Origin: Immundisolibacter sp.
GTDB taxonomy: Bacteria > Pseudomonadota > Gammaproteobacteria > Immundisolibacterales > Immundisolibacteraceae
Direction of reading: 5' to 3'
Length of the DNA: 64,000 nt
Assembly: GCF_014359565.1 (NCBI RefSeq)
Contig: NZ_JACIZD010000001.1
Coordinates: 620,001 to 684,000 of the forward strand
Shown here: piece after piece, positions 1 through 64,000 of the stretch
Layout: every line of letters starts with the position of its first letter
Position numbering within the stretch: position 1 is the first letter of the stretch
Position numbers and translations under genes: made by a program
Notes under the pieces: model-generated
What the model was told of the DNA's origin: nothing
What the model saw: the letters and a program-made list of their open reading frames with translations, nothing else
Databases searched by the model: none

Positions 1-1
1 C

Positions 2-910
2 ACGCGCCTGTCGCGCCAGCTGATCGGCGACGCCATCGGTGCCAACCTGTTCCTGCTCGGCTACGCCTGCCAGCGCGGCCTGCTGCCGGTATCGCCGGCC
101 GCTCTGGAGCGCGCCATCGTGCTCAACGGCGTGTTCGTCGACGGCAACACCACCATCTTCCGCTGGGGCCGGCTGTATGCCGCGCAGCCGCGGCAGGTGG
201 AGGACATCGCCGCCGCCGGCCACCAAGCGGGCCGGGCCGAGGCGTTCTCGCATGATCTGCCGAGCCTGATCGCCCGCCGGGTCGAGGACCTGACGGCCTA
301 TCAAAGCGCCCGCTACGCCGAGCGCTTCCGCAAGCTCGTGCAGCGCGTGCAGGAGGCCGAGACGACCCGCGCCAGGGGCATGACCGGTCTGACCGAAGCG
401 GTGGCGCGCAACTTCTACAAGCTGCTGGCCTACAAGGACGAGTACGAGGTGGCCCGCCTGTACACGGACGGCGAGTTCCTGGCCAAGCTGCGCGAGACCT
501 TTGCCGGCGACACGCGCCTGCGCTTCCATCTGGCGCCGCCGCTGCTGGCGCGGCGCGATCCGACCAGCGGCGAACTGCAAAAGCGGGAGTACGGTGCCTG
601 GATGCTGCCGGTGCTGAAGGTGCTGGCCAGGCTGAAATTCCTGCGCGGCAGCCTGCTCGACCCCTTCGGACACACCGCCGAGCGGCGCATGGAGCGGCGC
701 CTGATCGGCGAGTACGAGCGCACCGTCGACACGCTGCTGGCCGGGCTCGATCACGACAGCCACGCGCTGGCGTTGCAGATCGCAGAACTGCCGCAGCAGA
801 TGCGCGGCTTCGGCCACATCAAGGAAGCCAACGTGGCGCAGGCCAAGGCCCTGGAGGCGCAGTTGCTGGAGCGCTACCGGGCGCCACGCGAGCAACGCGC
901 CGCCGCCTGA
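2..910 (+). CDS. indolepyruvate ferredoxin oxidoreductase, C-terminal part (partial)
   Basis: The reading frame is open from base 2 and ends with TGA at 910, so the 5' part lies outside the window. The visible 302 residues match, from memory, the C-terminal region of the giant single-chain 2-oxoacid:ferredoxin oxidoreductases (indolepyruvate/branched 2-oxoacid type, usually over 1,100 residues). These decarboxylate aryl- or alkyl-pyruvates to acyl-CoA and reduce ferredoxin. Recognisable stretches include RQLIGDAIGAN near the window edge, ARNFYKLLAYKDEYEVARLY in the middle and GFGHIKEAN close to the end. Thiamine-binding and Fe-S domains are upstream and unseen, so activity cannot be judged. 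A role in aromatic amino acid breakdown would suit the neighbourhood, but that is inference. Confidence 0.8.
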   Translation, partial: TRLSRQLIGDAIGANLFLLGYACQRGLLPVSPAALERAIVLNGVFVDGNTTIFRWGRLYAAQPRQVEDIAAAGHQAGRAEAFSHDLPSLIARRVEDLTAYQSARYAERFRKLVQRVQEAETTRARGMTGLTEAVARNFYKLLAYKDEYEVARLYTDGEFLAKLRETFAGDTRLRFHLAPPLLARRDPTSGELQKREYGAWMLPVLKVLARLKFLRGSLLDPFGHTAERRMERRLIGEYERTVDTLLAGLDHDSHALALQIAELPQQMRGFGHIKEANVAQAKALEAQLLERYRAPREQRAAA

Positions 911-1004
911 ACGGCATTGCCCAAACGTCCGTTCTGCAGTAGATTCCGGCACCTGCCACGACCTCTGCACGGTCGGTCGGCACCCGGTTACGGAGGAGAA
1001 AAAA

Positions 1005-2735
1005 ATGGCAGCCAGTGCCGCCGGCCAAGGCCGGTTAGTGATGGGGTTGGGTGCGGCGGCGGTGCTTTTGATGCCCGCCGCCGCCCTGGCCACCGAAGGG
1101 CAGGTCATCGACGCCTCCGGCAAGCCGGTGGCGCAGGCGATGGTGACACTGCAGCCGGCCGAGCTGGCGCTGGGCGCCTCCATCTATACCGTCTTCACCG
1201 ACGCCGACGGCCGCTACACACTGCCGGCCAAGGCGGTCGGTACGCAGCTGTCGGTGCGCAAGCTCGGCTACGCGCCGGTCACGCTGGACCCGACCCAGGC
1301 GACGAAAATCACCTTGACCCAGGCGCAGAACGTGGCCGACAGCGCGCCGCCGTCGGCCTGGCTGCCGCGCACCGGTGCCGACGACCTGGCGCGCGCCAAT
1401 ACCGTCCTGCAATGCACCAGCTGCCACCAGTTCCCGTCGCAGAAGGTGCGTCATTACTCGGAAATGCTGGACGGCAAGTCCGAGGCGGAAAAGCAGGCCG
1501 CCTGGAAGGCCATGATCAACTACATGCGCGTCAAGTTCGTGCAGATCGGCCCGGACCAGAGCCTGTACGACCCGGCCAAGATGGACTTCAAGGCCATCCT
1601 GGACCCGACCCTCGGATCGTTCGATGCGCACGACGAGGAGCAGATATCGGCCTTCCTGGCCAAGCATCTGCCGACCCGTTTCGATCAACTGAAAAGTTAT
1701 GACTACGGCGCGCCGCTGGGCGTGACCGCAAAAACGGTGATGCGCGAAATCCAGCTACCACAGGATTCCTTCGTGCGCGAGGTGGGCCTGACGCCCGATT
1801 CACCGTACCTGTGGGGCGCCGACCTGCAGCACAACCGGCTGCTGCGCGTGGATCCGGAAACCGGCGACCAGAAGCCGTATCCGATCCCTTACCCCGGCCC
1901 CACCGGACCGCACACCATCGTCGACACCCCGGACGGCAAGTTCTGGGTGACCATGCTGGAGCAGGGCGTGGTCGGTCGCTTCGACCCGAAAACCGAGCAG
2001 TGGCAGCTGTTCGACAAGTTCGGCAAGTTCGAGATGGCGCACGACATCGCACCGGACTACAAATTCCAGGCCATGCCGGATCCGAAGGGCCGCTACTGGT
2101 TCACGCTGATCGGCAGCAACCGCATGGCGAGCCTGGACCCGGCAACCGGTCAGATCACCACCATCGACACGCCCAAGGACGAAGGCGAGTCGCCCATGCA
2201 CAGCTCCCTGTACGGCGCGGTAATCACCCGCGACGGCAAGCGCGTGTGGTTCTCGCAGCTGTCCGGCGGTATCGGTGCCATCAATACCGAAACCGACAAG
2301 CTGGATGTCTATGTCCCGATGCCGCAGGGCGCTGGCCCGCGGCGCATGGCGATCGACGACCAGGACGTGCTGTACGTGCCCATGTTCGGCACCGGCGAGC
2401 TGCTGATCTATGACAGCAAGGCCGACAGGGAACTGGCGCGCGTGATGATGCCGGACCCCAGCAACGCCTCCTACAGCGCGGTCTGGGATCCGTGGCGACG
2501 GGTGGTCTGGATCGGCACCAGCAACACCGACGTGATCTACAGGTTCGACCCAGCCGATCGCAGCTTCGAGGTGTTCCCGCTGCCCAGCGCCATGGGCTAC
2601 CTGCGCATGATCACCTTCGACCGGCGCAACGGCAACCTGTGGACGGCGTACTCCAACATCCCCACCGGTGCGGGCCCGAGCCGCTTCGTGATGGTCGATC
2701 CGGGCGACGCCATCACAGTCGGCGCGGCGCAATAA
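1005..2735 (+). CDS. exported cytochrome c / Vgb-like beta-propeller protein
   Basis: A 576-residue protein preceded by a strong GGAGGAG ribosome site. Residues about 10-30 form a signal peptide ending ALA-TEG, so it should be periplasmic. Residues about 32-75 resemble a carboxypeptidase-regulatory-like beta domain (QVIDASGKPVAQA, DADGRYTLP). A single haem motif, CTSCH, lies near residue 138. From about residue 250 repeated segments (LWGADLQHNRLLRVDPETG, GKFWVTMLEQGVVGRFDPKT) look like a virginiamycin-B-lyase/SMP-30-type beta-propeller. The haem makes antibiotic lyase activity unlikely; electron transfer or sensing beside periplasmic oxidation is more plausible. The substrate is unknown. It precedes a dienelactone-hydrolase-like gene in the same direction. 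Confidence 0.65.
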   Translation: MAASAAGQGRLVMGLGAAAVLLMPAAALATEGQVIDASGKPVAQAMVTLQPAELALGASIYTVFTDADGRYTLPAKAVGTQLSVRKLGYAPVTLDPTQATKITLTQAQNVADSAPPSAWLPRTGADDLARANTVLQCTSCHQFPSQKVRHYSEMLDGKSEAEKQAAWKAMINYMRVKFVQIGPDQSLYDPAKMDFKAILDPTLGSFDAHDEEQISAFLAKHLPTRFDQLKSYDYGAPLGVTAKTVMREIQLPQDSFVREVGLTPDSPYLWGADLQHNRLLRVDPETGDQKPYPIPYPGPTGPHTIVDTPDGKFWVTMLEQGVVGRFDPKTEQWQLFDKFGKFEMAHDIAPDYKFQAMPDPKGRYWFTLIGSNRMASLDPATGQITTIDTPKDEGESPMHSSLYGAVITRDGKRVWFSQLSGGIGAINTETDKLDVYVPMPQGAGPRRMAIDDQDVLYVPMFGTGELLIYDSKADRELARVMMPDPSNASYSAVWDPWRRVVWIGTSNTDVIYRFDPADRSFEVFPLPSAMGYLRMITFDRRNGNLWTAYSNIPTGAGPSRFVMVDPGDAITVGAAQ

Positions 2736-2843
2736 TCCGGCAGCAAGGATCGATCACTGCCGCCTTCGTTGTCGATCCGGCTGCCGGTGGGGCATGATTC
2801 GCTGTGGCGGCCCGGTATCACCAAAATCCAGATTGGCCTCGCG

Positions 2844-3713
2844 ATGAAATACCGCATTTTGATCGCCCGCCTGTCGGCGACGCTGATGCTTGCCTGGCTG
2901 CCGATGCTCGCCCGGGCCGACATGTTGCCCGGCAAATCGTCGGCCATCGGAACGGTGCCGCACGCCGCGCTGAAAACACAGCTCGTCGAGTACCGCGATG
3001 GCGACCAGGTTCTGGAAGGCTATCTCGCCTACGACGCCGCGAAAGTCGGCAAACGCCCTGCGGTATTGATCGTCCATGACTGGAAGGGCGTTGGTCCCAA
3101 CGTCCAACAGCGCGCGCAGCAACTGGCGCGACTGGGCTATCTGGCGTTTGCCGCGGATATTTACGGCAAGGGCGTGCGCCCGGATTCTCCCGAAGCGGCC
3201 AGCGCCCAGGCCGGCAAATACAAGCAGGATCGCGCGCTGTTTCGGTCTCGCCTGCTGGCAGGCTACCGGGCCATGCTGGCCAGCTCGCAAGCCGACGCTG
3301 CCCGCACGGCCGCGATCGGCTACTGTTTTGGCGGTACCGGCGTGCTGGAACTGGCCCGCGCCGGCGCCGACCTGCGGGGCGTGGTCAGCTTCCATGGCGG
3401 GCTGGACAGCCCAACGCCCGCCGACGGCAAGAACATAAGAGGCAAGGTGCTGATCCTGCACGGTGCCGAGGATCCTTTCGTCAAGCCGGCCGACATCGAT
3501 GCCCTGCTTGCGGAATTGCGCAGCGCCGAGGTCGACTGGCAAATGATCACCTACAGCGGCGCCGTGCATTCGTTCACCGATCCCGAGGCCGGCAACGACG
3601 CCTCGACCGGCGCCGCCTATAACGCTTCTGCCGACCGGCGCTCCTGGGGCGCGATGCGGCTATTCTTCGACGAACTGTTCAATGCATCGGGCGGCAAGCT
3701 GAACGACAAATGA
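2844..3713 (+). CDS. exported dienelactone hydrolase family protein
   Basis: An alpha/beta hydrolase of 289 residues. An upstream in-frame ATG at 2769 exists, but the ATG at 2844 puts a normal signal peptide (MKYRILIARLSATLM, cleaved after ARA) at the N-terminus, so 2844 is preferred. The family nucleophile Cys is in AIGYCFGG, the catalytic Asp probably in HGAEDPF and the His in GAVHSF. Dienelactone hydrolases open the lactone of chlorocatechol pathways, but this exported subgroup is common, widely spread and mostly uncharacterised. Its substrate cannot be called from sequence, and linkage to the aromatic genes is only suggestive. Confidence 0.75.
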   Translation: MKYRILIARLSATLMLAWLPMLARADMLPGKSSAIGTVPHAALKTQLVEYRDGDQVLEGYLAYDAAKVGKRPAVLIVHDWKGVGPNVQQRAQQLARLGYLAFAADIYGKGVRPDSPEAASAQAGKYKQDRALFRSRLLAGYRAMLASSQADAARTAAIGYCFGGTGVLELARAGADLRGVVSFHGGLDSPTPADGKNIRGKVLILHGAEDPFVKPADIDALLAELRSAEVDWQMITYSGAVHSFTDPEAGNDASTGAAYNASADRRSWGAMRLFFDELFNASGGKLNDK

Positions 3714-3827
3714 GCAGGGCGCATGGATGCACAAGGTCGCCTTGAATTGACACAAGTCAGGTCGCGTCGGGTCTTGCTCGCTTTTTTTGCCGTTGACTGA
3801 CTCGCACTGCCGCCGGGCAAGGTCTGC

Positions 3828-5300
3828 GTGTCCATCATGAGCGGAATCGAACAGCGCCTTCTTGTTTGCGCCTACGCCCGCCTGCCCGCCGACTTCTACG
3901 CGCCGCAGGCGCCGACCTTGCTGCCGCAGCCCTACCTGATCGCCTTCAACCTGGACCTGGGCGGACAGCTCGGCCTGTCTGGTGGTCTGGGGCCACGAGA
4001 CATTAATACGCTGTGCGGCAACCACGTGCCGGCGCACGTGCAGCCACTGGCCGCGGCGTACGCCGGTCACCAGTTCGGCGTCTACGTGCCGCAGCTGGGC
4101 GACGGCCGGGCGCTGCTGCTGGGTGATCTCATCGATGTCGACGGCGCCCGCCACGAACTGCAGCTCAAGGGTGCCGGACCCACGCCGTTCTCGCGTGGCG
4201 CGGATGGGCGTGCCGTGCTGCGTTCCACCATCCGCGAGTACCTGGCCAGCGAGGCCATGCACGGCCTGGGCATTCCAACCACCCGCGCGCTGGCCATCGT
4301 CGGCAGCGACCAGCCCGTTTACCGCGAGCAGATCGAGACCGCCGCCGTTCTGGCGCGCCTGGCGCCCAGCCACGTGCGCTTCGGCTCGTTCGAATTCTTT
4401 CACTACCGGGGCGAGGCCCAGCGCGTGGCGCAGCTGGCCGATTTCGTGATCGACACGCAGTTTCCGGCGCTCGGTGGCCTGCCTGATCGCCATGACCGCC
4501 TGCTGCGCGAGGTGATCGAACGCACCGCCCGACTGGTCGCCGCCTGGCAGGCGCAGGGCTTCGTGCACGGCGTCATGAACACCGACAACATGTCCATTCT
4601 GGGATTGACGCTGGACTATGGGCCGTACGGGTTTCTGGACCACTTCGAGGCTGCGCGGGTGTTCAACCACACCGACCAGCGCGGCCGCTACGCCTATGCC
4701 AACCAAGGCCAGGTGGCACTGTGGAACCTGCACGCGCTGGCCGAGGCCCTGTCCACGCTGATCCCCGCCGACGCGCGTGAGGCGGCGCTGGCTACCTTCG
4801 AGCCGCTGTTCGTCGGCGCGTACGGCGAACTCATGCGCCGCAAGCTCGGGCTTCGGGAAGCCCGCGCGCAGGATGCCGATCTGGTCGATCGCCTGCTGCA
4901 GGCGCTGCAGGCCGGGCGAGTCGATTACCCGGCTTTCATGCGCGGCCTGGGCGCGTTTCGGCCGGACGACGCGGCGACTCGTGCGCCGCTGCTGGCCCTG
5001 TCGCGGGCGCCGGCAGCACTCGCCGCGTGGCTGGACGATTACGCCGGCCGGCTGGCCGGGGAAAGCGACCCGGGCGAGGCCCGCCAGGCGCGCATGGACG
5101 CCATCAATCCGCTCTACGTGCTGCGTACGCATCTGGCGGAGCGCGCCATCCGTCGGGCGGCCGATCATCGTGATTACAGCGAAATCGAGCCCCTGCGCCG
5201 CCTGCTGGCGCGGCCGTTCACACCGTGTCCGGAAATGGACGAGTACGCCGCGCCGCCGTCGGATGACGGCGGCGCGATCGAGTTGTCCTGCTCGTCCTGA
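3828..5300 (+). CDS. selO: protein adenylyltransferase SelO (YdiU family)
   Basis: A 490-residue SelO/YdiU pseudokinase-fold protein, close to the usual bacterial length. The family transfers AMP from ATP to Ser/Thr/Tyr of target proteins and has been linked to redox stress. Visible signatures are AAYAGHQFGVYVPQLGDGRA near the N-terminus, the ATP-binding KGAGPTPFSRGADGRAVLR and the metal-binding HGVMNTDNMSI followed by DYGPYGFLD. GTG at 3828 has AAGG six bases upstream and is chosen over ATG at 3837. The C-terminus ends in Cys-Ser-Ser without selenocysteine, as in most bacterial members. Its stop codon is one base from the end of the convergent SnoaL-like gene. Confidence 0.92.
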   Translation: MSIMSGIEQRLLVCAYARLPADFYAPQAPTLLPQPYLIAFNLDLGGQLGLSGGLGPRDINTLCGNHVPAHVQPLAAAYAGHQFGVYVPQLGDGRALLLGDLIDVDGARHELQLKGAGPTPFSRGADGRAVLRSTIREYLASEAMHGLGIPTTRALAIVGSDQPVYREQIETAAVLARLAPSHVRFGSFEFFHYRGEAQRVAQLADFVIDTQFPALGGLPDRHDRLLREVIERTARLVAAWQAQGFVHGVMNTDNMSILGLTLDYGPYGFLDHFEAARVFNHTDQRGRYAYANQGQVALWNLHALAEALSTLIPADAREAALATFEPLFVGAYGELMRRKLGLREARAQDADLVDRLLQALQAGRVDYPAFMRGLGAFRPDDAATRAPLLALSRAPAALAAWLDDYAGRLAGESDPGEARQARMDAINPLYVLRTHLAERAIRRAADHRDYSEIEPLRRLLARPFTPCPEMDEYAAPPSDDGGAIELSCSS

Positions 5301-5301
5301 C

Positions 5302-5748
5302 TCAGTGCCAGTTGATGCCGGCGTCCGGCGGTACGGCGCCCAGCGCCTTCATCAACGGCAGGAAGTTGACCTCGTCCCATTCCTCGGCGTTCAGGCCGTC
5401 CTTGATGCGCATGATGTGGATGAAGCTGACCTCGATGACCTTGTTCGTGGGCGCCGCGCCGTTGAACTCGCCGATGTGCTGAAAGCTCAGACGGCCGCGG
5501 CTGACCACCTTGTCGCCCTCGGCGATCTGGTCCTCGAACACGCGCTTGACGATCGGCAGCGACTTCTGGATGTGCTTGTTCACTTCCATGTGCGTCTTCA
5601 CGTTCAGCGGCTCGCGCGCCATCGGCAGGTGAAACAGGTGCTCGGGGTGCAGCAGCGCCTCCATTTCGTCGAAGCGCTTGGCATCCATGGCCGCGAAAAA
5701 TTTGCGCACGAACTGCTTGTTCCGTTCGGCTTGGTGCTGGTCCGACAT
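5302..5748 (-). CDS. SnoaL-like / ester cyclase family protein
   Basis: A 148-residue NTF2-fold protein of the SnoaL/ester-cyclase type, judged from the opening NKQFVRKFFAAMDAKRFDEM, the central VKRVFEDQIAEGDKVVSR and the late VSFIHIMRIKDGL. Members include polyketide cyclases, dehydratases and many proteins of unknown role in aromatic and terpene catabolic clusters. A strong GGAGGAG site precedes the ATG at 5748. It is separated from the upstream hydrolase gene by a terminator hairpin, so it is probably transcribed on its own. Substrate unknown. Confidence 0.7.
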   Translation of the reverse strand: MSDQHQAERNKQFVRKFFAAMDAKRFDEMEALLHPEHLFHLPMAREPLNVKTHMEVNKHIQKSLPIVKRVFEDQIAEGDKVVSRGRLSFQHIGEFNGAAPTNKVIEVSFIHIMRIKDGLNAEEWDEVNFLPLMKALGAVPPDAGINWH

Positions 5749-5860
5749 GGTTACTCCTCCTGTTGTGGTGAATCCGCGCCGGTCGTGGCCGCTCGGGGAC
5801 GATCATAACGCGCTGCTGCGACGGCCAGGTCGCACGCTACCAGCCGGCGGCCGGGCACAA

Positions 5861-5897
5861 AAAAGCCGCTTGCCGGAAACACCGGCAAGCGGCTTTT
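5861..5897 (-). terminator. rho-independent terminator of the lower-pathway operon
   Basis: A perfect 16-bp stem (AAAAGCCGCTTGCCGG and its complement) encloses a five-base loop. On the minus strand it is followed by a run of six T. It lies about 20 bp after the hydrolase stop codon and closes the minus-strand meta-pathway transcript. The stem itself is symmetrical enough to act weakly in the other direction. Confidence 0.9.
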
Positions 5898-5915
5898 ACG
5901 CACGCAGTCGGCGTT

Positions 5916-6737
5916 TCAGGCTTCGCCGAAGAAATCCAGCACCAGCTTGTTGAAGCGGGCGCTGTGCTCGATCTGCGTCCAGTGGCCGCACTTGCCGAAC
6001 ATATGCAGCTGGCTGTTGGGCAGCAGCTCGAACAGGCGCACCGAGTTGCTGAACGGCAGGATGCGGTCCTCGCGGCCGTGGATGATCAGCGCCGGGGATT
6101 GAATCCTGGCGATGTCCTCCTCCGGGCTGGCCAGGGCGTCGATCCAGCGCTGGCGCGGCGCCGGGAACATGCTGGCGTAAGCTTCCTGCACGCCCTCGCG
6201 CAGGCTGGCCTCGTAGCGCAGGCGCGCTAGCTCGTCGCTGACCAGATTGCGGTCGTAGGCGAACAGGTCGAGCATCTTGCGCATGTTCTCGAGCGAGGGC
6301 GTGTAGCCCCAGGCGTAGTCCAGACCCTCGGTGAGCGGAAATTTCACGCCCGCCGCGCCCATCAACACCATGCGGTTCACCCGCCCGGCGTGGCGGATGG
6401 CGGTGGCCAGCGCCAACGCACCGCCGTAGGAATTGCCGACCAGGTTGACCTTGTCCAGCCCCAGCGCGTCGATGAAATCGACCAGGTGCTTGACCCATGT
6501 ATCCAGCGTGTATTGCACGCCGGCGGGGCGCTCGGTGTAACCGAAGCCCAGCATGTCCGGCGCCAGCACGCGCACTTTCTGCGACAGCACCGGAAATGCC
6601 AGGCGCCAGTTGGAGAAGGCGCTCACGCCCGGCCCGGAGCCGTGGATCAGCACCGTCGGGTAGCCCTCGCCAACGTCGTGGTAATTGGTGTTGATGCCGC
6701 CGGCGTTGATCCACTTGCCGATTTCAGGATTGCTCAT
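5916..6737 (-). CDS. alpha/beta hydrolase, meta-cleavage C-C bond hydrolase (XylF/BphD/MhpC type)
   Basis: A 273-residue serine alpha/beta hydrolase. The oxyanion region HGSGPGVSAFSNW, the nucleophile elbow GNSYGG, the acid in HGREDRILP and the His in GKCGHW are all visible. They match hydrolases that cut 2-hydroxy-6-oxo-hexadienoate meta-cleavage products into 2-hydroxypentadienoate and an acid. It is the last gene of the 10346-to-5916 minus-strand operon, with tautomerase, decarboxylase, aldolase and acetaldehyde dehydrogenase upstream. That context supports a role on ketone-type ring-cleavage products. The exact side chain accepted cannot be read from the sequence. Confidence 0.85.
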   Translation of the reverse strand: MSNPEIGKWINAGGINTNYHDVGEGYPTVLIHGSGPGVSAFSNWRLAFPVLSQKVRVLAPDMLGFGYTERPAGVQYTLDTWVKHLVDFIDALGLDKVNLVGNSYGGALALATAIRHAGRVNRMVLMGAAGVKFPLTEGLDYAWGYTPSLENMRKMLDLFAYDRNLVSDELARLRYEASLREGVQEAYASMFPAPRQRWIDALASPEEDIARIQSPALIIHGREDRILPFSNSVRLFELLPNSQLHMFGKCGHWTQIEHSARFNKLVLDFFGEA

Positions 6738-6778
6738 GGTTTTCTCGCGGGGTTGAAGCAGTGGGGGAGGCCGACAAC

Positions 6779-7327
6779 CTAGCCCAGCTCTTCGAGCAGG
6801 CTGACCAGGTCGTCGGCGTGCTCCTCTTCCATCGCCAGGATGCCTTCCAGCATGCGCCGGGTAGTGGAATCGTCGGTGCCGAGGTAGGCGATCATCTCGC
6901 GGTAGCTGTCGATGGCGATACGCTCGGCCACCAGATCCTCGCGGATCATGTCAGCCAGCGTCCGGCCCTCTACGTACTCGGCATGGCTGCGCGTGAGCAT
7001 GCCCTCCGGCGACAGGTTCGGCTCACCGCCGAGCTGGACGATGCGCTGCGCGATCTGGTCGGCGTGCGCCTGCTCCTCGTTGGCGTGGGTCAGGAATTCC
7101 TGCGCCACGCCTTGGGCGTTGATGCCGGTGGCCATGAAGTAATGGCGCTTGTAGCGCAGCACGCAGACGATCTCGGTGGCCAGCGCCTCGTTCAAAAGCC
7201 GGATGACGGTGTCCAGATCGGCCCGGTAGCCGGCGGTGACGGCGCCGCGCTCGATGTGCTCGCGGGCCCGCTTGCGCAGTTCCTTGATGTCGGTGAGAAA
7301 CGGCTTGTCGGCTTTCTTCTTGGCCAT
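6779..7327 (-). CDS. ferritin-like / bacterioferritin-type diiron protein
   Basis: A 182-residue four-helix protein with two E...ExxH-type segments: EALATEIVCVLRYKRHYF with NEEQAHADQI, then DLVAERIAIDSYREMI with AMEEEHADDL. This is the diiron arrangement of bacterioferritin/ferritin-like proteins. The N-terminus is Lys-rich (AKKKADK) with no signal peptide, so it is cytoplasmic. It sits between the hydrolase and tautomerase genes of the catabolic operon with short gaps. It may store or supply iron for Rieske and extradiol enzymes, or protect against peroxide; both are inference. Confidence 0.75.
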   Translation of the reverse strand: MAKKKADKPFLTDIKELRKRAREHIERGAVTAGYRADLDTVIRLLNEALATEIVCVLRYKRHYFMATGINAQGVAQEFLTHANEEQAHADQIAQRIVQLGGEPNLSPEGMLTRSHAEYVEGRTLADMIREDLVAERIAIDSYREMIAYLGTDDSTTRRMLEGILAMEEEHADDLVSLLEELG

Positions 7328-7362
7328 GGGATGTCTCCGGTGTGGCGGGGGCGGCTTGGGGC

Positions 7363-7554
7363 TCAGCGTCCCAGTTCCTTGGCCGATTGGCCGGCGATGC
7401 CCCAGTTGGTCTTGGGCACGTCGTTGATGAGTACCCGCACCGCTTCCGGCTTGGCGCCGAGCACGCGGCAGACGGTTTCGGTCAGCTCGCGGATCAGGCC
7501 CAGTTTCTGTTCCTCGGTGCGGCCTTCGAGGATGCTGACTTGCAGGAATGGCAT
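7363..7554 (-). CDS. 4-oxalocrotonate tautomerase family protein (XylH/DmpI type)
   Basis: A small protein of 62 residues after Met removal, the size of bacterial 4-oxalocrotonate tautomerases. Pro1, the catalytic base, follows the initiator Met; Arg11 (LEGR) and Arg39 (PEAVR) sit where the family keeps its two substrate-binding arginines. The enzyme ketonises 2-hydroxymuconate to 2-oxo-3-hexenedioate, which the next gene product would decarboxylate. AAGGAG lies just upstream of the ATG. The operon context (oxalocrotonate decarboxylase, aldolase, acetaldehyde dehydrogenase) strongly supports the role. Confidence 0.88.
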   Translation of the reverse strand: MPFLQVSILEGRTEEQKLGLIRELTETVCRVLGAKPEAVRVLINDVPKTNWGIAGQSAKELGR

Positions 7555-7564
7555 GGCGGTCTCC

Positions 7565-8353
7565 TTAAGCGAAATTGACCGAGATGGACCCCAGGTCCTG
7601 GTAGTGCACGGTGATGTTGTCGCCGGCCTCGACCGCGATGGCAGCGGTGACGCCGCCGGTCATGATGAAGCTGCCGGCTGGCAGTTCCTGACCCTTGGCG
7701 CCGAGCATGTTGGCCAGCATGGCCACGCTGGCGGCCGGGTGGCCCAGCACTGCCGCGCCGCAGGACAGACCCACCGGCTGGCCGTTCTTTTCCATCACCA
7801 GGCCGAGCGTTTTCAGGTCCACCTCGGACACGTCCCGGCTGCGCCCGCCGGTCACGAAGCGGCACGAGGAGCTGTTGTCGGCGATCACGCTGACCATGTC
7901 GAACTTGAAATCGCGGTAGCGCGAGTCGATGACTTCCAATGCCGGCAGCACGAAATCGGTGGCCGCCAGCACGTTGCCGATATGCACGCCCGGGCCCTTG
8001 AGCGGCGCCTTGGTGACGAAGGCGATCTCCGCCTCCACCTTGGGGTGGATCAGCTTCTTGGTGTCGATCGTGCCGCCGTCCTCGATCGCGAAGTAGTCGT
8101 ACAGCAGACCGTAGCCGGGCTTGTCGACACCCATCTGGACCATCTTGGCGCGCGAGGTCAGGCCCATCTTGTAGCCGACCTGGCGGATGCCGCGGGCGAG
8201 CTTGCGATCGCGGATCGCCTCCATCACCTGATAGGCCTCGGCGATGGTCATGTCCGGGTGGTCGTCGGTGATCTTGGTGACGTCGTAGGCTTCGAGTTCA
8301 GCCGTCTCCAGGTGCTCGGCCAGCTTGGCGATGGTCGCGGAATCAAGTGCCAT
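7565..8353 (-). CDS. 4-oxalocrotonate decarboxylase (DmpH/XylI type)
   Basis: A 262-residue member of the fumarylacetoacetase-like hydratase/decarboxylase family. Motifs IHPKVEAEIAF, ALEVIDSRYRDFKFD, VIADNSSSCRFVTGG and MEKNGQPV resemble DmpH/XylI decarboxylases more closely than DmpE/MhpD hydratases as I recall them. It would convert 2-oxo-3-hexenedioate to 2-hydroxypenta-2,4-dienoate and CO2 with a divalent metal. In known pathways it works in complex with the hydratase, for which no gene is visible here. The alternative, that it is itself the hydratase, is less likely but not excluded. Confidence 0.82.
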   Translation of the reverse strand: MALDSATIAKLAEHLETAELEAYDVTKITDDHPDMTIAEAYQVMEAIRDRKLARGIRQVGYKMGLTSRAKMVQMGVDKPGYGLLYDYFAIEDGGTIDTKKLIHPKVEAEIAFVTKAPLKGPGVHIGNVLAATDFVLPALEVIDSRYRDFKFDMVSVIADNSSSCRFVTGGRSRDVSEVDLKTLGLVMEKNGQPVGLSCGAAVLGHPAASVAMLANMLGAKGQELPAGSFIMTGGVTAAIAVEAGDNITVHYQDLGSISVNFA

Positions 8354-8363
8354 GCGCGGGTCC

Positions 8364-9413
8364 TCAGGCGTGGGCGGCTTGCTTGCCGCGTTCGGCCAGC
8401 ATTTCGAGCGCGATCGATTCGATCATGTCTTCCTGGCCGGCGACGGTCTTGCGACGACCGCATTCGACCAGCAGGTCGCGCACCGGGATGCCGTAACGGT
8501 CCGAGAAGCGCTTGGCATGCAGCAGGAAGGTGGAGTAGGTGCCGGCAAAGCCCAGTGACAGCGAATCCCGGTCCACGCGCACCGGCTGGTCCATGATCGG
8601 GCGCACCACGTCCTCGGCCACGTCCATGATCTTGTACAGGTTCACGCCGGTTTCGATGCCCAGGCGATCGCACACCGCCACCAGGGTTTCCAGCGGCGTG
8701 TTGCCGGCGCCGGCGCCCAGGCCCGCCGCCGAGCCATCGATGCGGTTGGCGCCGGCATCGATGGCCGCCAGCGAGTTGGCAACCGACATCGACAGGTTGT
8801 TGTGGGCGTGAAAGCCCAGTTCGACGTTCGGCGCCAGGTTGGCGCGCAGCAGGCCGACCTTGGCCGTGACGTCGTCCGGCAGCATGTAGCCGGCCGAGTC
8901 GGTCACGTAGATGCAGGTGGCGCCGTAGGACTCGAACAGCTTGGCCTGCTCCAGGATTTTTTCCGGGCTGACCATGTGCGCCATCATCAAAAAACCGACC
9001 GCGTCCAGGTTCAGCTTGCGGGCCAGACCGATGTGTTGCTCGCCGCAATCAGCCTCGGTGCAGTGCGTGGCCACGCGGATGCAGGACACGCCAAGATCGG
9101 CCGCCATGCGCAGGCCGTCCACGGTGCCGATGCCCGGCACCAGCAGGCAGGACACCTTGGCCTGCTTCAGGTGCGGCACGGTCGCCTTCAGGTATTCCTC
9201 GTCCGTGTGCAGGCCGAAACCGTAGTTGATGGAGGTGCCATCCAGGCCGTCGCCGTGGGTGACCTCGATCATCGGCACACCGGCCTCGTCCAGCGCCGAG
9301 GCGATGGCGGTCATCTGTTCCAGCGTGATCTGCTGGCGCTTGGCGTGCATGCCGTCGCGCAGGCACATGTCGTGCAGGGTGACCTTGCGGCCTTTCAAGT
9401 CTTTCAGGGCCAT
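8364..9413 (-). CDS. 4-hydroxy-2-oxovalerate aldolase (DmpG/MhpE/XylK)
   Basis: A 349-residue DRE-TIM metallolyase. The N-terminal [15 protein letters not shown] carries the metal and catalytic residues, and [15 protein letters not shown] supplies the HxH metal ligands. It cleaves 4-hydroxy-2-oxovalerate to pyruvate and acetaldehyde, and the family channels acetaldehyde directly to the dehydrogenase encoded just upstream. Gene order dehydrogenase then aldolase, with a 15-bp gap, is the usual arrangement. GAGGA precedes the start. Confidence 0.93.
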
Positions 9414-9428
9414 GGCGATGTCCTCGGG

Positions 9429-10346
9429 TCAGGCGGCGGCGGTCTTGTACTGCGCCGGATTGAAGCTGCCGGCGATGATCTCTTCGGCGATCATCTCGGC
9501 CGTGCGGGTGCCGGCGGCGGTCATGATGTCCAGGTTGCCGGCGTACTTGGGCAGGTAGTCGCCGAGGCCCTCGACCTCGATGAAGATCGACACCCGGTTG
9601 CCATCAAAGACGATGTCGTGCAGCAGGCGGTAGCCGGGCACGTACTTCTGCACTTGCTCGATCATGTCCGTGACCGAGGCGCGGATGGCGTCCTGGTCGG
9701 GCACGGTCTCGGTCAGGCAGTGGATGGTGTCGCGCATGATCAGCGGCGGCTCGGCCGGGTTCAGGATGATGATGGCCTTGCCCTTGCGCGCGCCGCCAAC
9801 CACCTCGATGGCCTTGGACGTGGTGCGGGTGAACTCGTCGATGTTCTTGCGCGTGCCGGGGCCGGCCGACTTGGACGCCACCGTGGCGACGATCTCGCCA
9901 TACACCACCGGCTGCACGCGGCTGACCGCATAGACCATCGGGATGGTGGCCTGGCCGCCGCAGGTGACCATGTTCACGTTCATCTCGCGCTTGCCCAGAT
10001 GATCCTTGATGTTCACCGGCGGCACGCAGAACGGGCCGATGGCGGCCGGCGTCAGGTCGATCATCACCACGCCGCGCGAGGTCAGCTTGTCCGAGTTTTC
10101 CTTGTGCACGTAGGCCGAGGTGGCGTCGAACGCAATCTGGATGTTGTCCTCGGCCAGGTGCGGCAGCAGGCCGTCGACGCCCTCGTGGGTGGTCTTCATG
10201 CCGGCCTCGCGCGCCTTGCGCAGGCCGTCGGAGTCGGGGTCGATGCCGACCATCCAGACCGGATTGAGCACCGGGCTGCGCTTTAGCTTGAACATGAGGT
10301 CGGTGCCGATGTTGCCCGACCCGATCAGGGCGCAGTTGATTTTCAT
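9429..10346 (-). CDS. acetaldehyde dehydrogenase (acylating) (DmpF/MhpF/XylQ)
   Basis: A 305-residue NAD-dependent enzyme making acetyl-CoA from acetaldehyde. The frame is open far upstream, but the ATG at 10346 gives the family N-terminus [16 protein letters not shown], a Rossmann motif, with GAGGAAAT just before it. The catalytic Cys is in [12 protein letters not shown]. It partners the adjacent aldolase in a channelling complex. It is the first gene of the minus-strand lower-pathway operon, divergent from the BenD-like dehydrogenase across a 195-bp gap. Confidence 0.93.
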
Positions 10347-10462
10347 GACGAATTTCCTCGGCAGGCCAGGAAGCGGCCGGAATGCCGTCGCCCGGCGGCG
10401 AGCGGCCCGGAAGGCACGGTCCGGACCTGCAATGGTACTTGGCCGCTGGCGTGGGCCACAAG

Positions 10463-10499
10463 GTATGCACTTTGCGCGATCCGAGGCTCGCAGCATACT
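10463..10499. promoter_or_regulatory. inverted repeat and possible promoter in the divergent gap
   Basis: In the 195-bp region between the acetaldehyde dehydrogenase and BenD-like genes, GTATGC at 10463-10468 and GCATAC at 10493-10498 form an inverted repeat centred 61 bp before the plus-strand start. A weak sigma-70-like pair, TTGCGC (10472-10477) and CATACT (10494-10499) with a 16-base spacer, overlaps it. This arrangement suits a repressor or activator controlling the plus-strand gene, but the match is modest. Confidence 0.3.
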
Positions 10500-10541
10500 G
10501 TTTGGCCCACAGCCTGCCGCTGTCTGCCACTGGAGCCACGC

Positions 10542-11342
10542 ATGACCGACAACCCCTACCACTGCCGCCGATTCGAGGCTCAGATTGCCGTCGTCACCGG
10601 CGCTGCGCAGGGTATCGGCCGCGCCACCGCGCTGCGCCTGGCCGCCGAAGGCGCGCGGGTGATCGTGGCCGACCGCGCCGCGCCGCAGGCCGATGCGGTG
10701 CGGGACGAAATCCGCGCCGCCGGCGGGCAGGCCGAGGTGGTGCTGGCGGATCTGGAAACCTGGGCCGGCGCGCAGCAGCTCGCCGCGGGCGCGTTGGCCG
10801 CCTATGGGCACATCGACGTGCTGGTCAACAACGTCGGCGGCACCATCTGGGCGCGCCCGTACTGGGAGTACGCGCCCGAGGAAATCGAAAAGGAGGTCCA
10901 GCGCTCGCTGTGGCCGACGCTGTGGACCTGCCGCGCGGTGATTCCGCATCTGGTCGAGCGGCGCTCGGGCGCCATCGTGAACGTCGGCTCCACGGCCACG
11001 CGCGGCATTTATCGGGTGCCGTACACCGCCTGCAAGGGCGGCATCCACGCCATCACGGTGTCCCTGGCCTACGAGCTGGCCGAGTTTGGCGTGCGCGTGA
11101 ACTGCATTGCCCCTGGCGGCACGGACGTCGGCCAGCGGGCGATTCCGCGCACCCCGGCGCCGCCCACCGAACGTGACCAACAGTGGATGAAGGGCGTGCT
11201 CGACCAAACCCTGCAGGACACCTTCATCAAGCGCTTTGCCACGCCCGAGGAACAGGCGGCGGCGATCTGCTTCCTGGCCGCGCCCGAGGCCTCGTACCTG
11301 ACCGGCTACGTGCTGCCGGTCAGCGGCGGCACGCCGATCTGA
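10542..11342 (+). CDS. cis-dihydrodiol carboxylate dehydrogenase (BenD/XylL type SDR)
   Basis: A 266-residue short-chain dehydrogenase with TGAAQGIG for NAD and YTACK as the Tyr-Lys active pair. [27 protein letters not shown] and IAPGGTD are specific to the XylL/BenD group as I recall it. That group oxidises and decarboxylates 1,2-dihydroxycyclohexadiene carboxylates to catechols. This fits the two BenA-type oxygenase alpha subunits on the minus strand at 17.4-20.1 kb and the BenB/BenC-like genes near 34 kb. p-Cumate-type dihydrodiol dehydrogenases are related, so the ring substrate is open. It stands alone on the plus strand, ending six bases before the convergent UbiX-like gene. Confidence 0.82.
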
Positions 11343-11348
11343 AGCGCA

Positions 11349-11933
11349 TCAGTCCTTGAGCGCCTCGCCCAGGCCGCGCCAGCGGTTGACCAGGTCGTGG
11401 CGGATGTCGAACAGGTCCAGCAGGCGCCCGACGGTGTGCGTCACCAGGTCGTCGAGCGACTTCAGTTCGGCGTAGAAGGCTGGCACCGGCGGGAAGATGA
11501 TGCCGCCCATCAGCGTCACCGCCTCCATGTTGCGGATGTGCGCCAGGTTCAGCGGCGTCTCGCGGGTGACCAGCACCAGCCGGCGGCGCTGCTTGAGGAT
11601 GACGTCGGCGGCGCGCGCGATCAGGTTGTCGGAATAGCCGTTTGCCACCGAGGCCAGCGTCTTCATCGAGCACGGCACGATGACCATGCCCTCGGTGATG
11701 AACGATCCGGAGGCGATGCTGGCGCCGATGTCCTTGACGTTGTGCACCACGTCGGCGACGGCCTCGAAGTCCGGCCGCTCGCGGCGCAGTTCCTGGCGGG
11801 CCGTCAGCACGGCGGCCGACGACATCACCAGGTGCGTTTCGATTTCGCCCAGGGCGCGCAGCTGGCGCAGCAGCTCGTAGGCGTAAATGGCGCCGGTGGC
11901 GCCGGTGACGCCGACGATCAGACGTTTTTTCAT
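11349..11933 (-). CDS. UbiX-type flavin prenyltransferase (BsdB/VdcB-like)
   Basis: A 194-residue UbiX/Pad1 protein starting MKKRLIVGVTGATGAIYA, with GAGGGGAAGC as ribosome site. Conserved SGSFITEGMVIVPCSMKTL, IARAADVILKQRRRLVLVTRE and METPLN-like residues (RETPLNLAHIRNM) are present. The family joins a dimethylallyl group to FMN to make prenylated FMN for UbiD decarboxylases. A UbiD and its small partner subunit are encoded about 10 kb upstream on the same strand, so this is probably the dedicated B component of a hydroxyarylic-acid decarboxylase. It lies last in the MoxR-VWA-UbiX run. Confidence 0.92.
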   Translation of the reverse strand: MKKRLIVGVTGATGAIYAYELLRQLRALGEIETHLVMSSAAVLTARQELRRERPDFEAVADVVHNVKDIGASIASGSFITEGMVIVPCSMKTLASVANGYSDNLIARAADVILKQRRRLVLVTRETPLNLAHIRNMEAVTLMGGIIFPPVPAFYAELKSLDDLVTHTVGRLLDLFDIRHDLVNRWRGLGEALKD

Positions 11934-11956
11934 GCTTCCCCTCGCTTGCCGGCTGG

Positions 11957-13129
11957 CTATCGGCGCAATGCCTGGACGGCCCGCTCCAGCCCCTCGACGG
12001 TGAGCGGGTACATGCGGTCTTGCAGCAGCTCGCGCACCAGGCCGATGGACGGAATATAGCCCCAGTCGGCGGGCCGTTCGGGATTCAGCCATGCGGTCGA
12101 TGGATAGGCCTCGACCAGCCGGCGCAGCCAGGTGGCGCCGGCCTCCTCGTTGCGATGTTCCACGCTGCCGCCGACGTGGGTGATCTCGTAGGGCGCCATG
12201 GACGCATCGCCGACGAAGATCACTTTCCAGTCGCGGCCGTACTTGCGCAGCACCTCCCAGGTAGAGAACCGCTCGGCGTGGCGGCGCGCGTTGCTGCGCC
12301 ACAGGCGCTCGTAGACGCAGTTGTGGAAGTAGAAATATTCGAGGTGTTTGAATTCCGCCCGCGCGGCCGAGAACAAGCGCTCGCACAGCCGCACGTGCGG
12401 GTCCATGGAGCCGCCCACGTCCAGGAACAGCAGCACCTTGACCCGGTTGCGCAGCTCGGGTCGCAGGTGCAGGTCCAGATAGCCGCGCCGGGCGGTGCCG
12501 CGAATGGTGCCGTCGAGGTCCAGTTCTTCGGCCAGCCCCTCGCGCGCCAGCCGGCGCAGGCCCTTGAGCGCCACCTTGATGTTGCGCGTGCCCAGTTCAA
12601 CCTGATCGTCGAGATCCCGGAACTGCCGCTGCTCCCACACCTTGGCGGCGCGCCGCTGGCCGCCTTCGCCACCGATGCGCACGCCCTCGGGGTGGTAGCC
12701 GCCGTGGCCGAACGGCGAGCTGCCACCGGTGCCGATCCACTTGCTGCCGCCCTGGTGGCGGCCTTTCTGCTCGGCGAGGCGCTGGCGCAGGGTTTCCAGT
12801 AGCGCCTCAAGGCTGCCGAGCGACTGCAGTCTGGCCTTTTCCTCGTCGGTGAGCAGCTTTTCGATTTCCTTGCGCAGCCAGTCCTCGGGGATGGCACCGC
12901 CCAGCTGCTCGAAGGCGATTTCGGCGCCGCGAAAATAGGCCGCGAACACGGTGTCGAAGCGGTCGTAGAACCTCTCGTCCTTGACCAGCGCGCAGCGGGC
13001 GAGGTGATAAAGCCCCTCGGCACTGCGCGGTGGCACGTCGCGCCCGAGCGCCTCCAGAAACGTCAGGTACTCGCGCACGCTGACCGGAATGCCGGTGGCG
13101 CGCAGCTGCTCCAGGAACGAGGTGAACAC
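11957..13129 (-). CDS. VWA domain protein of the CoxE/MoxR-partner type
   Basis: A 390-residue protein whose C-terminal half is a von Willebrand A domain: FLDVGGSMDPHVRLCERLF carries the MIDAS DxGxS and IFVGDASMAPYEI the later metal-loop Asp. The N-terminal half (FLEQLRATGIPVSVREYLTF) is typical of VWA proteins paired with MoxR ATPases. A Gly/Arg-rich linker near residues 125-165 is likely flexible. It starts at GTG 13129, 18 bp after the MoxR gene. Such pairs act as chaperones inserting metals or assembling oxidoreductases, for example CoxD/CoxE for carbon monoxide dehydrogenase. Which local enzyme is the client is unknown. Confidence 0.85.
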   Translation of the reverse strand: MFTSFLEQLRATGIPVSVREYLTFLEALGRDVPPRSAEGLYHLARCALVKDERFYDRFDTVFAAYFRGAEIAFEQLGGAIPEDWLRKEIEKLLTDEEKARLQSLGSLEALLETLRQRLAEQKGRHQGGSKWIGTGGSSPFGHGGYHPEGVRIGGEGGQRRAAKVWEQRQFRDLDDQVELGTRNIKVALKGLRRLAREGLAEELDLDGTIRGTARRGYLDLHLRPELRNRVKVLLFLDVGGSMDPHVRLCERLFSAARAEFKHLEYFYFHNCVYERLWRSNARRHAERFSTWEVLRKYGRDWKVIFVGDASMAPYEITHVGGSVEHRNEEAGATWLRRLVEAYPSTAWLNPERPADWGYIPSIGLVRELLQDRMYPLTVEGLERAVQALRR

Positions 13130-13147
13130 GGCGCGAGGTGCCCTGCC

Positions 13148-13999
13148 TCAGCGCCCCTCGCGCCGGTGCAGGAACACCAGCTTCTCGAACAGGTGCAGGT
13201 CCTGCTCGTTCTTCAAAAGCGCGCCGTACAGCGGCGGCAGGCTGGTCTTGATGTCCGCGCTGCGCAGCGTCTCGGCCGGGATGTCCTCGGCCAGCAGCAG
13301 CTTGATCCAGTCCAGCAGCTCGGAGGTCGACGGTCGCTTGCTCAGGCCCGGCGTGTCGCGCAGCTCGAAGAAGGTGCCCAGCGCCGCCGCCAGCAGCTCG
13401 CGCTTGAGACCCGGGAAATGCGTCTCGACGATGCGGCCCATCGTGTCTGCATCCGGAAAGCGGATGTAATGGAAAAAGCAGCGCCGCAGGAAGGCGTCCG
13501 GCAGGTCCTTTTCGTTGTTGGAGGTGATGATGACGATCGGCCGCCGCTGGGCGCGCACCGTCTGCTGCGTCTCGTAGACGTGGAACTCCATGCGGTCGAG
13601 CTCCAGCAGCAGGTCGTTCGGGAACTCGATGTCGGCCTTGTCGACCTCGTCGATCAGCAGCACCGGTGTGTCGTCGGCCTCGAAGGCCTGCCACAGCTTG
13701 CCCTTGACGATGTAGTTGCCGATGTCGTGCACGCGGGCGTCGCCCAGCTGCGAGTCACGCAAGCGCGCCACCGCGTCGTACTCGTACAGACCCTGCTGCG
13801 CCTTGGTGGTCGACTTGATGTGCCACTCGATCAGCGGCTTGCCCAGCGCGCGGGCCACTTCCACCGCCAGCATGGACTTGCCGGTACCCGGCTCGCCCTT
13901 GATCAGCAGGGGCCTTTCCAGCGTGATGGCGGCGTTGACCGCCAGCGTCAGGTCGTCGGTGGCGACGTAGCGGTCGGTGCCGGTGAAGCGGTCGGTCAT
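13148..13999 (-). CDS. MoxR-family AAA+ ATPase
   Basis: A 283-residue AAA+ ATPase with Walker A GEPGTGKS near residue 36, Walker B VLLIDEVDKAD, sensor IVIITSNNEKDLPDAF and the arginine-finger region LRRCFFHYIRF. The short length and single AAA+ module are typical of MoxR. It is the first gene of a three-gene run with the VWA protein and the flavin prenyltransferase, after a 155-bp gap below the ketopantoate-reductase-like gene. Its presumed job with the VWA partner is ATP-driven maturation of an oxidoreductase. No conserved residue is obviously missing. Confidence 0.88.
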   Translation of the reverse strand: MTDRFTGTDRYVATDDLTLAVNAAITLERPLLIKGEPGTGKSMLAVEVARALGKPLIEWHIKSTTKAQQGLYEYDAVARLRDSQLGDARVHDIGNYIVKGKLWQAFEADDTPVLLIDEVDKADIEFPNDLLLELDRMEFHVYETQQTVRAQRRPIVIITSNNEKDLPDAFLRRCFFHYIRFPDADTMGRIVETHFPGLKRELLAAALGTFFELRDTPGLSKRPSTSELLDWIKLLLAEDIPAETLRSADIKTSLPPLYGALLKNEQDLHLFEKLVFLHRREGR

Positions 14000-14154
14000 G
14001 GCGCGGTCTCAGACTGGGCGTGGCGCAAGCGGATGGTCGTGCAGGCCAATGATGACCCGTCCTGGCGCACGTTCAAAGCCCGCCAGTTGCCGCGGCCTAG
14101 GCTACGCGGTGCGGCCGACCCCTGAGCAGCCGAGTCGGCCCGGCCTGAAGACGC

Positions 14155-15153
14155 CTACTCCAGATACGCATCCTGCGTCTTGATGACGCGGTAGACCGTC
14201 TCGAGCACCGGCACCTGCAGGCCAAGCTCGGCCGCCTTGTCCAGGAAGGGCTTGAGCAGGAAGTCGACCTCGGTTTTCTTGCCGCGGATGACGTCCTCGT
14301 GCATGGAGGTGCGCCCGCGCATGCCCTGCTGCTTGAGGCGCTCGCCAAGCTTCATCATCAGCGCCACGCCGCCCTCGAAGTCGAGCTCGTTCAGTTCCTT
14401 GAACTGCGACATGGGCGCGTAGAAATTCTGTGGCGTGTAGCCCATGGCGCCGTACACGCGCAGCATGTCCTTGGCCAGGGCCACGTAGTGTTCGGCGCCC
14501 TGGCGGATCAGCAGGCCGTCCTGGAAGTACAGGCGCAGGCCGAGCGTGGACACCGACCAGCCGGACGCGGTGCCGATCTGCACCAGTTTTTCCCACAGCA
14601 CCTGCATGATGTTGGGGACCGATTTGGCCACCAGGCCGGCGCGGGTGAAGGCCTCGGCCAGCGCATCGGTACGGGCGCTGGTGCCGCCGTCGAGCTCGCC
14701 GAACCAGGCCGTGATGGGCGTCGTGAGCGGGTTGCTGACCACGCCCGGCTCGTGCAGCGTGCCGCCCTCGATGGTGGAGGCGCCGACCACCTTGTCGCGA
14801 CCGGCCCACTGGCGCAGGCGCTCTTCCTTGCCGATGCCGTTCTGCAGCGAGAACACGTTCTTGCAGCGGGCTTTCAGGCCCTCGGCCTGGGCCAGCGCGG
14901 TTTCGGTGTCCTTGCCCTTGACCAGGATGATCAGGTGGTCGAATTCACCCGCCGCCTCGTCGGGGCTGGTGACGGCGCTGAGGTTCTCGCGCACCAGATG
15001 CTCGCCGCGCACGCCGCTGATCTTCAGGCCCTTGCTGTTGATCGCCTCGGCATGGGCCGGGCGGCAGATGAGGGTGACGTCCTCGCCGGCCTTGGCGAGG
15101 TAACCGCCGATGACGGAACCCAGACCGCCGGCACCCAGAATGACAAAACGCAT
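14155..15153 (-). CDS. ketopantoate reductase (PanE/ApbA) family protein
   Basis: A 332-residue 6-phosphogluconate-dehydrogenase-like oxidoreductase. GAGGLGSVIGGYLA is the dinucleotide motif, NGIGKEE and LWEKLVQIG carry the usual Asn and catalytic Lys positions. True PanE proteins reduce 2-dehydropantoate with NADPH. This copy lies between cytochrome c and MoxR genes in the aromatic array and is longer than the roughly 300 residues of housekeeping PanE. A catabolic 2-oxo acid or other carbonyl may be its substrate; that is inference. Confidence 0.75.
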   Translation of the reverse strand: MRFVILGAGGLGSVIGGYLAKAGEDVTLICRPAHAEAINSKGLKISGVRGEHLVRENLSAVTSPDEAAGEFDHLIILVKGKDTETALAQAEGLKARCKNVFSLQNGIGKEERLRQWAGRDKVVGASTIEGGTLHEPGVVSNPLTTPITAWFGELDGGTSARTDALAEAFTRAGLVAKSVPNIMQVLWEKLVQIGTASGWSVSTLGLRLYFQDGLLIRQGAEHYVALAKDMLRVYGAMGYTPQNFYAPMSQFKELNELDFEGGVALMMKLGERLKQQGMRGRTSMHEDVIRGKKTEVDFLLKPFLDKAAELGLQVPVLETVYRVIKTQDAYLE

Positions 15154-15183
15154 GGTTCTTCCTTAGGTTCGAAGGGGGAAAAA

Positions 15184-15753
15184 TCAGGCCTTGCGCCGCC
15201 GGCGCAGCAGAACCACCAGCAGTACCAGCACGGCGATGGCCGGCAGGATGAGCGTGAACAGCTTCGGGCGGATGCCGAACAGCCATATCTGCTCCAGCGT
15301 CGGCGCGTGCGCATAGGCACCGCCAGGGTGTTCCGGCGGAACCTGGTCGGCCGGCGTGCTGCGGATGTACTCGACCAGGCGCGTGAGTTCCTCGTCTGTG
15401 ACGTCGGTCGGGCGCAGCGGCGGCATGCCCAGCAGGCCATTGCGCACCACGTGGGCGATGTACTCGCCCGGCAGGTCCTGGCGGTTCAGGATCACCGACT
15501 GCGCCTCGCCCTTGGTCTGGCTCAGCTTCAGTGCCCCGGGGTGAGCGGGGCCGGGGGCGTGGCAGGCGCGGCAGAACAGCACGAACAGCTCCTCGCCGCT
15601 GCGCTCGCCGACCGGCGTGGTGGCATCGGCGACCGGGCTAGTTGCGGCATCGGCTGCCGGGGCATCGCTTGCGCCATGTGCGAATGGCAGGCTGCCGGCC
15701 AGGCCCAGCAACACGGCGGCGACAAGGCGCAGGGTGTTTTTTTGAACGGTCAT
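15184..15753 (-). CDS. membrane-anchored c-type cytochrome, partner of the PCMH-like flavoprotein
   Basis: A 189-residue protein with an N-terminal signal peptide, one haem motif CRACH near residue 62 and a likely distal Met in GLLGMPPLRPTDV. A single transmembrane helix of about 20 residues (KLFTLILPAIAVLVLLVVLL) ends in RRRRKA, so the haem domain should be tethered on the periplasmic face. It starts 10 bp after the flavoprotein gene, as pchC does next to pchF. p-Cresol methylhydroxylase normally uses a soluble cytochrome subunit, so the anchor is a departure, perhaps linking oxidation directly to the respiratory chain. Confidence 0.82.
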   Translation of the reverse strand: MTVQKNTLRLVAAVLLGLAGSLPFAHGASDAPAADAATSPVADATTPVGERSGEELFVLFCRACHAPGPAHPGALKLSQTKGEAQSVILNRQDLPGEYIAHVVRNGLLGMPPLRPTDVTDEELTRLVEYIRSTPADQVPPEHPGGAYAHAPTLEQIWLFGIRPKLFTLILPAIAVLVLLVVLLRRRRKA

Positions 15754-15762
15754 AGCTGCGCC

Positions 15763-17334
15763 TCAGGTACGGGGGCCGGTCCAGTTGGACGGCCAGATGC
15801 CGGACTTGCCCGGCGACAGGATGCCGTTCGGATCCAGGGCGTCCTTGATGACCTGGTTCACCTTGCGCAGGGCGCCGCCCTGGCCGTCGTACATGTCGGC
15901 GATGATGTCCATGTAGGTGAGGTTGGCCTTCAGCTCGCCGTAGCCGTGCTTCTTGGCGATGGCCACCAGCTCGCGCGAGCAGGCATCGGCACGCTGGCGG
16001 GCGTCCTCGTCGCGCGGGTCGAACATGATCATGACCAGCGTGATCATGGTGCGGAACATGGCCACTTCTTCGCAGATCATGTCGAAGCCGTGGCGGTTGA
16101 GCAGTTCCTTGAAGGTGTTGAACATCTCCCAGGCGTTCTTGCCGGTCATGGCCGCCATCGGAGTGAAGTTCAGGTGCCCGCCGCCGGCCCAGTTGACCAG
16201 GTTGAACTCGGTCATGTTCGGCTCGCCGCGCATCAGCTTCTCGCGGTAGTTCCAGCCGGCGTCATCGGCCGGCCGGTCGCCTTGCAAATAGACCTTGGCA
16301 CCGGGAATGCTGGTCAGGGCGTGCTGCACCATCTGCCAGGTCATCTCGACGTTCTCGGGCAGGCCGTACAGGGCGCCGTACAGGTTCCACATGCCAAGGT
16401 CCAGTTCCTTGGCCACCTCGCGCCAGCGCTCGTCGGGGATGATGCCCGGCTTGTCCCACAGCTGCTTGCGCAGGCGCTGCACCGAGGCGCTGTAGGAGAT
16501 GTGCTCGATCACGGCGCCGTTTTGGATGATCATGTTCATCTTCAGCGGGCGCAGGATGTCCATCAGCGGGCCGATGTCTTCCTCTTTCTCGTAAGTGACC
16601 ATGAACGGCTTGTAGGCCGGCGGGACCGGCATCAGCCAGAAGCCCATCTTGGTGACGATGCCGAAGTTGCCCTGCGAGAACATGCCGTCCACGTAAGGCC
16701 CAAAGCCGTACTTGAACAGCTGCCAGCTGGTGTTGCCGGGCATGGCGCCCATGCCGGTGCGCAGCAGCTGGCCGTCGGCCAGCAGCACCTCCATGCCGCA
16801 GGAGAACAGGAAGTGGTCGGCATACGGGGTGTAGCCGGCGCCGTGTTCGAGCGCGTTGCCGATCACCCCGCCCCAGCCGGGCGCGGCGCAGTCGATCCAC
16901 AGCTTGTAGCCCTTCTCCTGCAGGTGCTGGTAGAGCTGGAAATACGACACGCCCGGCTCGACCAGGCAGTAGCCGGATTCCTCGTTTACTTCGAGGATGC
17001 GGTTCATGCGCTTCAGGTCCAGCACCAGATAGCCGGCCTGCTTGGGGGCCGGGCCGCCGTAGGCAAAGTTCTTGCCGTTGCCGTAGGTCCACAGCGGTAG
17101 CTTGTACTGGTTGGCCACCTGCAGCACGGCCTGTACCTCGGCCACCGAGGCGGCCGAGATGGCAGCGGATGGCATGCGCGTTTCCGGCGGCACCGCCGAC
17201 ATGTGGTCCAGATAGGGCTGCAAATCCCCCTCCGGGTCCGTGAAGACCCAGGCCGCGCCCACGATCTTGCGGATTTCCGCCAGGGCGGCCTGGAAATCCT
17301 CGCGCGCTACGCCGTGCGGCAGGTACTCGGGCAT
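15763..17334 (-). CDS. PCMH/VAO-type flavoprotein with altered phenol-binding pair
   Basis: A 523-residue FAD enzyme of the p-cresol methylhydroxylase/vanillyl-alcohol oxidase family. The FAD-binding segment YGNGKNFAYGGPAP and the C-terminal ALDPNGILSPGKSGIWP are typical. Compared with vanillyl-alcohol oxidase from memory, the His that carries covalent FAD (His422) is present in GGGHLNF. The Tyr503-Arg504 pair that binds the phenolate is Leu-Lys here (YGELKAN, codons near 15928-15933). The family hydroxylates p-alkylphenol side chains; the change suggests a different or non-phenolic substrate. It is coupled to the anchored cytochrome downstream. Confidence 0.85.
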   Translation of the reverse strand: MPEYLPHGVAREDFQAALAEIRKIVGAAWVFTDPEGDLQPYLDHMSAVPPETRMPSAAISAASVAEVQAVLQVANQYKLPLWTYGNGKNFAYGGPAPKQAGYLVLDLKRMNRILEVNEESGYCLVEPGVSYFQLYQHLQEKGYKLWIDCAAPGWGGVIGNALEHGAGYTPYADHFLFSCGMEVLLADGQLLRTGMGAMPGNTSWQLFKYGFGPYVDGMFSQGNFGIVTKMGFWLMPVPPAYKPFMVTYEKEEDIGPLMDILRPLKMNMIIQNGAVIEHISYSASVQRLRKQLWDKPGIIPDERWREVAKELDLGMWNLYGALYGLPENVEMTWQMVQHALTSIPGAKVYLQGDRPADDAGWNYREKLMRGEPNMTEFNLVNWAGGGHLNFTPMAAMTGKNAWEMFNTFKELLNRHGFDMICEEVAMFRTMITLVMIMFDPRDEDARQRADACSRELVAIAKKHGYGELKANLTYMDIIADMYDGQGGALRKVNQVIKDALDPNGILSPGKSGIWPSNWTGPRT

Positions 17335-17396
17335 CGATTTCTCCTTGCGGTGGCCTTAAGGCCACGGGTATTGCGTTGTTCGTGGGATTCGGCGGA

Positions 17397-18755
17397 TCAG
17401 TCGGCCAGCACCGGCGCCATCAGGCGCAGCCACTCGCGATACTGGCCGTGCAGCAGCACTTCATCCTGGAAATCCGGGCCGCTCATGTGGGCGTCCATGC
17501 CGACCGCCGCGGACTCCTCGTCACCGCCGGCGCGCACCTGTGCGAAGCCGCGGTCGTAGCCCAGCTGCCAGGGCACCAAGCGGCCCTGCAGACCGTCGTG
17601 GCAGGCCTCGAAGGTGGCCAGGTCGTCCGGTGTGGCCAGGCCGGTGGCATTGTAGAAGTCCTCGAACTGGCGGATGCGCCGGGTGCGCACCTCCGGGCTG
17701 TCCTCGCGCGCGGCAAGCGCGAAGCTCTCGACCTTGGTGAAGTCCACCGACACCGGCTTGATGACGCGAATCTGCGTGGCCGCGTGGTCCATCAGCAGCA
17801 GGTTCGGGAAGATCAGCAGATTGCGCAGGCGCCCGACCACCCACTCGGCATGCGCGGCGCCGTGGCGCTGGGCGATCTGTTCGCGCCGGCCCCACACCGG
17901 GCGGTTCTGCGGCTGGCCGAAGCTACCCCACATCAGGGTGTGGCCGTGGCCAAAGTCGTACCAGCCGCTTTTGAGCTTGAGCAGGTCGTCGCCGCCGAAG
18001 CTGCGCTGCACGCCGCCGGCTGCGGCCTTCTCGGCCCGGCGCTGCGCGTCGCGCTTCATGATGCCGACGTAGTTGGCGTGCACGGCGGTGAAGTGGTAGC
18101 CGTCGATGCCGTTTTCCGGCTGCAGCTTCCAGTTGCCGCGGTGGGTGTAGGTGGACCAGCCGCGCAGCACCTCGAGCGGGCTCTCGGACTGGTCCATGAC
18201 GAAATCGATGGCCTTGGCGGCGCCGCCCAGGTGCTCGGCCAGCGTCGGCACGTCCGGGTTCAGGGAGCCGAACACCAGGCCGCGATACACCGCCAGCTTC
18301 GGGATGGTCTTCAGGTCATGCGACTGCTGCTCGAAAGCCGGCGGATAGGCGCCGCTGGCGTGGTCCTTGATGTCGACGTTCTTGCCGGCGGTGTCGTATA
18401 CCCAGCCGTGATACGGGCAGGTCAGGAACTGCTGGTTGCCCTTGCGCGTGCGGCACAGGGTGGCGCCACGATGCGCACAGGCATTGACGAAGCCATGCAC
18501 TTGGCCATCCTTGCCGCGCGTGATGACCACCGGCTGGCGGCCCATCTCGGTGGTGAAGAAATCGCCCGGATTGGGCACCTGCCCCTCATGGCACAGGAAT
18601 ATCCAGGTGTTCTCGAAGATGTACTTCATCTCCAGCTCGAACAGCTCGGCCTCGTTGAACAGGCGCCGGCTGACCAGGAAGGTGCCGTCCTGCGGCTGGT
18701 CCACGACCAGTTCGCGCGGATCGAGAAAGGGATGAGCTTCGATGGGCTTGTTCAT
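17397..18755 (-). CDS. BenA/XylX-type Rieske oxygenase alpha subunit, copy 1
   Basis: A 452-residue ring-hydroxylating oxygenase large subunit of the benzoate/toluate type. The Rieske cluster ligands are in CAHRG and CPYHGW; the mononuclear iron site is in ENGIDGYHFTAVH with the bridging Asp. The opening LFELEMKYIFENTWIFLCHE matches BenA proteins, which dihydroxylate aromatic carboxylates at C1-C2. No beta subunit adjoins it; the only BenB-like gene is at 33789 on the other strand. A 235-bp part is 95.7% identical to copy 2, with no amino-acid change. Insertions such as KAAAGGVQRSFGG set it apart from copy 2 in the catalytic domain. Confidence 0.87.
   Translation of the reverse strand: MNKPIEAHPFLDPRELVVDQPQDGTFLVSRRLFNEAELFELEMKYIFENTWIFLCHEGQVPNPGDFFTTEMGRQPVVITRGKDGQVHGFVNACAHRGATLCRTRKGNQQFLTCPYHGWVYDTAGKNVDIKDHASGAYPPAFEQQSHDLKTIPKLAVYRGLVFGSLNPDVPTLAEHLGGAAKAIDFVMDQSESPLEVLRGWSTYTHRGNWKLQPENGIDGYHFTAVHANYVGIMKRDAQRRAEKAAAGGVQRSFGGDDLLKLKSGWYDFGHGHTLMWGSFGQPQNRPVWGRREQIAQRHGAAHAEWVVGRLRNLLIFPNLLLMDHAATQIRVIKPVSVDFTKVESFALAAREDSPEVRTRRIRQFEDFYNATGLATPDDLATFEACHDGLQGRLVPWQLGYDRGFAQVRAGGDEESAAVGMDAHMSGPDFQDEVLLHGQYREWLRLMAPVLAD
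18311..18545 (-). repeat. Rieske-domain duplicate segment, copy 1
   Basis: This 235-bp stretch matches 19677-19911 at 225 of 235 positions by direct comparison. All ten differences are silent, so about 78 consecutive residues of the two alpha subunits are the same, while the flanking parts of the proteins differ clearly. The shared block covers both Rieske cluster motifs. Confidence 0.9.
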
Positions 18756-18783
18756 GGTGCAACCTCCGGTGGGGGCGGGCGGC

Positions 18784-20100
18784 TCAGCGCGATCCGGTCA
18801 GCAGCTGGTGCCAGCGCCGGTAGAAGCTGTGGAAGATGTTCTCGTCGGACCAGTTCGGGCCGGTCGTGTGGGGCGTCGCGCCGATGCTGCGGGCGGCGTC
18901 ATCGGCGCCCTGGATGAGCCGCCCCAGGCCCCGGTCCAGGTGCTGCTCGGTGCCGGCCAGGCCCTGATTGCCGGCCTGGCAGGCTTCGAACTCGCGCAGG
19001 TCGTCCGGCGTGGCCATGCCGGTGGCGTTGAAGAAGTCCTCGTACTGGCGGATGCGCCGGTTGCGTGCCTGGGCGCTCTCGCCCCGGGGCGCGATGCCGA
19101 AGATGGTGACTTCCGTCTTGTCCACGGCCAGCGGCCGGAACACGCGAATCTGGGTCGAGGTCTGGTCCATCAGGAACACGTTCGGAAACAGGCCCAGGTT
19201 GCGGCTGCAGTCGATCATCCAGTGCGCCTTGACCGGGCCGACGCGCTGCTCGAGTTCGTCGCGGCGTTGCGCCAGCGGCCGGTCCTTGGCGCCCGGTACC
19301 TCGCCCCACAGCAGCGTGTGTCCGCCGCCCAGATCGTAGGCGCCACTGGTCATCTTGCTGATGTCGCCGCCGCCGACGATGGCCTTGACCTTGTCTTCCC
19401 GCGCCATCGCCATGCGCCGCTGGACCATGGCCACGTAGTTGGCGTGCACGCTGGTGACGTGGTAGCCGTCGACGCCGTTTTCGGCCTGCAGCTTCCAGTT
19501 GGCGTTGAAGGTATAGGTCGAGCTGCCGCGCAGTACCTCGAGACCGTCCGGCGACTGCTCGGCCATCAGATCGATGAACGGCATCGCCGCCCCCAGATGC
19601 TCGGCGAGCGTCGGCACCTGCGCTGACAGCGAGCCGAACACGAAGCCGCGGTAGGTGTCGAGCTTGGGGATGGCCTTCAGGTCATGCGACTGCTGTTCGA
19701 AGGCCGGCGGATAGGCGCCGCTGGCGTGGTCCTTGATGTCGACGTTCTTGCCGGCGGTGTCGTAGACCCAGCCGTGATACGGGCAGGTCAGGAACTGCTG
19801 GTTGCCCTTGCGGGTGCGGCACAGGGTGGCGCCCCGATGCGCGCAGGCGTTCACGAAGCCATGCACCTGGCCGTCCTTGCCGCGCGTGATGACCACCGGC
19901 TGGCGGCCCATGTGGGTGGCGAAGAAGTCGCCCGGGTTCGGGATCTGGCTTTCGTGGCACAGGTACAGCCAGCTGCCCTCGAAGATGTGTTTCATCTCCA
20001 GCTCGAATAGCTCCGGATCGAGGTACACGTCGCGGTTGACGGCGAAAACGCCCTCGCCGATGCGATCATCCAGCAGCATGTTGAACTGTTCGATTTTCAT
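18784..20100 (-). CDS. BenA/XylX-type Rieske oxygenase alpha subunit, copy 2
   Basis: A 438-residue benzoate-dioxygenase-type alpha subunit. The ATG at 20100, preceded by GGAGGAG, gives MKIEQFNMLLDDR and is preferred to upstream in-frame starts. Rieske ligands are in CAHRG and CPYHGW; the iron site is ENGVDGYHVTSVH. RIRQYEDFFNATGMATPDDL near residue 350 is close to BenA. It follows the AlkB/XylM-type gene by 46 bp and precedes copy 1 by 28 bp, so both are probably co-transcribed. Like copy 1 it lacks an adjacent beta subunit and must share one. The aromatic acid used is unknown. Confidence 0.88.
   Translation of the reverse strand: MKIEQFNMLLDDRIGEGVFAVNRDVYLDPELFELEMKHIFEGSWLYLCHESQIPNPGDFFATHMGRQPVVITRGKDGQVHGFVNACAHRGATLCRTRKGNQQFLTCPYHGWVYDTAGKNVDIKDHASGAYPPAFEQQSHDLKAIPKLDTYRGFVFGSLSAQVPTLAEHLGAAMPFIDLMAEQSPDGLEVLRGSSTYTFNANWKLQAENGVDGYHVTSVHANYVAMVQRRMAMAREDKVKAIVGGGDISKMTSGAYDLGGGHTLLWGEVPGAKDRPLAQRRDELEQRVGPVKAHWMIDCSRNLGLFPNVFLMDQTSTQIRVFRPLAVDKTEVTIFGIAPRGESAQARNRRIRQYEDFFNATGMATPDDLREFEACQAGNQGLAGTEQHLDRGLGRLIQGADDAARSIGATPHTTGPNWSDENIFHSFYRRWHQLLTGSR
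19677..19911 (-). repeat. Rieske-domain duplicate segment, copy 2
   Basis: Partner of the 18311-18545 segment: 235 bp with ten silent differences. The boundary is sharp on the downstream side, where the proteins diverge right after the HDLK motif. This looks like gene conversion or strong constraint on the electron-accepting domain. Confidence 0.9.
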
Positions 20101-20146
20101 GAGTTGCTCTCCTCCTGGTGGGGGCAGGTGACCCGCCCGGCGCCGT

Positions 20147-21262
20147 CTATGCGGCGCTCGGCACGGGTGTGTCGGAAATCCAGTCCGGCCAGCCGGCGGC
20201 GCGGTTGGCGGCAATGGCCAGCTCCCGTTCGCGGGCGCTGGCGTGGTGGGTGTCCCAGTGTTCCAGCAGCGGGCGGCCGATCAGCCGTTCCCACAGCGGG
20301 GGAATGAGCGCCAGCACGAAGCAGGTCACGGCGCTGGGCATCTGCGGGGCGTTGGGGCGGGGCGTCAGCCGCCAGTAGGGGCGGTCCGGGTCAACGTGGT
20401 GCTGCGAGTGGGTCACGATCTCGAAGGTCAGCGCCCGACCCAGCGGCGTCAGGTGGTTCCAGGCGTGGCGATCCTCGATCGGCGTGCCCGGCTCGCGCAG
20501 CAGGCCGTAGTGCTGGATGTAGCTGAAGATTTCCAGGATGAACAGGCCCATGGCCGACACCAGCATCAGCAGCAGCATGCCGGTGAGGCCGGTGGCCAGA
20601 TAAAAGCCGCCCAGCAGCAGCAGGTACATGCCGACGCCGCGCAGGATCAGGTTCTGTGGCGACCAGAAGCTCAGGCCCAGGCGCTTCAGGCGCGTCATCT
20701 CGATCTGCCACGAGCGCCGGTGCTGGCGGTATGCGGCACGCACGACGAAGCGGTACACGTTCTCGCCGCGAAACGGCGTCTCGGTGTCGTCCGCCGTGTC
20801 GGTTTCGATGTGATGCACGTGCACATGCGCCAGCGCGCTGTAGCCGGAGGCGAAGATCGTGCCCAGCACGCTGCCGACGAACTTGCCCGCGGCACTGTGG
20901 CGATGAAACATCTCGTGCGCCGCCGGCAGGCCGCCCAGCGCCGTCATGAAGGCCACCGACACCGCGGCGCCGAAGTAATCGAGCGGCGCCAGATCCGCGT
21001 TGGCCGTGCCGATGCGCCAGGCGAACACCACCCACAGCAGTGCCACCGGCACCACCTGGAAGTACAGGATCACGTCCGCCAGCAGCGGATGGGCGCCCCG
21101 GCGCATGCCGTGATCCTTGCCCAGCAGCGGGTCGGTCACCGCCACCACCAGGAAGGCGGCAAAGCCTAGCCACACCCAGTGCCCGCCCAGCCACAGGCCG
21201 AGAATGCCGCTGGCCACCAGCAGTGCCGGTGACATGTAACGCAAGTAATCGAGTCTGGTCAT
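20147..21262 (-). CDS. AlkB/XylM-type membrane diiron hydroxylase, copy 1
   Basis: A 371-residue integral membrane protein with the histidine boxes of the alkane/xylene monooxygenase family: AHEMFHRH, AHVHVHHIETD, QHYGLL and THSQHH. Hydrophobic helices occur near residues 12-45, 60-85, 95-115 and 215-250. XylM-type members hydroxylate methyl groups of aromatic rings; AlkB members take alkanes. Context with aryl alcohol and aldehyde oxidation favours an aromatic methyl group. No rubredoxin or XylA-like reductase adjoins it; the ferredoxin-reductase at 34390 could serve. It sits between the BsdD-like and BenA-type genes in the same array. Confidence 0.82.
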   Translation of the reverse strand: MTRLDYLRYMSPALLVASGILGLWLGGHWVWLGFAAFLVVAVTDPLLGKDHGMRRGAHPLLADVILYFQVVPVALLWVVFAWRIGTANADLAPLDYFGAAVSVAFMTALGGLPAAHEMFHRHSAAGKFVGSVLGTIFASGYSALAHVHVHHIETDTADDTETPFRGENVYRFVVRAAYRQHRRSWQIEMTRLKRLGLSFWSPQNLILRGVGMYLLLLGGFYLATGLTGMLLLMLVSAMGLFILEIFSYIQHYGLLREPGTPIEDRHAWNHLTPLGRALTFEIVTHSQHHVDPDRPYWRLTPRPNAPQMPSAVTCFVLALIPPLWERLIGRPLLEHWDTHHASARERELAIAANRAAGWPDWISDTPVPSAA

Positions 21263-21303
21263 CGTCGTTCCCTGTCAATGTCCAGTCGGCAGGGCCGGCG
21301 GCC

Positions 21304-21534
21304 TCAGCGCGCCACCGGCGGAATCACCACGCCGAACCGTTCCGGGTGGCTGGGGTCGATCTGGAACACCTTGCGGCGCTTGGCCGGATCGATCGACAGC
21401 GCCGGTTCCGTGTCGCGCCAGGTAAAGCAGCAGGCGGTGCAGTAGTGCACGGTCCAGATCACCTGGCCGTTTTCCTTGCCCTGGTATTCGACGCGGTTCT
21501 TGTCGCCGCCGCAGCGGGGGCAGTTCAGGGCCAT
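21304..21534 (-). CDS. hydroxyarylic acid decarboxylase small subunit (BsdD/VdcD)
   Basis: A 76-residue zinc-ribbon-like protein, the size of BsdD/VdcD. CPRCGGDKNRVEY and YCTACCFTWRDTEP match the family's paired cysteines and its CxxCxFTWR-type motif. It starts two bases after the UbiD-type gene stop and has an internal ATG at 21534 that fits the family N-terminus. Together with UbiD (BsdC) and UbiX (BsdB) it identifies a non-oxidative hydroxybenzoate/vanillate/gallate decarboxylase. The precise job of the D subunit is not settled. Confidence 0.85.
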   Translation of the reverse strand: MALNCPRCGGDKNRVEYQGKENGQVIWTVHYCTACCFTWRDTEPALSIDPAKRRKVFQIDPSHPERFGVVIPPVAR

Positions 21535-21535
21535 G

Positions 21536-22999
21536 TCAGTTACCTCCCTGCAGGGCACGGATGCGGGCGGCCAGGGCATCGATGGCCGGGCCGGATGGCG
21601 GGCTGACGATTTCCACGTCGCCGCCGATCGGGTCGGGCGGCATGTGCGTGGTGGCGTCGATGATCAGGTGATGGCCCTTGCCGGGCGTGACCGCGGCCGG
21701 GTCGATCATGATCATGGCCATGTCGTTCAGGACCATGATGTCGCTGGCGCGGGTGCGCACCGACAGCGCCCACATCACCTGGTTCAGGTCGAACGGATCG
21801 ACGTCGGCATCGACCATGATCAGGTTCTTCAGATACATCAGCCCGTGCGGCGTCGACAGCGCGCGCAGCGCCACGCTCTTGGCAAAACCTGCGAAGCGGT
21901 TCTTGACCGCGATGATGCCGGTCAGGCCGTGCTGGTAGAGCGCGTTGACGGCCACCACTTCGGGGAATTCTTTCTTGAGCACGGCGTAGATCGGCGCCGA
22001 AGTGTTCAGCCCGATCAGCGTGTCGTGCTCGGTCCAGCCGCGGCCGATGTAGATGTTCTCGAAGATCGGGTTCTTGCGGTGCGAGACGGCCGTGACCTTG
22101 AACACCGGCGCCCGGCGCACGCCGCTGTAGGAGCCCGGGAACTCGCCAAAGGGCCCCTCGAACTCGCGCCGGCCGTGGATGTACTCGGCCTCGATGACGA
22201 TCTCGGCATGCGCCTGAATGTCCAGACCATTGCCCGATTCGGTCAGCTCGATCGGCGAGCCCATCATGGCCGAGGCGTAGGCGTACTCGGACTCGTCGTA
22301 GCCGATGGGTGTGGCGGCAAACATGGCCATGGCCGGGTGGTTGCCCAGCATGACGGCGATCTTGAGCGGCTTGCCGGTTTCCTCGGCCGCCTGCATGTGC
22401 CGGCCCATGTCGTGGATCGGCACGCTCATCAGCGTGAACTCGTCCGGCCCATGCGGCTGGATGCGGTATATGCCGACGTTCTGCTTGCCGAAGTTGTCCG
22501 GGTCCAGCGGATCGCGGCTGACCACGTTGGCCTTGCCGATGTAATAGCCGCCATCGAAGTCGTTGATGCGGTACAGCGGCAGGATGTCGTACAGGTTGAT
22601 GTCGCGCTCGATGCGCACCTCGTGCACCGGCGCCTGGTCCGGCTTGACGCGCGGCAGCTGCGCTTTCTCCGATCCCCAGCGGCTGATGATGTCGTAAAAC
22701 ATTGTCTTGATGGTGGTGTTCTTCGGGTGCCCGAGCAGCACCGCCAGATTCGCCCAGCTGCCGTGCACGCCGGTCACCAGGCGCTTGCCCGGGTAGCCGC
22801 GGATCTTGTCGAACAGGATGGCCGGTGCGCCGGGCACGTCCTGCCCGGAGGCGACGCAGATCTCGCGGATGTCCGGCTCCGGCATCACCGGGTCAGGCCA
22901 GGTGATGCACTGGTCGTGGCTGGCGAGCAGGTCCAGGAAGTCGCGCAGCGAGCGCACCGAACTGGCCAGCTTGATCGGCAGGTCGGAGTATGTGTTCAT
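21536..22999 (-). CDS. UbiD-type hydroxyarylic acid decarboxylase (BsdC/VdcC)
   Basis: A 487-residue prenylated-FMN-dependent decarboxylase. The catalytic Glu region EGPFGEFPGSYSG, the cofactor-binding IGKANVVSRDP and the NVGIYRIQ segment are visible. With BsdD encoded two bases downstream and a UbiX at 11349-11933, it should remove the carboxyl group of a hydroxybenzoate such as 4-hydroxybenzoate, vanillate or protocatechuate. Some UbiD relatives instead carboxylate phenols or hydrocarbons. It lies between the aldehyde dehydrogenase and the AlkB/XylM-type gene, so it may process the acid made by side-chain oxidation. Confidence 0.87.
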   Translation of the reverse strand: MNTYSDLPIKLASSVRSLRDFLDLLASHDQCITWPDPVMPEPDIREICVASGQDVPGAPAILFDKIRGYPGKRLVTGVHGSWANLAVLLGHPKNTTIKTMFYDIISRWGSEKAQLPRVKPDQAPVHEVRIERDINLYDILPLYRINDFDGGYYIGKANVVSRDPLDPDNFGKQNVGIYRIQPHGPDEFTLMSVPIHDMGRHMQAAEETGKPLKIAVMLGNHPAMAMFAATPIGYDESEYAYASAMMGSPIELTESGNGLDIQAHAEIVIEAEYIHGRREFEGPFGEFPGSYSGVRRAPVFKVTAVSHRKNPIFENIYIGRGWTEHDTLIGLNTSAPIYAVLKKEFPEVVAVNALYQHGLTGIIAVKNRFAGFAKSVALRALSTPHGLMYLKNLIMVDADVDPFDLNQVMWALSVRTRASDIMVLNDMAMIMIDPAAVTPGKGHHLIIDATTHMPPDPIGGDVEIVSPPSGPAIDALAARIRALQGGN

Positions 23000-23033
23000 G
23001 GCGTGTCGCCTCCGGTGTCGGGTCCGTGTGAAC

Positions 23034-24503
23034 TCAGTGGTGGCCGGGCGCGTCGGTCGGCAGCTGGATGGTCACCCACTTCCATTCGGTCATGGCGTCG
23101 AGGTCACAGTCCGTGCCTTCGCGGCCGACGCCGCTCTGACCGACGCCGCCGAACGGCACGTGCGGCTCGTCGTACAGGCTCGGGGCATTGATGTGCACCA
23201 TGCCGGTGTGGATGCCGGACGCGGCCGTCAGCGCGCTGTTGATGTTGCTGGTGTAGATGGCTGCCGACAGGCCATAGGGCGTGTCGTTGGCCATGGCGAG
23301 GGCTTCTTCCAGCGTGTCGAACGGATACAGCGACGTGACCGGGCCGAAGGTCTCTTCGTAGAACAGCGTCATGGCGGGCGTGACGTCTGTCAGCACCGTC
23401 GGGGCGCACTGAAAGCCGCTGAACGTGCCGCCGGCCAGCACGCGCGCGCCCTTGGCGGTGGCATCCTCGATGTGCGTCTTGACGCGGCTGCGCTGGCGGC
23501 CGGAAATGATCGGCCCCAGCGTGGTGCCCGGATCGCGCAGGTCGCCGCCCTTCAGGCCCGCTGCCGCACCGGCCAGGGCCTGCGCGAAGCGATCGAAGAT
23601 GCCGCGCTGCACCAGGATGCGGGACGAAGCCATGCACGCCTGACCCTGGTAGAAGAACGTACCCATGGCCGCGGCGCGCACGGCGCCGGCCAGATCCGCA
23701 TCGTCCATGACGATCAGCGGGCTCTTGCCGCCCAGCTCCAGGGTGAACTTCTTCAGCTGCTTGGCGCAGATTTCTGCGATGTGCCGGCCGACCACCGACG
23801 AGCCGGTGAAGGTGACCGACTTGACCAGCGGGTGGCCGGTCAGGGCATCGCCGATCAGCGCGCCGTTGCCCAGCACCACGTTGAAGCTGCCGGCCGGAAA
23901 ACCGGCCTCGTGATAAAGCTGCGCCACCCGCAGCGACAGCCGCGGCGCGTGCTCGGAGGGCAGGTTCACGAAGGTGTTGCCGCAGGCCAGCGCCATCGCC
24001 GACTGCTTGATGACCTTGATCATCGGCACGTTGAACGGCGTGATTCCGGCCACCACGCCCAGCGGCTCGCGCAGTGACAGGCTCCAGCGGTCGGCCGAAT
24101 CGGACGGCAGGGTCTGCCCGGTGATGCGCCGCGGCACGCCGGCGGCGGCGCGCAGCATGCCGATGGCGAATTGCACCTCGAAGCCTGCTTTCATCAACGG
24201 CGAGCCGACCTCGTCGATGAGGATGTCGATGAAGTCCTGGCGGTCGCGTTCCAGCAGCGCGGCGGCCTTTTGCAGCAGCGCCTCGCGGTCCTTGGCCAGC
24301 AGCTTGCGAAAGGCCGGAAAGGCCTGCGCGGCGGCCTGCACGGCGCGCTCGACGTCCGCCGCGTTGCCGTCGGCGGCGCGGGCGTAGATCGAGTCGTCCA
24401 GCGGATTCAGGTCGTCGAAATACTGGCCGCCAGCCGGCGGCACGGCGGCGCCGCCGATCCAATGGTCCAGCGTGACGGGGGTGGTCGATTGCGGGGCGTT
24501 CAT
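23034..24503 (-). CDS. aromatic aldehyde dehydrogenase (NAD(P)-dependent)
   Basis: A 489-residue aldehyde dehydrogenase. FTGSSVVG is the nucleotide-binding turn, LELGGKSPL holds the general-base Glu and GQACMASSR the catalytic Cys. The C-terminal PFGGVGQSGVGREG is typical of benzaldehyde/vanillin/salicylaldehyde dehydrogenases. It lies just downstream of the VAO-type flavoprotein and its cytochrome, which would produce an aromatic aldehyde, and upstream of the UbiD-type gene, which would use the acid. That order suggests alcohol or alkylphenol to aldehyde to acid to phenol. Ring-fission semialdehydes are an alternative substrate. Confidence 0.85.
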   Translation of the reverse strand: MNAPQSTTPVTLDHWIGGAAVPPAGGQYFDDLNPLDDSIYARAADGNAADVERAVQAAAQAFPAFRKLLAKDREALLQKAAALLERDRQDFIDILIDEVGSPLMKAGFEVQFAIGMLRAAAGVPRRITGQTLPSDSADRWSLSLREPLGVVAGITPFNVPMIKVIKQSAMALACGNTFVNLPSEHAPRLSLRVAQLYHEAGFPAGSFNVVLGNGALIGDALTGHPLVKSVTFTGSSVVGRHIAEICAKQLKKFTLELGGKSPLIVMDDADLAGAVRAAAMGTFFYQGQACMASSRILVQRGIFDRFAQALAGAAAGLKGGDLRDPGTTLGPIISGRQRSRVKTHIEDATAKGARVLAGGTFSGFQCAPTVLTDVTPAMTLFYEETFGPVTSLYPFDTLEEALAMANDTPYGLSAAIYTSNINSALTAASGIHTGMVHINAPSLYDEPHVPFGGVGQSGVGREGTDCDLDAMTEWKWVTIQLPTDAPGHH

Positions 24504-24521
24504 GCGAGATCCTTGTCGTGC

Positions 24522-24863
24522 TCAGGGTTGGCGCAGGTAGGTGATGAGGGCGTCCAGTTCCTCATCGGTGATGTCGGTCGGGCGCAGGGGTGCCATCTCG
24601 ATCAGGCCGCGGCGCACCACGTGCTTGACATAGGCGGGGTCCAGATCCTGGCGGCCCTTGAGCGGCGCCTTGTCCCAGCCGAGGCGGTCCGCCAGCACGC
24701 GCGTGCCGGGGCCTTCGGTGCCGGGCTTGTGGCAGCCCTCGCAGAACAGGGCCCAGGATTTCTCGCCGCTGCGCGGCCGGGCGTCGATGCCGTCGGGGGT
24801 GGGCTCGGTGGCCATCGCACCGCAGCTGGCTGCCAGCAGGATCAGTCCGAGTGTGCGCCGCAT
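24522..24863 (-). CDS. small soluble c-type cytochrome, partner of the VAO/PCMH-type flavoprotein
   Basis: A 113-residue protein with a short signal peptide ending around MATEP and one haem motif CEGCH near residue 43. The likely distal Met is in GLIEMAPLRPTDI. Its ATG shares one base with the flavoprotein stop (TGATG), so the two are translationally coupled. It aligns with the haem part of the cytochrome at 15184 (PLRPTD-TDEEL) but lacks the C-terminal membrane anchor. It probably accepts electrons from the flavoprotein in the periplasm, as PchC does. Confidence 0.85.
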   Translation of the reverse strand: MRRTLGLILLAASCGAMATEPTPDGIDARPRSGEKSWALFCEGCHKPGTEGPGTRVLADRLGWDKAPLKGRQDLDPAYVKHVVRRGLIEMAPLRPTDITDEELDALITYLRQP

Positions 24864-26434
24864 CAGGCTTTCTCCTCACGCATGTGTTTGGGCCAGATAC
24901 CCATCTTGCCGGGCGCCAGGATGCCGTTCGGGTCCAGCGCGTCCTTGAGCTTGTGGTGCAGCTTCCACAGGGCGCCGTCGTTCCAGTTGTAGGTGCCGGC
25001 GATCCTGTCCATGAAGGCCAGATGCGTGCGGTACTCGCCGTAGCCGGCCTTGGCCGCGTCGTCGATCAGCATGCCGAACAGCTCGCGGGCGCGGCGGCGC
25101 TGGTCGGCGTCCGAACGGTCGAAGGTGAGCGAGAACACGTGATGCATGTCCCGCCAGCCGACCGCGAACTCGCCGATGTAGTCGAAGTCGTACTCGTGCG
25201 CGCGGTTCTTGATCAGCTCGTACTGCTTGACCGCGTCATCGCCGCGGGTCGGCGAGATCGGTGAGAAGTCGACATGCGCGCCGGCGCCGCCGACCCAGTT
25301 GGTCATGTTGAACTCGGTCATGTTCGGAATGCCGCGCATGAGTTTCACGCGGTAGTCCCAGGACGGGTCGCCCTTGCGGTCCTCGTCGAAATAGAACTTG
25401 GCGCCCGGAATGCCGCCCAGGGCCTCGCGCACCACCTTGAAGGTGTTGTCCATCATCGGCTTGGGGCCGTACAGGGCGGCGTAGAAGTTCCACATGCCCA
25501 GCTTGTGGTCGGACATGATTTTCTTCAGCGCGCTGTCGGGCAGGCGCTTTTTCGGATCGCCGTACTGGGCGCGCGTGGTCTTGATCGACGCCTCCCACAG
25601 CAGGCCGACCGTGAAGGCGCCGTTCGGGATCAGCATGTTCACCTTGAGCGGGCGCACCGCCTCGGTGATCGCGTGCAGGTCTTCCTCGCGCTCGTAGGTG
25701 ACCATGAACGGCATGTAGCCCGGCGGCTCGGGCATCAGCCACATGCCCATCTTGGTGACGATGCCGAAGTTCGACTGGGTGAAGATGCCGTCCAGCACTG
25801 GGCCGAAGCCGTACTGGAACAGCTGCCAGCACTGCGTGCCGGGCAGCGAGCCCTGACCCGTGCGCAGCACCGTGCCGTCGGCCAGCACCACCTCCATGCC
25901 GCAGTGCATCATGTAGTGGTCGCCGTAGGGCGTATAGCCGACGCCGTGCTCCAGCGTGTTGCCCAGCACGCTGCCCCAGCCGGGCGCGGCCGGGTCGATC
26001 CACAGCTTGTAGCCCTTTTTCTGGATGTACTCGTACAGCTGGAAGTAGGTGACGCCCGGTTCCACCAGCGCGTAGCCGAACTCCTCGTTGACTTCGAGGA
26101 TGCGGTTCATGCGTTTCAAGTCCAGCACCACGTGGCCGGCCTTGCGCGGCGCCGGCCCGCCGTAGGCAAAGTTCTTGCCGCTGGAGATGGTCCACAGCGG
26201 CACGCGGTGATCGTTGGCGATCTTCAGGATTTTCTGGATCTGCTCGACGCCGTCCGGGGCGACCACGGCCGAGGGCAGGAACACGTCATCCTCTTCCGGG
26301 GAGAAGGCATCACGGTAGCTGCGCAGCGCCGGGCCGTCTTCCGACACCACCCACTGCTTGCCGACCACGGCGCGCATTTCCTCCACCGCCTGAAAGAACT
26401 GTTGCGGGGTCAGCCAATCGGGCAGCGTGGGCAT
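24863..26434 (-). CDS. VAO/PCMH-type flavoprotein (4-alkylphenol or aryl-alcohol oxidation)
   Basis: A 523-residue FAD enzyme. ATG at 26434 with AAGGAG upstream is chosen over an open frame reaching to 26581. FAD-binding SSGKNFAYGGPAP, GVGYTPYGDHYMMHCGMEVV and the C-terminal ALDPNGILAPGKMGIWP are present. By remembered alignment with vanillyl-alcohol oxidase it keeps the covalent-FAD His (GGAGAHVDF) and the Tyr-Arg phenolate pair (YGEYRTHLAFMD). It should oxidise a 4-substituted phenol with cytochrome rather than oxygen as acceptor, given the overlapping cytochrome gene. An in-frame signal peptide is not obvious, so how it reaches the cytochrome is unclear. Confidence 0.87.
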   Translation of the reverse strand: MPTLPDWLTPQQFFQAVEEMRAVVGKQWVVSEDGPALRSYRDAFSPEEDDVFLPSAVVAPDGVEQIQKILKIANDHRVPLWTISSGKNFAYGGPAPRKAGHVVLDLKRMNRILEVNEEFGYALVEPGVTYFQLYEYIQKKGYKLWIDPAAPGWGSVLGNTLEHGVGYTPYGDHYMMHCGMEVVLADGTVLRTGQGSLPGTQCWQLFQYGFGPVLDGIFTQSNFGIVTKMGMWLMPEPPGYMPFMVTYEREEDLHAITEAVRPLKVNMLIPNGAFTVGLLWEASIKTTRAQYGDPKKRLPDSALKKIMSDHKLGMWNFYAALYGPKPMMDNTFKVVREALGGIPGAKFYFDEDRKGDPSWDYRVKLMRGIPNMTEFNMTNWVGGAGAHVDFSPISPTRGDDAVKQYELIKNRAHEYDFDYIGEFAVGWRDMHHVFSLTFDRSDADQRRRARELFGMLIDDAAKAGYGEYRTHLAFMDRIAGTYNWNDGALWKLHHKLKDALDPNGILAPGKMGIWPKHMREEKA

Positions 26435-26484
26435 GTCGGGTTTCTCCTTAGTTGAAACGGGGTGCGGACGGCTGCGGTGCGGGA

Positions 26485-27075
26485 TCAGGCGCGCATCGGC
26501 GCAAGCAGCCAGGTCACCATCTGGCCAGGCTTGCGCGCCGGGTGGCGGGCAGTGCAGCTGACCGCCTGGGTTGCGATGCATTCCCGGTCTGCCGGCAGGC
26601 CCGCCAGGGTGCGGCCGAGCGCGTGCGGCCAGGCATCGGCGCTGCGCTCGAGCAGCGTGGCCAGGTCGCCCAGCCAGGCGTCGTCGCCGCGCAGGCGGTG
26701 GCGCAGGCGGTCATTGCCGAGGTAGTCATGCTCGCCGTGGAAGGCCAGTCCGTAGCCGTGCGGCGCCGCGACCTGCCGGGCGATCATGAGCGCCGTCGGC
26801 GTGGTCAGGCCCAGTACCGCCCGCCCGGCGGCCGTGGCATCGGCCACCACGCCAAGCACGGCGCCCGGATCCGCGCCGACACCATGGCTGCGGTACGCGC
26901 GCTGGGAGACGGCAGTCAGGAAGGCGTCGCCGTCCGCATGGCGGGTATCGCACACGGCCTCGAACGGCTGCCCGGTCGGCGCTGCGCGTGGACGCACCAC
27001 CGCGCCTGAGGCTGGAACCAGCGACGCCAGGCCGGCAAGACTGCCACCCCGCAGGAACGCGCGACGCGAAACCAT
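26485..27075 (-). CDS. Tat-exported protein of unknown function
   Basis: A 196-residue protein that starts at 27075 after GAGGGAG. The N-terminus MVSRRAFLRGGSLAGLASL is a twin-arginine signal with a hydrophobic stretch, so it is probably folded before export. The mature part is not recognised; notable segments are TQAVSCTARHPARKPGQ near the end and FHGEHDYLGNDRLRHRLRGD. It appears to be the first gene of the long minus-strand array and lies 50 bp ahead of the VAO-type flavoprotein. A role in assembling or escorting the flavoprotein would explain the position, but no domain supports it. Confidence 0.6.
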   Translation of the reverse strand: MVSRRAFLRGGSLAGLASLVPASGAVVRPRAAPTGQPFEAVCDTRHADGDAFLTAVSQRAYRSHGVGADPGAVLGVVADATAAGRAVLGLTTPTALMIARQVAAPHGYGLAFHGEHDYLGNDRLRHRLRGDDAWLGDLATLLERSADAWPHALGRTLAGLPADRECIATQAVSCTARHPARKPGQMVTWLLAPMRA

Positions 27076-27157
27076 GGACTCTCCCTCCTCGTGGGCAACG
27101 ACGTGCGTGCGCGGCAATCCCTGCGAGCACGCTGACCCGGCATCTTAGCCTTGCCCA

Positions 27158-27240
27158 AACGGGCGGGCAAACGCCCGTTCTGGCCGATGCTGGCCAAAGG
27201 CCGCGTGCTGGTTAGAATGCCTCGACCGATCGGCCGGTAA
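27158..27240. promoter_or_regulatory. divergent regulatory region between minus-strand array and ligAB-led operon
   Basis: The 215-bp gap between divergent genes holds an 8-bp inverted repeat (AACGGGCG at 27158-27165, CGCCCGTT at 27172-27179), a possible minus-10 element TAGAAT at 27213-27218 and a palindrome-like CCGATCGGCCGGTAA at 27226-27240 near the expected start of transcription. The segment 27168-27182 shares CAAACG(C/T)CCGTTCTG with 922-936, upstream of the cytochrome/beta-propeller gene. No clear minus-35 element is visible. Confidence 0.35.
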
Positions 27241-27290
27241 ATGCGGGCCCCGGCGGGGGAATTCGCGGCAGCCACAGCAGGAGAAGGACG

Positions 27291-27677
27291 ATGAGCGTAC
27301 ATGCGGTCGAGAAGGTGTTCTGGGAGTTCGGCAACAAGCCGGCGCGTATCGACGCGTTTCGCCGCGATCCCGACACGTACTTGAAGAACTACGCGCTGAC
27401 CGACCAGGAGCGGGCGATGATCCGCACGGTCGACCTGAAGGCGCTGCAGGCGCACGGCGTCAGTTCGCTGCTGACGTTGATGGTCTGGCCGCTGCTGAAA
27501 GGTTCGGACGAAATGCCATTCGATTATCTTGTGCACATGAATGACGGCAAGCTGCCGGACATGGGCATGACCGGCTTCAAGGCGATCGGCCTGAAGGGCT
27601 ATATTCGCTTTCGCCAGCTGCGGGCGGCGATCAGGCGCGCCTTGCGTGGCGGCGGCCCGGCCAAGGTCGGCGCCTGA
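27291..27677 (+). CDS. LigA-type extradiol dioxygenase small subunit, copy 1
   Basis: A 128-residue all-helical protein of the protocatechuate 4,5-dioxygenase alpha (LigA) superfamily. VEKVFWEFGNKPARIDAF and LKALQAHGVSSLLTLMVWPLLKG match copy 2 closely. It lacks metal ligands; the subunit caps the active site of LigB. About 30 C-terminal residues rich in Arg and Lys (RFRQLRAAIRRALRGGG) are absent from copy 2. AGGAGAAGGACG precedes the start. It is followed by its LigB partner 69 bp later. The catechol substrate is unknown. Confidence 0.82.
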   Translation: MSVHAVEKVFWEFGNKPARIDAFRRDPDTYLKNYALTDQERAMIRTVDLKALQAHGVSSLLTLMVWPLLKGSDEMPFDYLVHMNDGKLPDMGMTGFKAIGLKGYIRFRQLRAAIRRALRGGGPAKVGA

Positions 27678-27746
27678 TACATCGATAAACACGGCATGGC
27701 GGCCGCGCCGCCGGCATCACGCGACAGTCCCCAGGAGGAGACGCAC

Positions 27747-28577
27747 ATGGCAAGCATCGTCGGCGGATTCTGCGTACCCCACGACCCGGCCATCACGGCC
27801 TTTCCCGAAGTCGCCAACAAGCGCCAGGCGGCCAACATCATGGCCGGCTTCGCGCGGGTGGCCCGGCGCGTCGCCGAACTGCAGGCGGATACGGCCATCG
27901 TGATCGGTGACGATCATTTCGCGCTGTTCGGGCCGCACTGCCTGCCAAGCTTCCTGATCGGCATCGGTGACGTCGAGGGGCCGGAAGAGAACTGGATGCA
28001 CATCGATCGCTATCCGGTGCCCAACAATGTGCCGCTGGCCGAGCACATCATGAACTACGGTTTCGACCACGGTTTCGACTGGTGCGTCGCCAAGTCGCTG
28101 GTGCTGGATCACGGCACCATGATCCCGGTGCATCTTGCGGTTACCCCCAACCCGGGCGTGCGGACCATACCTATATATACCGCCGCAGCCGTGACGCCCT
28201 TGCTGCGCATGAAGCGCGCCCTGGCGCTGGGGCGGATGATCGGCGATGCGGTGGCGGCCTTCCCCGGCGACGAGCGGGTGGTGGTGATGGGCTGCGGCGG
28301 CATCAGCCACCGCGTGGGCACCTCCGACATGGGGCGGGTGGATCAGGCCTTCGACCAGATGATTCTCGACATGGTCGTGCGCGGCGATGTCGAGGCGATG
28401 TCCGAGCTGGACGATGCCTACGTGTTGCGCGAGGGCGGCAACGGCGCCTTCGAGATCCGCAACTGGATCGTCGCCATGGCCGCCATGCCGCGCTTTCGCG
28501 GCGAGGTGATCTGCTACGAGCCGGTGCCGGAGTGGATCACCGGCCTGGGTCTGGCCGAACTGAAACCGGCCGCCTGA
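27747..28577 (+). CDS. LigB-type extradiol dioxygenase catalytic subunit, copy 1
   Basis: A 276-residue class III extradiol dioxygenase. ATG at 27747 after AGGAGGAG is preferred to an in-frame ATG at 27696. His12 (VPHDP) and His57 (GDDHFALF) are the likely iron ligands, with the third, a Glu, in GGNGAFEIRNW; the catalytic-acid His is probably in GGISHRVG. Such enzymes open protocatechuate, gallate or other catechols between or next to the hydroxyls. Copy 2 at 32229 has the same length and is very similar. The neighbouring polycyclic-type oxygenase suggests a carboxylated or fused-ring catechol. Confidence 0.85.
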   Translation: MASIVGGFCVPHDPAITAFPEVANKRQAANIMAGFARVARRVAELQADTAIVIGDDHFALFGPHCLPSFLIGIGDVEGPEENWMHIDRYPVPNNVPLAEHIMNYGFDHGFDWCVAKSLVLDHGTMIPVHLAVTPNPGVRTIPIYTAAAVTPLLRMKRALALGRMIGDAVAAFPGDERVVVMGCGGISHRVGTSDMGRVDQAFDQMILDMVVRGDVEAMSELDDAYVLREGGNGAFEIRNWIVAMAAMPRFRGEVICYEPVPEWITGLGLAELKPAA

Positions 28578-28613
28578 ACCGTCCCGCCGATCGTAACCGT
28601 CCAATTCGAAACC

Positions 28614-29870
28614 ATGAACGCACCACACGCCTCGTCTCCCGTCTGGCCGCACAGCGCAGTCACGCAGGTTCCCTACGCGCTGTACACCGACCCCGGCATC
28701 TATGCCCTGGAGCAGGAGCGCCTGTTCCGCGGCCCGACCTGGAACTTCCTTGGCCTGGCCGAGGAGGTGCCAAACGCCGGGGACTTCAAGACCAACTTTG
28801 TCGGCGACACGCCGGTGGTGCTCAGCCGCGATGTCGACGGCAGCCTGCATGCCTGGGTCAACCGCTGCGCCCATCGCGGCGCCCTGGTGTGCCGGGAACT
28901 GCGCGGCCACAGCGCATCCGGCACGCACACCTGCGTCTACCACCAATGGGCCTACGACAACCGGGGCGATCTGGTCGGCGTGCCGTTTCGCAGGGGCCTG
29001 GGCGGCAAGGGTGGTTATCCGGCCGACTTCGACATGGCAAAGCACGGCCTGCAACGACTGCGCGTCGAGTGCGTCGAGTCGATGGTGTTCGCCACCTTCG
29101 ACGACCAAGCCGAGCCGCTGCACGACTACCTGGGGCCGGTCATGCTGGCCAATATCCGGCGCGTGCTGGGGCGGCCGATCGAGGTGCTGGGCACCGCCCG
29201 CCAGCACATGCGCGGCAACTGGAAGCTGTACGCCGAGAACACCCGCGACAGCTACCACGGCGCCCTGCTGCATCTGTTCTATCCGACCTTCGGCATCTAC
29301 CGCCCGGCGCAGGACAGCGCGGCGGTGATGGACCAGGGCCACCGTTTCCACAACCTGTTCCAGATCATGACATCGGGCAGCGGCGGGGACGTTTCCGAGT
29401 ACCAGAACAAGGGCATGCGGGCCATGCCGGCCGCCGACAGCCTGGCCGACAGCCGCGTCATCGAGTTCAAGGACGACTACGCCGACGGTATCTCGCTGAC
29501 CATCCAGTCGCTGTTCCCGAACGTGGTGCTGCAGCAGATCCAGAACACGCTGGCCACGCGCCAGATCGTCACCCGCGGTATCGCCGACACCGAGGTGGTA
29601 TGGACCTTCTTCGGCTACGCCGGGGAAAGCGCCGAAATCCGTGCGCACCGCCTGCGCAACATCAACCTGGTCGGCCCGGCCGGTTTCATATCGATGGAAG
29701 ACGGCGAGGCGGTCCAGATCGTGCAGCAGGGCCTGGCCGGGGTCGAAGCCGGCGCCGCTTCGGTGCTCTCCATGGGCGGCGACAGCGACGCGGACCTGGA
29801 TCGGCTCGGCATGGACGAGAACTCGATCCGTGGCTTCTGGCGCGGCTACCGGCAATTCATGCAGCTGTGA
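28614..29870 (+). CDS. NagG/salicylate-hydroxylase-type Rieske oxygenase alpha subunit, copy 1
   Basis: A 418-residue oxygenase alpha subunit. Rieske ligands are in CAHRGALVC and CVYHQW (Gln where most families have Gly), and the iron site is ENTRDSYHGALLH. RGLGGKGGYPADFDMAKHGL and SLFPNVVLQQIQNTLATRQI resemble the salicylate/anthranilate-type group that includes NagG. It is similar throughout to the alpha subunit at 47426. No beta subunit adjoins it; the matching beta type is at 33071, beyond a polycyclic dioxygenase and the second ligAB pair. Substrate probably a hydroxybenzoate or similar acid. Confidence 0.83.
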   Translation: MNAPHASSPVWPHSAVTQVPYALYTDPGIYALEQERLFRGPTWNFLGLAEEVPNAGDFKTNFVGDTPVVLSRDVDGSLHAWVNRCAHRGALVCRELRGHSASGTHTCVYHQWAYDNRGDLVGVPFRRGLGGKGGYPADFDMAKHGLQRLRVECVESMVFATFDDQAEPLHDYLGPVMLANIRRVLGRPIEVLGTARQHMRGNWKLYAENTRDSYHGALLHLFYPTFGIYRPAQDSAAVMDQGHRFHNLFQIMTSGSGGDVSEYQNKGMRAMPAADSLADSRVIEFKDDYADGISLTIQSLFPNVVLQQIQNTLATRQIVTRGIADTEVVWTFFGYAGESAEIRAHRLRNINLVGPAGFISMEDGEAVQIVQQGLAGVEAGAASVLSMGGDSDADLDRLGMDENSIRGFWRGYRQFMQL

Positions 29871-29871
29871 T

Positions 29872-29940
29872 CAGGCCCGCCGCCAGGTCACGGCGAATGA
29901 GAACCGCTTGCGGCATAATCGACACCCCCTGGCGGGCCTG
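29872..29940. repeat. inverted repeat between two oxygenase genes
   Basis: CAGGCCCGCCGCCAGG at 29872-29887 is complementary to CCTGGCGGGCCTG at 29928-29940 apart from a three-base insertion, giving 13 pairs around a 40-base loop. The loop contains CATAAT at 29914-29919, which could be a minus-10 element. It lies 34 bp before the naphthalene-dioxygenase-type gene. It may act as terminator, attenuator or operator; the sequence alone does not decide. Confidence 0.5.
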
Positions 29941-29973
29941 GACTGGCCCACTGCGTCAACACGGAGGTGAAAC

Positions 29974-31332
29974 GTGGTCAAGGTAGACGAACTGGTGGAT
30001 GTCGCCCACGGCGTCCAGAGCAAGCGGGTGTTCTGGGATCAGGAGGTCTATGAGCAGGAGCTCGAGCGCGTATTCGGCCGCTGTTGGCTGTTCCTGACCC
30101 ACGAGAGCCTGATCCCGAATTTCGGCGATTTCGTGACCGCCTACATGGGCGAGGACAAGGTCATCGTGGTGCGCCAGAAGGACGGCTCGATCAAGGCCTT
30201 CCTGAATTCCTGCACCCACCGCGGCAACCAGGTCTGCCATGCCGATTCCGGCAACGCCAAGGCGTTTACCTGCAGTTATCACGGCTGGTCCTTCGGCGCC
30301 GATGGCTCCCTGGCGGCCCTGCCGCTGGAGCAGTCCGCCTACTACGGACACTTCGACAAGGCCGACGCTGGCCTGCGCGAGGTCGCCAAGGTCGACAGCT
30401 ACCGCGGCTTCGTGTTCGGCTGTTTCGATCCACAGGCGCCTACACTGACCGACTACCTGGGCGAGATGGGCTGGTACCTGGACACCTGGATGGACAGCAC
30501 CGGCGGCGCCGAGCTGGTCGGTCCGCCGATGAAATCCATCCTGCGCTGCAACTGGAAGGTGCCGGCCGAGAACTTCATCGGCGACGGCTACCACGTCGGC
30601 TGGACCCATGCCGCGGCCATCAAGGTGCTGGGCGGGCCGCTGTCCGGCCTGGCCGGCAACGCGGAAATCCCCTTCGACGACGCCGGCCTGCAGGTTACCT
30701 CGCGTCACGGCCACGGCTTTGGAGTGATCTGGGACGGCCTGGGGGTGCTTCACGATGCCCCGGCCTACCGCGACTACGCCTACGCCAATCTGCCGGCGGT
30801 GACCGAAAAAATGGGTCCGTGGCGGGCCAAGCTCTACACCGGCCACTGGAACGCCGGGATCTTTCCCAACTGTTCGTACCTGTATGGCACCAATACCTTC
30901 AAGGTATGGAACCCGCGCGGCCCGAACGAAATCGAGGTCTGGACCTGGACGCTGGTCGAGAAGGCCATGTCGCCGGAACTGAAGGCCGAGGTGGTCAAGC
31001 AGGCCATCCATACCTTCGGCACCGCCGGCACGCTGGAGAGCGACGACGGCGAGAACATGGAAACCTGCACCTGGTCCAACCGCGGCCCGCAGACCCGCAA
31101 GGGCATGATGAACAGCCAGATGGGTCAGATCAACGATGCCGAGCATCCGGAACTGCCGGGCATCATCGGCAAGAACTTCATCGGCGAGACGTCCTATCGC
31201 GGCTTCTATCGCTTCTGGGCCGAGATGATGCAGGCCGAGAATTGGGACGCGGTGCGCGCCAACGACGCTACCTGGAAAGACGCCCTGATCAAGGGCGCCG
31301 CCGAGGCCAAGGCCACGGAGCGTGCGGCATGA
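29974..31332 (+). CDS. naphthalene/phenanthrene-type ring-hydroxylating dioxygenase alpha subunit
   Basis: A 452-residue large subunit close to NahAc in layout. GTG at 29974 is preceded by GGAGGTG. Rieske ligands lie in SCTHRGNQVC and CSYHGWSFG; the iron site is ENFIGDGYHVGWTHA. LVGPPMKSIL, GFGVIWDGLGVLH and GETSYRGFYRFWAEM follow the NahAc pattern as remembered. The family adds both oxygen atoms to polycyclic or bicyclic rings to give cis-dihydrodiols. The beta gene overlaps its stop (ATGA). The ferredoxin is probably the one at 46522. Confidence 0.9.
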   Translation: MVKVDELVDVAHGVQSKRVFWDQEVYEQELERVFGRCWLFLTHESLIPNFGDFVTAYMGEDKVIVVRQKDGSIKAFLNSCTHRGNQVCHADSGNAKAFTCSYHGWSFGADGSLAALPLEQSAYYGHFDKADAGLREVAKVDSYRGFVFGCFDPQAPTLTDYLGEMGWYLDTWMDSTGGAELVGPPMKSILRCNWKVPAENFIGDGYHVGWTHAAAIKVLGGPLSGLAGNAEIPFDDAGLQVTSRHGHGFGVIWDGLGVLHDAPAYRDYAYANLPAVTEKMGPWRAKLYTGHWNAGIFPNCSYLYGTNTFKVWNPRGPNEIEVWTWTLVEKAMSPELKAEVVKQAIHTFGTAGTLESDDGENMETCTWSNRGPQTRKGMMNSQMGQINDAEHPELPGIIGKNFIGETSYRGFYRFWAEMMQAENWDAVRANDATWKDALIKGAAEAKATERAA

Positions 31333-31895
31333 ATGCGCCCACCCTGCAATCCTTCAGCCCGGTGCAGCCGGACGAAACCCGGCCGGTGGATCTGGCGCTG
31401 CATCACGCCGTGTCGCAGTTCTACTTTCGCGAGGCGCGGCTGCAAAACGGCCGTCAGGCGCGTCAGTGGCTGGAAACGATGGTCGATCCGGACATCCACT
31501 ACTGGCTGCCGATCCTCGAAGACCGTTTCGCCAAGGACCCGCGTCCACAGCCGACGCCGGCCGAGCCGGCGGTCTACAACGATAACTTCGCCGACCTTGG
31601 CAAGCGCATCCAGCGCCTGGAGACGGGCCTGGTGTGGATGGAAGACCCGCCATCGCGGGTGCGCTTTCTGGTCACCAACATCGAGGCCTACCACACGGCC
31701 GAGCCGGACCTGATCGGCACCTTCTGCAACGTGCACGTGTACCGCAACCGGCGCCAGCGGGACGAGACCCACCACTTCTACGGTCGTGAGGACCTGCTGC
31801 GCCGCGGCGCGGATGGCCAATTGCGGCTGCTGCGGCGCAAGATCGTGCTTGACCAGCGGGTGGTGCTGGACAAGAACCTGTACATGTTTCTTTAA
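31329..31895 (+). CDS. ring-hydroxylating dioxygenase beta subunit paired with the NahAc-type alpha
   Basis: A 188-residue beta subunit whose ATG overlaps the alpha stop codon by four bases, indicating translational coupling. DLALHHAVSQFYFREARLQ, MVDPDIHYWLPI and RFLVTNIEAYHT match the biphenyl/naphthalene beta family, with an NTF2-like fold that stabilises the alpha3beta3 hexamer. The C-terminal VLDKNLYMFL is close to the end seen in many of these proteins. It is followed 16 bp later by the second ligA. Confidence 0.88.
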   Translation: MNAPTLQSFSPVQPDETRPVDLALHHAVSQFYFREARLQNGRQARQWLETMVDPDIHYWLPILEDRFAKDPRPQPTPAEPAVYNDNFADLGKRIQRLETGLVWMEDPPSRVRFLVTNIEAYHTAEPDLIGTFCNVHVYRNRRQRDETHHFYGREDLLRRGADGQLRLLRRKIVLDQRVVLDKNLYMFL

Positions 31896-31911
31896 GAAGC
31901 GGGAGCCTGCC

Positions 31912-32208
31912 GTGAGCCTCTATGCCGTTGAAAAAGTATTCTGGGAATTCGGTACCGATCCGGACCGTATCGCGGCCTTCCGGGCCGATCCGGACGGCTA
32001 CCTGGCCCCCTACCGGCTGGAGCCGGACGAACGGGACATGATCAAGCGCGTGGACCTGAAGGCACTGGCCGAGCGTGGCGTCAGCACCCTGCTGACCATG
32101 ATGGTGTGGCCCATGCTCAAGGGCCCCGAGGGCATGCCGTTCTCGTATCTGGAGCACATGAACGGCGGGGTCATGCCGCCGTTCCCGGGCATGCCGCCAC
32201 AATCCTGA
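31912..32208 (+). CDS. LigA-type extradiol dioxygenase small subunit, copy 2
   Basis: A 98-residue LigA-like protein starting at GTG 31912 with GGGAG upstream. VEKVFWEFGTDPDRIAAF and LKALAERGVSTLLTMMVWPMLKG align with copy 1, but it ends at a Met/Pro-rich tail (MPPFPGMPPQS) and lacks the basic extension of copy 1. It pairs with the LigB copy 2 gene 20 bp downstream. Together they would form an alpha2beta2 ring-cleavage enzyme placed right after the polycyclic dioxygenase. Confidence 0.8.
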   Translation: MSLYAVEKVFWEFGTDPDRIAAFRADPDGYLAPYRLEPDERDMIKRVDLKALAERGVSTLLTMMVWPMLKGPEGMPFSYLEHMNGGVMPPFPGMPPQS

Positions 32209-32228
32209 TCCCCCACGGAGTACATCGC

Positions 32229-33059
32229 ATGGCACAGATCGTTGGCGGTTTCATCATGCCGCACGACCCCCTCATCACCGGCAATCCGGAAATCGCCGAC
32301 CCGGCCCAGGTGGCTGCGGTGGAGGCCGCCTTTGCCCGGGTGGTCGAGCGCGTCAAGGCACTGAAGGCCGACACGGCCATCGTGATCGGCGACGACCATT
32401 TCACCATGTTCGGCCCGCACTGCCTGCCGCCCTACCTGATCGGCATCGGCGACGTCGAGGGGCCGGAGGAGAACTGGCTGCGCATCGAGCGCTATACGGT
32501 GCCCAACAACACGGCGCTGGCCGAGCACATCATGAACTTCGGTTTCGATCGCGGTTTCGACTGGGCGGTGGCCAAGTCCCTGGTGCTCGACCACGGCACC
32601 ATGATCCCGATCCACAAGGCCGTCACGCCTGCCGGCATGCGCACCATCCCGATCTATACCGCCGCTGGCGTGACGCCGCTGCTGCGGACCAAGCGGGCCA
32701 AGGAACTTGGGCAGATGATCGGCGCCGCGGTGGCGGCCTTCCCCGGCGATGATCGCGTCGTCGTGTACGGCACCGGCGGCATCAGCCACTGGGTCGGCAC
32801 CGCCGAGATGGGCCGCGTCAACCCCGAGTTCGATCGCCTGGTGCTGGGCATGGTCGAGCGCGGCGACGTCGACGGCCTGGTCAACCTGAGCGACGAGTAC
32901 GTGCTCGAGCACGGCGGCAACGGCGCGCTGGAAATCCGCAACTGGATCGTCGCCATGGCAGCCATGCCGGCCGGCATCCGCGGCGAGCTGTTCTGTTACG
33001 AACCGATGCCGCCGTGGATCACGGGCATCGGCATCGCGGAACTCAAACTGGCAGCCTGA
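32229..33059 (+). CDS. LigB-type extradiol dioxygenase catalytic subunit, copy 2
   Basis: A 276-residue class III extradiol dioxygenase, close to copy 1 at 27747 (shared GDDHF, GIGDVEGPEENW, LAEHIMN). Likely iron ligands are His12 (MPHDP), His57 (GDDHFTMF) and the Glu in GNGALEIRNW; GGISHWVG holds a probable acid-base His. Divergence between copies is spread over the protein, for example KAVTPAGMRTIP versus LAVTPNPGVRTIP, so they may prefer different catechols. It lies in an operon between oxygenase beta genes. Confidence 0.85.
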   Translation: MAQIVGGFIMPHDPLITGNPEIADPAQVAAVEAAFARVVERVKALKADTAIVIGDDHFTMFGPHCLPPYLIGIGDVEGPEENWLRIERYTVPNNTALAEHIMNFGFDRGFDWAVAKSLVLDHGTMIPIHKAVTPAGMRTIPIYTAAGVTPLLRTKRAKELGQMIGAAVAAFPGDDRVVVYGTGGISHWVGTAEMGRVNPEFDRLVLGMVERGDVDGLVNLSDEYVLEHGGNGALEIRNWIVAMAAMPAGIRGELFCYEPMPPWITGIGIAELKLAA

Positions 33060-33070
33060 CCGGAGACCCA

Positions 33071-33544
33071 ATGAACCAGCTCCCCCTGCGTTACGAAGTC
33101 GAGGAACTGATCCACGCCTACGTGCAGTGCATCGACGACGACCAGCTCGAAAGCTGGCCGGATTTCTTCACCGACGATTGCGTCTACAAGGTCATCCCGC
33201 GCGAGAACGCGGATCTTGGCCTGCCGGTGGCGGTGATGTTCTGCGACAGCAAGGGCATGCTGCGCGACCGCATCGTGGCCCTGCGCAAGGCCAACATCTA
33301 CGCCCCGCACTTCTACCGCCACCTGGTCAGCAACGTTCGGGTGCTGGGCGAGCAGGATGGCGTGATCAGCGCGCAGACCAATTACGTCGTGTTCCAGACC
33401 CTGCTGGACGGCGAGACGCGCATCTACAACGCCGGCAAGTACCTGGACAAGATGGTGCGTGTGAATGGGCAGCTGCGCTTCAAGGAAAAGCTGTGCGTGT
33501 TCGACACCAACCGCATCCAGACGCTGATGGTGACGCCAATCTGA
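33071..33544 (+). CDS. NagH-type Rieske oxygenase beta subunit, copy 1
   Basis: A 157-residue beta subunit, similar to the one at 46885: CIDDDQLESWPDFFTDDC, KGMLRDRIVALRKANIYAP and NAGKYLD recur in both. Those similarities place it with the salicylate/anthranilate-type group, so its likely partner is the alpha at 28614, 3.2 kb upstream. The intervening genes (naphthalene-type alpha and beta, ligAB copy 2) look inserted between them. No alpha gene follows it. Confidence 0.82.
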   Translation: MNQLPLRYEVEELIHAYVQCIDDDQLESWPDFFTDDCVYKVIPRENADLGLPVAVMFCDSKGMLRDRIVALRKANIYAPHFYRHLVSNVRVLGEQDGVISAQTNYVVFQTLLDGETRIYNAGKYLDKMVRVNGQLRFKEKLCVFDTNRIQTLMVTPI

Positions 33545-33576
33545 TGCGCACGGCGCTCCGGCGCTGCGTTGCTTGA

Positions 33577-33619
33577 CAAGCCACCGCCCCGTCTGGGACT
33601 GCCCAGGTGGGGCGGCTTG
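33577..33619 (+). terminator. long bulged hairpin, probable terminator or attenuator
   Basis: CAAGCC, CGCCCC and CTGGG on the left pair with CCCAG, GGGGCG and GGCTTG on the right around a four-base loop, giving about 17 pairs with two small interruptions. The following CGTTTTGG is only weakly T-rich. It lies 33 bp after the beta gene in a 244-bp gap ahead of the BenB-like gene; nothing else recognisable is in that gap. Confidence 0.55.
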
Positions 33620-33788
33620 CGTTTTGGCTTCGCTGTTTCTTCAGTGCCCGGAAAATCCAGGATGGATTTATTCAGCGCTCCCCTGGTGGCTCGCCCCGCG
33701 CGTGGACAGCATGGCCTGCTTCGGCTAGCATCCTTATCCCCCATTTGCGCCATGCCAAGCGCCCGTACGAGAGCGAGGGAGACGATTC

Positions 33789-34277
33789 ATGAGCGAGCAA
33801 TTTTCAAAAGTAAGCGCGCTTCTGTTCGAGGAAGCGGCGGCACTGGACGAGCAGCGCTGGGACGACTGGCTGGCCCTGTTCACGCCCGATGTCGAGTACT
33901 GGATGCCGGCCTGGGACAGCGAGCACGAGCTGACGCAGGATCCGACCAGCGAAATCTCGCTTATTTACTACAGCGACCGCAGCGGCCTGGAAGACCGCAT
34001 CTGGCGCATCAAGTCCGGCATGTCATCGGCCTCGACGCCGCTGCCGCGCACCTGCCACCTGGTCACCAACATCCGTGTTGGCGCCGTGGTCGACGGCCTG
34101 TTGCAGGTCAAGGCCAACTGGCAGGGCAACGCCTATCGCCACGAGAAGACCGATTCCTTCTATGGCAGCTATACCTATGGGCTGCGCGAGGAGCAGGGCA
34201 AGCTGCTGATCGCGCGCAAGAAGATCGTACTGATGAACGACACCATCCCGTCGGTGGTCGACGTCTACAACGTCTGA
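33789..34277 (+). CDS. BenB/XylY-type oxygenase beta subunit
   Basis: A 162-residue beta subunit of the benzoate dioxygenase type. LFEEAAALDEQRWDDWLALF, VEYWMPAWDSEHELT, SEISLIYYSDRSGLEDRIWR and KKIVLMNDTIPSVVDVYNV match BenB as remembered. It is the only BenB-like gene in the window, yet the two BenA-type alpha genes are 13-16 kb away on the opposite strand. It probably serves both. A 244-bp gap with a hairpin separates it from the upstream operon, so it may have its own promoter together with the reductase gene. Confidence 0.87.
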   Translation: MSEQFSKVSALLFEEAAALDEQRWDDWLALFTPDVEYWMPAWDSEHELTQDPTSEISLIYYSDRSGLEDRIWRIKSGMSSASTPLPRTCHLVTNIRVGAVVDGLLQVKANWQGNAYRHEKTDSFYGSYTYGLREEQGKLLIARKKIVLMNDTIPSVVDVYNV

Positions 34278-34389
34278 AGCGCCCGCAGCGCTCGGCGCGG
34301 CCCCGGTATCCTGTCGGGTATCGGGGCCGTCGTGTCTTGAAGGCCGTGGCCGGTAGTGCCGCGGCGCCAGCCCGGCAAAGGAATTGCGC

Positions 34390-35460
34390 ATGTTCGGCCT
34401 ATTCAAACGCCAGCCCAAGGAACCGGGCATCGTCCGTATCGAGCCGCTGGGTATCGAGCTGCCCGTGCCCGGCAACCAGAGCGTGTTGCAGGCGGCGCTG
34501 GAGGCCGGCGTCGATTTCCCGCACAGCTGCAAGGTCGGCACCTGCATGGCCTGCCGCAGCCGTCTGCGGGAGGGCAAGGTCAAGGCCATCCGCGATTTCT
34601 CTTATGTGCTCAGCGCCGAGGAGCTCAAGGCCGGCTATATCCTCGCCTGCCAGGCCAAGGTGGCGCCCGGCGAGCGGATCGTGCTGGAGGTCGACATCGA
34701 CAGCCAGCGCCCGCACCACCCGCAAATCACCACCCAGGGCCGCATCGCTGCGCAGCTGCCGCTGACGCGCGACATCGTCGAGGTACGTGTCGCACTGGAC
34801 CAGCCCCTGGCCTACACGGCCGGGCAGTACGCGGCCCTGCGCCCGGCCCACATCGCGCGGGCGCGCGAGTATTCCTTTGCCGCCTCACCCACCGCGGGCG
34901 GAGACCGGGAGCTGAGCTTTTTCATCCGCCTGACGCCCGGCGGGCAGTTCACCGGCTGGCTGTTTGAGCAATCCCGCGTTGGCGAGACCCTGGAGATCAC
35001 CGGCCCCGGCGGGGATTTCTGGCTGCGCGCTGCGGATGCGCCGCTGGTGTTCGTGGCCGGTGGCAGCGGCCTGGCGCCGGTGCTGTCGGTGCTGGAGGCG
35101 GCCGCCAATGCGGGGGTCGCGCGCGATGCGGTGTTCCTGTTCGGCGCCCGCACGCAGGCCGATCTGTACAAGCTGGACGCGATCGAGGCCATAGCCGCGC
35201 GCTGGGCCGGCAGCTTCCGTTTTGTACCCGTGTTGTCGCACGAGCCGCCCGACACTGGCTGGGCCGGCGCCCGGGGCCTGGTGACCGAATTCCTGGCCGC
35301 GCCCCAGGTGCCGGACCTGGCCAGCCGCCATGCCTACCTGTGTGGCCCGCCGCCGATGATCGATGCGGCGCTGGCGGTGCTGGCGGCCGCCGGCGTTGCC
35401 GATGAGCACGTGCATTACGACAAGTTTCTGGATTCCAGCAGCCTCGCTTTGAAGGCTTGA
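34390..35460 (+). CDS. BenC/XylZ-type ferredoxin-NAD reductase
   Basis: A 356-residue electron-transfer protein with an N-terminal plant-type 2Fe-2S domain (CKVGTCMACRS, with a further Cys in LACQAK), an FAD domain with REYSFA and a C-terminal NAD domain (GGSGLAPVLSVLE, YLCGPPPMID). This order is that of BenC and XylZ and also of XylA, the xylene monooxygenase reductase. It follows the BenB-like gene by 112 bp. As the only reductase seen in the window, it may feed both BenA-type oxygenases and perhaps the AlkB/XylM-type hydroxylases. Confidence 0.86.
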   Translation: MFGLFKRQPKEPGIVRIEPLGIELPVPGNQSVLQAALEAGVDFPHSCKVGTCMACRSRLREGKVKAIRDFSYVLSAEELKAGYILACQAKVAPGERIVLEVDIDSQRPHHPQITTQGRIAAQLPLTRDIVEVRVALDQPLAYTAGQYAALRPAHIARAREYSFAASPTAGGDRELSFFIRLTPGGQFTGWLFEQSRVGETLEITGPGGDFWLRAADAPLVFVAGGSGLAPVLSVLEAAANAGVARDAVFLFGARTQADLYKLDAIEAIAARWAGSFRFVPVLSHEPPDTGWAGARGLVTEFLAAPQVPDLASRHAYLCGPPPMIDAALAVLAAAGVADEHVHYDKFLDSSSLALKA

Positions 35461-35463
35461 ATC

Positions 35464-35485
35464 CGCCCGTCCCAGCGGACGGGCG
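35464..35485. terminator. hairpin between convergent genes
   Basis: CGCCCGTCC and its perfect complement GGACGGGCG surround the four-base loop CAGC, starting four bases after the reductase stop codon. It is near the end of the convergent SDR gene as well. No strong T-run follows on either strand, so efficiency is uncertain. Confidence 0.6.
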
Positions 35486-35507
35486 CTGCGGGATGGTTTG
35501 TCCCCGC

Positions 35508-36269
35508 CTAGCGCGCGGACATGCCCCCGTCCACGGTGTAGGTGCCGCCGGTGCAATAGCCGCTCTCATCGCTGGCCAGGAACAGCATCAGATCGGCCAC
35601 CTCCTGCGGCGTGCCGTAGCGCTGCATGGGGATGCGCTGGGTGATGGCGGCCTTGGCGGCGTCCGGCTGCCCGGGCAGGAAGCCGGTTTCGAGCGAGCGC
35701 ATCATGCGCGTCTCGATCGGTGCCGGATTCACCGTGTTGACGCGGATGTTCAGCGGTGCGCACTCGGCCGCCGCGGTGCGCATCAGGCCTACCACCGCGT
35801 GTTTGCTGGCGCAGTAGGCCGACATGTTTTCCGCCCCGCTGAGGCCGGCCACGGATGAGGTGATGACGATGCTGCCGCCGCCGCGCCGGGCGATGGCCGG
35901 GATGCAGTATTTGAGGCCCAGCCACACGCCGCGCACGTTGACGGCCATCACCCGATCGAAGGTGGCGATGTCGTAGTCGGTGATGGGCCGCACTTCGCCT
36001 TCGATGCCGGCGTTCAGAACCGCGATGTCGAGGCCTCCGAAGCGCTGTACGGCGGCCTGAACGCAGGCGGCCATCTGCTCGGGCTGCGACACGTCGGCGA
36101 CGCAGTAGCCCATCTGCGCGTTGCCATCGGCAACCGCCTGCAGGGCGGCTTCGTCCCGGTCCACCAGCAGCACCCGAGCGCCCTGGGCGACGAAGCGGCG
36201 CGCGGCGGCCGCGCCTATGCCACCGCTGGCCCCGGTGATAATGGCAACCTTGTTCGTGAGTCGATTCAT
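35508..36269 (-). CDS. short-chain dehydrogenase/reductase
   Basis: A 253-residue classical SDR: TGASGGIG for the dinucleotide, NAGIEG, catalytic Ser in SSVAG and YCASK as the Tyr-Lys pair. The Asp following the second beta strand (VDRDEAAL) favours NAD over NADP. It may oxidise a cis-dihydrodiol or an alcohol of the pathway, but it lacks features specific to BenD or NahB groups. A divergent nitroreductase gene begins 100 bp away. Annotated only by family. Confidence 0.8.
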   Translation of the reverse strand: MNRLTNKVAIITGASGGIGAAAARRFVAQGARVLLVDRDEAALQAVADGNAQMGYCVADVSQPEQMAACVQAAVQRFGGLDIAVLNAGIEGEVRPITDYDIATFDRVMAVNVRGVWLGLKYCIPAIARRGGGSIVITSSVAGLSGAENMSAYCASKHAVVGLMRTAAAECAPLNIRVNTVNPAPIETRMMRSLETGFLPGQPDAAKAAITQRIPMQRYGTPQEVADLMLFLASDESGYCTGGTYTVDGGMSAR

Positions 36270-36369
36270 CGGCAGGCCTCCTCGGGCGTGGTCTTATGGT
36301 GAACGTGCAAGGTTTAACGCGGCCGGCGCATGAACCGCAAGCCCGGTGCCTGGCTGGCCAGGGGGGTGA

Positions 36370-37038
36370 GTGTTGGAAATCATCGAAGCCATGCGGGGTC
36401 GCACGTCGGTCCGCGCTTATTTGGACAAGCCCGTTGCCAGGGAAACCCTGGAGCAGGTGCTCGAAGCAGCCCGCTGGGCGCCATCGGGCACCAACACGCA
36501 GCCGTGGCGGGTGCTGGCCGTCAGCGGCGCGGTCCGGCAACGCATCGTCGATGCGCTTCTCGCTCACGTGGCAGGCGGCGGTGCGCCCGGTGCCCACTAC
36601 GACTATTACCCCGAGACCTTCGTGGAACCCTACAAGGGCCGGCGCTGGCGCTGCGGGATGCAGCTCTATGGGGCGTTGGGGATTGGCATCGACGACAAGC
36701 CAGGCCGCCAGCGGGCCATGCTGCGCAATTTCGAATTCTTCGGTGCGCCGCTGGGTTTGTTCTTTTACACCGACCGGGCGATGGCAAAAGGCTCGTGGGT
36801 CGACATGGGCATGTTTCTGCAAAACGTCATGCTCGCCGCGCGCGGCTGCGGGCTTGAAACCTGCCCACAGTTCGCGCTGGCCATGTATCCGGACATCGTC
36901 GCGCAGCACCTCGACGCCCCGCAAAACCACGACCTGGTGTGTGGCATGTCGATCGGCTATGGCGATCCCGACGCGCCGGTCAATCAGTACCGCACCGAGC
37001 GCATGGCGGTTGACGAGTTTCTGACCTGGGCCGAGTAG
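36370..37038 (+). CDS. nitroreductase family protein
   Basis: A 222-residue FMN-dependent nitroreductase-fold protein. The FMN-phosphate motif RTSVRAY near residue 10 and AARWAPSGTNTQPWR near residue 33 are standard. AKGSWVDMGMFLQNVMLAARG follows. It starts at GTG 36370 after a G-rich site and ends six bases before the convergent AlkB/XylM-type gene. Substrates of the family range from nitroaromatics to quinones and enones; reduction of a quinone by-product of aromatic degradation is possible but unproven. Confidence 0.8.
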   Translation: MLEIIEAMRGRTSVRAYLDKPVARETLEQVLEAARWAPSGTNTQPWRVLAVSGAVRQRIVDALLAHVAGGGAPGAHYDYYPETFVEPYKGRRWRCGMQLYGALGIGIDDKPGRQRAMLRNFEFFGAPLGLFFYTDRAMAKGSWVDMGMFLQNVMLAARGCGLETCPQFALAMYPDIVAQHLDAPQNHDLVCGMSIGYGDPDAPVNQYRTERMAVDEFLTWAE

Positions 37039-37044
37039 TGGTTC

Positions 37045-38148
37045 CTACGCACCCGGCGCCGAGTGCAGCCACTGCGGCCAGCCGGCGCGGGCGTTCGCTT
37101 CCATGGCCAGCTCCTGCTCGGCCGGGCTGGCGAAGTGGCGGTCCCAGTTCTCGAGTCGCGGTTTGGCGATGACCCGCTCCCACAGCGGCGGGATGAACGA
37201 CGCCAGAAAACACGCCACGATGCTCGGCATCTGCGGCGCCTGCGTGTACGGACGCAGCAGTTCGTAATGCTTGTCCGGGTCCAGGTGATGCTCCGAGTGG
37301 GTGGAAATCTCGAACGACACCGCCCGGCTGAACGTGTTCAGGTGATTCCACGAGTGGTGCGGCAGCAGTGGCGTGCCCGGCTGGCGCACGATCCCGTAGT
37401 GCTGCGTGTAGTTGAAACCGCCCAGGATCAGAAAACACACCGCCCAGGCGCCGATCAGCCACGGCAGGCCGAGCGGTCCGGCCAGCCACAGAAAAAAGCC
37501 CACCCAGGCGCCGACGCTGAGCAGCGCCCACACCACGCGGCTGCGCCACCACAGCACCGAATGACCGCGCTTGGCCAGGCGTGCCTTCTCGAACCGGTAG
37601 GCCTTGATCGTGCCGTCCACGATCGAGTTCCACACGAAGCGGTACACGGACTGGCCGCGCACCGGGGTGTCGGAATCGTCGGCCGTGCCGACGAACGGGT
37701 GATGCCCGTGCACGTGGTTGAGGTCGTTCATCGGCAGCCCGAACACCGTCAGGTACAGGCTGCAATAGGCGATTTCGAGCGGGTGTTTGCGGTGCATCAG
37801 CTCGTGCGCCGACGGCAGGCCGCCCAGCGCACTCAGGAAGGCAACCGCAATCAGCGCGCCGATCATGTTGAACCAGCCAAGGTCACCGGCGCGGATGTGC
37901 AGTGCAAACAGCACCCACAAGGTCACCATCAGGGGCAGCTGCAGGTACAGCACGCCGTTGTAGAACCACTTGCCGGCGCCCCCGCGCAGGCTGTGATCGG
38001 CCCCGGCCGTGAAATCCAGCAGCGCTAGGCTGACAAATCCCGCCAGGCCCAGCCAGACCCAGGCCCCGCCCAGATACAGGCCCAGTACGCCATTGCACAG
38101 CATGGCGGTGGCTATCAGGTAGCGTGCGTATTCGCCGATCCTTGGCAT
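37045..38148 (-). CDS. AlkB/XylM-type membrane diiron hydroxylase, copy 2
   Basis: A 367-residue membrane hydroxylase resembling copy 1 at 20147. Histidine boxes are AHELMHRKH, NHVHGHHPFVGT, QHYGIV and THSEHH. Several hydrophobic helices (ATAMLCNGVLGLYLGGAWVW, for example) flank them. The NHVHGHH box is closer to true AlkB than that of copy 1, so this copy may take alkyl chains or a different methylarene. It is transcribed away from the aryl-alcohol dehydrogenase gene, with a 211-bp gap between them. AAGGAT precedes the ATG. No electron-transfer genes adjoin it. Confidence 0.82.
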   Translation of the reverse strand: MPRIGEYARYLIATAMLCNGVLGLYLGGAWVWLGLAGFVSLALLDFTAGADHSLRGGAGKWFYNGVLYLQLPLMVTLWVLFALHIRAGDLGWFNMIGALIAVAFLSALGGLPSAHELMHRKHPLEIAYCSLYLTVFGLPMNDLNHVHGHHPFVGTADDSDTPVRGQSVYRFVWNSIVDGTIKAYRFEKARLAKRGHSVLWWRSRVVWALLSVGAWVGFFLWLAGPLGLPWLIGAWAVCFLILGGFNYTQHYGIVRQPGTPLLPHHSWNHLNTFSRAVSFEISTHSEHHLDPDKHYELLRPYTQAPQMPSIVACFLASFIPPLWERVIAKPRLENWDRHFASPAEQELAMEANARAGWPQWLHSAPGA

Positions 38149-38178
38149 GAATATTTATCCTTGGCAGAGGTGGGTTGT

Positions 38179-38190
38179 CCGATCAATCGG
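38179..38190. promoter_or_regulatory. palindromic operator-like site upstream of hydroxylase copy 2
   Basis: CCGAT and ATCGG are perfect complements separated by CA, 31 bp from the hydroxylase start in a divergent gap. A related sequence, CCGATCGGCCGGTAA, lies at 27226 ahead of the ligAB-led operon. Both could be sites for a TetR-like repressor encoded elsewhere; no such gene is in the window. Confidence 0.3.
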
Positions 38191-38259
38191 TCAGTAACCA
38201 GGCGGCGCCGCCTGTCAAGGGCGATTGAGAAAAAGTTCGCATTTTTCTGCGCCGCTTAA

Positions 38260-38288
38260 TTGCCACACGTGTTTTTTGTGCGTATGGT
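38260..38288 (+). promoter_or_regulatory. sigma-70-like promoter for the aryl-alcohol dehydrogenase
   Basis: TTGCCA at 38260-38265 and TATGGT at 38283-38288 are separated by 17 bases, a good sigma-70 match in a high-GC genome. The predicted start of transcription is about 65 bp before the alcohol dehydrogenase ATG. A small palindrome (GAAAAAGTTCGCATTTTTC) lies about 15 bp upstream and could bind a regulator. Confidence 0.5.
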
Positions 38289-38359
38289 AGCGCCCGCGCC
38301 GTTCCCGGACACACGTTCGGGAACGCTAGGGAAAGGCCATGGCAGAAGGAGAAGCCTGA

Positions 38360-39460
38360 ATGCAAACGCGTGCCGCCGTCATTCGCGAACCCAAGGGGCA
38401 GTTCACCGTCGAGACCGTCGACCTGACGGAACCGGCCGACGACCAGATTCTGGTCCGCGTCGTCGCCGCTGGCATGTGCCACACGGACCTGTCGATCCGC
38501 GACCAGCTGTATCCGGCCCCACTGCCAATGGTGCTCGGTCACGAGGGCGCTGGCGTGGTCGAGAAGGTCGGCCGCAACGTGCGCAAGGTGGTGCCTGGCG
38601 ATCACGTGGTGCTCACCTTCTACAGCTGCGGCCTGTGCGCCAACTGCCTGGCTGGCCAGCCGCTGTCCTGCCTGAATGCCTTTGGCCTGAACTTCGGTGG
38701 CCGTACGCCGGACGGCCAGTGCACCATCCACAGTCACGGCCAGGAAATCGGCTGCAGCTTTTTCGGTCAGTCGTCCTTTGCCGGCTACGCCCTGTCGTAT
38801 GAGCGCAACACCATCAAGGTGCCCAAGGACGTGCCGCTGGATATCCTGGGGCCGCTGGGGTGTGGCATCCAGACCGGTGCCGGCTCGGTGCTGAATGCGC
38901 TCGATCCGCCCGCCGGCAGCACCATTGCCATCTTCGGCGCCGGCGCCGTGGGTCTGAGCGCGGTGATGGGCGCCGTGGTCGCCAACTGCACCACCATCAT
39001 CTGCGTCGACATCAAGGAAAACCGCTTGGCGCTGGCCAGGGAGCTGGGCGCCACGCACGTCATCAACGGCGCGCAGTGCAACCCGGTCGAGGAAATCCAG
39101 AAGATCACCGGCGGCCTGGGCGTGCCGTACATGCTGGAAACGACCGGCAACCCGAAGGTCCTGGAAGGCGCCGTGTTCAGTCTGGGGATGGGTGGTGTTG
39201 GCGGCATCGTCGGCGCCCCGGCCATGGGCACCACGGTCAGCGTGGACGTGAACTTCATGCTGTTCAACCGGACTCTGCGCGGCATCATCGAGGGCGACAG
39301 CAACTCGGACGTGTTCATCCCGCGCCTGATCGAGCTGTACAAGCAGGGGCGGTTCCCGTTCGACAAGCTGATCAAGTTCTATAGCCTGGATCAGATCAAC
39401 CAGGCGGCGGCGGACTCCGAGGCCGGCGGCACGCTCAAGCCCGTCCTGCGCATGGCCTGA
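38360..39460 (+). CDS. zinc-dependent aryl-alcohol dehydrogenase (XylB type)
   Basis: A 366-residue medium-chain alcohol dehydrogenase. The catalytic zinc ligands are in GMCHTD, GHEGAG and LGCGIQTG; the structural zinc cysteines are in [18 protein letters not shown] binds at GAGAVGLS. The length and motifs suit benzyl-alcohol dehydrogenases such as XylB. Placed divergently from the AlkB/XylM-type hydroxylase, it would oxidise the aromatic alcohol that enzyme makes. A candidate promoter lies 70 bp upstream. Confidence 0.88.
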
Positions 39461-39598
39461 ACGCAACAACAGTTTTAGGGCGTCTGTAGCCGCAGACGCG
39501 GGGAAGTCCCCTGCACTGACGGGGGGACATCAAGGGGGAGAGGGGCGTCGCCGATGGCGATTGCCGTGACTCGGTCACTCGGGAGGGATATACCCAAG

Positions 39599-41533
39599 AT
39601 GCAAACGCAAACTGTGAAGTCGGTTCGTGCGGCGCTGCCGGCCGGTGTGGTGGCCCTGCTGGGGTCGGCGATCCTGGCGCCGGGTAAGGCGGTCGCGGTG
39701 GAGTTCGAGTACTCCGGCTACATCCGCGAGCACCTGTCGGTCAACCTGCAGGACAACGACCAGTTCGAGCCCAAGGGCTCACCGGGCGGCAATCCGGCGA
39801 CGTTCATCGGCGACGAGTTCGGTGGCCAGGGCGAGTTCTCGATGATCCGCCACAGCGGCAAGCTGGAAGCCTCGGCCGATTTCGGCCCGTTCCAGATTGC
39901 CGGCGTCGGACGCATTGCGCGCGAGACCCGCACCAGCTACGAGCGTGGTCTGCAGAATTCGTCGAAGGCCATTCCCGCGTACGTGACCACCGGGGCCTTT
40001 GGGTATGGCGCGCTCGCCGCGCCACCAGCGTTCGGCGGTTTTGGTGTGACCACGAATGCTAACGGTGGCCCCCTCATGCCGGGTGACGCAGTGTTCGCCA
40101 ATGCCGGGCTGTTCGGCTACGGCGGCGGCACCACCGATGACCTGTTGCTGGACGACTACGACTCGACCGAACTGCGCGAGCTGTACGTCACGTTCGACAT
40201 CACCGATCGCATGCACTTCAAGCTCGGCAAGCAGCAGGTGGTGTGGGGCGAGACCGATTTCTTCCGGGCCATGGACATCATCCACGGCTACGACCTGCGC
40301 TGGCGCTCGTTCCTGGAGCTCGAGAACGAGGAACTGCGCAAGCCGCTGAACCTGGCCAACGTCACCATCGATGTGCCGGAGCTGGCCGGTGCGCTGCAGC
40401 TGATCTACCGTCCGGGCTGGGATGGCGCCGACGACGTGGGCGACGACGGTCCCATCAACGGTGGCCGCTGGGCACCCGCGCCCTGGGCGGGCGCCGGTGT
40501 GACCAGCTCGCTGATCGGGCCGGTCAACCGCCACCACAAGTATGGCGACGAGGACGACGCCAACTACGGTTTTCGCTGGTCGGGCACCTTCAAGCAGGTG
40601 GGCTATTCGTTCGCCTACTACCGCGGCATCAGCAGCGAAGGCGTGACCACCTACAACCCGATCCTGAGCCCGGGCGGCAGCAACTGGCTGTGGGATCCCA
40701 AGGACAACGGGATTGGCCCCAATCAGCGCCTGGTGGAGCTGCTGTCGCCAAAGGTCGAGACCTACGGCTTCACCTTCAACGCCTACTCCGGCGCGCTGGA
40801 TTCGGTGCTGCGCGGCGAGTTGGCCTTCACGCCCAACAAGCCCTACAACACCGGTACCCGTACCTACCTCGACCTGCTCGGTGCTTTTCAGGGGATGGGG
40901 ACGTTGCCGCCGGCTGGAACACCCACACCAAGTGGGCCGATGCCGCCGTTGAAGGGCATTCTGAACGATCCGAACGATCCGGGCTCCGCCTATTCCGTGG
41001 GCAACCTGTTCACGGCCGACGGCACCCCGGTCGGGCTGGCCCTGGACGTGCCCGGCCTGGGTCCGGTGATCGAGAAGGACACCCTCAAGATCATGCTCGG
41101 CGCGGACAAGAACCTGAACTGGACCATGAACACGCTGGGCACCTCGCGGCCGGCGTTCTGGACCATGCAGCTGTTCGACACCTGGGTGTTGAACTTCGAT
41201 CGGGACGACGACATCGTCGAGAACTTCGGGTTCGGCGCCTCGCGGCGTGAGCACCAGACGATACTGACCAATGCCTTCTCGTTCCCGTACAAGTACGACA
41301 CGGTGACGCCGGGCATCGCGCTGGGTGTGGACCTGGGCAGTTTCGACTCGTTCCTGATCCCGTCGCTGGATCTGCAGTACGGCGACCACTGGCGGGTGCG
41401 TTTCGAGGCCGACCTGTTCTTCCCGACCCATGTCGAGAAGACCAACCTGGGCATGACGGACACCAAGACCCGTACGCTCGGCACCCTGCACAACCGCGAC
41501 CAGTTCGTGGCGCGTATCACGTACCAGTTCTGA
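39599..41533 (+). CDS. DUF1302 family outer-membrane protein
   Basis: A 644-residue protein recognised as DUF1302 by KLGKQQVVWGETDFFRAMDI and the Tyr/Phe-rich C-terminus ending in ARITYQF, which is typical of beta-barrel outer-membrane proteins. ATG at 39599 gives a signal peptide cleaved after AVAVEF and has GGGAGG upstream; an earlier in-frame start at 39554 is less likely. DUF1302 and DUF1329 genes commonly travel together with MMPL transporters in degraders of hydrophobic compounds. It may admit or export such compounds. A 7-bp hairpin (39480-39499) lies in the upstream 138-bp gap. Confidence 0.82.
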   Translation: MQTQTVKSVRAALPAGVVALLGSAILAPGKAVAVEFEYSGYIREHLSVNLQDNDQFEPKGSPGGNPATFIGDEFGGQGEFSMIRHSGKLEASADFGPFQIAGVGRIARETRTSYERGLQNSSKAIPAYVTTGAFGYGALAAPPAFGGFGVTTNANGGPLMPGDAVFANAGLFGYGGGTTDDLLLDDYDSTELRELYVTFDITDRMHFKLGKQQVVWGETDFFRAMDIIHGYDLRWRSFLELENEELRKPLNLANVTIDVPELAGALQLIYRPGWDGADDVGDDGPINGGRWAPAPWAGAGVTSSLIGPVNRHHKYGDEDDANYGFRWSGTFKQVGYSFAYYRGISSEGVTTYNPILSPGGSNWLWDPKDNGIGPNQRLVELLSPKVETYGFTFNAYSGALDSVLRGELAFTPNKPYNTGTRTYLDLLGAFQGMGTLPPAGTPTPSGPMPPLKGILNDPNDPGSAYSVGNLFTADGTPVGLALDVPGLGPVIEKDTLKIMLGADKNLNWTMNTLGTSRPAFWTMQLFDTWVLNFDRDDDIVENFGFGASRREHQTILTNAFSFPYKYDTVTPGIALGVDLGSFDSFLIPSLDLQYGDHWRVRFEADLFFPTHVEKTNLGMTDTKTRTLGTLHNRDQFVARITYQF

Positions 41534-41629
41534 AGAAAACTGGGCGACGCGCCTGCAACCAACCCCTCCGGCTTTCGGCATCTGGCCGGTAGCCGGCGGG
41601 GCATATTTAACGAAGTGAGGAGTTACAGG

Positions 41630-42898
41630 ATGTTCAAGACAGATTTTGTCCGCCTCCTGGCGGCGAGTGGCATGACCGCTGGGTTGATGCTGACCGGGCC
41701 AGCTATAGCCGAGGAAGTGGCCGACGGCACGCTGCTCAGCGCGGCCACCATCGACAGCCTGCTGGACAAGACCTTGGATGGTCAGCCCATTCGCAGCGTG
41801 CTGGTGGGTGAGCAGGAAAAAATGATCCGCCAGTACGGCTGGCAGATGAACCTGGTCAAGGCCAAGCCCGTCAACGTCACCTCGGGCCTGCTGGAGCTGA
41901 CGGAAAAGCACAAGGGTGAAGCCAGCCTGGATGCCAGCAAGCGCCTGGTCAACCACACCGCCGGTGTGCCGTTTCCGGAGCTCGATCCAGCGGACCCGGA
42001 TGCCGGTTACAAACTGACCTACAACATTCTGCGCGTCGGCTGGCTGGGCGATGCCCTGAACCTGCAGCCGCTGACGTTTCTGATCATCGACGGCAAGAAG
42101 GGTCTGGAAAAGGAGCAGGGCTGGGTGTACCGGCGCTTCCTGATGTCCGGCCGCTTGAGCGAGCCGCATGCATTGGACCCGAACATCGCCAAGTACGAAG
42201 CCCTGGTCAATGTGTATCCCAACGACACCCGCGGCCTAGGCCTGCTGACCGTGAACTACACCGATGGACGCTTGCCCGACGTGTATGCCTACGTGAAAAG
42301 CCTGCGCCGCGTGCGCCGGCTCTCGTCGGGGGCGTGGGCCGACCCGGTGCAAGGCACCGACCTGCTGTTTGACGATACGTTCGGCTTGAACCTGGACCCG
42401 ACTTGGTACGAGAGCTGGAAGCTCATCGGCAAGCGCCAGGGTTTGGGTGTGGACCATTCGGTCCTGCCCTCGCTGGACGAAAAGGCCTCCGGCAAGGCGA
42501 AGTACCCGTTCATGAATCTGGCTGAAGCGCCGTACTGGAATTTCCAGCCGGACAACTACGAGGTCAAGGACGTCTACGAACTGGAAGGTAAACCCAAGAG
42601 CAACCATCTGGTCAGCCGCCGGCACATGTTCGTCGGTGCCACGCTGGGCGCACCCAAGTTCTACTGGCAGGATCACTACGACCGCAAGGGTGAACACTGG
42701 CACACCGAGTTCGTTGGCTACAAGGACGTCAAGTGGGATGATGGCCGCACAGGTCCGACCGTGACCGGCGTACTGCTGGTCGATGTCCAGCGTCTGCATG
42801 CCACGGCGTTTGGGTACTCGGCGGCATTCCACCATAATCCTCCGGACGCCAAGGCTGCCGATTACACACCGGAAGCTCTGCCGCGTATGCTTGAATAG
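41630..42898 (+). CDS. DUF1329 family exported protein
   Basis: A 422-residue protein of the DUF1329 family, starting at ATG 41630 with GTGAGGAG upstream. A signal peptide ends near AIAEE. Later parts (SLRRVRRLSSGAWADPVQGTD, LVSRRHMFV) suit the LolA/LolB-like outer-membrane lipid-carrier-related fold assigned to this family. It follows the DUF1302 gene by about 96 bp and is closed by a strong terminator. Its job is probably to shuttle hydrophobic molecules across the periplasm with the DUF1302 barrel; this is inference from gene association. Confidence 0.82.
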   Translation: MFKTDFVRLLAASGMTAGLMLTGPAIAEEVADGTLLSAATIDSLLDKTLDGQPIRSVLVGEQEKMIRQYGWQMNLVKAKPVNVTSGLLELTEKHKGEASLDASKRLVNHTAGVPFPELDPADPDAGYKLTYNILRVGWLGDALNLQPLTFLIIDGKKGLEKEQGWVYRRFLMSGRLSEPHALDPNIAKYEALVNVYPNDTRGLGLLTVNYTDGRLPDVYAYVKSLRRVRRLSSGAWADPVQGTDLLFDDTFGLNLDPTWYESWKLIGKRQGLGVDHSVLPSLDEKASGKAKYPFMNLAEAPYWNFQPDNYEVKDVYELEGKPKSNHLVSRRHMFVGATLGAPKFYWQDHYDRKGEHWHTEFVGYKDVKWDDGRTGPTVTGVLLVDVQRLHATAFGYSAAFHHNPPDAKAADYTPEALPRMLE

Positions 42899-42945
42899 TG
42901 CGATCAGCGGGGTTGGTTAGGCCGACCCCGCCGTTTCTGGTAACG

Positions 42946-42973
42946 CCGCCGCAGTCTTGCGGCGGTTTTTTTT
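42946..42973 (+). terminator. rho-independent terminator after DUF1329
   Basis: CCGCCGCA and TGCGGCGG form a perfect 8-bp stem with a four-base loop, followed directly by eight T. A second GC-rich hairpin (CGGGGT and ACCCCG) lies 20 bp earlier. It ends the DUF1302-DUF1329 transcript. Confidence 0.92.
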
Positions 42974-43040
42974 CGCGGTACCAAGGCCGAGGCGGCTGGT
43001 GCCACAAATGACCCGGATTCTTCAGACGAGGCCTTAGGAC

Positions 43041-44045
43041 ATGGCGCAGCAGTCGATGACGTCGAGAATGTGGGCGATCTTGTCGCCCGTACTGGTGGTG
43101 GTAGCGCTGACTGCCTTGTCTCGGGTGCGGCTCGAAGTGCCGCGAGTGATTATTGAGCCGCCCGTGATCGAGACCCGGGACAGGTTCATGTCGGTGGCGG
43201 TGGTCGGCGACGTGTTCTGGGCCGTCGGGAAGGACGGCAAGATCATCCGCAGCGAGGATGCCGGCAAGACCTGGGTGCGCCAGACCACCGGCTTGCACAC
43301 GAATTTTCAGTCCATTGCCGCCTGGGACGATCAAAAGGCGGTAGTGGTCGCCAATGAGGGCAAGGGCCTGGTGACGGCGGACGGCGGGCAGACCTGGCAG
43401 GCAATCACGCTGCCGGTGTCGGAGATGGGCAGCGGCAAGGTCCTGCGTGTGCGTCTGGACCCACAGGGGCGAGCCTGGGCCGTGTCCGAAATCAACGTCA
43501 TCATGCGCTCGGCCGATTTCGGCAAGACCTGGGAGCGCTTGACGCAGGTCGACGACGACGTGGCCTGGAACGACATCGCCTTCACGGGCGAGGGGACCGC
43601 GTGCGTGGTGGGCGAGTTCGGTCGCCTGGCGTGCAGCGCCGATGATGGCGTGACCTGGGAGCCGCGCCCGACCAATGTGGAACCCAGCCTGATGTCGATC
43701 GTGTTTCGCGACTCGCAGCACGGGCTGGCGGTGGGTCTCAGCGGCATCGTCCTGGCCACGGATGATGGCGGAGCGAACTGGCGTCAGGTCCAGGTGGCGG
43801 CTCTGGAGCGGCATTTGTTTGACGTGATCTGGACCGGCGCTCGCTGGGTCGCTGTCGGCGACAAGGGCGTCCTGCTGACCGGCGACGCCGACACGGCGCA
43901 CTGGGAAATCGGCCGCGTCAACCCGGCCGATTTCGCGTGGCACATTGCACTGGCGCGCCACGGTGAAGGCTTCGTGACGGTCGGCCTCAACGTCGGGCGT
44001 TGGGAGGCCGGCCAGTGGGAGCTGTTTGGCCCGCGCCTTCGCTAG
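43041..44045 (+). CDS. YCF48/BNR-repeat exported beta-propeller protein
   Basis: A 334-residue protein with an N-terminal hydrophobic helix (WAILSPVLVVVALTALS) and repeated blades of the type SEDAGKTWVRQT, TADGGQTWQAI, SADFGKTWERL, SADDGVTWEPR and TDDGGANWRQV. These are sialidase-like BNR/YCF48 repeats, a beta-propeller often involved in assembly or scaffolding. It lies 55 bp before the MMPL transporter gene, its usual neighbour in this module, and probably works with it on the periplasmic side. Confidence 0.85.
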   Translation: MAQQSMTSRMWAILSPVLVVVALTALSRVRLEVPRVIIEPPVIETRDRFMSVAVVGDVFWAVGKDGKIIRSEDAGKTWVRQTTGLHTNFQSIAAWDDQKAVVVANEGKGLVTADGGQTWQAITLPVSEMGSGKVLRVRLDPQGRAWAVSEINVIMRSADFGKTWERLTQVDDDVAWNDIAFTGEGTACVVGEFGRLACSADDGVTWEPRPTNVEPSLMSIVFRDSQHGLAVGLSGIVLATDDGGANWRQVQVAALERHLFDVIWTGARWVAVGDKGVLLTGDADTAHWEIGRVNPADFAWHIALARHGEGFVTVGLNVGRWEAGQWELFGPRLR

Positions 44046-44100
44046 CGCCTGAGCGCTCAGTCTTGCAGCAGCACGCAGTCATCAAGCAGGGAATCAGGTA

Positions 44101-46467
44101 ATGCAACAGGTCAGTTGGATAGAGCGGTTTGCGGCGTACTGCATCGCACGCCGGGTGCTGGTGTCGTCGGTCATCCTCGCGCTCACGGTCATGTTTGGCT
44201 ATTTCGCGGCGCACGTGGAGATCAAGACGATCTTTCACGATCTGCTGCCCAAGGGCCATCCGTTCATCGAGATCAACGACAAGTACAACGAGCGCTTCGG
44301 CGGACCGAACATCGTCTCGATCATGGTCGAGGCCGAGCAGGGCGACATCTTCCAGCCCAAGGTGCTCGAGCGCATCAAGCAGATCACGGACGAGCTCTAC
44401 CTGGTGCCGGCGATCAATCAGTTCCAGGTGATCTCACTGGCGTCACGCAAGATCCGATCCATCAATTCGTCCACCGCGGGCATCGAAACCAAGCCGATGA
44501 TGTGGCCGGAGTTGCCCAAGGACCAGGCCGAAATCGACCTGCTGCGCGAACAGGTGCTGGCCAGCCCGTTGGTTTACGGCCGTTACGTGTCGGCCGATCT
44601 GCGCTCGGCGCTGGTGACGGCCGACTTCATCGACCGCCTGATCGACTACGAAAAACTGTACGACGGCGTCACCCGCATCGCCGAGAAGTACAACGGCGAC
44701 GGCGTGCGCGTGCGCGTGGTGGGCGAACCCCTGTTGACCGGCTGGGTGGTGCATTTCCTGCCCGAGACCTTCCATCTGTTCCTGATCACCATCGCCATCA
44801 TGGCGGTCTTGTTGTTCGTCACCGTGCGCACCTGGCGGGGCATATTGCTGCCGATGCTGGCCGGCGTGGTCAGCGCGGTGTGGGCGCTGGGCATCGCGAG
44901 TCTGTGCAAGGTCAATTTTGATCCGTTGATCATCGTCGTGGCCTTCCTGGTGACGGCTCGGGCGATATCGCACGCAGTGCAGATGCTGGCGGCCTTCGAC
45001 GATGAAGTCGAGCGCGGTCATGTGCCGCGTGATGCAGCGGCCAAGGCCTTGGTGGCCCTGTTCCGGCCTGGCATGCTGGGCGTGGTGGTGGATGCGGTGG
45101 CGGTGGCCATCGTGGCTGCCATGCCGATGCCGCTGTTGCAGAAGACCGCATTTGTTGGCGCGGTCTGGCTGGGCACCATCGCAGTGTCCGCCATGGTGCT
45201 GGTGCCGACCTTGCTGTCGTGGGTGACCAAGCCGCATGCGGTGGCGTTTCCGATCGACACCAACCGCTGGGTGTTGCGCCCGATCCTGAACCTGTGCGGG
45301 ACACTGGTGCTCGGTCGTCGGTCCGTCGCGGTGGTGCTGATCGGCCTGGCGGCGCTGTTGGCATCGGGTTTCTATGCCACCAAGGTGACGGTGGGTGACG
45401 CCTTGCCCGGCACGCCGCTGTTGTGGCCGGATCATCCGTACAACGTCGATGCCAAGGCGATCAACGATACCTTCCAGGGCAGCGACCAGATGTTCGTGGT
45501 GCTGGAGGGCGAAGGCCCCAACGCGCTGAAGGACCCCGAGGTACTGACCAACGTCGACAATTTTCAGCGGTACCTGGAAACGCAACCGCAGATCGGTGGC
45601 ACCGTGTCCGTGGTGGATCTGATCGGGCCGGTGAATGCGAACCTGCACGAGGGCAATCGCCGTTTCGAGGAACTGGGTCCGACGGCGGACATCAACGGCG
45701 AGCTGCTGTTCATGTACATGCAGGGCACCGACCCGGGCGATATGGACCGCTTCGTGGACGCCGATTTCAAGGACGGCGCGGTAACCATGTTCTTCCGCGA
45801 CCACAAGGGCGACACCATCCGCACCGCCGTGTCGCGTATCGAGGAATACCTGGAAAACAATCCATTGCCGGGCGAGTCGACCTATAAGCTGGCCGGCGGG
45901 CTGGTGGGTGTACTGGCCGCAGTGAACGAGGAAGTATTCGCGCGGCAGGTCGAGAGCATTGCGCTGGCCTTGCTGACGCTGTTCGTGTTGTCTGCCATCG
46001 CCTATCGTTCGACGGTGGCCGGCCTGTTCTATATGCCACTGGTGGTCATGTCGAACACGATCACGTTCGCGTTCATGGCTTGGAAGGGCATCGGCATGAA
46101 CATCAACACGCTGCCGGTGGCTGCGCTGGGCATAGGCTTGGGCGTAGACTATGCGTTCTATATCGTCGATGGCGTCAAGGAGCGCTTCGAGGAAACCGGC
46201 GACGTGATGTCGGCCATTAGCGGCTCCTTGCGTACGGCCGGTCGCGGCGTGCTGATCACCGGTGGCACCATGATCGCCGCGGTGCTGGTGTGGTACGCCT
46301 CGTCGCTGAAGTTCCAGGCCGAGATGGGGCTGCTGATGGCGCTGTGGCTTACCGTGTCGGCGATCACATCGCTGTTGTTGATCCCGGCCATGATCTATGT
46401 GTTTCGCCCGGCCTTCGTGTTCGGGGATGGTACGGCTCACGCGGCACCGAAGGAGGCGCTGGCGTGA
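44101..46467 (+). CDS. MMPL/RND-type hydrophobic compound transporter
   Basis: A 788-residue RND-superfamily protein with two sets of transmembrane helices. One helix lies near residues 17-36, a cluster follows near 225-340, and a second cluster lies near 620-760 after a large periplasmic domain. GIGLGVDYAFYIVDGVKERF is the conserved RND helix-4-like motif carrying the proton-relay Asp. MMPL proteins move lipids and other hydrophobic molecules. With the YCF48, DUF1302 and DUF1329 genes it makes a module seen in sterol, terpene and hydrocarbon degraders. Direction of transport is unknown. Confidence 0.87.
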   Translation: MQQVSWIERFAAYCIARRVLVSSVILALTVMFGYFAAHVEIKTIFHDLLPKGHPFIEINDKYNERFGGPNIVSIMVEAEQGDIFQPKVLERIKQITDELYLVPAINQFQVISLASRKIRSINSSTAGIETKPMMWPELPKDQAEIDLLREQVLASPLVYGRYVSADLRSALVTADFIDRLIDYEKLYDGVTRIAEKYNGDGVRVRVVGEPLLTGWVVHFLPETFHLFLITIAIMAVLLFVTVRTWRGILLPMLAGVVSAVWALGIASLCKVNFDPLIIVVAFLVTARAISHAVQMLAAFDDEVERGHVPRDAAAKALVALFRPGMLGVVVDAVAVAIVAAMPMPLLQKTAFVGAVWLGTIAVSAMVLVPTLLSWVTKPHAVAFPIDTNRWVLRPILNLCGTLVLGRRSVAVVLIGLAALLASGFYATKVTVGDALPGTPLLWPDHPYNVDAKAINDTFQGSDQMFVVLEGEGPNALKDPEVLTNVDNFQRYLETQPQIGGTVSVVDLIGPVNANLHEGNRRFEELGPTADINGELLFMYMQGTDPGDMDRFVDADFKDGAVTMFFRDHKGDTIRTAVSRIEEYLENNPLPGESTYKLAGGLVGVLAAVNEEVFARQVESIALALLTLFVLSAIAYRSTVAGLFYMPLVVMSNTITFAFMAWKGIGMNINTLPVAALGIGLGVDYAFYIVDGVKERFEETGDVMSAISGSLRTAGRGVLITGGTMIAAVLVWYASSLKFQAEMGLLMALWLTVSAITSLLLIPAMIYVFRPAFVFGDGTAHAAPKEALA

Positions 46468-46521
46468 TGGCGCTTGTGGCGGGCGACGTGCGCCCGCCGT
46501 GGTTTCAGTTATGGGGATGAC

Positions 46522-46842
46522 ATGTCGGATTTGATCAAGCTGTGCAAGGTGCAGGACGTGGCGCCGGGGCAATCCTTGCAGGTGGACGCCGAAGGGCTGC
46601 CCGCGCTGGCTGTCTACAACCTCGAAGGCGAGTACTACGTCAGCAACAATATGTGCACCCACGGCATGGCCTGGATGACGGACGGCTATGTCGAGGGCGA
46701 CGAGGTCGAGTGCCCGTTCCATGGCGGTCGCTTCAACATCCGCACCGGGGAGCCGACGGCGTTTCCGTGCGTGGTGCCGCTGCAGACCTACCCAGTGACG
46801 GTGGTCGATGGCGAAGTGTGCATCCAGCGGCCGGCGGCCTGA
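46522..46842 (+). CDS. Rieske-type 2Fe-2S ferredoxin
   Basis: A 106-residue Rieske ferredoxin of the BphF/NahAb kind. Cluster ligands are in MCTHGMAWM and CPFHGGRF. ATG at 46522 is chosen because the protein then begins MSDLIKLCKVQDV, the usual N-terminus. It is the only ferredoxin of this type in the window and precedes an oxygenase beta-alpha pair. It could serve that pair and also the naphthalene-type oxygenase at 29974. A matching ferredoxin reductase is not adjacent. Confidence 0.9.
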   Translation: MSDLIKLCKVQDVAPGQSLQVDAEGLPALAVYNLEGEYYVSNNMCTHGMAWMTDGYVEGDEVECPFHGGRFNIRTGEPTAFPCVVPLQTYPVTVVDGEVCIQRPAA

Positions 46843-46884
46843 GGGTTGCCTTGGCCATCCTGAAGAATCAGCCCGGGTTTGAGC

Positions 46885-47376
46885 ATGCTTGATCTGTCTG
46901 CACTGACTCCGGTCGACCTGCACTATCAGGTCGGCAAGCTGCTCAGCGACTACGTCGAATGCATAGACGACGACCGCCTCGAGGAGTGGCCGGACTTGTT
47001 CGTCGAGGATTGCCTTTACCAGGTGATCGCCCGCGAGAATGCGGACCGCGGACTGCCGACCTCGGCCATGTATTGCGACAGTCGCGGCATGTTGCGCGAC
47101 CGGGTGGTGGCGTTGCGCCATGCCAACATCTACGCCAAGCACTATTACCGGCACGTGCTCAGCAACGTCAATGTCAAGGGCGTGCAGGACGGCGAGGTGC
47201 TTGTGCAGAGCAATTACGTGGTGCTGCAGACGCTGGTCGAAGGCGACACCAAGGTGTTCAACGCCGGCAAGTACCTGGACCGGATCGTGGCCACGCCCGA
47301 CGGACTGCGTTTCAAGCGCAAGGTGGTGGTGTTCGATACCTACCGGATTCCCAACCTGCTGGTGACACCGCTCTAA
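46885..47376 (+). CDS. NagH-type Rieske oxygenase beta subunit, copy 2
   Basis: A 163-residue beta subunit. ATG at 46885 is used; a TTG six bases earlier is possible. CIDDDRLEEWPDLFVEDC, GMLRDRVVALRHANIYAK and NAGKYLDRI parallel the copy at 33071. It lies between the ferredoxin gene and its alpha subunit, 50 bp before the latter, so the functional unit here is ferredoxin-beta-alpha. The substrate class should follow the alpha subunit, probably a hydroxylated or carboxylated ring. Confidence 0.85.
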   Translation: MLDLSALTPVDLHYQVGKLLSDYVECIDDDRLEEWPDLFVEDCLYQVIARENADRGLPTSAMYCDSRGMLRDRVVALRHANIYAKHYYRHVLSNVNVKGVQDGEVLVQSNYVVLQTLVEGDTKVFNAGKYLDRIVATPDGLRFKRKVVVFDTYRIPNLLVTPL

Positions 47377-47425
47377 GTCGCGCAAGATTGGCTGCTCATC
47401 CAGCGCCAGATCGGAGGCTCCCCCC

Positions 47426-48676
47426 ATGAATGCAATACGCGAACCGGCCCTTGGGCACTTGCGCTGGCCAACCGCCGGCGGCAGTCGAGTTCCCTACGGC
47501 GTCTTCACCGACCCGGCCATTTACGAGCTGGAACAACAGCGATTGTTTCGCGGCGACGCCTGGTCGTTCGTCGCGCTCGAAGCGGAGATTCCCGCCAGCG
47601 GCGACTACAAGTCGACCTTCGTTGGCGACTCGCCGGTGGTGGTCAGTCGTGCCGAGGACGGCTCGATCCATGCCTACGTCAACCGCTGTGCGCATCGTGG
47701 CGCCGCGATCTGCCGCGAGCTGCGCGGCAACGTGCAAAACCACACCTGCGTCTACCACCAATGGGCGTATGACCTCAAAGGCAACCTGATCGGCGTGCCG
47801 TTCCGGCGCGGCCTGAACGGCCAGGGCGGCATGCCGGCTGATTTCGACATGAAAAAGCACGGCTTGCAGAAGCTGCGCGTCGAGTCTTACGGTGGGCTGG
47901 TGTTCGCAACCTTCTCGGAGTCGGTGGAGCCCCTTCCGGACTACCTGGGCCCAATGCCGTGCAAGGCCATCGACCGCATCATGAACCGGCCGATCACGGT
48001 GCTGGGCGACCAGCGCCAGTACGTGGCCGGCAACTGGAAGCTGTACGCCGAGAACACCCGCGACCCGTACCACGCCAGCCTGCTGCACCTGTTCCACTGT
48101 ACCTTCGGCCTGTATCGGTCCAGCCAGAAAGGCGTGAGCGTCATGGACGCCAAGCGTCGGCACTCCATGTTGACTGCCATGCGGGGCACTGACGAAGGCA
48201 TGGTTGATGGCTATCAGGACACCCGCACCTACAACACGGATTTCACGCTGGCCGATCCGTCGGTATTGGCCGGCCGGCCGGAGTTCGACGACGGCGTCAC
48301 GCTGGTGATCCTGGCCGTGTTCCCGAACCTGGTCGTCCAGCAGATCGCCAACACGCTGGCGGTGCGCCAGATCATCCCGCGCGGCGTCGACAAGTTCGAA
48401 CTGGTCTGGACGCAGTTCGGCTACGTCGACGATGACGCCCAGATGCAGGCCATCCGCAACAAGCAGGGCAACCTGATCGGCCCGGCCGGCCTCATTTCCA
48501 TGGAAGACGGCGAGGCGGTCGAGATCGTGCACCGCTCGATCATTCGCGACCAGGACCAGACCTCCTACATCGCCATGGGCGGCGAGCAGGCCAAGGATGC
48601 CGAGCACCTGGTGACCGAGGGCAGCATCATCGGTTTCTGGGAGTACTACCGCGAGGCGATGGGCTGGGCAGCCTGA
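47426..48676 (+). CDS. NagG/salicylate-hydroxylase-type Rieske oxygenase alpha subunit, copy 2
   Basis: A 416-residue alpha subunit, similar to the one at 28614. Rieske ligands are in CAHRGAAIC and CVYHQW, the iron site in ENTRDPYHASLLH. Shared signatures include GVPFRRGLNGQGGMPADFDM and MEDGEAVEIV. GGAGGC lies before the ATG. With its own beta and ferredoxin just upstream it forms a complete oxygenase apart from a reductase. The NahD-like gene follows 33 bp later, suggesting action on naphthalene-type intermediates such as salicylate. Confidence 0.84.
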   Translation: MNAIREPALGHLRWPTAGGSRVPYGVFTDPAIYELEQQRLFRGDAWSFVALEAEIPASGDYKSTFVGDSPVVVSRAEDGSIHAYVNRCAHRGAAICRELRGNVQNHTCVYHQWAYDLKGNLIGVPFRRGLNGQGGMPADFDMKKHGLQKLRVESYGGLVFATFSESVEPLPDYLGPMPCKAIDRIMNRPITVLGDQRQYVAGNWKLYAENTRDPYHASLLHLFHCTFGLYRSSQKGVSVMDAKRRHSMLTAMRGTDEGMVDGYQDTRTYNTDFTLADPSVLAGRPEFDDGVTLVILAVFPNLVVQQIANTLAVRQIIPRGVDKFELVWTQFGYVDDDAQMQAIRNKQGNLIGPAGLISMEDGEAVEIVHRSIIRDQDQTSYIAMGGEQAKDAEHLVTEGSIIGFWEYYREAMGWAA

Positions 48677-48709
48677 GCGATTCTGAGCGATACCGACGAG
48701 GAGGGCGTC

Positions 48710-49309
48710 ATGGCGTCTAAGGTCATTGATTTTTATATTGATTTCACAAGTCCGTTCACGTATCTGTGCAATATCAAGTTGCCGGATCTGGCCGCCAAGT
48801 ACGGTTACCAGCTCAATTACCATCCGATCGACATCCCGACCGCAAAGCTGGCAGCGGGCAACTACGGTCCTTCCAACCGGCAGGTGCCGGCCAAGATTCG
48901 CGCGCTGATGCAGGACCTGAATCGCTGGGCGGCGCACTACGGCGTGCCATTCACGTTTCCCAAGGGCCTGAACGCCTGGCGCATGAACATCGGCACCTTT
49001 TACGCCATTGAAAAAGGCAAGGCGCGCCAATATGTGGACGAGGCCTATCGCCTGGTGTGGGCGGACGGAGTCGATCCGAACGACGACGCCGTGCTGCGCG
49101 GACTGGCCGAGACTGTGGGTCTGGATGCCGACGCTTTCATGGCGTATGTGTCCTCGCGCGAGGGTGAAAAGGCGTACGAGGCATCGCGGGTCGCAGCGCA
49201 CGCGCGGGGCGTGTACGGCGTGCCGATCATGATGGTCGACGACCAGATTTGGTGGGGCAACGACCGGCTGATGTTTGTCGAGGAATACCTCAAGGCCCAC
49301 GCCGCCTGA
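48710..49309 (+). CDS. 2-hydroxychromene-2-carboxylate isomerase family protein (NahD type)
   Basis: A 199-residue DsbA-fold protein of the HCCA-isomerase family. DFTSPFTYL near residue 11 carries the Ser that activates glutathione, and GVYGVPIMMVDDQIWWGNDR near residue 165 is the cis-Pro region. NahD interconverts 2-hydroxychromene-2-carboxylate and the benzylidenepyruvate in naphthalene breakdown, using glutathione. It is the last catabolic gene before the housekeeping block. A NahE-type hydratase-aldolase and a NahC-type ring-cleavage enzyme are not in the window. Confidence 0.87.
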   Translation: MASKVIDFYIDFTSPFTYLCNIKLPDLAAKYGYQLNYHPIDIPTAKLAAGNYGPSNRQVPAKIRALMQDLNRWAAHYGVPFTFPKGLNAWRMNIGTFYAIEKGKARQYVDEAYRLVWADGVDPNDDAVLRGLAETVGLDADAFMAYVSSREGEKAYEASRVAAHARGVYGVPIMMVDDQIWWGNDRLMFVEEYLKAHAA

Positions 49310-49335
49310 GGGAAAGGCAAGAGGGTTAGGGTTCC

Positions 49336-49653
49336 ATGCCGATTTATGAGTACGCCTGCCGCGCCTGTGGCGTGCAGCGCGAGGTGATGCAGAAGGTCAG
49401 CGATGCGCCGCTGACGCACTGTCCGGCCTGCGGGGCTGAAGCGTTCGAGAAAAAAGTCTCGGCGGCCGGCTTCCAGCTCAAGGGCGGTGGCTGGTACGTG
49501 ACCGATTTTCGCGACGGAGCCCGCAAGACGGTGGGTGGCACGGACACGGCGGGCGATGCGCCTGCGACCCCTGCACCCGCAAGCACTCCGGCCAGCGGCG
49601 ACAGCAAGCCCAGTACGTCGGCCCCGGCCAGCAGCGCGGCGTCGGTCGACTGA
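49336..49653 (+). CDS. FmdB-family zinc-ribbon regulatory protein
   Basis: A 105-residue protein with the FmdB N-terminus [12 protein letters not shown] and a second CxxC (HCPACG), a zinc ribbon. The C-terminal 45 residues are low-complexity Ala/Pro/Ser/Thr, as in many proteobacterial members. It lies just upstream of aspS, its common position in gammaproteobacteria, and is followed by a terminator. Function of the family is poorly defined. Confidence 0.88.
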
Positions 49654-49666
49654 AGCGGTATCCTGC

Positions 49667-49710
49667 GGCGCCAGGCAGGCGGGGCCAGTCCCGTCCGCCT
49701 GGCGCCTTTT
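49667..49710 (+). terminator. rho-independent terminator after fmdB
   Basis: GGCGCCAGGC (49667-49676) pairs perfectly with GCCTGGCGCC (49697-49706), with further partial pairing inside, and is followed by four T. It separates fmdB from aspS. Confidence 0.85.
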
Positions 49711-49771
49711 GCATTTTCTGAAGCGGGCGATCGGATACCCATCGCCCGAACAACGAGCATCGGAGCCTCTA

Positions 49772-51556
49772 GTGCGTAGCGTCTATTGCGGCTTGGTCGA
49801 CAGCGCGGCCCTGGGTCAGACCGTCACCCTGTGCGGCTGGGTGCACCGTCGGCGCGATCACGGCGGCGTGATCTTCATCGACCTGCGCGACCGCGAGGGC
49901 CTGCTGCAGGTGGTGATCGACCCGGACACCGAGGCGGCCTTTCGCACTGCCGAGCTGGTGCGCTCCGAGTACGTGCTCAGGGTCGTCGGCACCGTTCGGC
50001 GCCGGCCGACGGGCACCGAAAACACCGCCATGCGCAGCGGCGAGGTGGAAGTGCTGGCCAGCCACATCGAGGTGCTGAACGCCGCCCAGACGCCGCCGTT
50101 CCAGATCGACGAGGACGAGGTCCACGAGGAAAAGCGTCTGCGTTACCGGTACCTGGACCTGCGCCGGCCGGCCATGCTGGACCGCCTGCGCTTGCGGGCA
50201 CGGGTCAGCGGCTGGTTGCGGCGGTTTCTGGAGGCCGACGGCTTCATTGAGGTCGAAACGCCCATCCTGACCCGCGCCACGCCGGAAGGCGCGCGCGACT
50301 ATCTGGTGCCAAGCCGCGTGCATCAGGGCAGCTTTTTCGCCCTGCCGCAGTCGCCGCAGCTGTTCAAGCAGATTCTGATGATGGGCGGCCTGGACCGTTA
50401 TTTCCAGATCGCGCGCTGCTTTCGCGACGAGGACCTGCGCGCCGACCGCCAGCCGGAGTTCACGCAGCTGGACATCGAGGTCTCGTTCCTGGACGAGGAC
50501 GCCTTCATGGCCATCATGGAGCGCATGATCCGCGGGCTGTTTGCGGACGTGCTGGGCGTTGAGTTGCCAGACCCGCTGCCGCGCATGAGCTACGCCGAGG
50601 CCATGTCCCGTTTCGGCATCGACCGGCCGGATTTGCGCAACCCGCTGGAGCTGGTCGAGGTCTCGGACCTCCTGCGCGAGACCGACTTCAAGGTCTTCTC
50701 CGGCCCCGCCAACGATCCGGAAGGCCGCGTCGCCGCCCTGTGCGTGCCCGGTGGTGGCGCCAGCATGAGCCGGCGCGATCTGGACAACTACGTCGAGTTC
50801 GTCAAGCAGTTCGGCGCCAAGGGCCTGGCCTACATCCGCCTGGCCGAAGGTGCGGATGGTGGCGTCGAATGGCAGTCGCCGATCGTCAAGTTCCTCAGCG
50901 GCGAGACCGTTGCCGCCATCCTGGAGCGGGTCGGTGCCACCGTGGGCGACGTGGTGTTCTTCGGTGCCGACAAGGCGAGCGTCGTCAATGGCTACCTGAG
51001 CCAGCTGCGCAGCAAGCTGGCGGACGATCTTGGCCTGCTCGATGGCGGCTGGAAGCCGCTGTGGGTGGTCGATTTCCCGATGTTCGAGCACGATCCGGAC
51101 AGCGGCCGCTGGCAGGCGCTGCACCATCCGTTCACTGCCCCGCAGGTGCCCGACACGGACGCCATGCTGGCGGATCCCGGGCGCTGCCTGTCGCGCGCCT
51201 ACGATATGGTGCTCAACGGCTCGGAAATCGGCGGCGGCTCGATCCGCATCCACCGGCCGGACATGCAGCAGGCCGTGTTCGGCCTGCTCGGCATCGGCGA
51301 GGAAGAAGCGCAGGCCAAGTTCGGCTTCCTGCTGGAGGCGCTCGGCTACGGCGCGCCGCCGCACGGCGGCATGGCCTTTGGCATCGACCGGCTGGTGATG
51401 CTGATGGCCGGTGCCAGCTCGATCCGCGACGTGATCGCCTTCCCCAAGACGCAGCGCGCGCACTGTCCGTTGACGGACGCGCCCTCGACCGTAGACGATA
51501 GCCAGCTGCGGGAACTGGGCATCCGCAGCGCGCTCAAGAAGCCCGCAACCACCTAA
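49772..51556 (+). CDS. aspS: aspartyl-tRNA synthetase
   Basis: A 594-residue class IIb synthetase, the normal bacterial length. The frame is open upstream, but GTG at 49772 gives the family start [18 protein letters not shown]. The anticodon-binding OB domain has [20 protein letters not shown]; motif 2 is [20 protein letters not shown] and motif 3 [14 protein letters not shown]. The bacterial insertion domain is present. It charges tRNA-Asp, and possibly tRNA-Asn if the species lacks a separate synthetase. It begins the aspS-yebC-ruv run. Confidence 0.97.
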
Positions 51557-51576
51557 TCTGCATAGCGATTTTCGTC

Positions 51577-52320
51577 ATGGCCGGCCATTCCAAATGGGCT
51601 AACATCCAGCACCGCAAATCGGCGCAGGACGCCAAGCGCGGCAAGCTGTTCACCAAGCTGATCCGCGAGCTGACCACCGCCGCCCGCAGCGGCGGCGCCG
51701 ATCCGGCCACCAACCCGCGCCTGCGCACCGCCATCGACAAGGCGCTGGCGGCCAACATGACGCGCGACACCATCGACCGCGCCACCAAGCGCGGCGCCGG
51801 TGGTACCGATGGTGATAACTACGAGGCGGTGCGCTACGAGGGCTACGGCCCGGGCGGCGTGGCCATCATGGTCGATTGCCTCACCGACAACCGCAACCGC
51901 ACGGTCGGCGAGGTGCGCCACCTGTTCTCCAAGCGCGGTGGCAACCTGGGCACCGACGGCTCCGTGGCGTATCTGTTCGAGGCCCGCGGCAGCATTGTCC
52001 TGCCGGCGGATATAACCGAGGAGCGCGCCTACGAGCTGGCGCTCGAAGCCGGCGCCGACGACGTGCTGGTGCAGGACGGCACTATCGAACTGCTGACCGC
52101 CTTCGATCGCCTGCACGAGGTGCGCGAGGCGCTGCTGGCGCTGGGCGTCACGCCGCAGTCGGCGGAGCTGGCCGAGCGGCCGACCACGTCGGTGCAGCTG
52201 GACGCCGAACAGACGCTGCAGGTGATCAAGCTGCTGGATGCGCTCGAAGACCTGGACGACGTGCAGCAGGTGCACTCGAACGCGGAGTTCTCGGACGAGG
52301 CGCTGGCAGCGCTGGCCTGA
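51577..52320 (+). CDS. yebC: YebC/PmpR family regulator
   Basis: A 247-residue YebC/PmpR protein. The start [22 protein letters not shown] is the family hallmark. Members were described as DNA-binding regulators and more recently as ribosome-associated factors easing polyproline stalling. It lies 20 bp after aspS and 9 bp before ruvC, as in Pseudomonas and Escherichia. Confidence 0.96.
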
Positions 52321-52329
52321 CGGGGCGGC

Positions 52330-52833
52330 GTGACGCGCATACTGGGCATCGATCCTGGCTCGCGACTGACCGGTTTCGGACTCATCGACGCCCGGCGCGG
52401 GCGCGCGCAGTACGTCGAAAGCGGCGTCATCCGCATCGATCCGGGGCCGCTGGACGCGCGCCTGGCCTGCATTTTCAGCGGCATTACCGATCTGCTGGCC
52501 GAGTTTCAGCCCACCTCGGTCGCCATCGAGAACGTATTCATGCACCGCAACGCCGCCTCGGCGCTCAAGCTCGGCCAGGCCCGCGGCGCCGCCATCGTGG
52601 CGGCGGCCGTGGCCGGCGTCGCGGTGGCCGAGTACACGCCGGCCGAAATCAAGCTCAGCGTGGTCGGCAACGGGCGTGCTGCCAAAGCCCAGGTTCAGTT
52701 CATGGTCAGCCGGTTGCTGGGGCTGGCCGCCCTGCCGCGGGTCGATGCCGCCGATGCCCTGGCCGGTGCGCTGTGCCATGCGCAGCGCCTAGCCAATGAT
52801 CTGCCTTCGACAGCCAGCCGGCGGCGCCGATGA
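52330..52833 (+). CDS. ruvC: Holliday junction endonuclease RuvC
   Basis: A 167-residue RNase-H-fold resolvase. Acidic metal ligands are in GIDPGS, AIENVF and the C-terminal VDAADALAGALCHA. It cuts Holliday junctions held by RuvAB. GTG start at 52330. The last four bases overlap the ruvA start (ATGA), so translation is coupled. Length is normal. Confidence 0.96.
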   Translation: MTRILGIDPGSRLTGFGLIDARRGRAQYVESGVIRIDPGPLDARLACIFSGITDLLAEFQPTSVAIENVFMHRNAASALKLGQARGAAIVAAAVAGVAVAEYTPAEIKLSVVGNGRAAKAQVQFMVSRLLGLAALPRVDAADALAGALCHAQRLANDLPSTASRRRR

Positions 52834-53417
52834 TCGGACGCATCGCCGGCACGCTGCTCGCCAAATCGCCGCCGATGCTGCTGGTGGACGTGGGCGGCGT
52901 GGGCTACGAGATCGACGCCCCGATGAGCACCTTCTACCGCCTGCCGGCCATCGGTGAGCCGGTGCTGCTGCACACGCATCTGCTGGTGCGCGAGGACGCG
53001 CAGCTGCTGTACGGCTTCGCCAGCGAGGCCGAGCGGGCGCTGTTTCGCCAGTTGCTCAAGGTCACTGGCGTCGGGGCGAAGTTGGCGCTGGTCATCCTGT
53101 CCGGCGTGGCGGTGGACGAACTGCTGGCCATTGTTGGCGATGCCGATGCGGCGCGTCTGGTGCGCATTCCCGGCATTGGGCGCAAGACCGCCGAGCGCCT
53201 GATCCTGGAACTGCGCGAGCCGCTGGGGCGCATGGCGAGCACGCCGGCCAGCGCCCTGGCGCCGCATGGCGACGCCCTGCAGGATGCGGCCAGTGCGCTC
53301 GAAGCGCTGGGCTACAAGCCAACCGAGGCACGCGCGGCGCTGCGTGACCTGGCGGCCGAGGATCAGAGCAGCGAAGACCTGATCCGGGCGGCGCTCAGAC
53401 GGCTGATGCGGGGCTAG
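52830..53417 (+). CDS. ruvA: Holliday junction helicase subunit RuvA
   Basis: A 195-residue DNA-binding subunit. The N-terminal OB domain is MIGRIAGTLLAKSPPMLLVDVGGVGYE; two helix-hairpin-helix motifs include VTGVGAKLALVILSG and IPGIGRKTAERLILEL; the C-terminal domain that contacts RuvB ends LIRAALRRLMRG. The TAG stop codon falls in the CTAG at the left end of the palindromic element that separates ruvA from ruvB. Confidence 0.96.
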   Translation: MIGRIAGTLLAKSPPMLLVDVGGVGYEIDAPMSTFYRLPAIGEPVLLHTHLLVREDAQLLYGFASEAERALFRQLLKVTGVGAKLALVILSGVAVDELLAIVGDADAARLVRIPGIGRKTAERLILELREPLGRMASTPASALAPHGDALQDAASALEALGYKPTEARAALRDLAAEDQSSEDLIRAALRRLMRG

Positions 53418-53580
53418 TACTCTGCTTCGCAAATACCGGAACATGAAAACGCGTCTTCCGACTCATGGCGGCGTTGCTCATCCTCGCAATAGCGACAGCT
53501 ATTGCTGCGGTTCGCGCCTTGCCCTGAGCCGGAATCCATCGTTTTCATCCTGTTCCTTGATTTACGAAGCAGAGCACTAG
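53414..53580. mobile_element. 167-bp palindromic MITE-like element between ruvA and ruvB
   Basis: Both ends are CTAG. The left arm CTAGTACTCTGCTTCGCAAAT is matched, reversed and complemented, by the right end (CTAGTGCTCTGCTTCGTAAAT). Complementarity continues through GGAACA, GAAAACG and CTTCCG-like blocks to a central GCAATAGC-GACA-GCTATTGC hairpin near 53487-53506. Almost the whole element could fold into one imperfect hairpin. It holds no gene. Insertion at CTAG with TA duplication is known for IS630-type elements, so it may be a non-autonomous derivative; a species-specific repeat of another kind is also possible. Confidence 0.65.
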
Positions 53581-53582
53581 GC

Positions 53583-54629
<1,047 letters not shown>

Positions 54630-54756
54630 ATTTGTGCCGGCAGCGGGCGCAGTGCCGGCCGGCAGGTAAAATTCCGCGCTGCGGCAATGGTCTTAAGTGG
54701 CCGATGGCGCCGCCGCCTCACCGCAACCCTTCCCAAACACCCCCGCGGAGCATTGC

Positions 54757-55470
54757 TTGGCCAACGAGTTATCCATTGCCCACCTGGTGTTGGGGGCAGG
54801 TCCGGTCGTCAAAACCGTCATGGTGATCCTGCTCGGGGCCTCGGTGCTGTCCTGGACCATCATGCTGCGCAAGCGGCGCGCGTTTGCGCAGGTGGCGGCA
54901 GCCATCGAAGCCTTCGAGCGGCGCTTCTGGTCCGGTCAGGACATGGAAGAGCTCTACAAGGCGGCCGCCGGCAGTATTTATCCGCCGGGCAGCGTCGAGG
55001 GCCTGTTCATCGGTGGTTACCGCGAGTTCCGGCACCTGTACGAGCAGCCACATCTGCCGATCGAGGCGGCGCTCGATTCCGCCCAGCGCGGCATGCGGGC
55101 CGGCATGTCGCGCGAGATGGAGGCGCTCGACGAGCACTTGCCGTACCTGGCCACGATCGGCTCGATCAGCCCGTACATCGGCCTGTTCGGTACCGTGTGG
55201 GGCATCATGAGCGCCTTCCAGTCGCTCGGTACCACCGGTCAGCCAACCTTGGCTTTGGTCGCGCCGGCCATCTCCGAGGCGCTGGTCGCCACCGCCATGG
55301 GTCTGTTCGCGGCCATTCCGGCGGTGATTGCCTACAACCGCTTCGCGTCGGTGGTGGATCACCGCGCCGGCCAGTACGAGGCCTTCATCGAAGACTTCAT
55401 GAGCCTGCTGCAGCGCCAGGCACATGCGTTTCGAGCCGGCCTGGGACAGCGCGGCGGCGTGAAGGGCTGA
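54757..55470 (+). CDS. tolQ: Tol-Pal energy-transducing protein TolQ
   Basis: A 237-residue inner-membrane protein. TTG at 54757 with GCGGAG six bases upstream yields LANELSIAHLVLGAGPVVKTVM, matching the TolQ N-terminus and length; a GTG at 54697 would add 20 unlikely residues. Three transmembrane helices are near residues 20-40, 140-165 and 172-195 (SPYIGLFGTVWGIM, ALVATAMGLFAAIPAVIAYN). It forms the proton channel with TolR. The thioesterase gene ybgC that usually precedes tolQ is absent. Confidence 0.94.
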   Translation: MANELSIAHLVLGAGPVVKTVMVILLGASVLSWTIMLRKRRAFAQVAAAIEAFERRFWSGQDMEELYKAAAGSIYPPGSVEGLFIGGYREFRHLYEQPHLPIEAALDSAQRGMRAGMSREMEALDEHLPYLATIGSISPYIGLFGTVWGIMSAFQSLGTTGQPTLALVAPAISEALVATAMGLFAAIPAVIAYNRFASVVDHRAGQYEAFIEDFMSLLQRQAHAFRAGLGQRGGVKG

Positions 55471-55475
55471 CCGGC

Positions 55476-55919
55476 ATGGCGCAGACGCAGGGCCGCCGCA
55501 GGCGCGGCCGGGTGGTGGCGGAAATCAACGTCGTGCCCTACATCGACGTGATGCTGGTGCTGCTGATCATTTTCATGATCACCACGCCGTTGCTGGAGCA
55601 GGGCGTGAAGGTGGACCTGCCGCAGGCCGAACAGGGCGAGCAGGTCGAACAGGAAAAACAGACCCCGATTCAGGTCACCGTGGACAAGGACGGCCGGTAT
55701 TACTTCGACTTCGAGACTTATCGCAGCGAAGAGGGCAAGCCGGAGACTGCTGAGCGGCTGATTGCTCTGACTCAAGTGGCGCTGGAGAAGGCGCCCGATG
55801 CGCCGGTAGTGGTGCGCGGGGACAAGGCGGTGCCGTATCAGGCGGTCATCGACGCCATGGCCCTGCTCCAGCAGGCGGGCGCCAGGAAGGTCGGCCTCAT
55901 CACCCAGGTTGCCGACTGA
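55476..55919 (+). CDS. tolR: Tol-Pal protein TolR
   Basis: A 147-residue ExbD/TolR protein. The single transmembrane helix contains the essential Asp in VVPYIDVMLVLLIIFMITTP. The periplasmic domain follows a Glu/Gln-rich linker (EQGEQVEQEKQTP). It starts five bases after tolQ and ends four bases before tolA, so the genes form one operon. Confidence 0.95.
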   Translation: MAQTQGRRRRGRVVAEINVVPYIDVMLVLLIIFMITTPLLEQGVKVDLPQAEQGEQVEQEKQTPIQVTVDKDGRYYFDFETYRSEEGKPETAERLIALTQVALEKAPDAPVVVRGDKAVPYQAVIDAMALLQQAGARKVGLITQVAD

Positions 55920-55923
55920 GCGC

Positions 55924-57048
55924 ATGGCGAAACGGCGCGGCTCGAGCGGCGATCTGTCCCGCCCCCTGTTCTGGGCGGTGCTGGCTCACGTTGCCCTGAT
56001 TCTGCTGCTGACGGTGGGCATCGATCTGTGGAAGGACAAGCCGGCGCGCCCGGCCGGCCAGCCGATCGAGGCCGAAGTGATCGACCCGGCGGCCCTGGAT
56101 GCGGCCCGCGAACGGATCGATGCCGCTGAAAAGGCCCGTGCCGAGGCGGACCGTGCGCGTCAGGCCAAGCTCGAGGAGGAGCAGCGGCGCATCGAAGAGC
56201 TTCAGCGCCAGCGCGAGCGCGAACAGGAGCGTGCGCAGGCTGCCGCCGAGCAACGTCAGCAGGAGGAAGCCGCGGCTGCGAAAGCCGTCGAACAGGCGCA
56301 GCGCGAACGCGAGGCGGCCCAGCAAGCCGCGCAGGCAAAGCAGCAGGCGCAGGCCGAGGCACGTGCCGCTGCGGAAAAAGCCGCAGCGGCCAAGGCGGCA
56401 GCAGAAAAAATTGCCGCCGAGAAGGCCGCTGTTCAGAAAGCAGCAGCCGACAAAGCTGCGGCCGACGCCAAGCAACAGGCGGATGCGATCGCCGCCAAGC
56501 AGGCGGCCGAGCAGAAACTCCAGCAGGAACAGGCGGCCAAGGCGGCGGCCCAGAAAGCAGCAGCCGAGAAAGCTGCTGCCGAGAAGGCCGCCGCTCAGAA
56601 AGCGGCGGCCGACAAAGCCGCAGCGCAACAGGCAGCCGCCGCCAAGGCTGCAGCGGACAAGGCCGCGGCAGATAAAGCAGCCGCGCAGGCCGCCGCTGCA
56701 AAGGCTGCCGCCGACCAAGCTGCCGCCGCGCAGGCAGCGGCCGGGGCCGCCGAGCAGGCAAACCAGATCAACGGCTTTGTCGCGGCAATCCAGCGGCAGG
56801 TGCAGGCGCGCTGGCGCAAGCCGCTGAACTGGCCGCCGGGCCTGCGTTGCGAGCTGCGCGTGAAACTGCTGCCCAGCGGCGAGGTGATCGGTGCGCAGGT
56901 GGTGGCATGTGGGGATGATCCGGCCTTCGTCGAGTCGGTCGAGCAGGCGGTGATGGCGGCGTCGCCGTTACGGGTTCCAACGGATATCAGGCTGTTCAAT
57001 GAACATTTCCGAAACTTCATTTTCGAGTTCAAGGCGGATGCGGTTTGA
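55924..57048 (+). CDS. tolA: Tol-Pal protein TolA
   Basis: A 374-residue protein with an N-terminal transmembrane helix (FWAVLAHVALILLLTVGIDL), a long helical domain of about 230 residues built of KAAAEKAAA-like repeats, and a C-terminal globular domain (INGFVAAIQRQVQARWRKP) that contacts TolB and Pal. It spans the periplasm and transmits force from TolQR. The Ala/Lys repeats are normal for TolA. ATG at 55924 fits; its 3' end overlaps tolB by 11 bases. Confidence 0.93.
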   Translation: MAKRRGSSGDLSRPLFWAVLAHVALILLLTVGIDLWKDKPARPAGQPIEAEVIDPAALDAARERIDAAEKARAEADRARQAKLEEEQRRIEELQRQREREQERAQAAAEQRQQEEAAAAKAVEQAQREREAAQQAAQAKQQAQAEARAAAEKAAAAKAAAEKIAAEKAAVQKAAADKAAADAKQQADAIAAKQAAEQKLQQEQAAKAAAQKAAAEKAAAEKAAAQKAAADKAAAQQAAAAKAAADKAAADKAAAQAAAAKAAADQAAAAQAAAGAAEQANQINGFVAAIQRQVQARWRKPLNWPPGLRCELRVKLLPSGEVIGAQVVACGDDPAFVESVEQAVMAASPLRVPTDIRLFNEHFRNFIFEFKADAV

Positions 57049-58321
57049 CCTGCGCTGGATGGGGCTGCTGTTGCTGGCCCTGGTCGGCGCGGCGCACGCG
57101 GAGCTGCGGATCGAGATCACGCAGGGCGCGGCGCAGACCATCCCGATCGCCGTCGTGCCGTACGCCAACGACGGCGGGGCCGACTCCATTCACGCCGTGG
57201 TCGGGGCCGATCTGACGCGCTCCGGGCAGTTTCGCGTGGTGGCCGACGAGCAGATGCTGTCGCGCCCGACCGAGGCGGCGCAGGTCGATTTTCGCGACTG
57301 GCAGCTGGTGATGGCCCAGTACCTGACCATCGGCCGGATATTGCCGCAGCCGGACGGGCGCTTCACGGCCGAGTTCGAGCTGTTCAACGTCGCCACCGGC
57401 CAGCGCATGACCGGCGCCCGCTTTCCGGGCGTTGCGCCGGCCAGCAAGCGCCGCCTGGCGCACCACATCGCCGACTTGATCTACGAAGCCATCACCGGCG
57501 TGCATGGCGTGTTCGGCACTCGCGTGACCTACGTGACGCAGGTCGGCAACAACTACGAGCTGCAAATCGCCGACGCCGACGGCTACAACCCGGTCACGGT
57601 GCTGCGCACGCAGGAGCCGATCCTGTCGCCCACCTGGTCGCCGGATGGCCGGTTCGTCGCCTATGCGACCTACGCCAACCGGCGGGCCGCCATTTTTCGT
57701 CAGGATGTCAGCACCGGCGTGCGCCAGCTGGTGGCGTCGTTTCCGGGTCTGAACGGCGCCCCGGCGTTTTCCCCGGACGGCGGTCGTATTGCGATGGTGC
57801 TGTCCAAGGATGGCAACCCGGACATCTACGTGATGGACCTGGCCGGCGGCCCGCCGCGGCGCATCACCCAGCATTACGCCATCGACACGGAGCCGAGCTG
57901 GTCGCCCGACGGACGCTACATCTACTTCACGTCCGATCGCAGCGGTGGCCCGCAGGTCTATCGTGTGCCCGCCAGCGGTGGCGCCGAGGAGCGGGTGACC
58001 TTCGACGGCAACTACAACACCCGCCCGGCGGTGTCGCCCGACGGGCGCAAGATCGCGATGGTGCACGGGGCAGCGGGGCGCGGCTACCGGATTGCCGTGC
58101 TCGACATCGCCAGCCGCCGACTCGACGTACTGACCGATGGTCCACTTGACGAATCGCCGGGCTTTGCGCCCAACGGACAGGTCATCATCTATACTGCGAA
58201 ATCCGGTGGCGCCGAGGCGCTCGCCACTGTTTCGATCGATGGCAATGTTCGCCAGCGCCTGGGCGTCGTCCAGGCCAAAGTGCGAGAACCCGGTTGGTCG
58301 CCGTTCGGTGCCACACCCTGA
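57038..58321 (+). CDS. tolB: Tol-Pal periplasmic beta-propeller TolB
   Basis: A 427-residue periplasmic protein. ATG at 57038 gives MRFDLRWMGLLLLALVGAAHA, a clear signal peptide. The N-terminal domain (IPIAVVPYANDG) precedes six propeller blades with repeated SPDGR motifs (LSPTWSPDGRFVAY, APAFSPDGGRIAM, EPSWSPDGRYIYF, RPAVSPDGRKIAM). It links Pal and TolA. Length normal. Confidence 0.96.
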   Translation: MRFDLRWMGLLLLALVGAAHAELRIEITQGAAQTIPIAVVPYANDGGADSIHAVVGADLTRSGQFRVVADEQMLSRPTEAAQVDFRDWQLVMAQYLTIGRILPQPDGRFTAEFELFNVATGQRMTGARFPGVAPASKRRLAHHIADLIYEAITGVHGVFGTRVTYVTQVGNNYELQIADADGYNPVTVLRTQEPILSPTWSPDGRFVAYATYANRRAAIFRQDVSTGVRQLVASFPGLNGAPAFSPDGGRIAMVLSKDGNPDIYVMDLAGGPPRRITQHYAIDTEPSWSPDGRYIYFTSDRSGGPQVYRVPASGGAEERVTFDGNYNTRPAVSPDGRKIAMVHGAAGRGYRIAVLDIASRRLDVLTDGPLDESPGFAPNGQVIIYTAKSGGAEALATVSIDGNVRQRLGVVQAKVREPGWSPFGATP

Positions 58322-58354
58322 TTTCCCCCCAACGCTCGTGAGGAGCTTCTGCCC

Positions 58355-58894
58355 ATGAAGAAGTTTTTGTATGTGTGCGTGATTGCCCTGACCGCCGTGG
58401 CTGCGACCGGTTGCGGCAAGAAAGCCACCACCCGCGCCGGGGGCGATGCGGCATCGACGTCCGGCACCGCCGGCACCGGCACGGGGGCGGATGGTGCCTA
58501 CGGGGCCGGTTCCGGCACCGGATTTGCGGCCGGCTCGCTGGATGATCCCAGCAGCCCGCTGTCGCAGCGCAAGATCTACTTCGGCCTGGATCGCTACGAC
58601 GTCACCGATGAATATCGTTCGCTGGTCGAGGCGCACGCCGGCTATCTGCGCAGCAGCCCGAGTGCGGCGGTTACGCTGGAAGGCCATACCGACGAGCGCG
58701 GCTCGCGCGAGTACAACATCGCGCTGGGCGAGCGCCGCTCGAACGCGGTGCGCGACCTGCTGGTGGCGCTGGGTGCCTCGGCAAGCCAGATCACCACGGT
58801 CAGCTACGGCGAGGAAAAGCCGGCCTCCGATTGCCATGACGAGAGCTGCTGGTCGCAGAACCGGCGCGTGGAAATCGTCTACACCGCACGGTAA
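58355..58894 (+). CDS. pal: peptidoglycan-associated lipoprotein Pal
   Basis: A 179-residue lipoprotein. The signal ends with a lipobox (VAATGC) near residue 20. A Gly/Ala/Thr-rich linker leads to an OmpA-like domain with LEGHTDERGSREYN and LGERRSNAVRDLL, which binds diaminopimelate in peptidoglycan. It follows tolB by 33 bp and anchors the outer membrane. Confidence 0.96.
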   Translation: MKKFLYVCVIALTAVAATGCGKKATTRAGGDAASTSGTAGTGTGADGAYGAGSGTGFAAGSLDDPSSPLSQRKIYFGLDRYDVTDEYRSLVEAHAGYLRSSPSAAVTLEGHTDERGSREYNIALGERRSNAVRDLLVALGASASQITTVSYGEEKPASDCHDESCWSQNRRVEIVYTAR

Positions 58895-58900
58895 TTGCTG

Positions 58901-59872
58901 ATGCTGCACCGTTCCGGCCGCCGCGGCGGCGCATTGCTCGTCTTGCTGGCGCTGGCCGGCGCGGTGTCGGCAGCGACCAGTCCCAAGGACTTCGACCAGC
59001 GTCTGACGGCGCTGGAGCAGGCGGCCAGCGCCGCCGGTGCAGGGGCTGGCCAGAGCCAGGCGCAGGTGGTGATGCAATTGCAGCAGATGCAGGCCGAGCT
59101 GCGCCAACTGCGGGGCATGGTGGAGGAATCCGCCAATCAAGTGCAGCAGCTGCAAAAGCGCCAGCGCGAGTTCTATCTGGATCTCGACGGTCGGCTGAGC
59201 GCGCTGGAAGGGAGGGGGGCGCCGTCCGGTGGGGCTGCTGCGCCGCCAGCCGAGCCGGGGCCTGACGCCGCAGCGCCGAGCCTGCCACCCGGCGGGTCGG
59301 CAGGCGTCGATGCGCCCGCATCGCCGGGGCCCGCGTCGTCTGCCGCAGATGTCGGGCCGGTCGAGAGGCCAGTTGCGTCGGTCAGCGACGCTGCACCGGC
59401 GGCGCCGGTCATTGCTCCGTCTCCTGCGCCGGTGCCCGCCGGCCAGGTGGCATCGGTTGCGCCGGCCGCGGTTGCGGCGGATGCCGGCGGGGAACAGGCT
59501 GCCTATCGGGCGGCTTCCGAGCTGCTGCGCATCGGACGCTACGAGGACGCCATCGCCGGCTTCCAGGCGCAGCTTCAGCAATATCCGGGCGGCAGTCTTG
59601 CCGACAACGCGCAGTACTGGATCGGTGAGGCGTACTACGTCACGCGCCAGTTCGACCGTGCGCTGGCCGAATTCCAGCGCGTCGTGGCGCAGTATCCACA
59701 GTCGCCCAAGGCGGCGGACGCCCTGCTCAAGGTGGGTTATATCCAGTACGAGCGTCGGCAGTTCGCGGCCGCCCGCCAGACGCTGACGGACCTCAAGACC
59801 ACCTGGCCCAACAGCCCGGCCGCCCGTCTGGCGGACAACCGCCTGAGCCGGATGAAGGAAGAGGGCGTCTGA
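58901..59872 (+). CDS. cpoB: cell division coordinator CpoB (YbgF)
   Basis: A 323-residue periplasmic protein: signal peptide (GGALLVLLALAGAVSA), an N-terminal coiled coil (FDQRLTALEQAASAAG, QVVMQLQQMQAELRQLRGMV), a Pro/Ala-rich linker of about 100 residues and C-terminal tetratricopeptide repeats (GRYEDAIAGFQAQLQQYPGG, RQFDRALAEFQRVVAQYPQS). The linker is longer than in Escherichia coli. It coordinates peptidoglycan synthesis with Tol constriction. ATG at 58901 lies six bases after the pal stop. Confidence 0.93.
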   Translation: MLHRSGRRGGALLVLLALAGAVSAATSPKDFDQRLTALEQAASAAGAGAGQSQAQVVMQLQQMQAELRQLRGMVEESANQVQQLQKRQREFYLDLDGRLSALEGRGAPSGGAAAPPAEPGPDAAAPSLPPGGSAGVDAPASPGPASSAADVGPVERPVASVSDAAPAAPVIAPSPAPVPAGQVASVAPAAVAADAGGEQAAYRAASELLRIGRYEDAIAGFQAQLQQYPGGSLADNAQYWIGEAYYVTRQFDRALAEFQRVVAQYPQSPKAADALLKVGYIQYERRQFAAARQTLTDLKTTWPNSPAARLADNRLSRMKEEGV

Positions 59873-59894
59873 GCCGCCCGCCGGCTGGTTTGCA

Positions 59895-60575
59895 ATGACC
59901 GTACATGCCCAGGCTGCGCCGGCGCACGTGCCGGTGGTTCGCCTCAAGATCACCGAAATCTTCCATTCGATACAGGGTGAAGGCCTGACGGCCGGCGTGC
60001 CGACGGTGTTCGTGCGCCTGACCGGCTGCCCGCTGCGTTGCAGTTACTGCGATACCGCCTATGCATTCACGGGCGGCGAGTACCTGCAGCTGCCGGCGAT
60101 CCTGAGCCGCGTGGCGGCCTTCGCGACCTCGCATGTGACCGTAACCGGCGGCGAGCCCTTGGCCCAGGCCGGCTGCCTGGAGCTTCTGAGCGCCTTGTGC
60201 GACGCGGGTCATCAGGTGTCGCTCGAAACCAGCGGCGCGCTCGACGTGGCGGCGGTCGACCGGCGCGTGGTGCGCGTGCTCGACCTGAAAACGCCATCAT
60301 CCGGCGAATGCGCCCGCAACCTGTATGCAAATCTGGACCTGCTGCAGGCGAGCGATCAGGTGAAATTCGTGCTGACCGATCGGGCCGACTACGACTGGGC
60401 GGTCGAAACCGCCAAGCGGTATGACATTGCCAGCCGGGCCTGCGTGCTGTTTTCTCCCGCCTTCGGCTTGCTCGACGCCGCCACGCTGGCCGACTGGATG
60501 CTGGCCGACCGGCTGCCCTTTCGCCTGCAGTTGCAACTGCACAAACTGCTGTGGGGCGAGGTGCCGGGCCGATGA
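59895..60575 (+). CDS. queE: 7-carboxy-7-deazaguanine synthase QueE
   Basis: A 226-residue radical SAM enzyme. The cluster motif is CPLRCSYC (Cx3Cx2C) after [20 protein letters not shown], and [11 protein letters not shown] is the SAM-binding strand. It makes the deazaguanine core for queuosine. Its stop overlaps the queC start (ATGA). Position after cpoB matches Pseudomonas. Confidence 0.95.
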
Positions 60576-61261
60576 ATGAGTCCGCGCGTGGCCCGGCCGT
60601 CGTGCTGCTGTCCGGCGGGCTCGATTCCGCCACGGTGCTGGCCATGGCGCGCGCTGATGGCTATCTGTGTCATGCGCTGAGCATCGACTACGGACAGCGT
60701 CACGGCGCGGAACTGGCGGCGGCGGCGCGGGTGGCCGCTGCCGGCGGAGCGGCCAGCCATCGCACGGTCTCGGTCAACCTCGACGCCATCGGTGGCTCCG
60801 CCCTGACCGATGTGTCGATCGATGTTCCGTCGTCGCCCAGCGCCGGCATACCGGTGACCTACGTGCCGGCCCGCAACACGGTGTTCCTCGCCATCGCACT
60901 GGGTTACGCGGAAGTGTTGGCCGCATCAGCCATCTTCGTGGGCGTCAACGCGGTCGACTATTCCGGCTATCCGGACTGTCGGCCGGCGTTCATCGACGCA
61001 TTCCAGGTCCTGGCGGACGTCGCCACCAAGGCCGGCGTGGAAGGCCAGGGGCCACGCATCGCCGCGCCGCTGCTGCGACTATCCAAGGCCGATATCGTTC
61101 GCCGTGGTCAGGAACTGGGCGTCGATTATGGGCTCACGGTGTCTTGTTATAATGCCGACCCGCAAGGCCGGGCCTGCGGCCAGTGCGACGCCTGCCGCCT
61201 GCGGGCGGAAGGCTTTCGCGCCGCCGGCGTGGCCGATCCCACCATCTATTTCCCCGCCTGA
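60572..61261 (+). CDS. queC: 7-cyano-7-deazaguanine synthase QueC
   Basis: A 229-residue ATP-dependent enzyme converting carboxy-deazaguanine to preQ0. The PP-loop is [11 protein letters not shown], the zinc cysteines are in CGQCDACR near the end, and [13 protein letters not shown] is conserved. ATG at 60572 overlaps the queE stop. It is followed 37 bp later by tRNA-Lys, the same neighbour as in Pseudomonas. Confidence 0.96.
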
Positions 61262-61298
61262 CCGTATCCATTCCGGCCCATTCGGGCCTGCCCCCACG

Positions 61299-61374
61299 GG
61301 GCCGTTAGCTCAGTCGGTAGAGCAGCGGACTTTTAATCCGCGTGTCCTGGGTTCGATTCCCAGACGGCCCACCA
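61299..61374 (+). tRNA. tRNA-Lys (anticodon UUU)
   Basis: A 76-base tRNA ending in an encoded CCA. The acceptor stem GGGCCGT pairs with ACGGCCC, the anticodon loop is CTTTTAA, and the T arm GGGTTCGATTCCC is canonical. It is the probable attachment site of the element to its right: the GC content and gene type change immediately downstream. Confidence 0.97.
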
Positions 61375-61425
61375 ATAAAAACAATCACTTAGACCATTTT
61401 ACCGCTCTGTTCATTGTTGGCGAGG

Positions 61426-61447
61426 CGCGCCTCAGGCGCGTTTTTTT
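61426..61447 (+). terminator. rho-independent terminator after tRNA-Lys
   Basis: CGCGCC and GGCGCG form a six-bp stem with the loop TCA, followed by seven T. It ends the queC/tRNA transcript. It lies in a 282-bp stretch (61375-61656) with no gene; the rest of that stretch shows only a possible promoter. Confidence 0.8.
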
Positions 61448-61600
61448 CTTCCTGCGCTTCCTGCGGGCAGTATCGAACGGCTGATGTTAGGTACCATGTA
61501 GAAAGCGCCATCGACAGCTAGGCTGAGCGCTCGTTCTGGTCGTTACGCTAGGTGTAGCGGGCCTTCCCGGTCGTCTTTCGAGACGGATTTTATGTCATTA

Positions 61601-61629
61601 TTTACATATTTATTCAGTCAAAAGATAGA
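61601..61629 (+). promoter_or_regulatory. possible promoter of the low-GC gene pair
   Basis: TTTACA at 61601-61606 and GATAGA at 61624-61629 are 17 bases apart in an AT-rich patch, 28 bp before the first small gene. The minus-10 match is weak. The patch contrasts with the GC-rich flank. Confidence 0.35.
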
Positions 61630-61656
61630 TATTGATAAGCATGTCGGGGGTTATTT

Positions 61657-61842
61657 ATGAAACGGACTCTGTGGAATACATCAGTCGCAGCGCAAGACCC
61701 CAGCCTAAAGAAGATTGTGCTTTCTATTGAGCAGAAAGCTAGGCTGACAAAAATCGTTTCTGATTCCATGGTTGATTATACGCGCCGTGACGCATCTAAG
61801 ACACCGCATGTTGTTGTCAAGAAAAGTACGGAGCGGAGCTAA
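61657..61842 (+). CDS. small hypothetical protein in tRNA-Lys-linked cassette
   Basis: A 61-residue protein, not recognised. It is basic and polar (14 Lys or Arg), with no signal or membrane segment. KKIVLSIEQKARLTKIVSDSM may form one helix. GGGGG lies six bases before the ATG. Codon use is AT-rich like the next gene, 26 bp downstream, so the two probably form an operon. An antitoxin, immunity or regulatory partner role is conceivable from size and position only. Confidence 0.55.
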   Translation: MKRTLWNTSVAAQDPSLKKIVLSIEQKARLTKIVSDSMVDYTRRDASKTPHVVVKKSTERS

Positions 61843-61868
61843 ATATAAAGTTTCTTCGGGCTGTTAAC

Positions 61869-63392
61869 ATGCGAAATTCTCTCCTAGTCTATAATTTGGA
61901 GAGTAGCCCGCTACGGCAGATGGATTTACCTCAAGCGAATTACATTCGAGGGTATTTGGCGGGCCTTCCTTCAGTTACTGTTGTGGAGGAGCCGAGTTAT
62001 TTCGATAAAGACTACCTCTCAGAATTTGCTAGCTTTTACTCGACTTCGGCTAGGTCTTATCCAAATATTTGTAGGCGTTGGCACTTCTTCTCTGGAGCGT
62101 CAATTTCACGAGATACTCTGCGCCGATTTGCAGCCGGTCAAAAGAAAACGCTTCGCAGGCTCCAAGAGTGCTATGTTGGATTTTCTGTCATTCGACCTAT
62201 CCCGTCGGCTCCATTCGGAAAAACTGTTCTCAAATGGTATCCTGATCAAGACTTGGATACGCCTCGCGTAACCAATCCATCGCGGCCATATCATGTTCAT
62301 CTCTTGGGTCAGGAGTTAACCGTGACCGGTCTCGCGTGGCAACAGCAGGATGTTGCGGTGGCGGCCTGTGCGACTGTAGGTCTGTGGACGATGTTTCAAT
62401 CTTCAGCGTTTGATGAGAATCACGCAATTCCAACCACTGCGGAGATTACAAAAAAGGCCAACTTGGGTTTTTCGGCTGGCAGGCGGATATTCCCAAGCAG
62501 GAGTCTTACTTGGGAGCAGATTAGTGAGGCCATCAAAGCATGTGATCTCTCCCCATTGGTGATTGACGGAGATATTGAAACGAACCATAGTGGGCGTGGC
62601 TTCTCAAAAAAATTGTTTGCCACTACCTGCGCGGCTTTTATTCGATCTGGCTATCCGGTCTTAATGTTGGGGCATATTCTCGGGGGTGGTGGGCATGCAA
62701 CTGTCGCAGTTGGGTTTCGTTCGCGTTTGTCAGATAAAGTAGCGCTGCCAAATGTCGTACCGCAAGATTCTAGTATTAATGTTATATATGTCAACGAGGA
62801 CAACGTTGGTCCTTATGTAAGAACGGAAATCGGGTTTGTTGACGAAGTTGACCAGCGCGAAGACCAGCGTGTTTGTCTTAGGGATCGGCCTCCAGCCTAT
62901 GCGCAGAATGCGGCTGCCATTGGGTATGAGTTTGTTCCTAGGCAGCTTATTTGTGGGGTTCATAATGATTTGAGAATGGGGCACGACCAGCTGCTTGGCT
63001 ATGCGGAGTGGCTTGCGGGGGTCTTTTCTCAGGTGCTTGAGGTTGCAAGCAGCGCGCGTGGTGTTCAGTATGATGGGCCACTTTTCTCAGCGCGATTTGT
63101 TCGGTTGGCCGACTATTTGGGTCAAGGGCTCAAAGAGCTATTGAGTGACGTGCCTGCTGTTCTATCGAAAGTACGGTTGGGCTTGGTGGAACACGTGCGG
63201 CCCATGCCCCTTTACATTGGGTTGATCAGAATAGGTTTAAGTGATTCGCATTCGTCAGTGCTTGCAGACATTCTTTTGGATACAACCGACACGGACCATA
63301 GTCCGACTACCGCTCTCGCGTTGGTTAGTTACTTGCCGCTAGTGTCCGCCTCTTTTCGGCAGTGGGCGATTCCTATTGTTGACGCATTTTAA
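61869..63392 (+). CDS. hypothetical protein with papain-like/C39-like peptidase features
   Basis: A 507-residue protein of unknown function with lower GC than its surroundings. Residues 158-171 (QQQDVAVAACATVG) give a Gln-rich patch and Cys167; GGGGHATVAVGFR gives His276; YVNEDNVGPY gives Asp311 or Asn312. The order Gln-Cys-His-Asp/Asn and the GHA-V-VG context fit a papain-like fold such as peptidase C39. The N-terminal 140 residues and the C-terminal 190 show no recognised domain. No signal peptide or clear membrane helix. It follows the 61-residue gene and converges on the phage replication gene. Confidence 0.6.
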   Translation: MRNSLLVYNLESSPLRQMDLPQANYIRGYLAGLPSVTVVEEPSYFDKDYLSEFASFYSTSARSYPNICRRWHFFSGASISRDTLRRFAAGQKKTLRRLQECYVGFSVIRPIPSAPFGKTVLKWYPDQDLDTPRVTNPSRPYHVHLLGQELTVTGLAWQQQDVAVAACATVGLWTMFQSSAFDENHAIPTTAEITKKANLGFSAGRRIFPSRSLTWEQISEAIKACDLSPLVIDGDIETNHSGRGFSKKLFATTCAAFIRSGYPVLMLGHILGGGGHATVAVGFRSRLSDKVALPNVVPQDSSINVIYVNEDNVGPYVRTEIGFVDEVDQREDQRVCLRDRPPAYAQNAAAIGYEFVPRQLICGVHNDLRMGHDQLLGYAEWLAGVFSQVLEVASSARGVQYDGPLFSARFVRLADYLGQGLKELLSDVPAVLSKVRLGLVEHVRPMPLYIGLIRIGLSDSHSSVLADILLDTTDTDHSPTTALALVSYLPLVSASFRQWAIPIVDAF

Positions 63393-63505
63393 CTTTTTTA
63401 TTGCTGTGCGTGGCAAGGGGTTTTGTCGCGGTCGACCGGGTCAATGTCGGTAGACATGGGTCGATTTGATGAGGGGAAGTGCCGATGTCAGCGGGGCGCG
63501 TACAG

Positions 63506-64000
63506 TTATTGACAGTACTCCAAGGCCACTCGCGCTAACGCGCTTGTGGGTGAAAACTCCAGGTTTACGTTCTGAACAACGCGCCACTCGTGAAGTCGGG
63601 TTGGTACAGTGATTACGCCAGCCTCAACGCCGACTATCTGGTAACCAATCGGTTCGCCGTATAGGCCCAGCCGGTCTGACCAAGCGCGGGCCAGCGTGAC
63701 GTTGAGCTCTTTGCGCTGCACATAGGGGCCACCCAGGACTTCCACGAAGTCGGCCCAGCTTCCCGTGTCTGCTGCTTGTCTTGCCGCTTCGAGCACGCCT
63801 TCCGGCGCTTGCGCGATGCGGCGCAATTCGCGCCAGATGCTCACCGGCGGCCCGCCGATTTGCTGGAATTGTCGAATGCCCCAGGTGCTCGCCCAGGCTG
63901 TCACCCTCTCGGCGGCCGTTTGTCCGTCCTGCCCGGATTCGTCCTCGTCGATATAGGTGCCGTCCACGTTCTTCGAGACGTACTTGGCGACGTACCCGGT
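63506..64000 (-). CDS. P2 gpA-like phage replication endonuclease, C-terminal part (partial)
   Basis: The frame is open to the window edge; 164 residues are visible. It begins [14 protein letters not shown], the YxxxY tyrosine pair (codons 63992-63994 and 63980-63982) that nicks DNA in P2 gpA-type rolling-circle replication proteins. [19 protein letters not shown] and SIWRELRRI follow, as in that family from memory. The C-terminus past residue 100 is divergent. GC is higher than in the adjoining cassette. It marks the region as phage-derived. Confidence 0.85.

What the first reader, a model, noticed from the sequence alone, without database searches (positions are those of the whole stretch)
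61657..63392. Two-gene low-GC cassette between tRNA-Lys and a phage replication gene: candidate anti-phage or moron system
A 61-residue protein and a 507-residue papain-fold-like protein sit as a probable operon downstream of, and convergent with, a gpA-like gene. In phage P2 the defence genes tin and old lie downstream of gene A, so the place is one where defence cargo accumulates. Neither gene is recognised.
Basis: inference. Interest (0 to 1): 0.7.

Follow-up and report, generated by a model that had tools for sequence, protein, structure and literature searches.

The report
Mobile protease and small partner pair
Next to a tRNA gene this bacterium carries two foreign genes, one for an unrecognised papain-like protease and one for a small partner protein; the same pair recurs in dozens of bacteria on plasmids, prophages and defence islands, so it is probably an undescribed protease-based defence or conflict system, although no function has been tested.

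Summary
A 61-aa gene (61657-61842) and a 507-aa gene (61869-63392), 46-49% GC in a 66% GC window, lie between tRNA-Lys and a truncated phage gpA gene. A sibling genome with 97% identical flank lacks both. Pfam, NCBIfam, PADLOC and PHROGs give no credible match. The 507-aa protein belongs to a large patchy family (242 candidate stretches in genome contigs; 20 of 5426 E. coli genomes). Its AlphaFold model (pLDDT 92.8) is papain-like, and Gln160, Cys167, His276 and Asp311 are invariant in 75 relatives. The small gene is a real conserved partner: in leave-one-out profile searches it is the best-scoring ORF in 17 of 18 loci of the window's clade (the window's own E=0.0024); in 5-fold tests, in 51 of 64 others. 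Neighbours include ubiquitin-like conjugation operons (13 of 86 loci, at least six changes on the tree), type I RM, Fic, BREX and ABC-3C genes. Best reading: a mobile two-gene protease module, a soluble papain-like effector controlled by a co-encoded small protein, used in phage defence or inter-element conflict. Function, substrate and the small protein's role are inferred.

The parts
61299..61374 (+). tRNA-Lys (TTT), left border of the variable site
   Evidence: ARAGORN; the flank up to the tRNA is 97% identical in sibling genome G399, where different DNA follows the tRNA
61657..61842 (+). small partner gene, 61 aa; N-terminal 'TLW' motif and a C-terminal 'TP' segment shared with its clade
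   Evidence: ORF; top of 152 ORFs against a profile of relatives, E=0.0024; alignment
61869..63392 (+). papain-like cysteine protease gene, 507 aa
   Evidence: ORF; AlphaFold2 model pLDDT 92.8, pTM 0.93; staphopain Z 12.8 over 166 residues, ZUP1 11.7, UfSP2 11.6, C39 peptidase of PCAT1 11.4
62346..62348 (+). codon of Gln160 (predicted oxyanion hole)
   Evidence: invariant in the 75 sequences of A2
62367..62369 (+). codon of Cys167 (predicted nucleophile)
   Evidence: invariant in the 75 sequences of A2
62694..62696 (+). codon of His276 (predicted catalytic base)
   Evidence: invariant in the 75 sequences of A2
62799..62801 (+). codon of Asp311 (predicted third catalytic residue)
   Evidence: invariant in the 75 sequences of A2
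63506..64000 (-). 3' part of a truncated P2 gpA-like replication gene; continues outside the window to 342 aa in all (context, not part of the pair)
   Evidence: phrog_91 E=3.8e-54 in the window and 1.3e-121 for the 342-aa ORF, profile 335-621/852

Best explanation
It is a mobile two-gene module: an intracellular papain-like cysteine protease and a small partner protein encoded just upstream. Most likely the small protein binds the protease and keeps it inactive or selects its target, much as co-encoded staphostatin restrains staphopain or an antitoxin restrains a toxin. When a phage or competing element disturbs that complex, the protease is released and cleaves host or phage proteins, stopping the infection. 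Shown here: the conserved pairing, the papain-like model, the invariant catalytic residues, the mobile and defence-linked context, and presence/absence between sibling genomes. Inferred: that the protease is active, that the small protein controls it, what triggers it, and that the outcome is phage defence.
For: Pairing: an ORF of 45-90 aa with ATG and an SD-like site ends next to the start in 55 of 90 family members against 11 of 209 neighbouring genes (Fisher p=4e-25). Held-out profile searches rank the small ORF first in 17/18 (leave-one-out, window's clade) and 51/64 (5-fold, others) loci. Small and large proteins diverge together (Mantel r=0.64; largest of 500 permutations 0.10), and nearly all lack membrane segments. 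Catalysis: Q160, C167, H276, D311 invariant in 75 sequences; papain-like fold; Peptidase_C39_2 matched weakly by 7 of 75 members. Context: plasmids, P2-like prophage, E. coli tRNA-Pro island with integrase, relaxase and ABC-3C, E. coli R2 island with FRG, CbtA and restriction genes; neighbours matching E1-E2, type I RM, SoFic, AriA, RmrA, BrxC. Ubiquitin-like operons adjoin 13 of 86 loci, although Multi_ubiq occurs in only 14 of 398 same-phylum genomes. The pair is absent at the same tRNA in a sibling genome.
Against: No function was tested and no paper found describes the family. The small protein was modelled next to the protease only with low confidence (pLDDT about 50-77), and no coordinates or interface could be inspected. 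The PADLOC neighbour counts have no matched control. In one E. coli island the protease has lost its Cys and His, so catalysis may not always be needed or that copy is decaying. The recurrent link to ubiquitin-like operons may instead mean a role in that pathway. The window's small protein is a weak match to its own clade (11.6 bits).
Confidence: 0.5

Rival explanations
1. The protease is an accessory of bacterial ubiquitin-like conjugation (Bub or multiubiquitin operons): a second deconjugating or processing peptidase, with the small protein as adaptor. Stand-alone copies, as in the window, act on a system elsewhere in the genome.
For: E1/E2/ubiquitin-like operons beside 13 of 86 loci on at least six separate changes of the tree; a repeated layout of ubiquitin operon divergent from HTH-small-protease; the fold resembles ZUP1, UfSP2 and Mug105, which act on ubiquitin or UFM1.
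Against: About 85% of loci show no such operon in the DNA held; the window's genome has no Multi_ubiq match; staphopain and C39 peptidases match the fold as well or better; several of the operons encode an E1 protein with a JAB-like HSHP motif, which may already supply deconjugation (motif seen by eye).
Confidence: 0.2
2. It is a toxin-antitoxin style maintenance module of mobile elements: the protease is toxic, the small protein neutralises it, and phage defence is not its selected role.
For: Small gene first, short spacing, paired inheritance, plasmid and island locations.
Against: Frequent neighbourhood with defence genes and HTH-regulated ubiquitin-like operons; toxicity is untested.
Confidence: 0.17
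3. The small gene encodes a precursor peptide matured by the C39-like protease (bacteriocin or signal).
For: Fold kinship with C39 peptidases; a small gene next to a protease.
Against: GG occurs in only 5 of 82 small proteins; ABC_tran was matched by only 3 of 134 neighbour proteins scanned; the conserved segment is at the C terminus, not in a leader.
Confidence: 0.06

Closest known systems
Staphopain with co-encoded staphostatin inhibitor (C47 papain-like)
   Same: Best structural match of the protease domain (Z 12.8, 166 residues); a papain-like protease with a small co-encoded protein
   Different: Staphopains are secreted; this family is predicted soluble and intracellular, has extra domains, and its partner is 40-93 aa, shorter than staphostatin (secretion, staphostatin length and operon from general knowledge) and not shown to be related or inhibitory
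Peptidase_C39_2 / C39 peptidases
   Same: Papain-like fold; 7 of 75 members match PF13529 weakly (best E=9.9e-5)
   Different: The window protein does not match; the small partners rarely contain GG; ABC transporter genes are uncommon among the neighbours
ZUP1/UfSP-type proteases and Bub/multiubiquitin operons
   Same: Similar fold (Z about 11.7) and repeated adjacency to ubiquitin-like operons; Bub operons are described in PMC13373217
   Different: Most copies, including the window's, are not next to such operons; ubiquitin cleavage is untested
P2 tin/old cargo between gpA and the portal gene
   Same: In L099 the pair lies between gpA and portal/terminase genes

Membership tests
Papain-like cysteine proteases | Papain-like fold | tested here: met
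   AlphaFold2 pLDDT 92.8; staphopain Z 12.8, rmsd 3.1 over 166 residues
Papain-like cysteine proteases | Catalytic Cys/His/(Asp or Asn) plus upstream Gln | tested here: met
   Q160, C167, H276, D311 invariant in 75 sequences
Papain-like cysteine proteases | Proteolytic activity | not testable with these tools
   Needs purified protein
Peptidase_C39_2 (PF13529) | Match to the curated profile | tested here: not met
   No match for the window protein at E<=10; 7 of 75 relatives match weakly
Known anti-phage systems in PADLOC-DB v2 | Match to a system component | tested here: not met
   No match for either protein; only two isolated weak matches in 75 relatives
Two-gene defence or conflict system (works like) | Conserved co-occurrence of both genes | tested here: met
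Two-gene defence or conflict system (works like) | Mobile, defence-rich context and patchy distribution | tested here: met
   PADLOC counts lack a matched control
Two-gene defence or conflict system (works like) | Protection against phage | not testable with these tools
   Needs plaque assays
Bub / multiubiquitin operons | E1 and ubiquitin-like genes in the same locus | tested here: not met
   Met in 13 of 86 relatives; none among the window's neighbours read here, and no Multi_ubiq in its genome
Toxin-antitoxin | Toxicity of one protein neutralised by the other | not testable with these tools
   Needs expression assays
Staphopain-staphostatin | Partner homologous to staphostatin | not tested
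   The small protein was not compared with staphostatins; the fused model is low-confidence over it

The most novel reading that the evidence does not exclude
A widespread, undescribed bacterial immune module in which a papain-like protease is held by a small partner whose conserved C-terminal segment docks at the active site, and which has been coupled several times to ubiquitin-like conjugation operons: a prokaryotic counterpart of protease-guard immunity linked to ubiquitin signalling.
Probability: 0.2. Interest if true: 0.85.

Novelty: new variant of a known kind. Interest (0 to 1): 0.62.

Why it matters
If confirmed it adds a sequence-unrecognised protease family with a near-obligate small partner to bacterial immunity, present in E. 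coli and thus testable at once. Its repeated coupling to bacterial ubiquitin-like operons, whose role is unsettled (PMC13373217 says phage protection by Bub has not been demonstrated), would give that pathway a candidate effector or deconjugase.

Tried and rejected
Single-sequence scan of genome contigs: no relatives; the alignment-based scan succeeded. Phage records held no relative of the window protein or of L099. Sequence search of the PDB gave none. Active prophage: rejected for the window; only a gpA fragment and no integrase seen among the ORFs read here, and no copy of the tRNA-Lys 3' end in 50 kb downstream. Bacteriocin maturation: disfavoured. Housekeeping role: rejected; absent from the two same-genus genomes and nearly all of the 56 nearest relatives and from the same site in a sibling. 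Complex modelling used natural in-frame neighbours with the stop read as Gly; the small protein's placement was not confident. BFVD structure search: the top hit is a phage protein named papain-like (AvrRpt2), a fold match only. Literature searches found no description; the Gong 2025 and Ye 2026 Bub papers could not be read here, so prior mention there is not excluded.

Full report
Observation. GC is 46% and 49%, against 65.6% for the window, 63% for the gpA gene, 65% for the Fic gene and 72% for the methylase-like gene beyond it. The convergent gene is a truncated gpA relative covering only about positions 335-621 of an 852-position profile.

Mobility. A same-genus genome (G399) is 97% identical up to and including the tRNA-Lys and about 92-94% identical further downstream, but lacks the pair and most of gpA, Fic and the methylase gene; other DNA follows its tRNA. 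Neither of the two same-genus genomes carries the protease, and among the 56 nearest genomes searched only one fragment besides the window's own was found. In 398 same-phylum genomes 21 match. This is a variable tRNA-linked site, not a proven prophage: no copy of the tRNA 3' end was found in 50 kb downstream.

Family. Four profile libraries give no credible match for either protein. tblastn found four distant plasmid relatives. An alignment of these opened a large family: 300 pattern matches in genome contigs, 242 of them confirmed stretches, 80 loci kept, and six viral contigs. In the tree the window's clade holds Pseudomonadota, Myxococcota, Planctomycetota and Bdellovibrionota; phyla are mixed (33 changes for 18 groups), which suggests but does not prove transfer.

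The large protein. Q160, C167, H276 and D311 are invariant in 75 aligned members; among more divergent members nearly all keep them. The AlphaFold2 model has pLDDT 92.8 and pTM 0.93. Residues about 129-367 match staphopain (Z 12.8), ZUP1 (11.7), UfSP2 (11.6), phytochelatin synthase and C39 peptidases (about 11.4). Seven of 75 relatives match Peptidase_C39_2 weakly. Activity is inferred. One E. coli version has lost the Cys and His.

The small protein. An upstream small ORF meets strict criteria in 55 of 90 members and 11 of 209 neighbouring genes (p=4e-25). In held-out profile searches it ranks first in 17 of 18 loci of the window's clade (leave-one-out) and 51 of 64 others (5-fold); the window's own ranks first of 152 with E=0.0024. 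A C-terminal motif is present in 66 of 82, with a shuffled mean of 24 and maximum of 37; the motif was defined after looking at the alignment, so this is descriptive. Small and large distances correlate (Mantel r 0.64; permutation maximum 0.10). Windows of high hydropathy are absent from the small proteins and rare in the large ones.

Context. Four plasmids carry the pair, variously near caspase-like and helicase genes, multiubiquitin-ThiF-DUF6527 genes, or a TrlF ATPase gene. Thirteen of 86 loci adjoin E1/ubiquitin-like operons, with at least six changes on the tree. In several the layout is a ubiquitin operon divergent from HTH-small-protease. Multi_ubiq occurs in only 14 of 398 same-phylum genomes, so chance adjacency at this rate is very unlikely, though no exact expectation was computed. 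Other neighbours match type I RM, SoFic, AriA, RmrA, MADS, BrxC and others; these PADLOC counts have no matched control and some models are generic. L099, a P2-like prophage, has gpA, then the pair, then portal and terminase genes. Twenty of 5426 complete E. coli genomes carry a relative; of the four read, three have it in a tRNA-Pro island with integrase, relaxase and ABC-3C and one, strain R2, has it with FRG, CbtA and restriction genes.

Mechanism. The best reading is a protease effector with a co-encoded small controller, used in defence or inter-element conflict. Pairing, fold, catalytic residues and context are shown; control, trigger, substrate and outcome are inferred. A joint model made from loci where both genes share a frame left the small protein at pLDDT about 50-77, so its binding site is unknown. 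The ubiquitin link is the strongest rival clue and may turn out to be the true function.

Novelty. No paper found describes this family; two Bub papers could not be read (for one of them). Proteases in bacterial immunity are a known kind, so this is filed as a new variant of a known kind.

Noticed in passing
L009:3584-4789 (+), just beyond the window: Fic/DOC family gene next to the gpA remnant; most of it is missing in sibling G399
   Followed up: partly
L009:4918-8208 (-), just beyond the window: 1096-aa N6-methylase-like gene (type IIG restriction-modification by inspection); only its 5' end region is kept in sibling G399
   Followed up: partly
L134:14004-16052 (E. coli W2-5): Family member with the catalytic Cys replaced by Tyr and the His lost, still paired with a 54-aa gene: a possible pseudoenzyme
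   Followed up: partly
L115, L116, L118, L120, L124-L126, L131: Divergent members of about 800-1000 aa, with inserts or extra regions, mostly without a recognisable separate small ORF
   Followed up: no
L029, L017, L028, L036, L038, L039, L048, L051: Recurrent layout: E1/E2/ubiquitin-like operon divergent from an XRE-type HTH gene, the small gene and the protease
   Followed up: partly
L053:493-2058 (-): A second, very divergent family member in the same locus (43 bits)
   Followed up: no
L146:609-1379 (+): Unidentified 256-aa ORF occupying the position after tRNA-Lys in sibling G399
   Followed up: no
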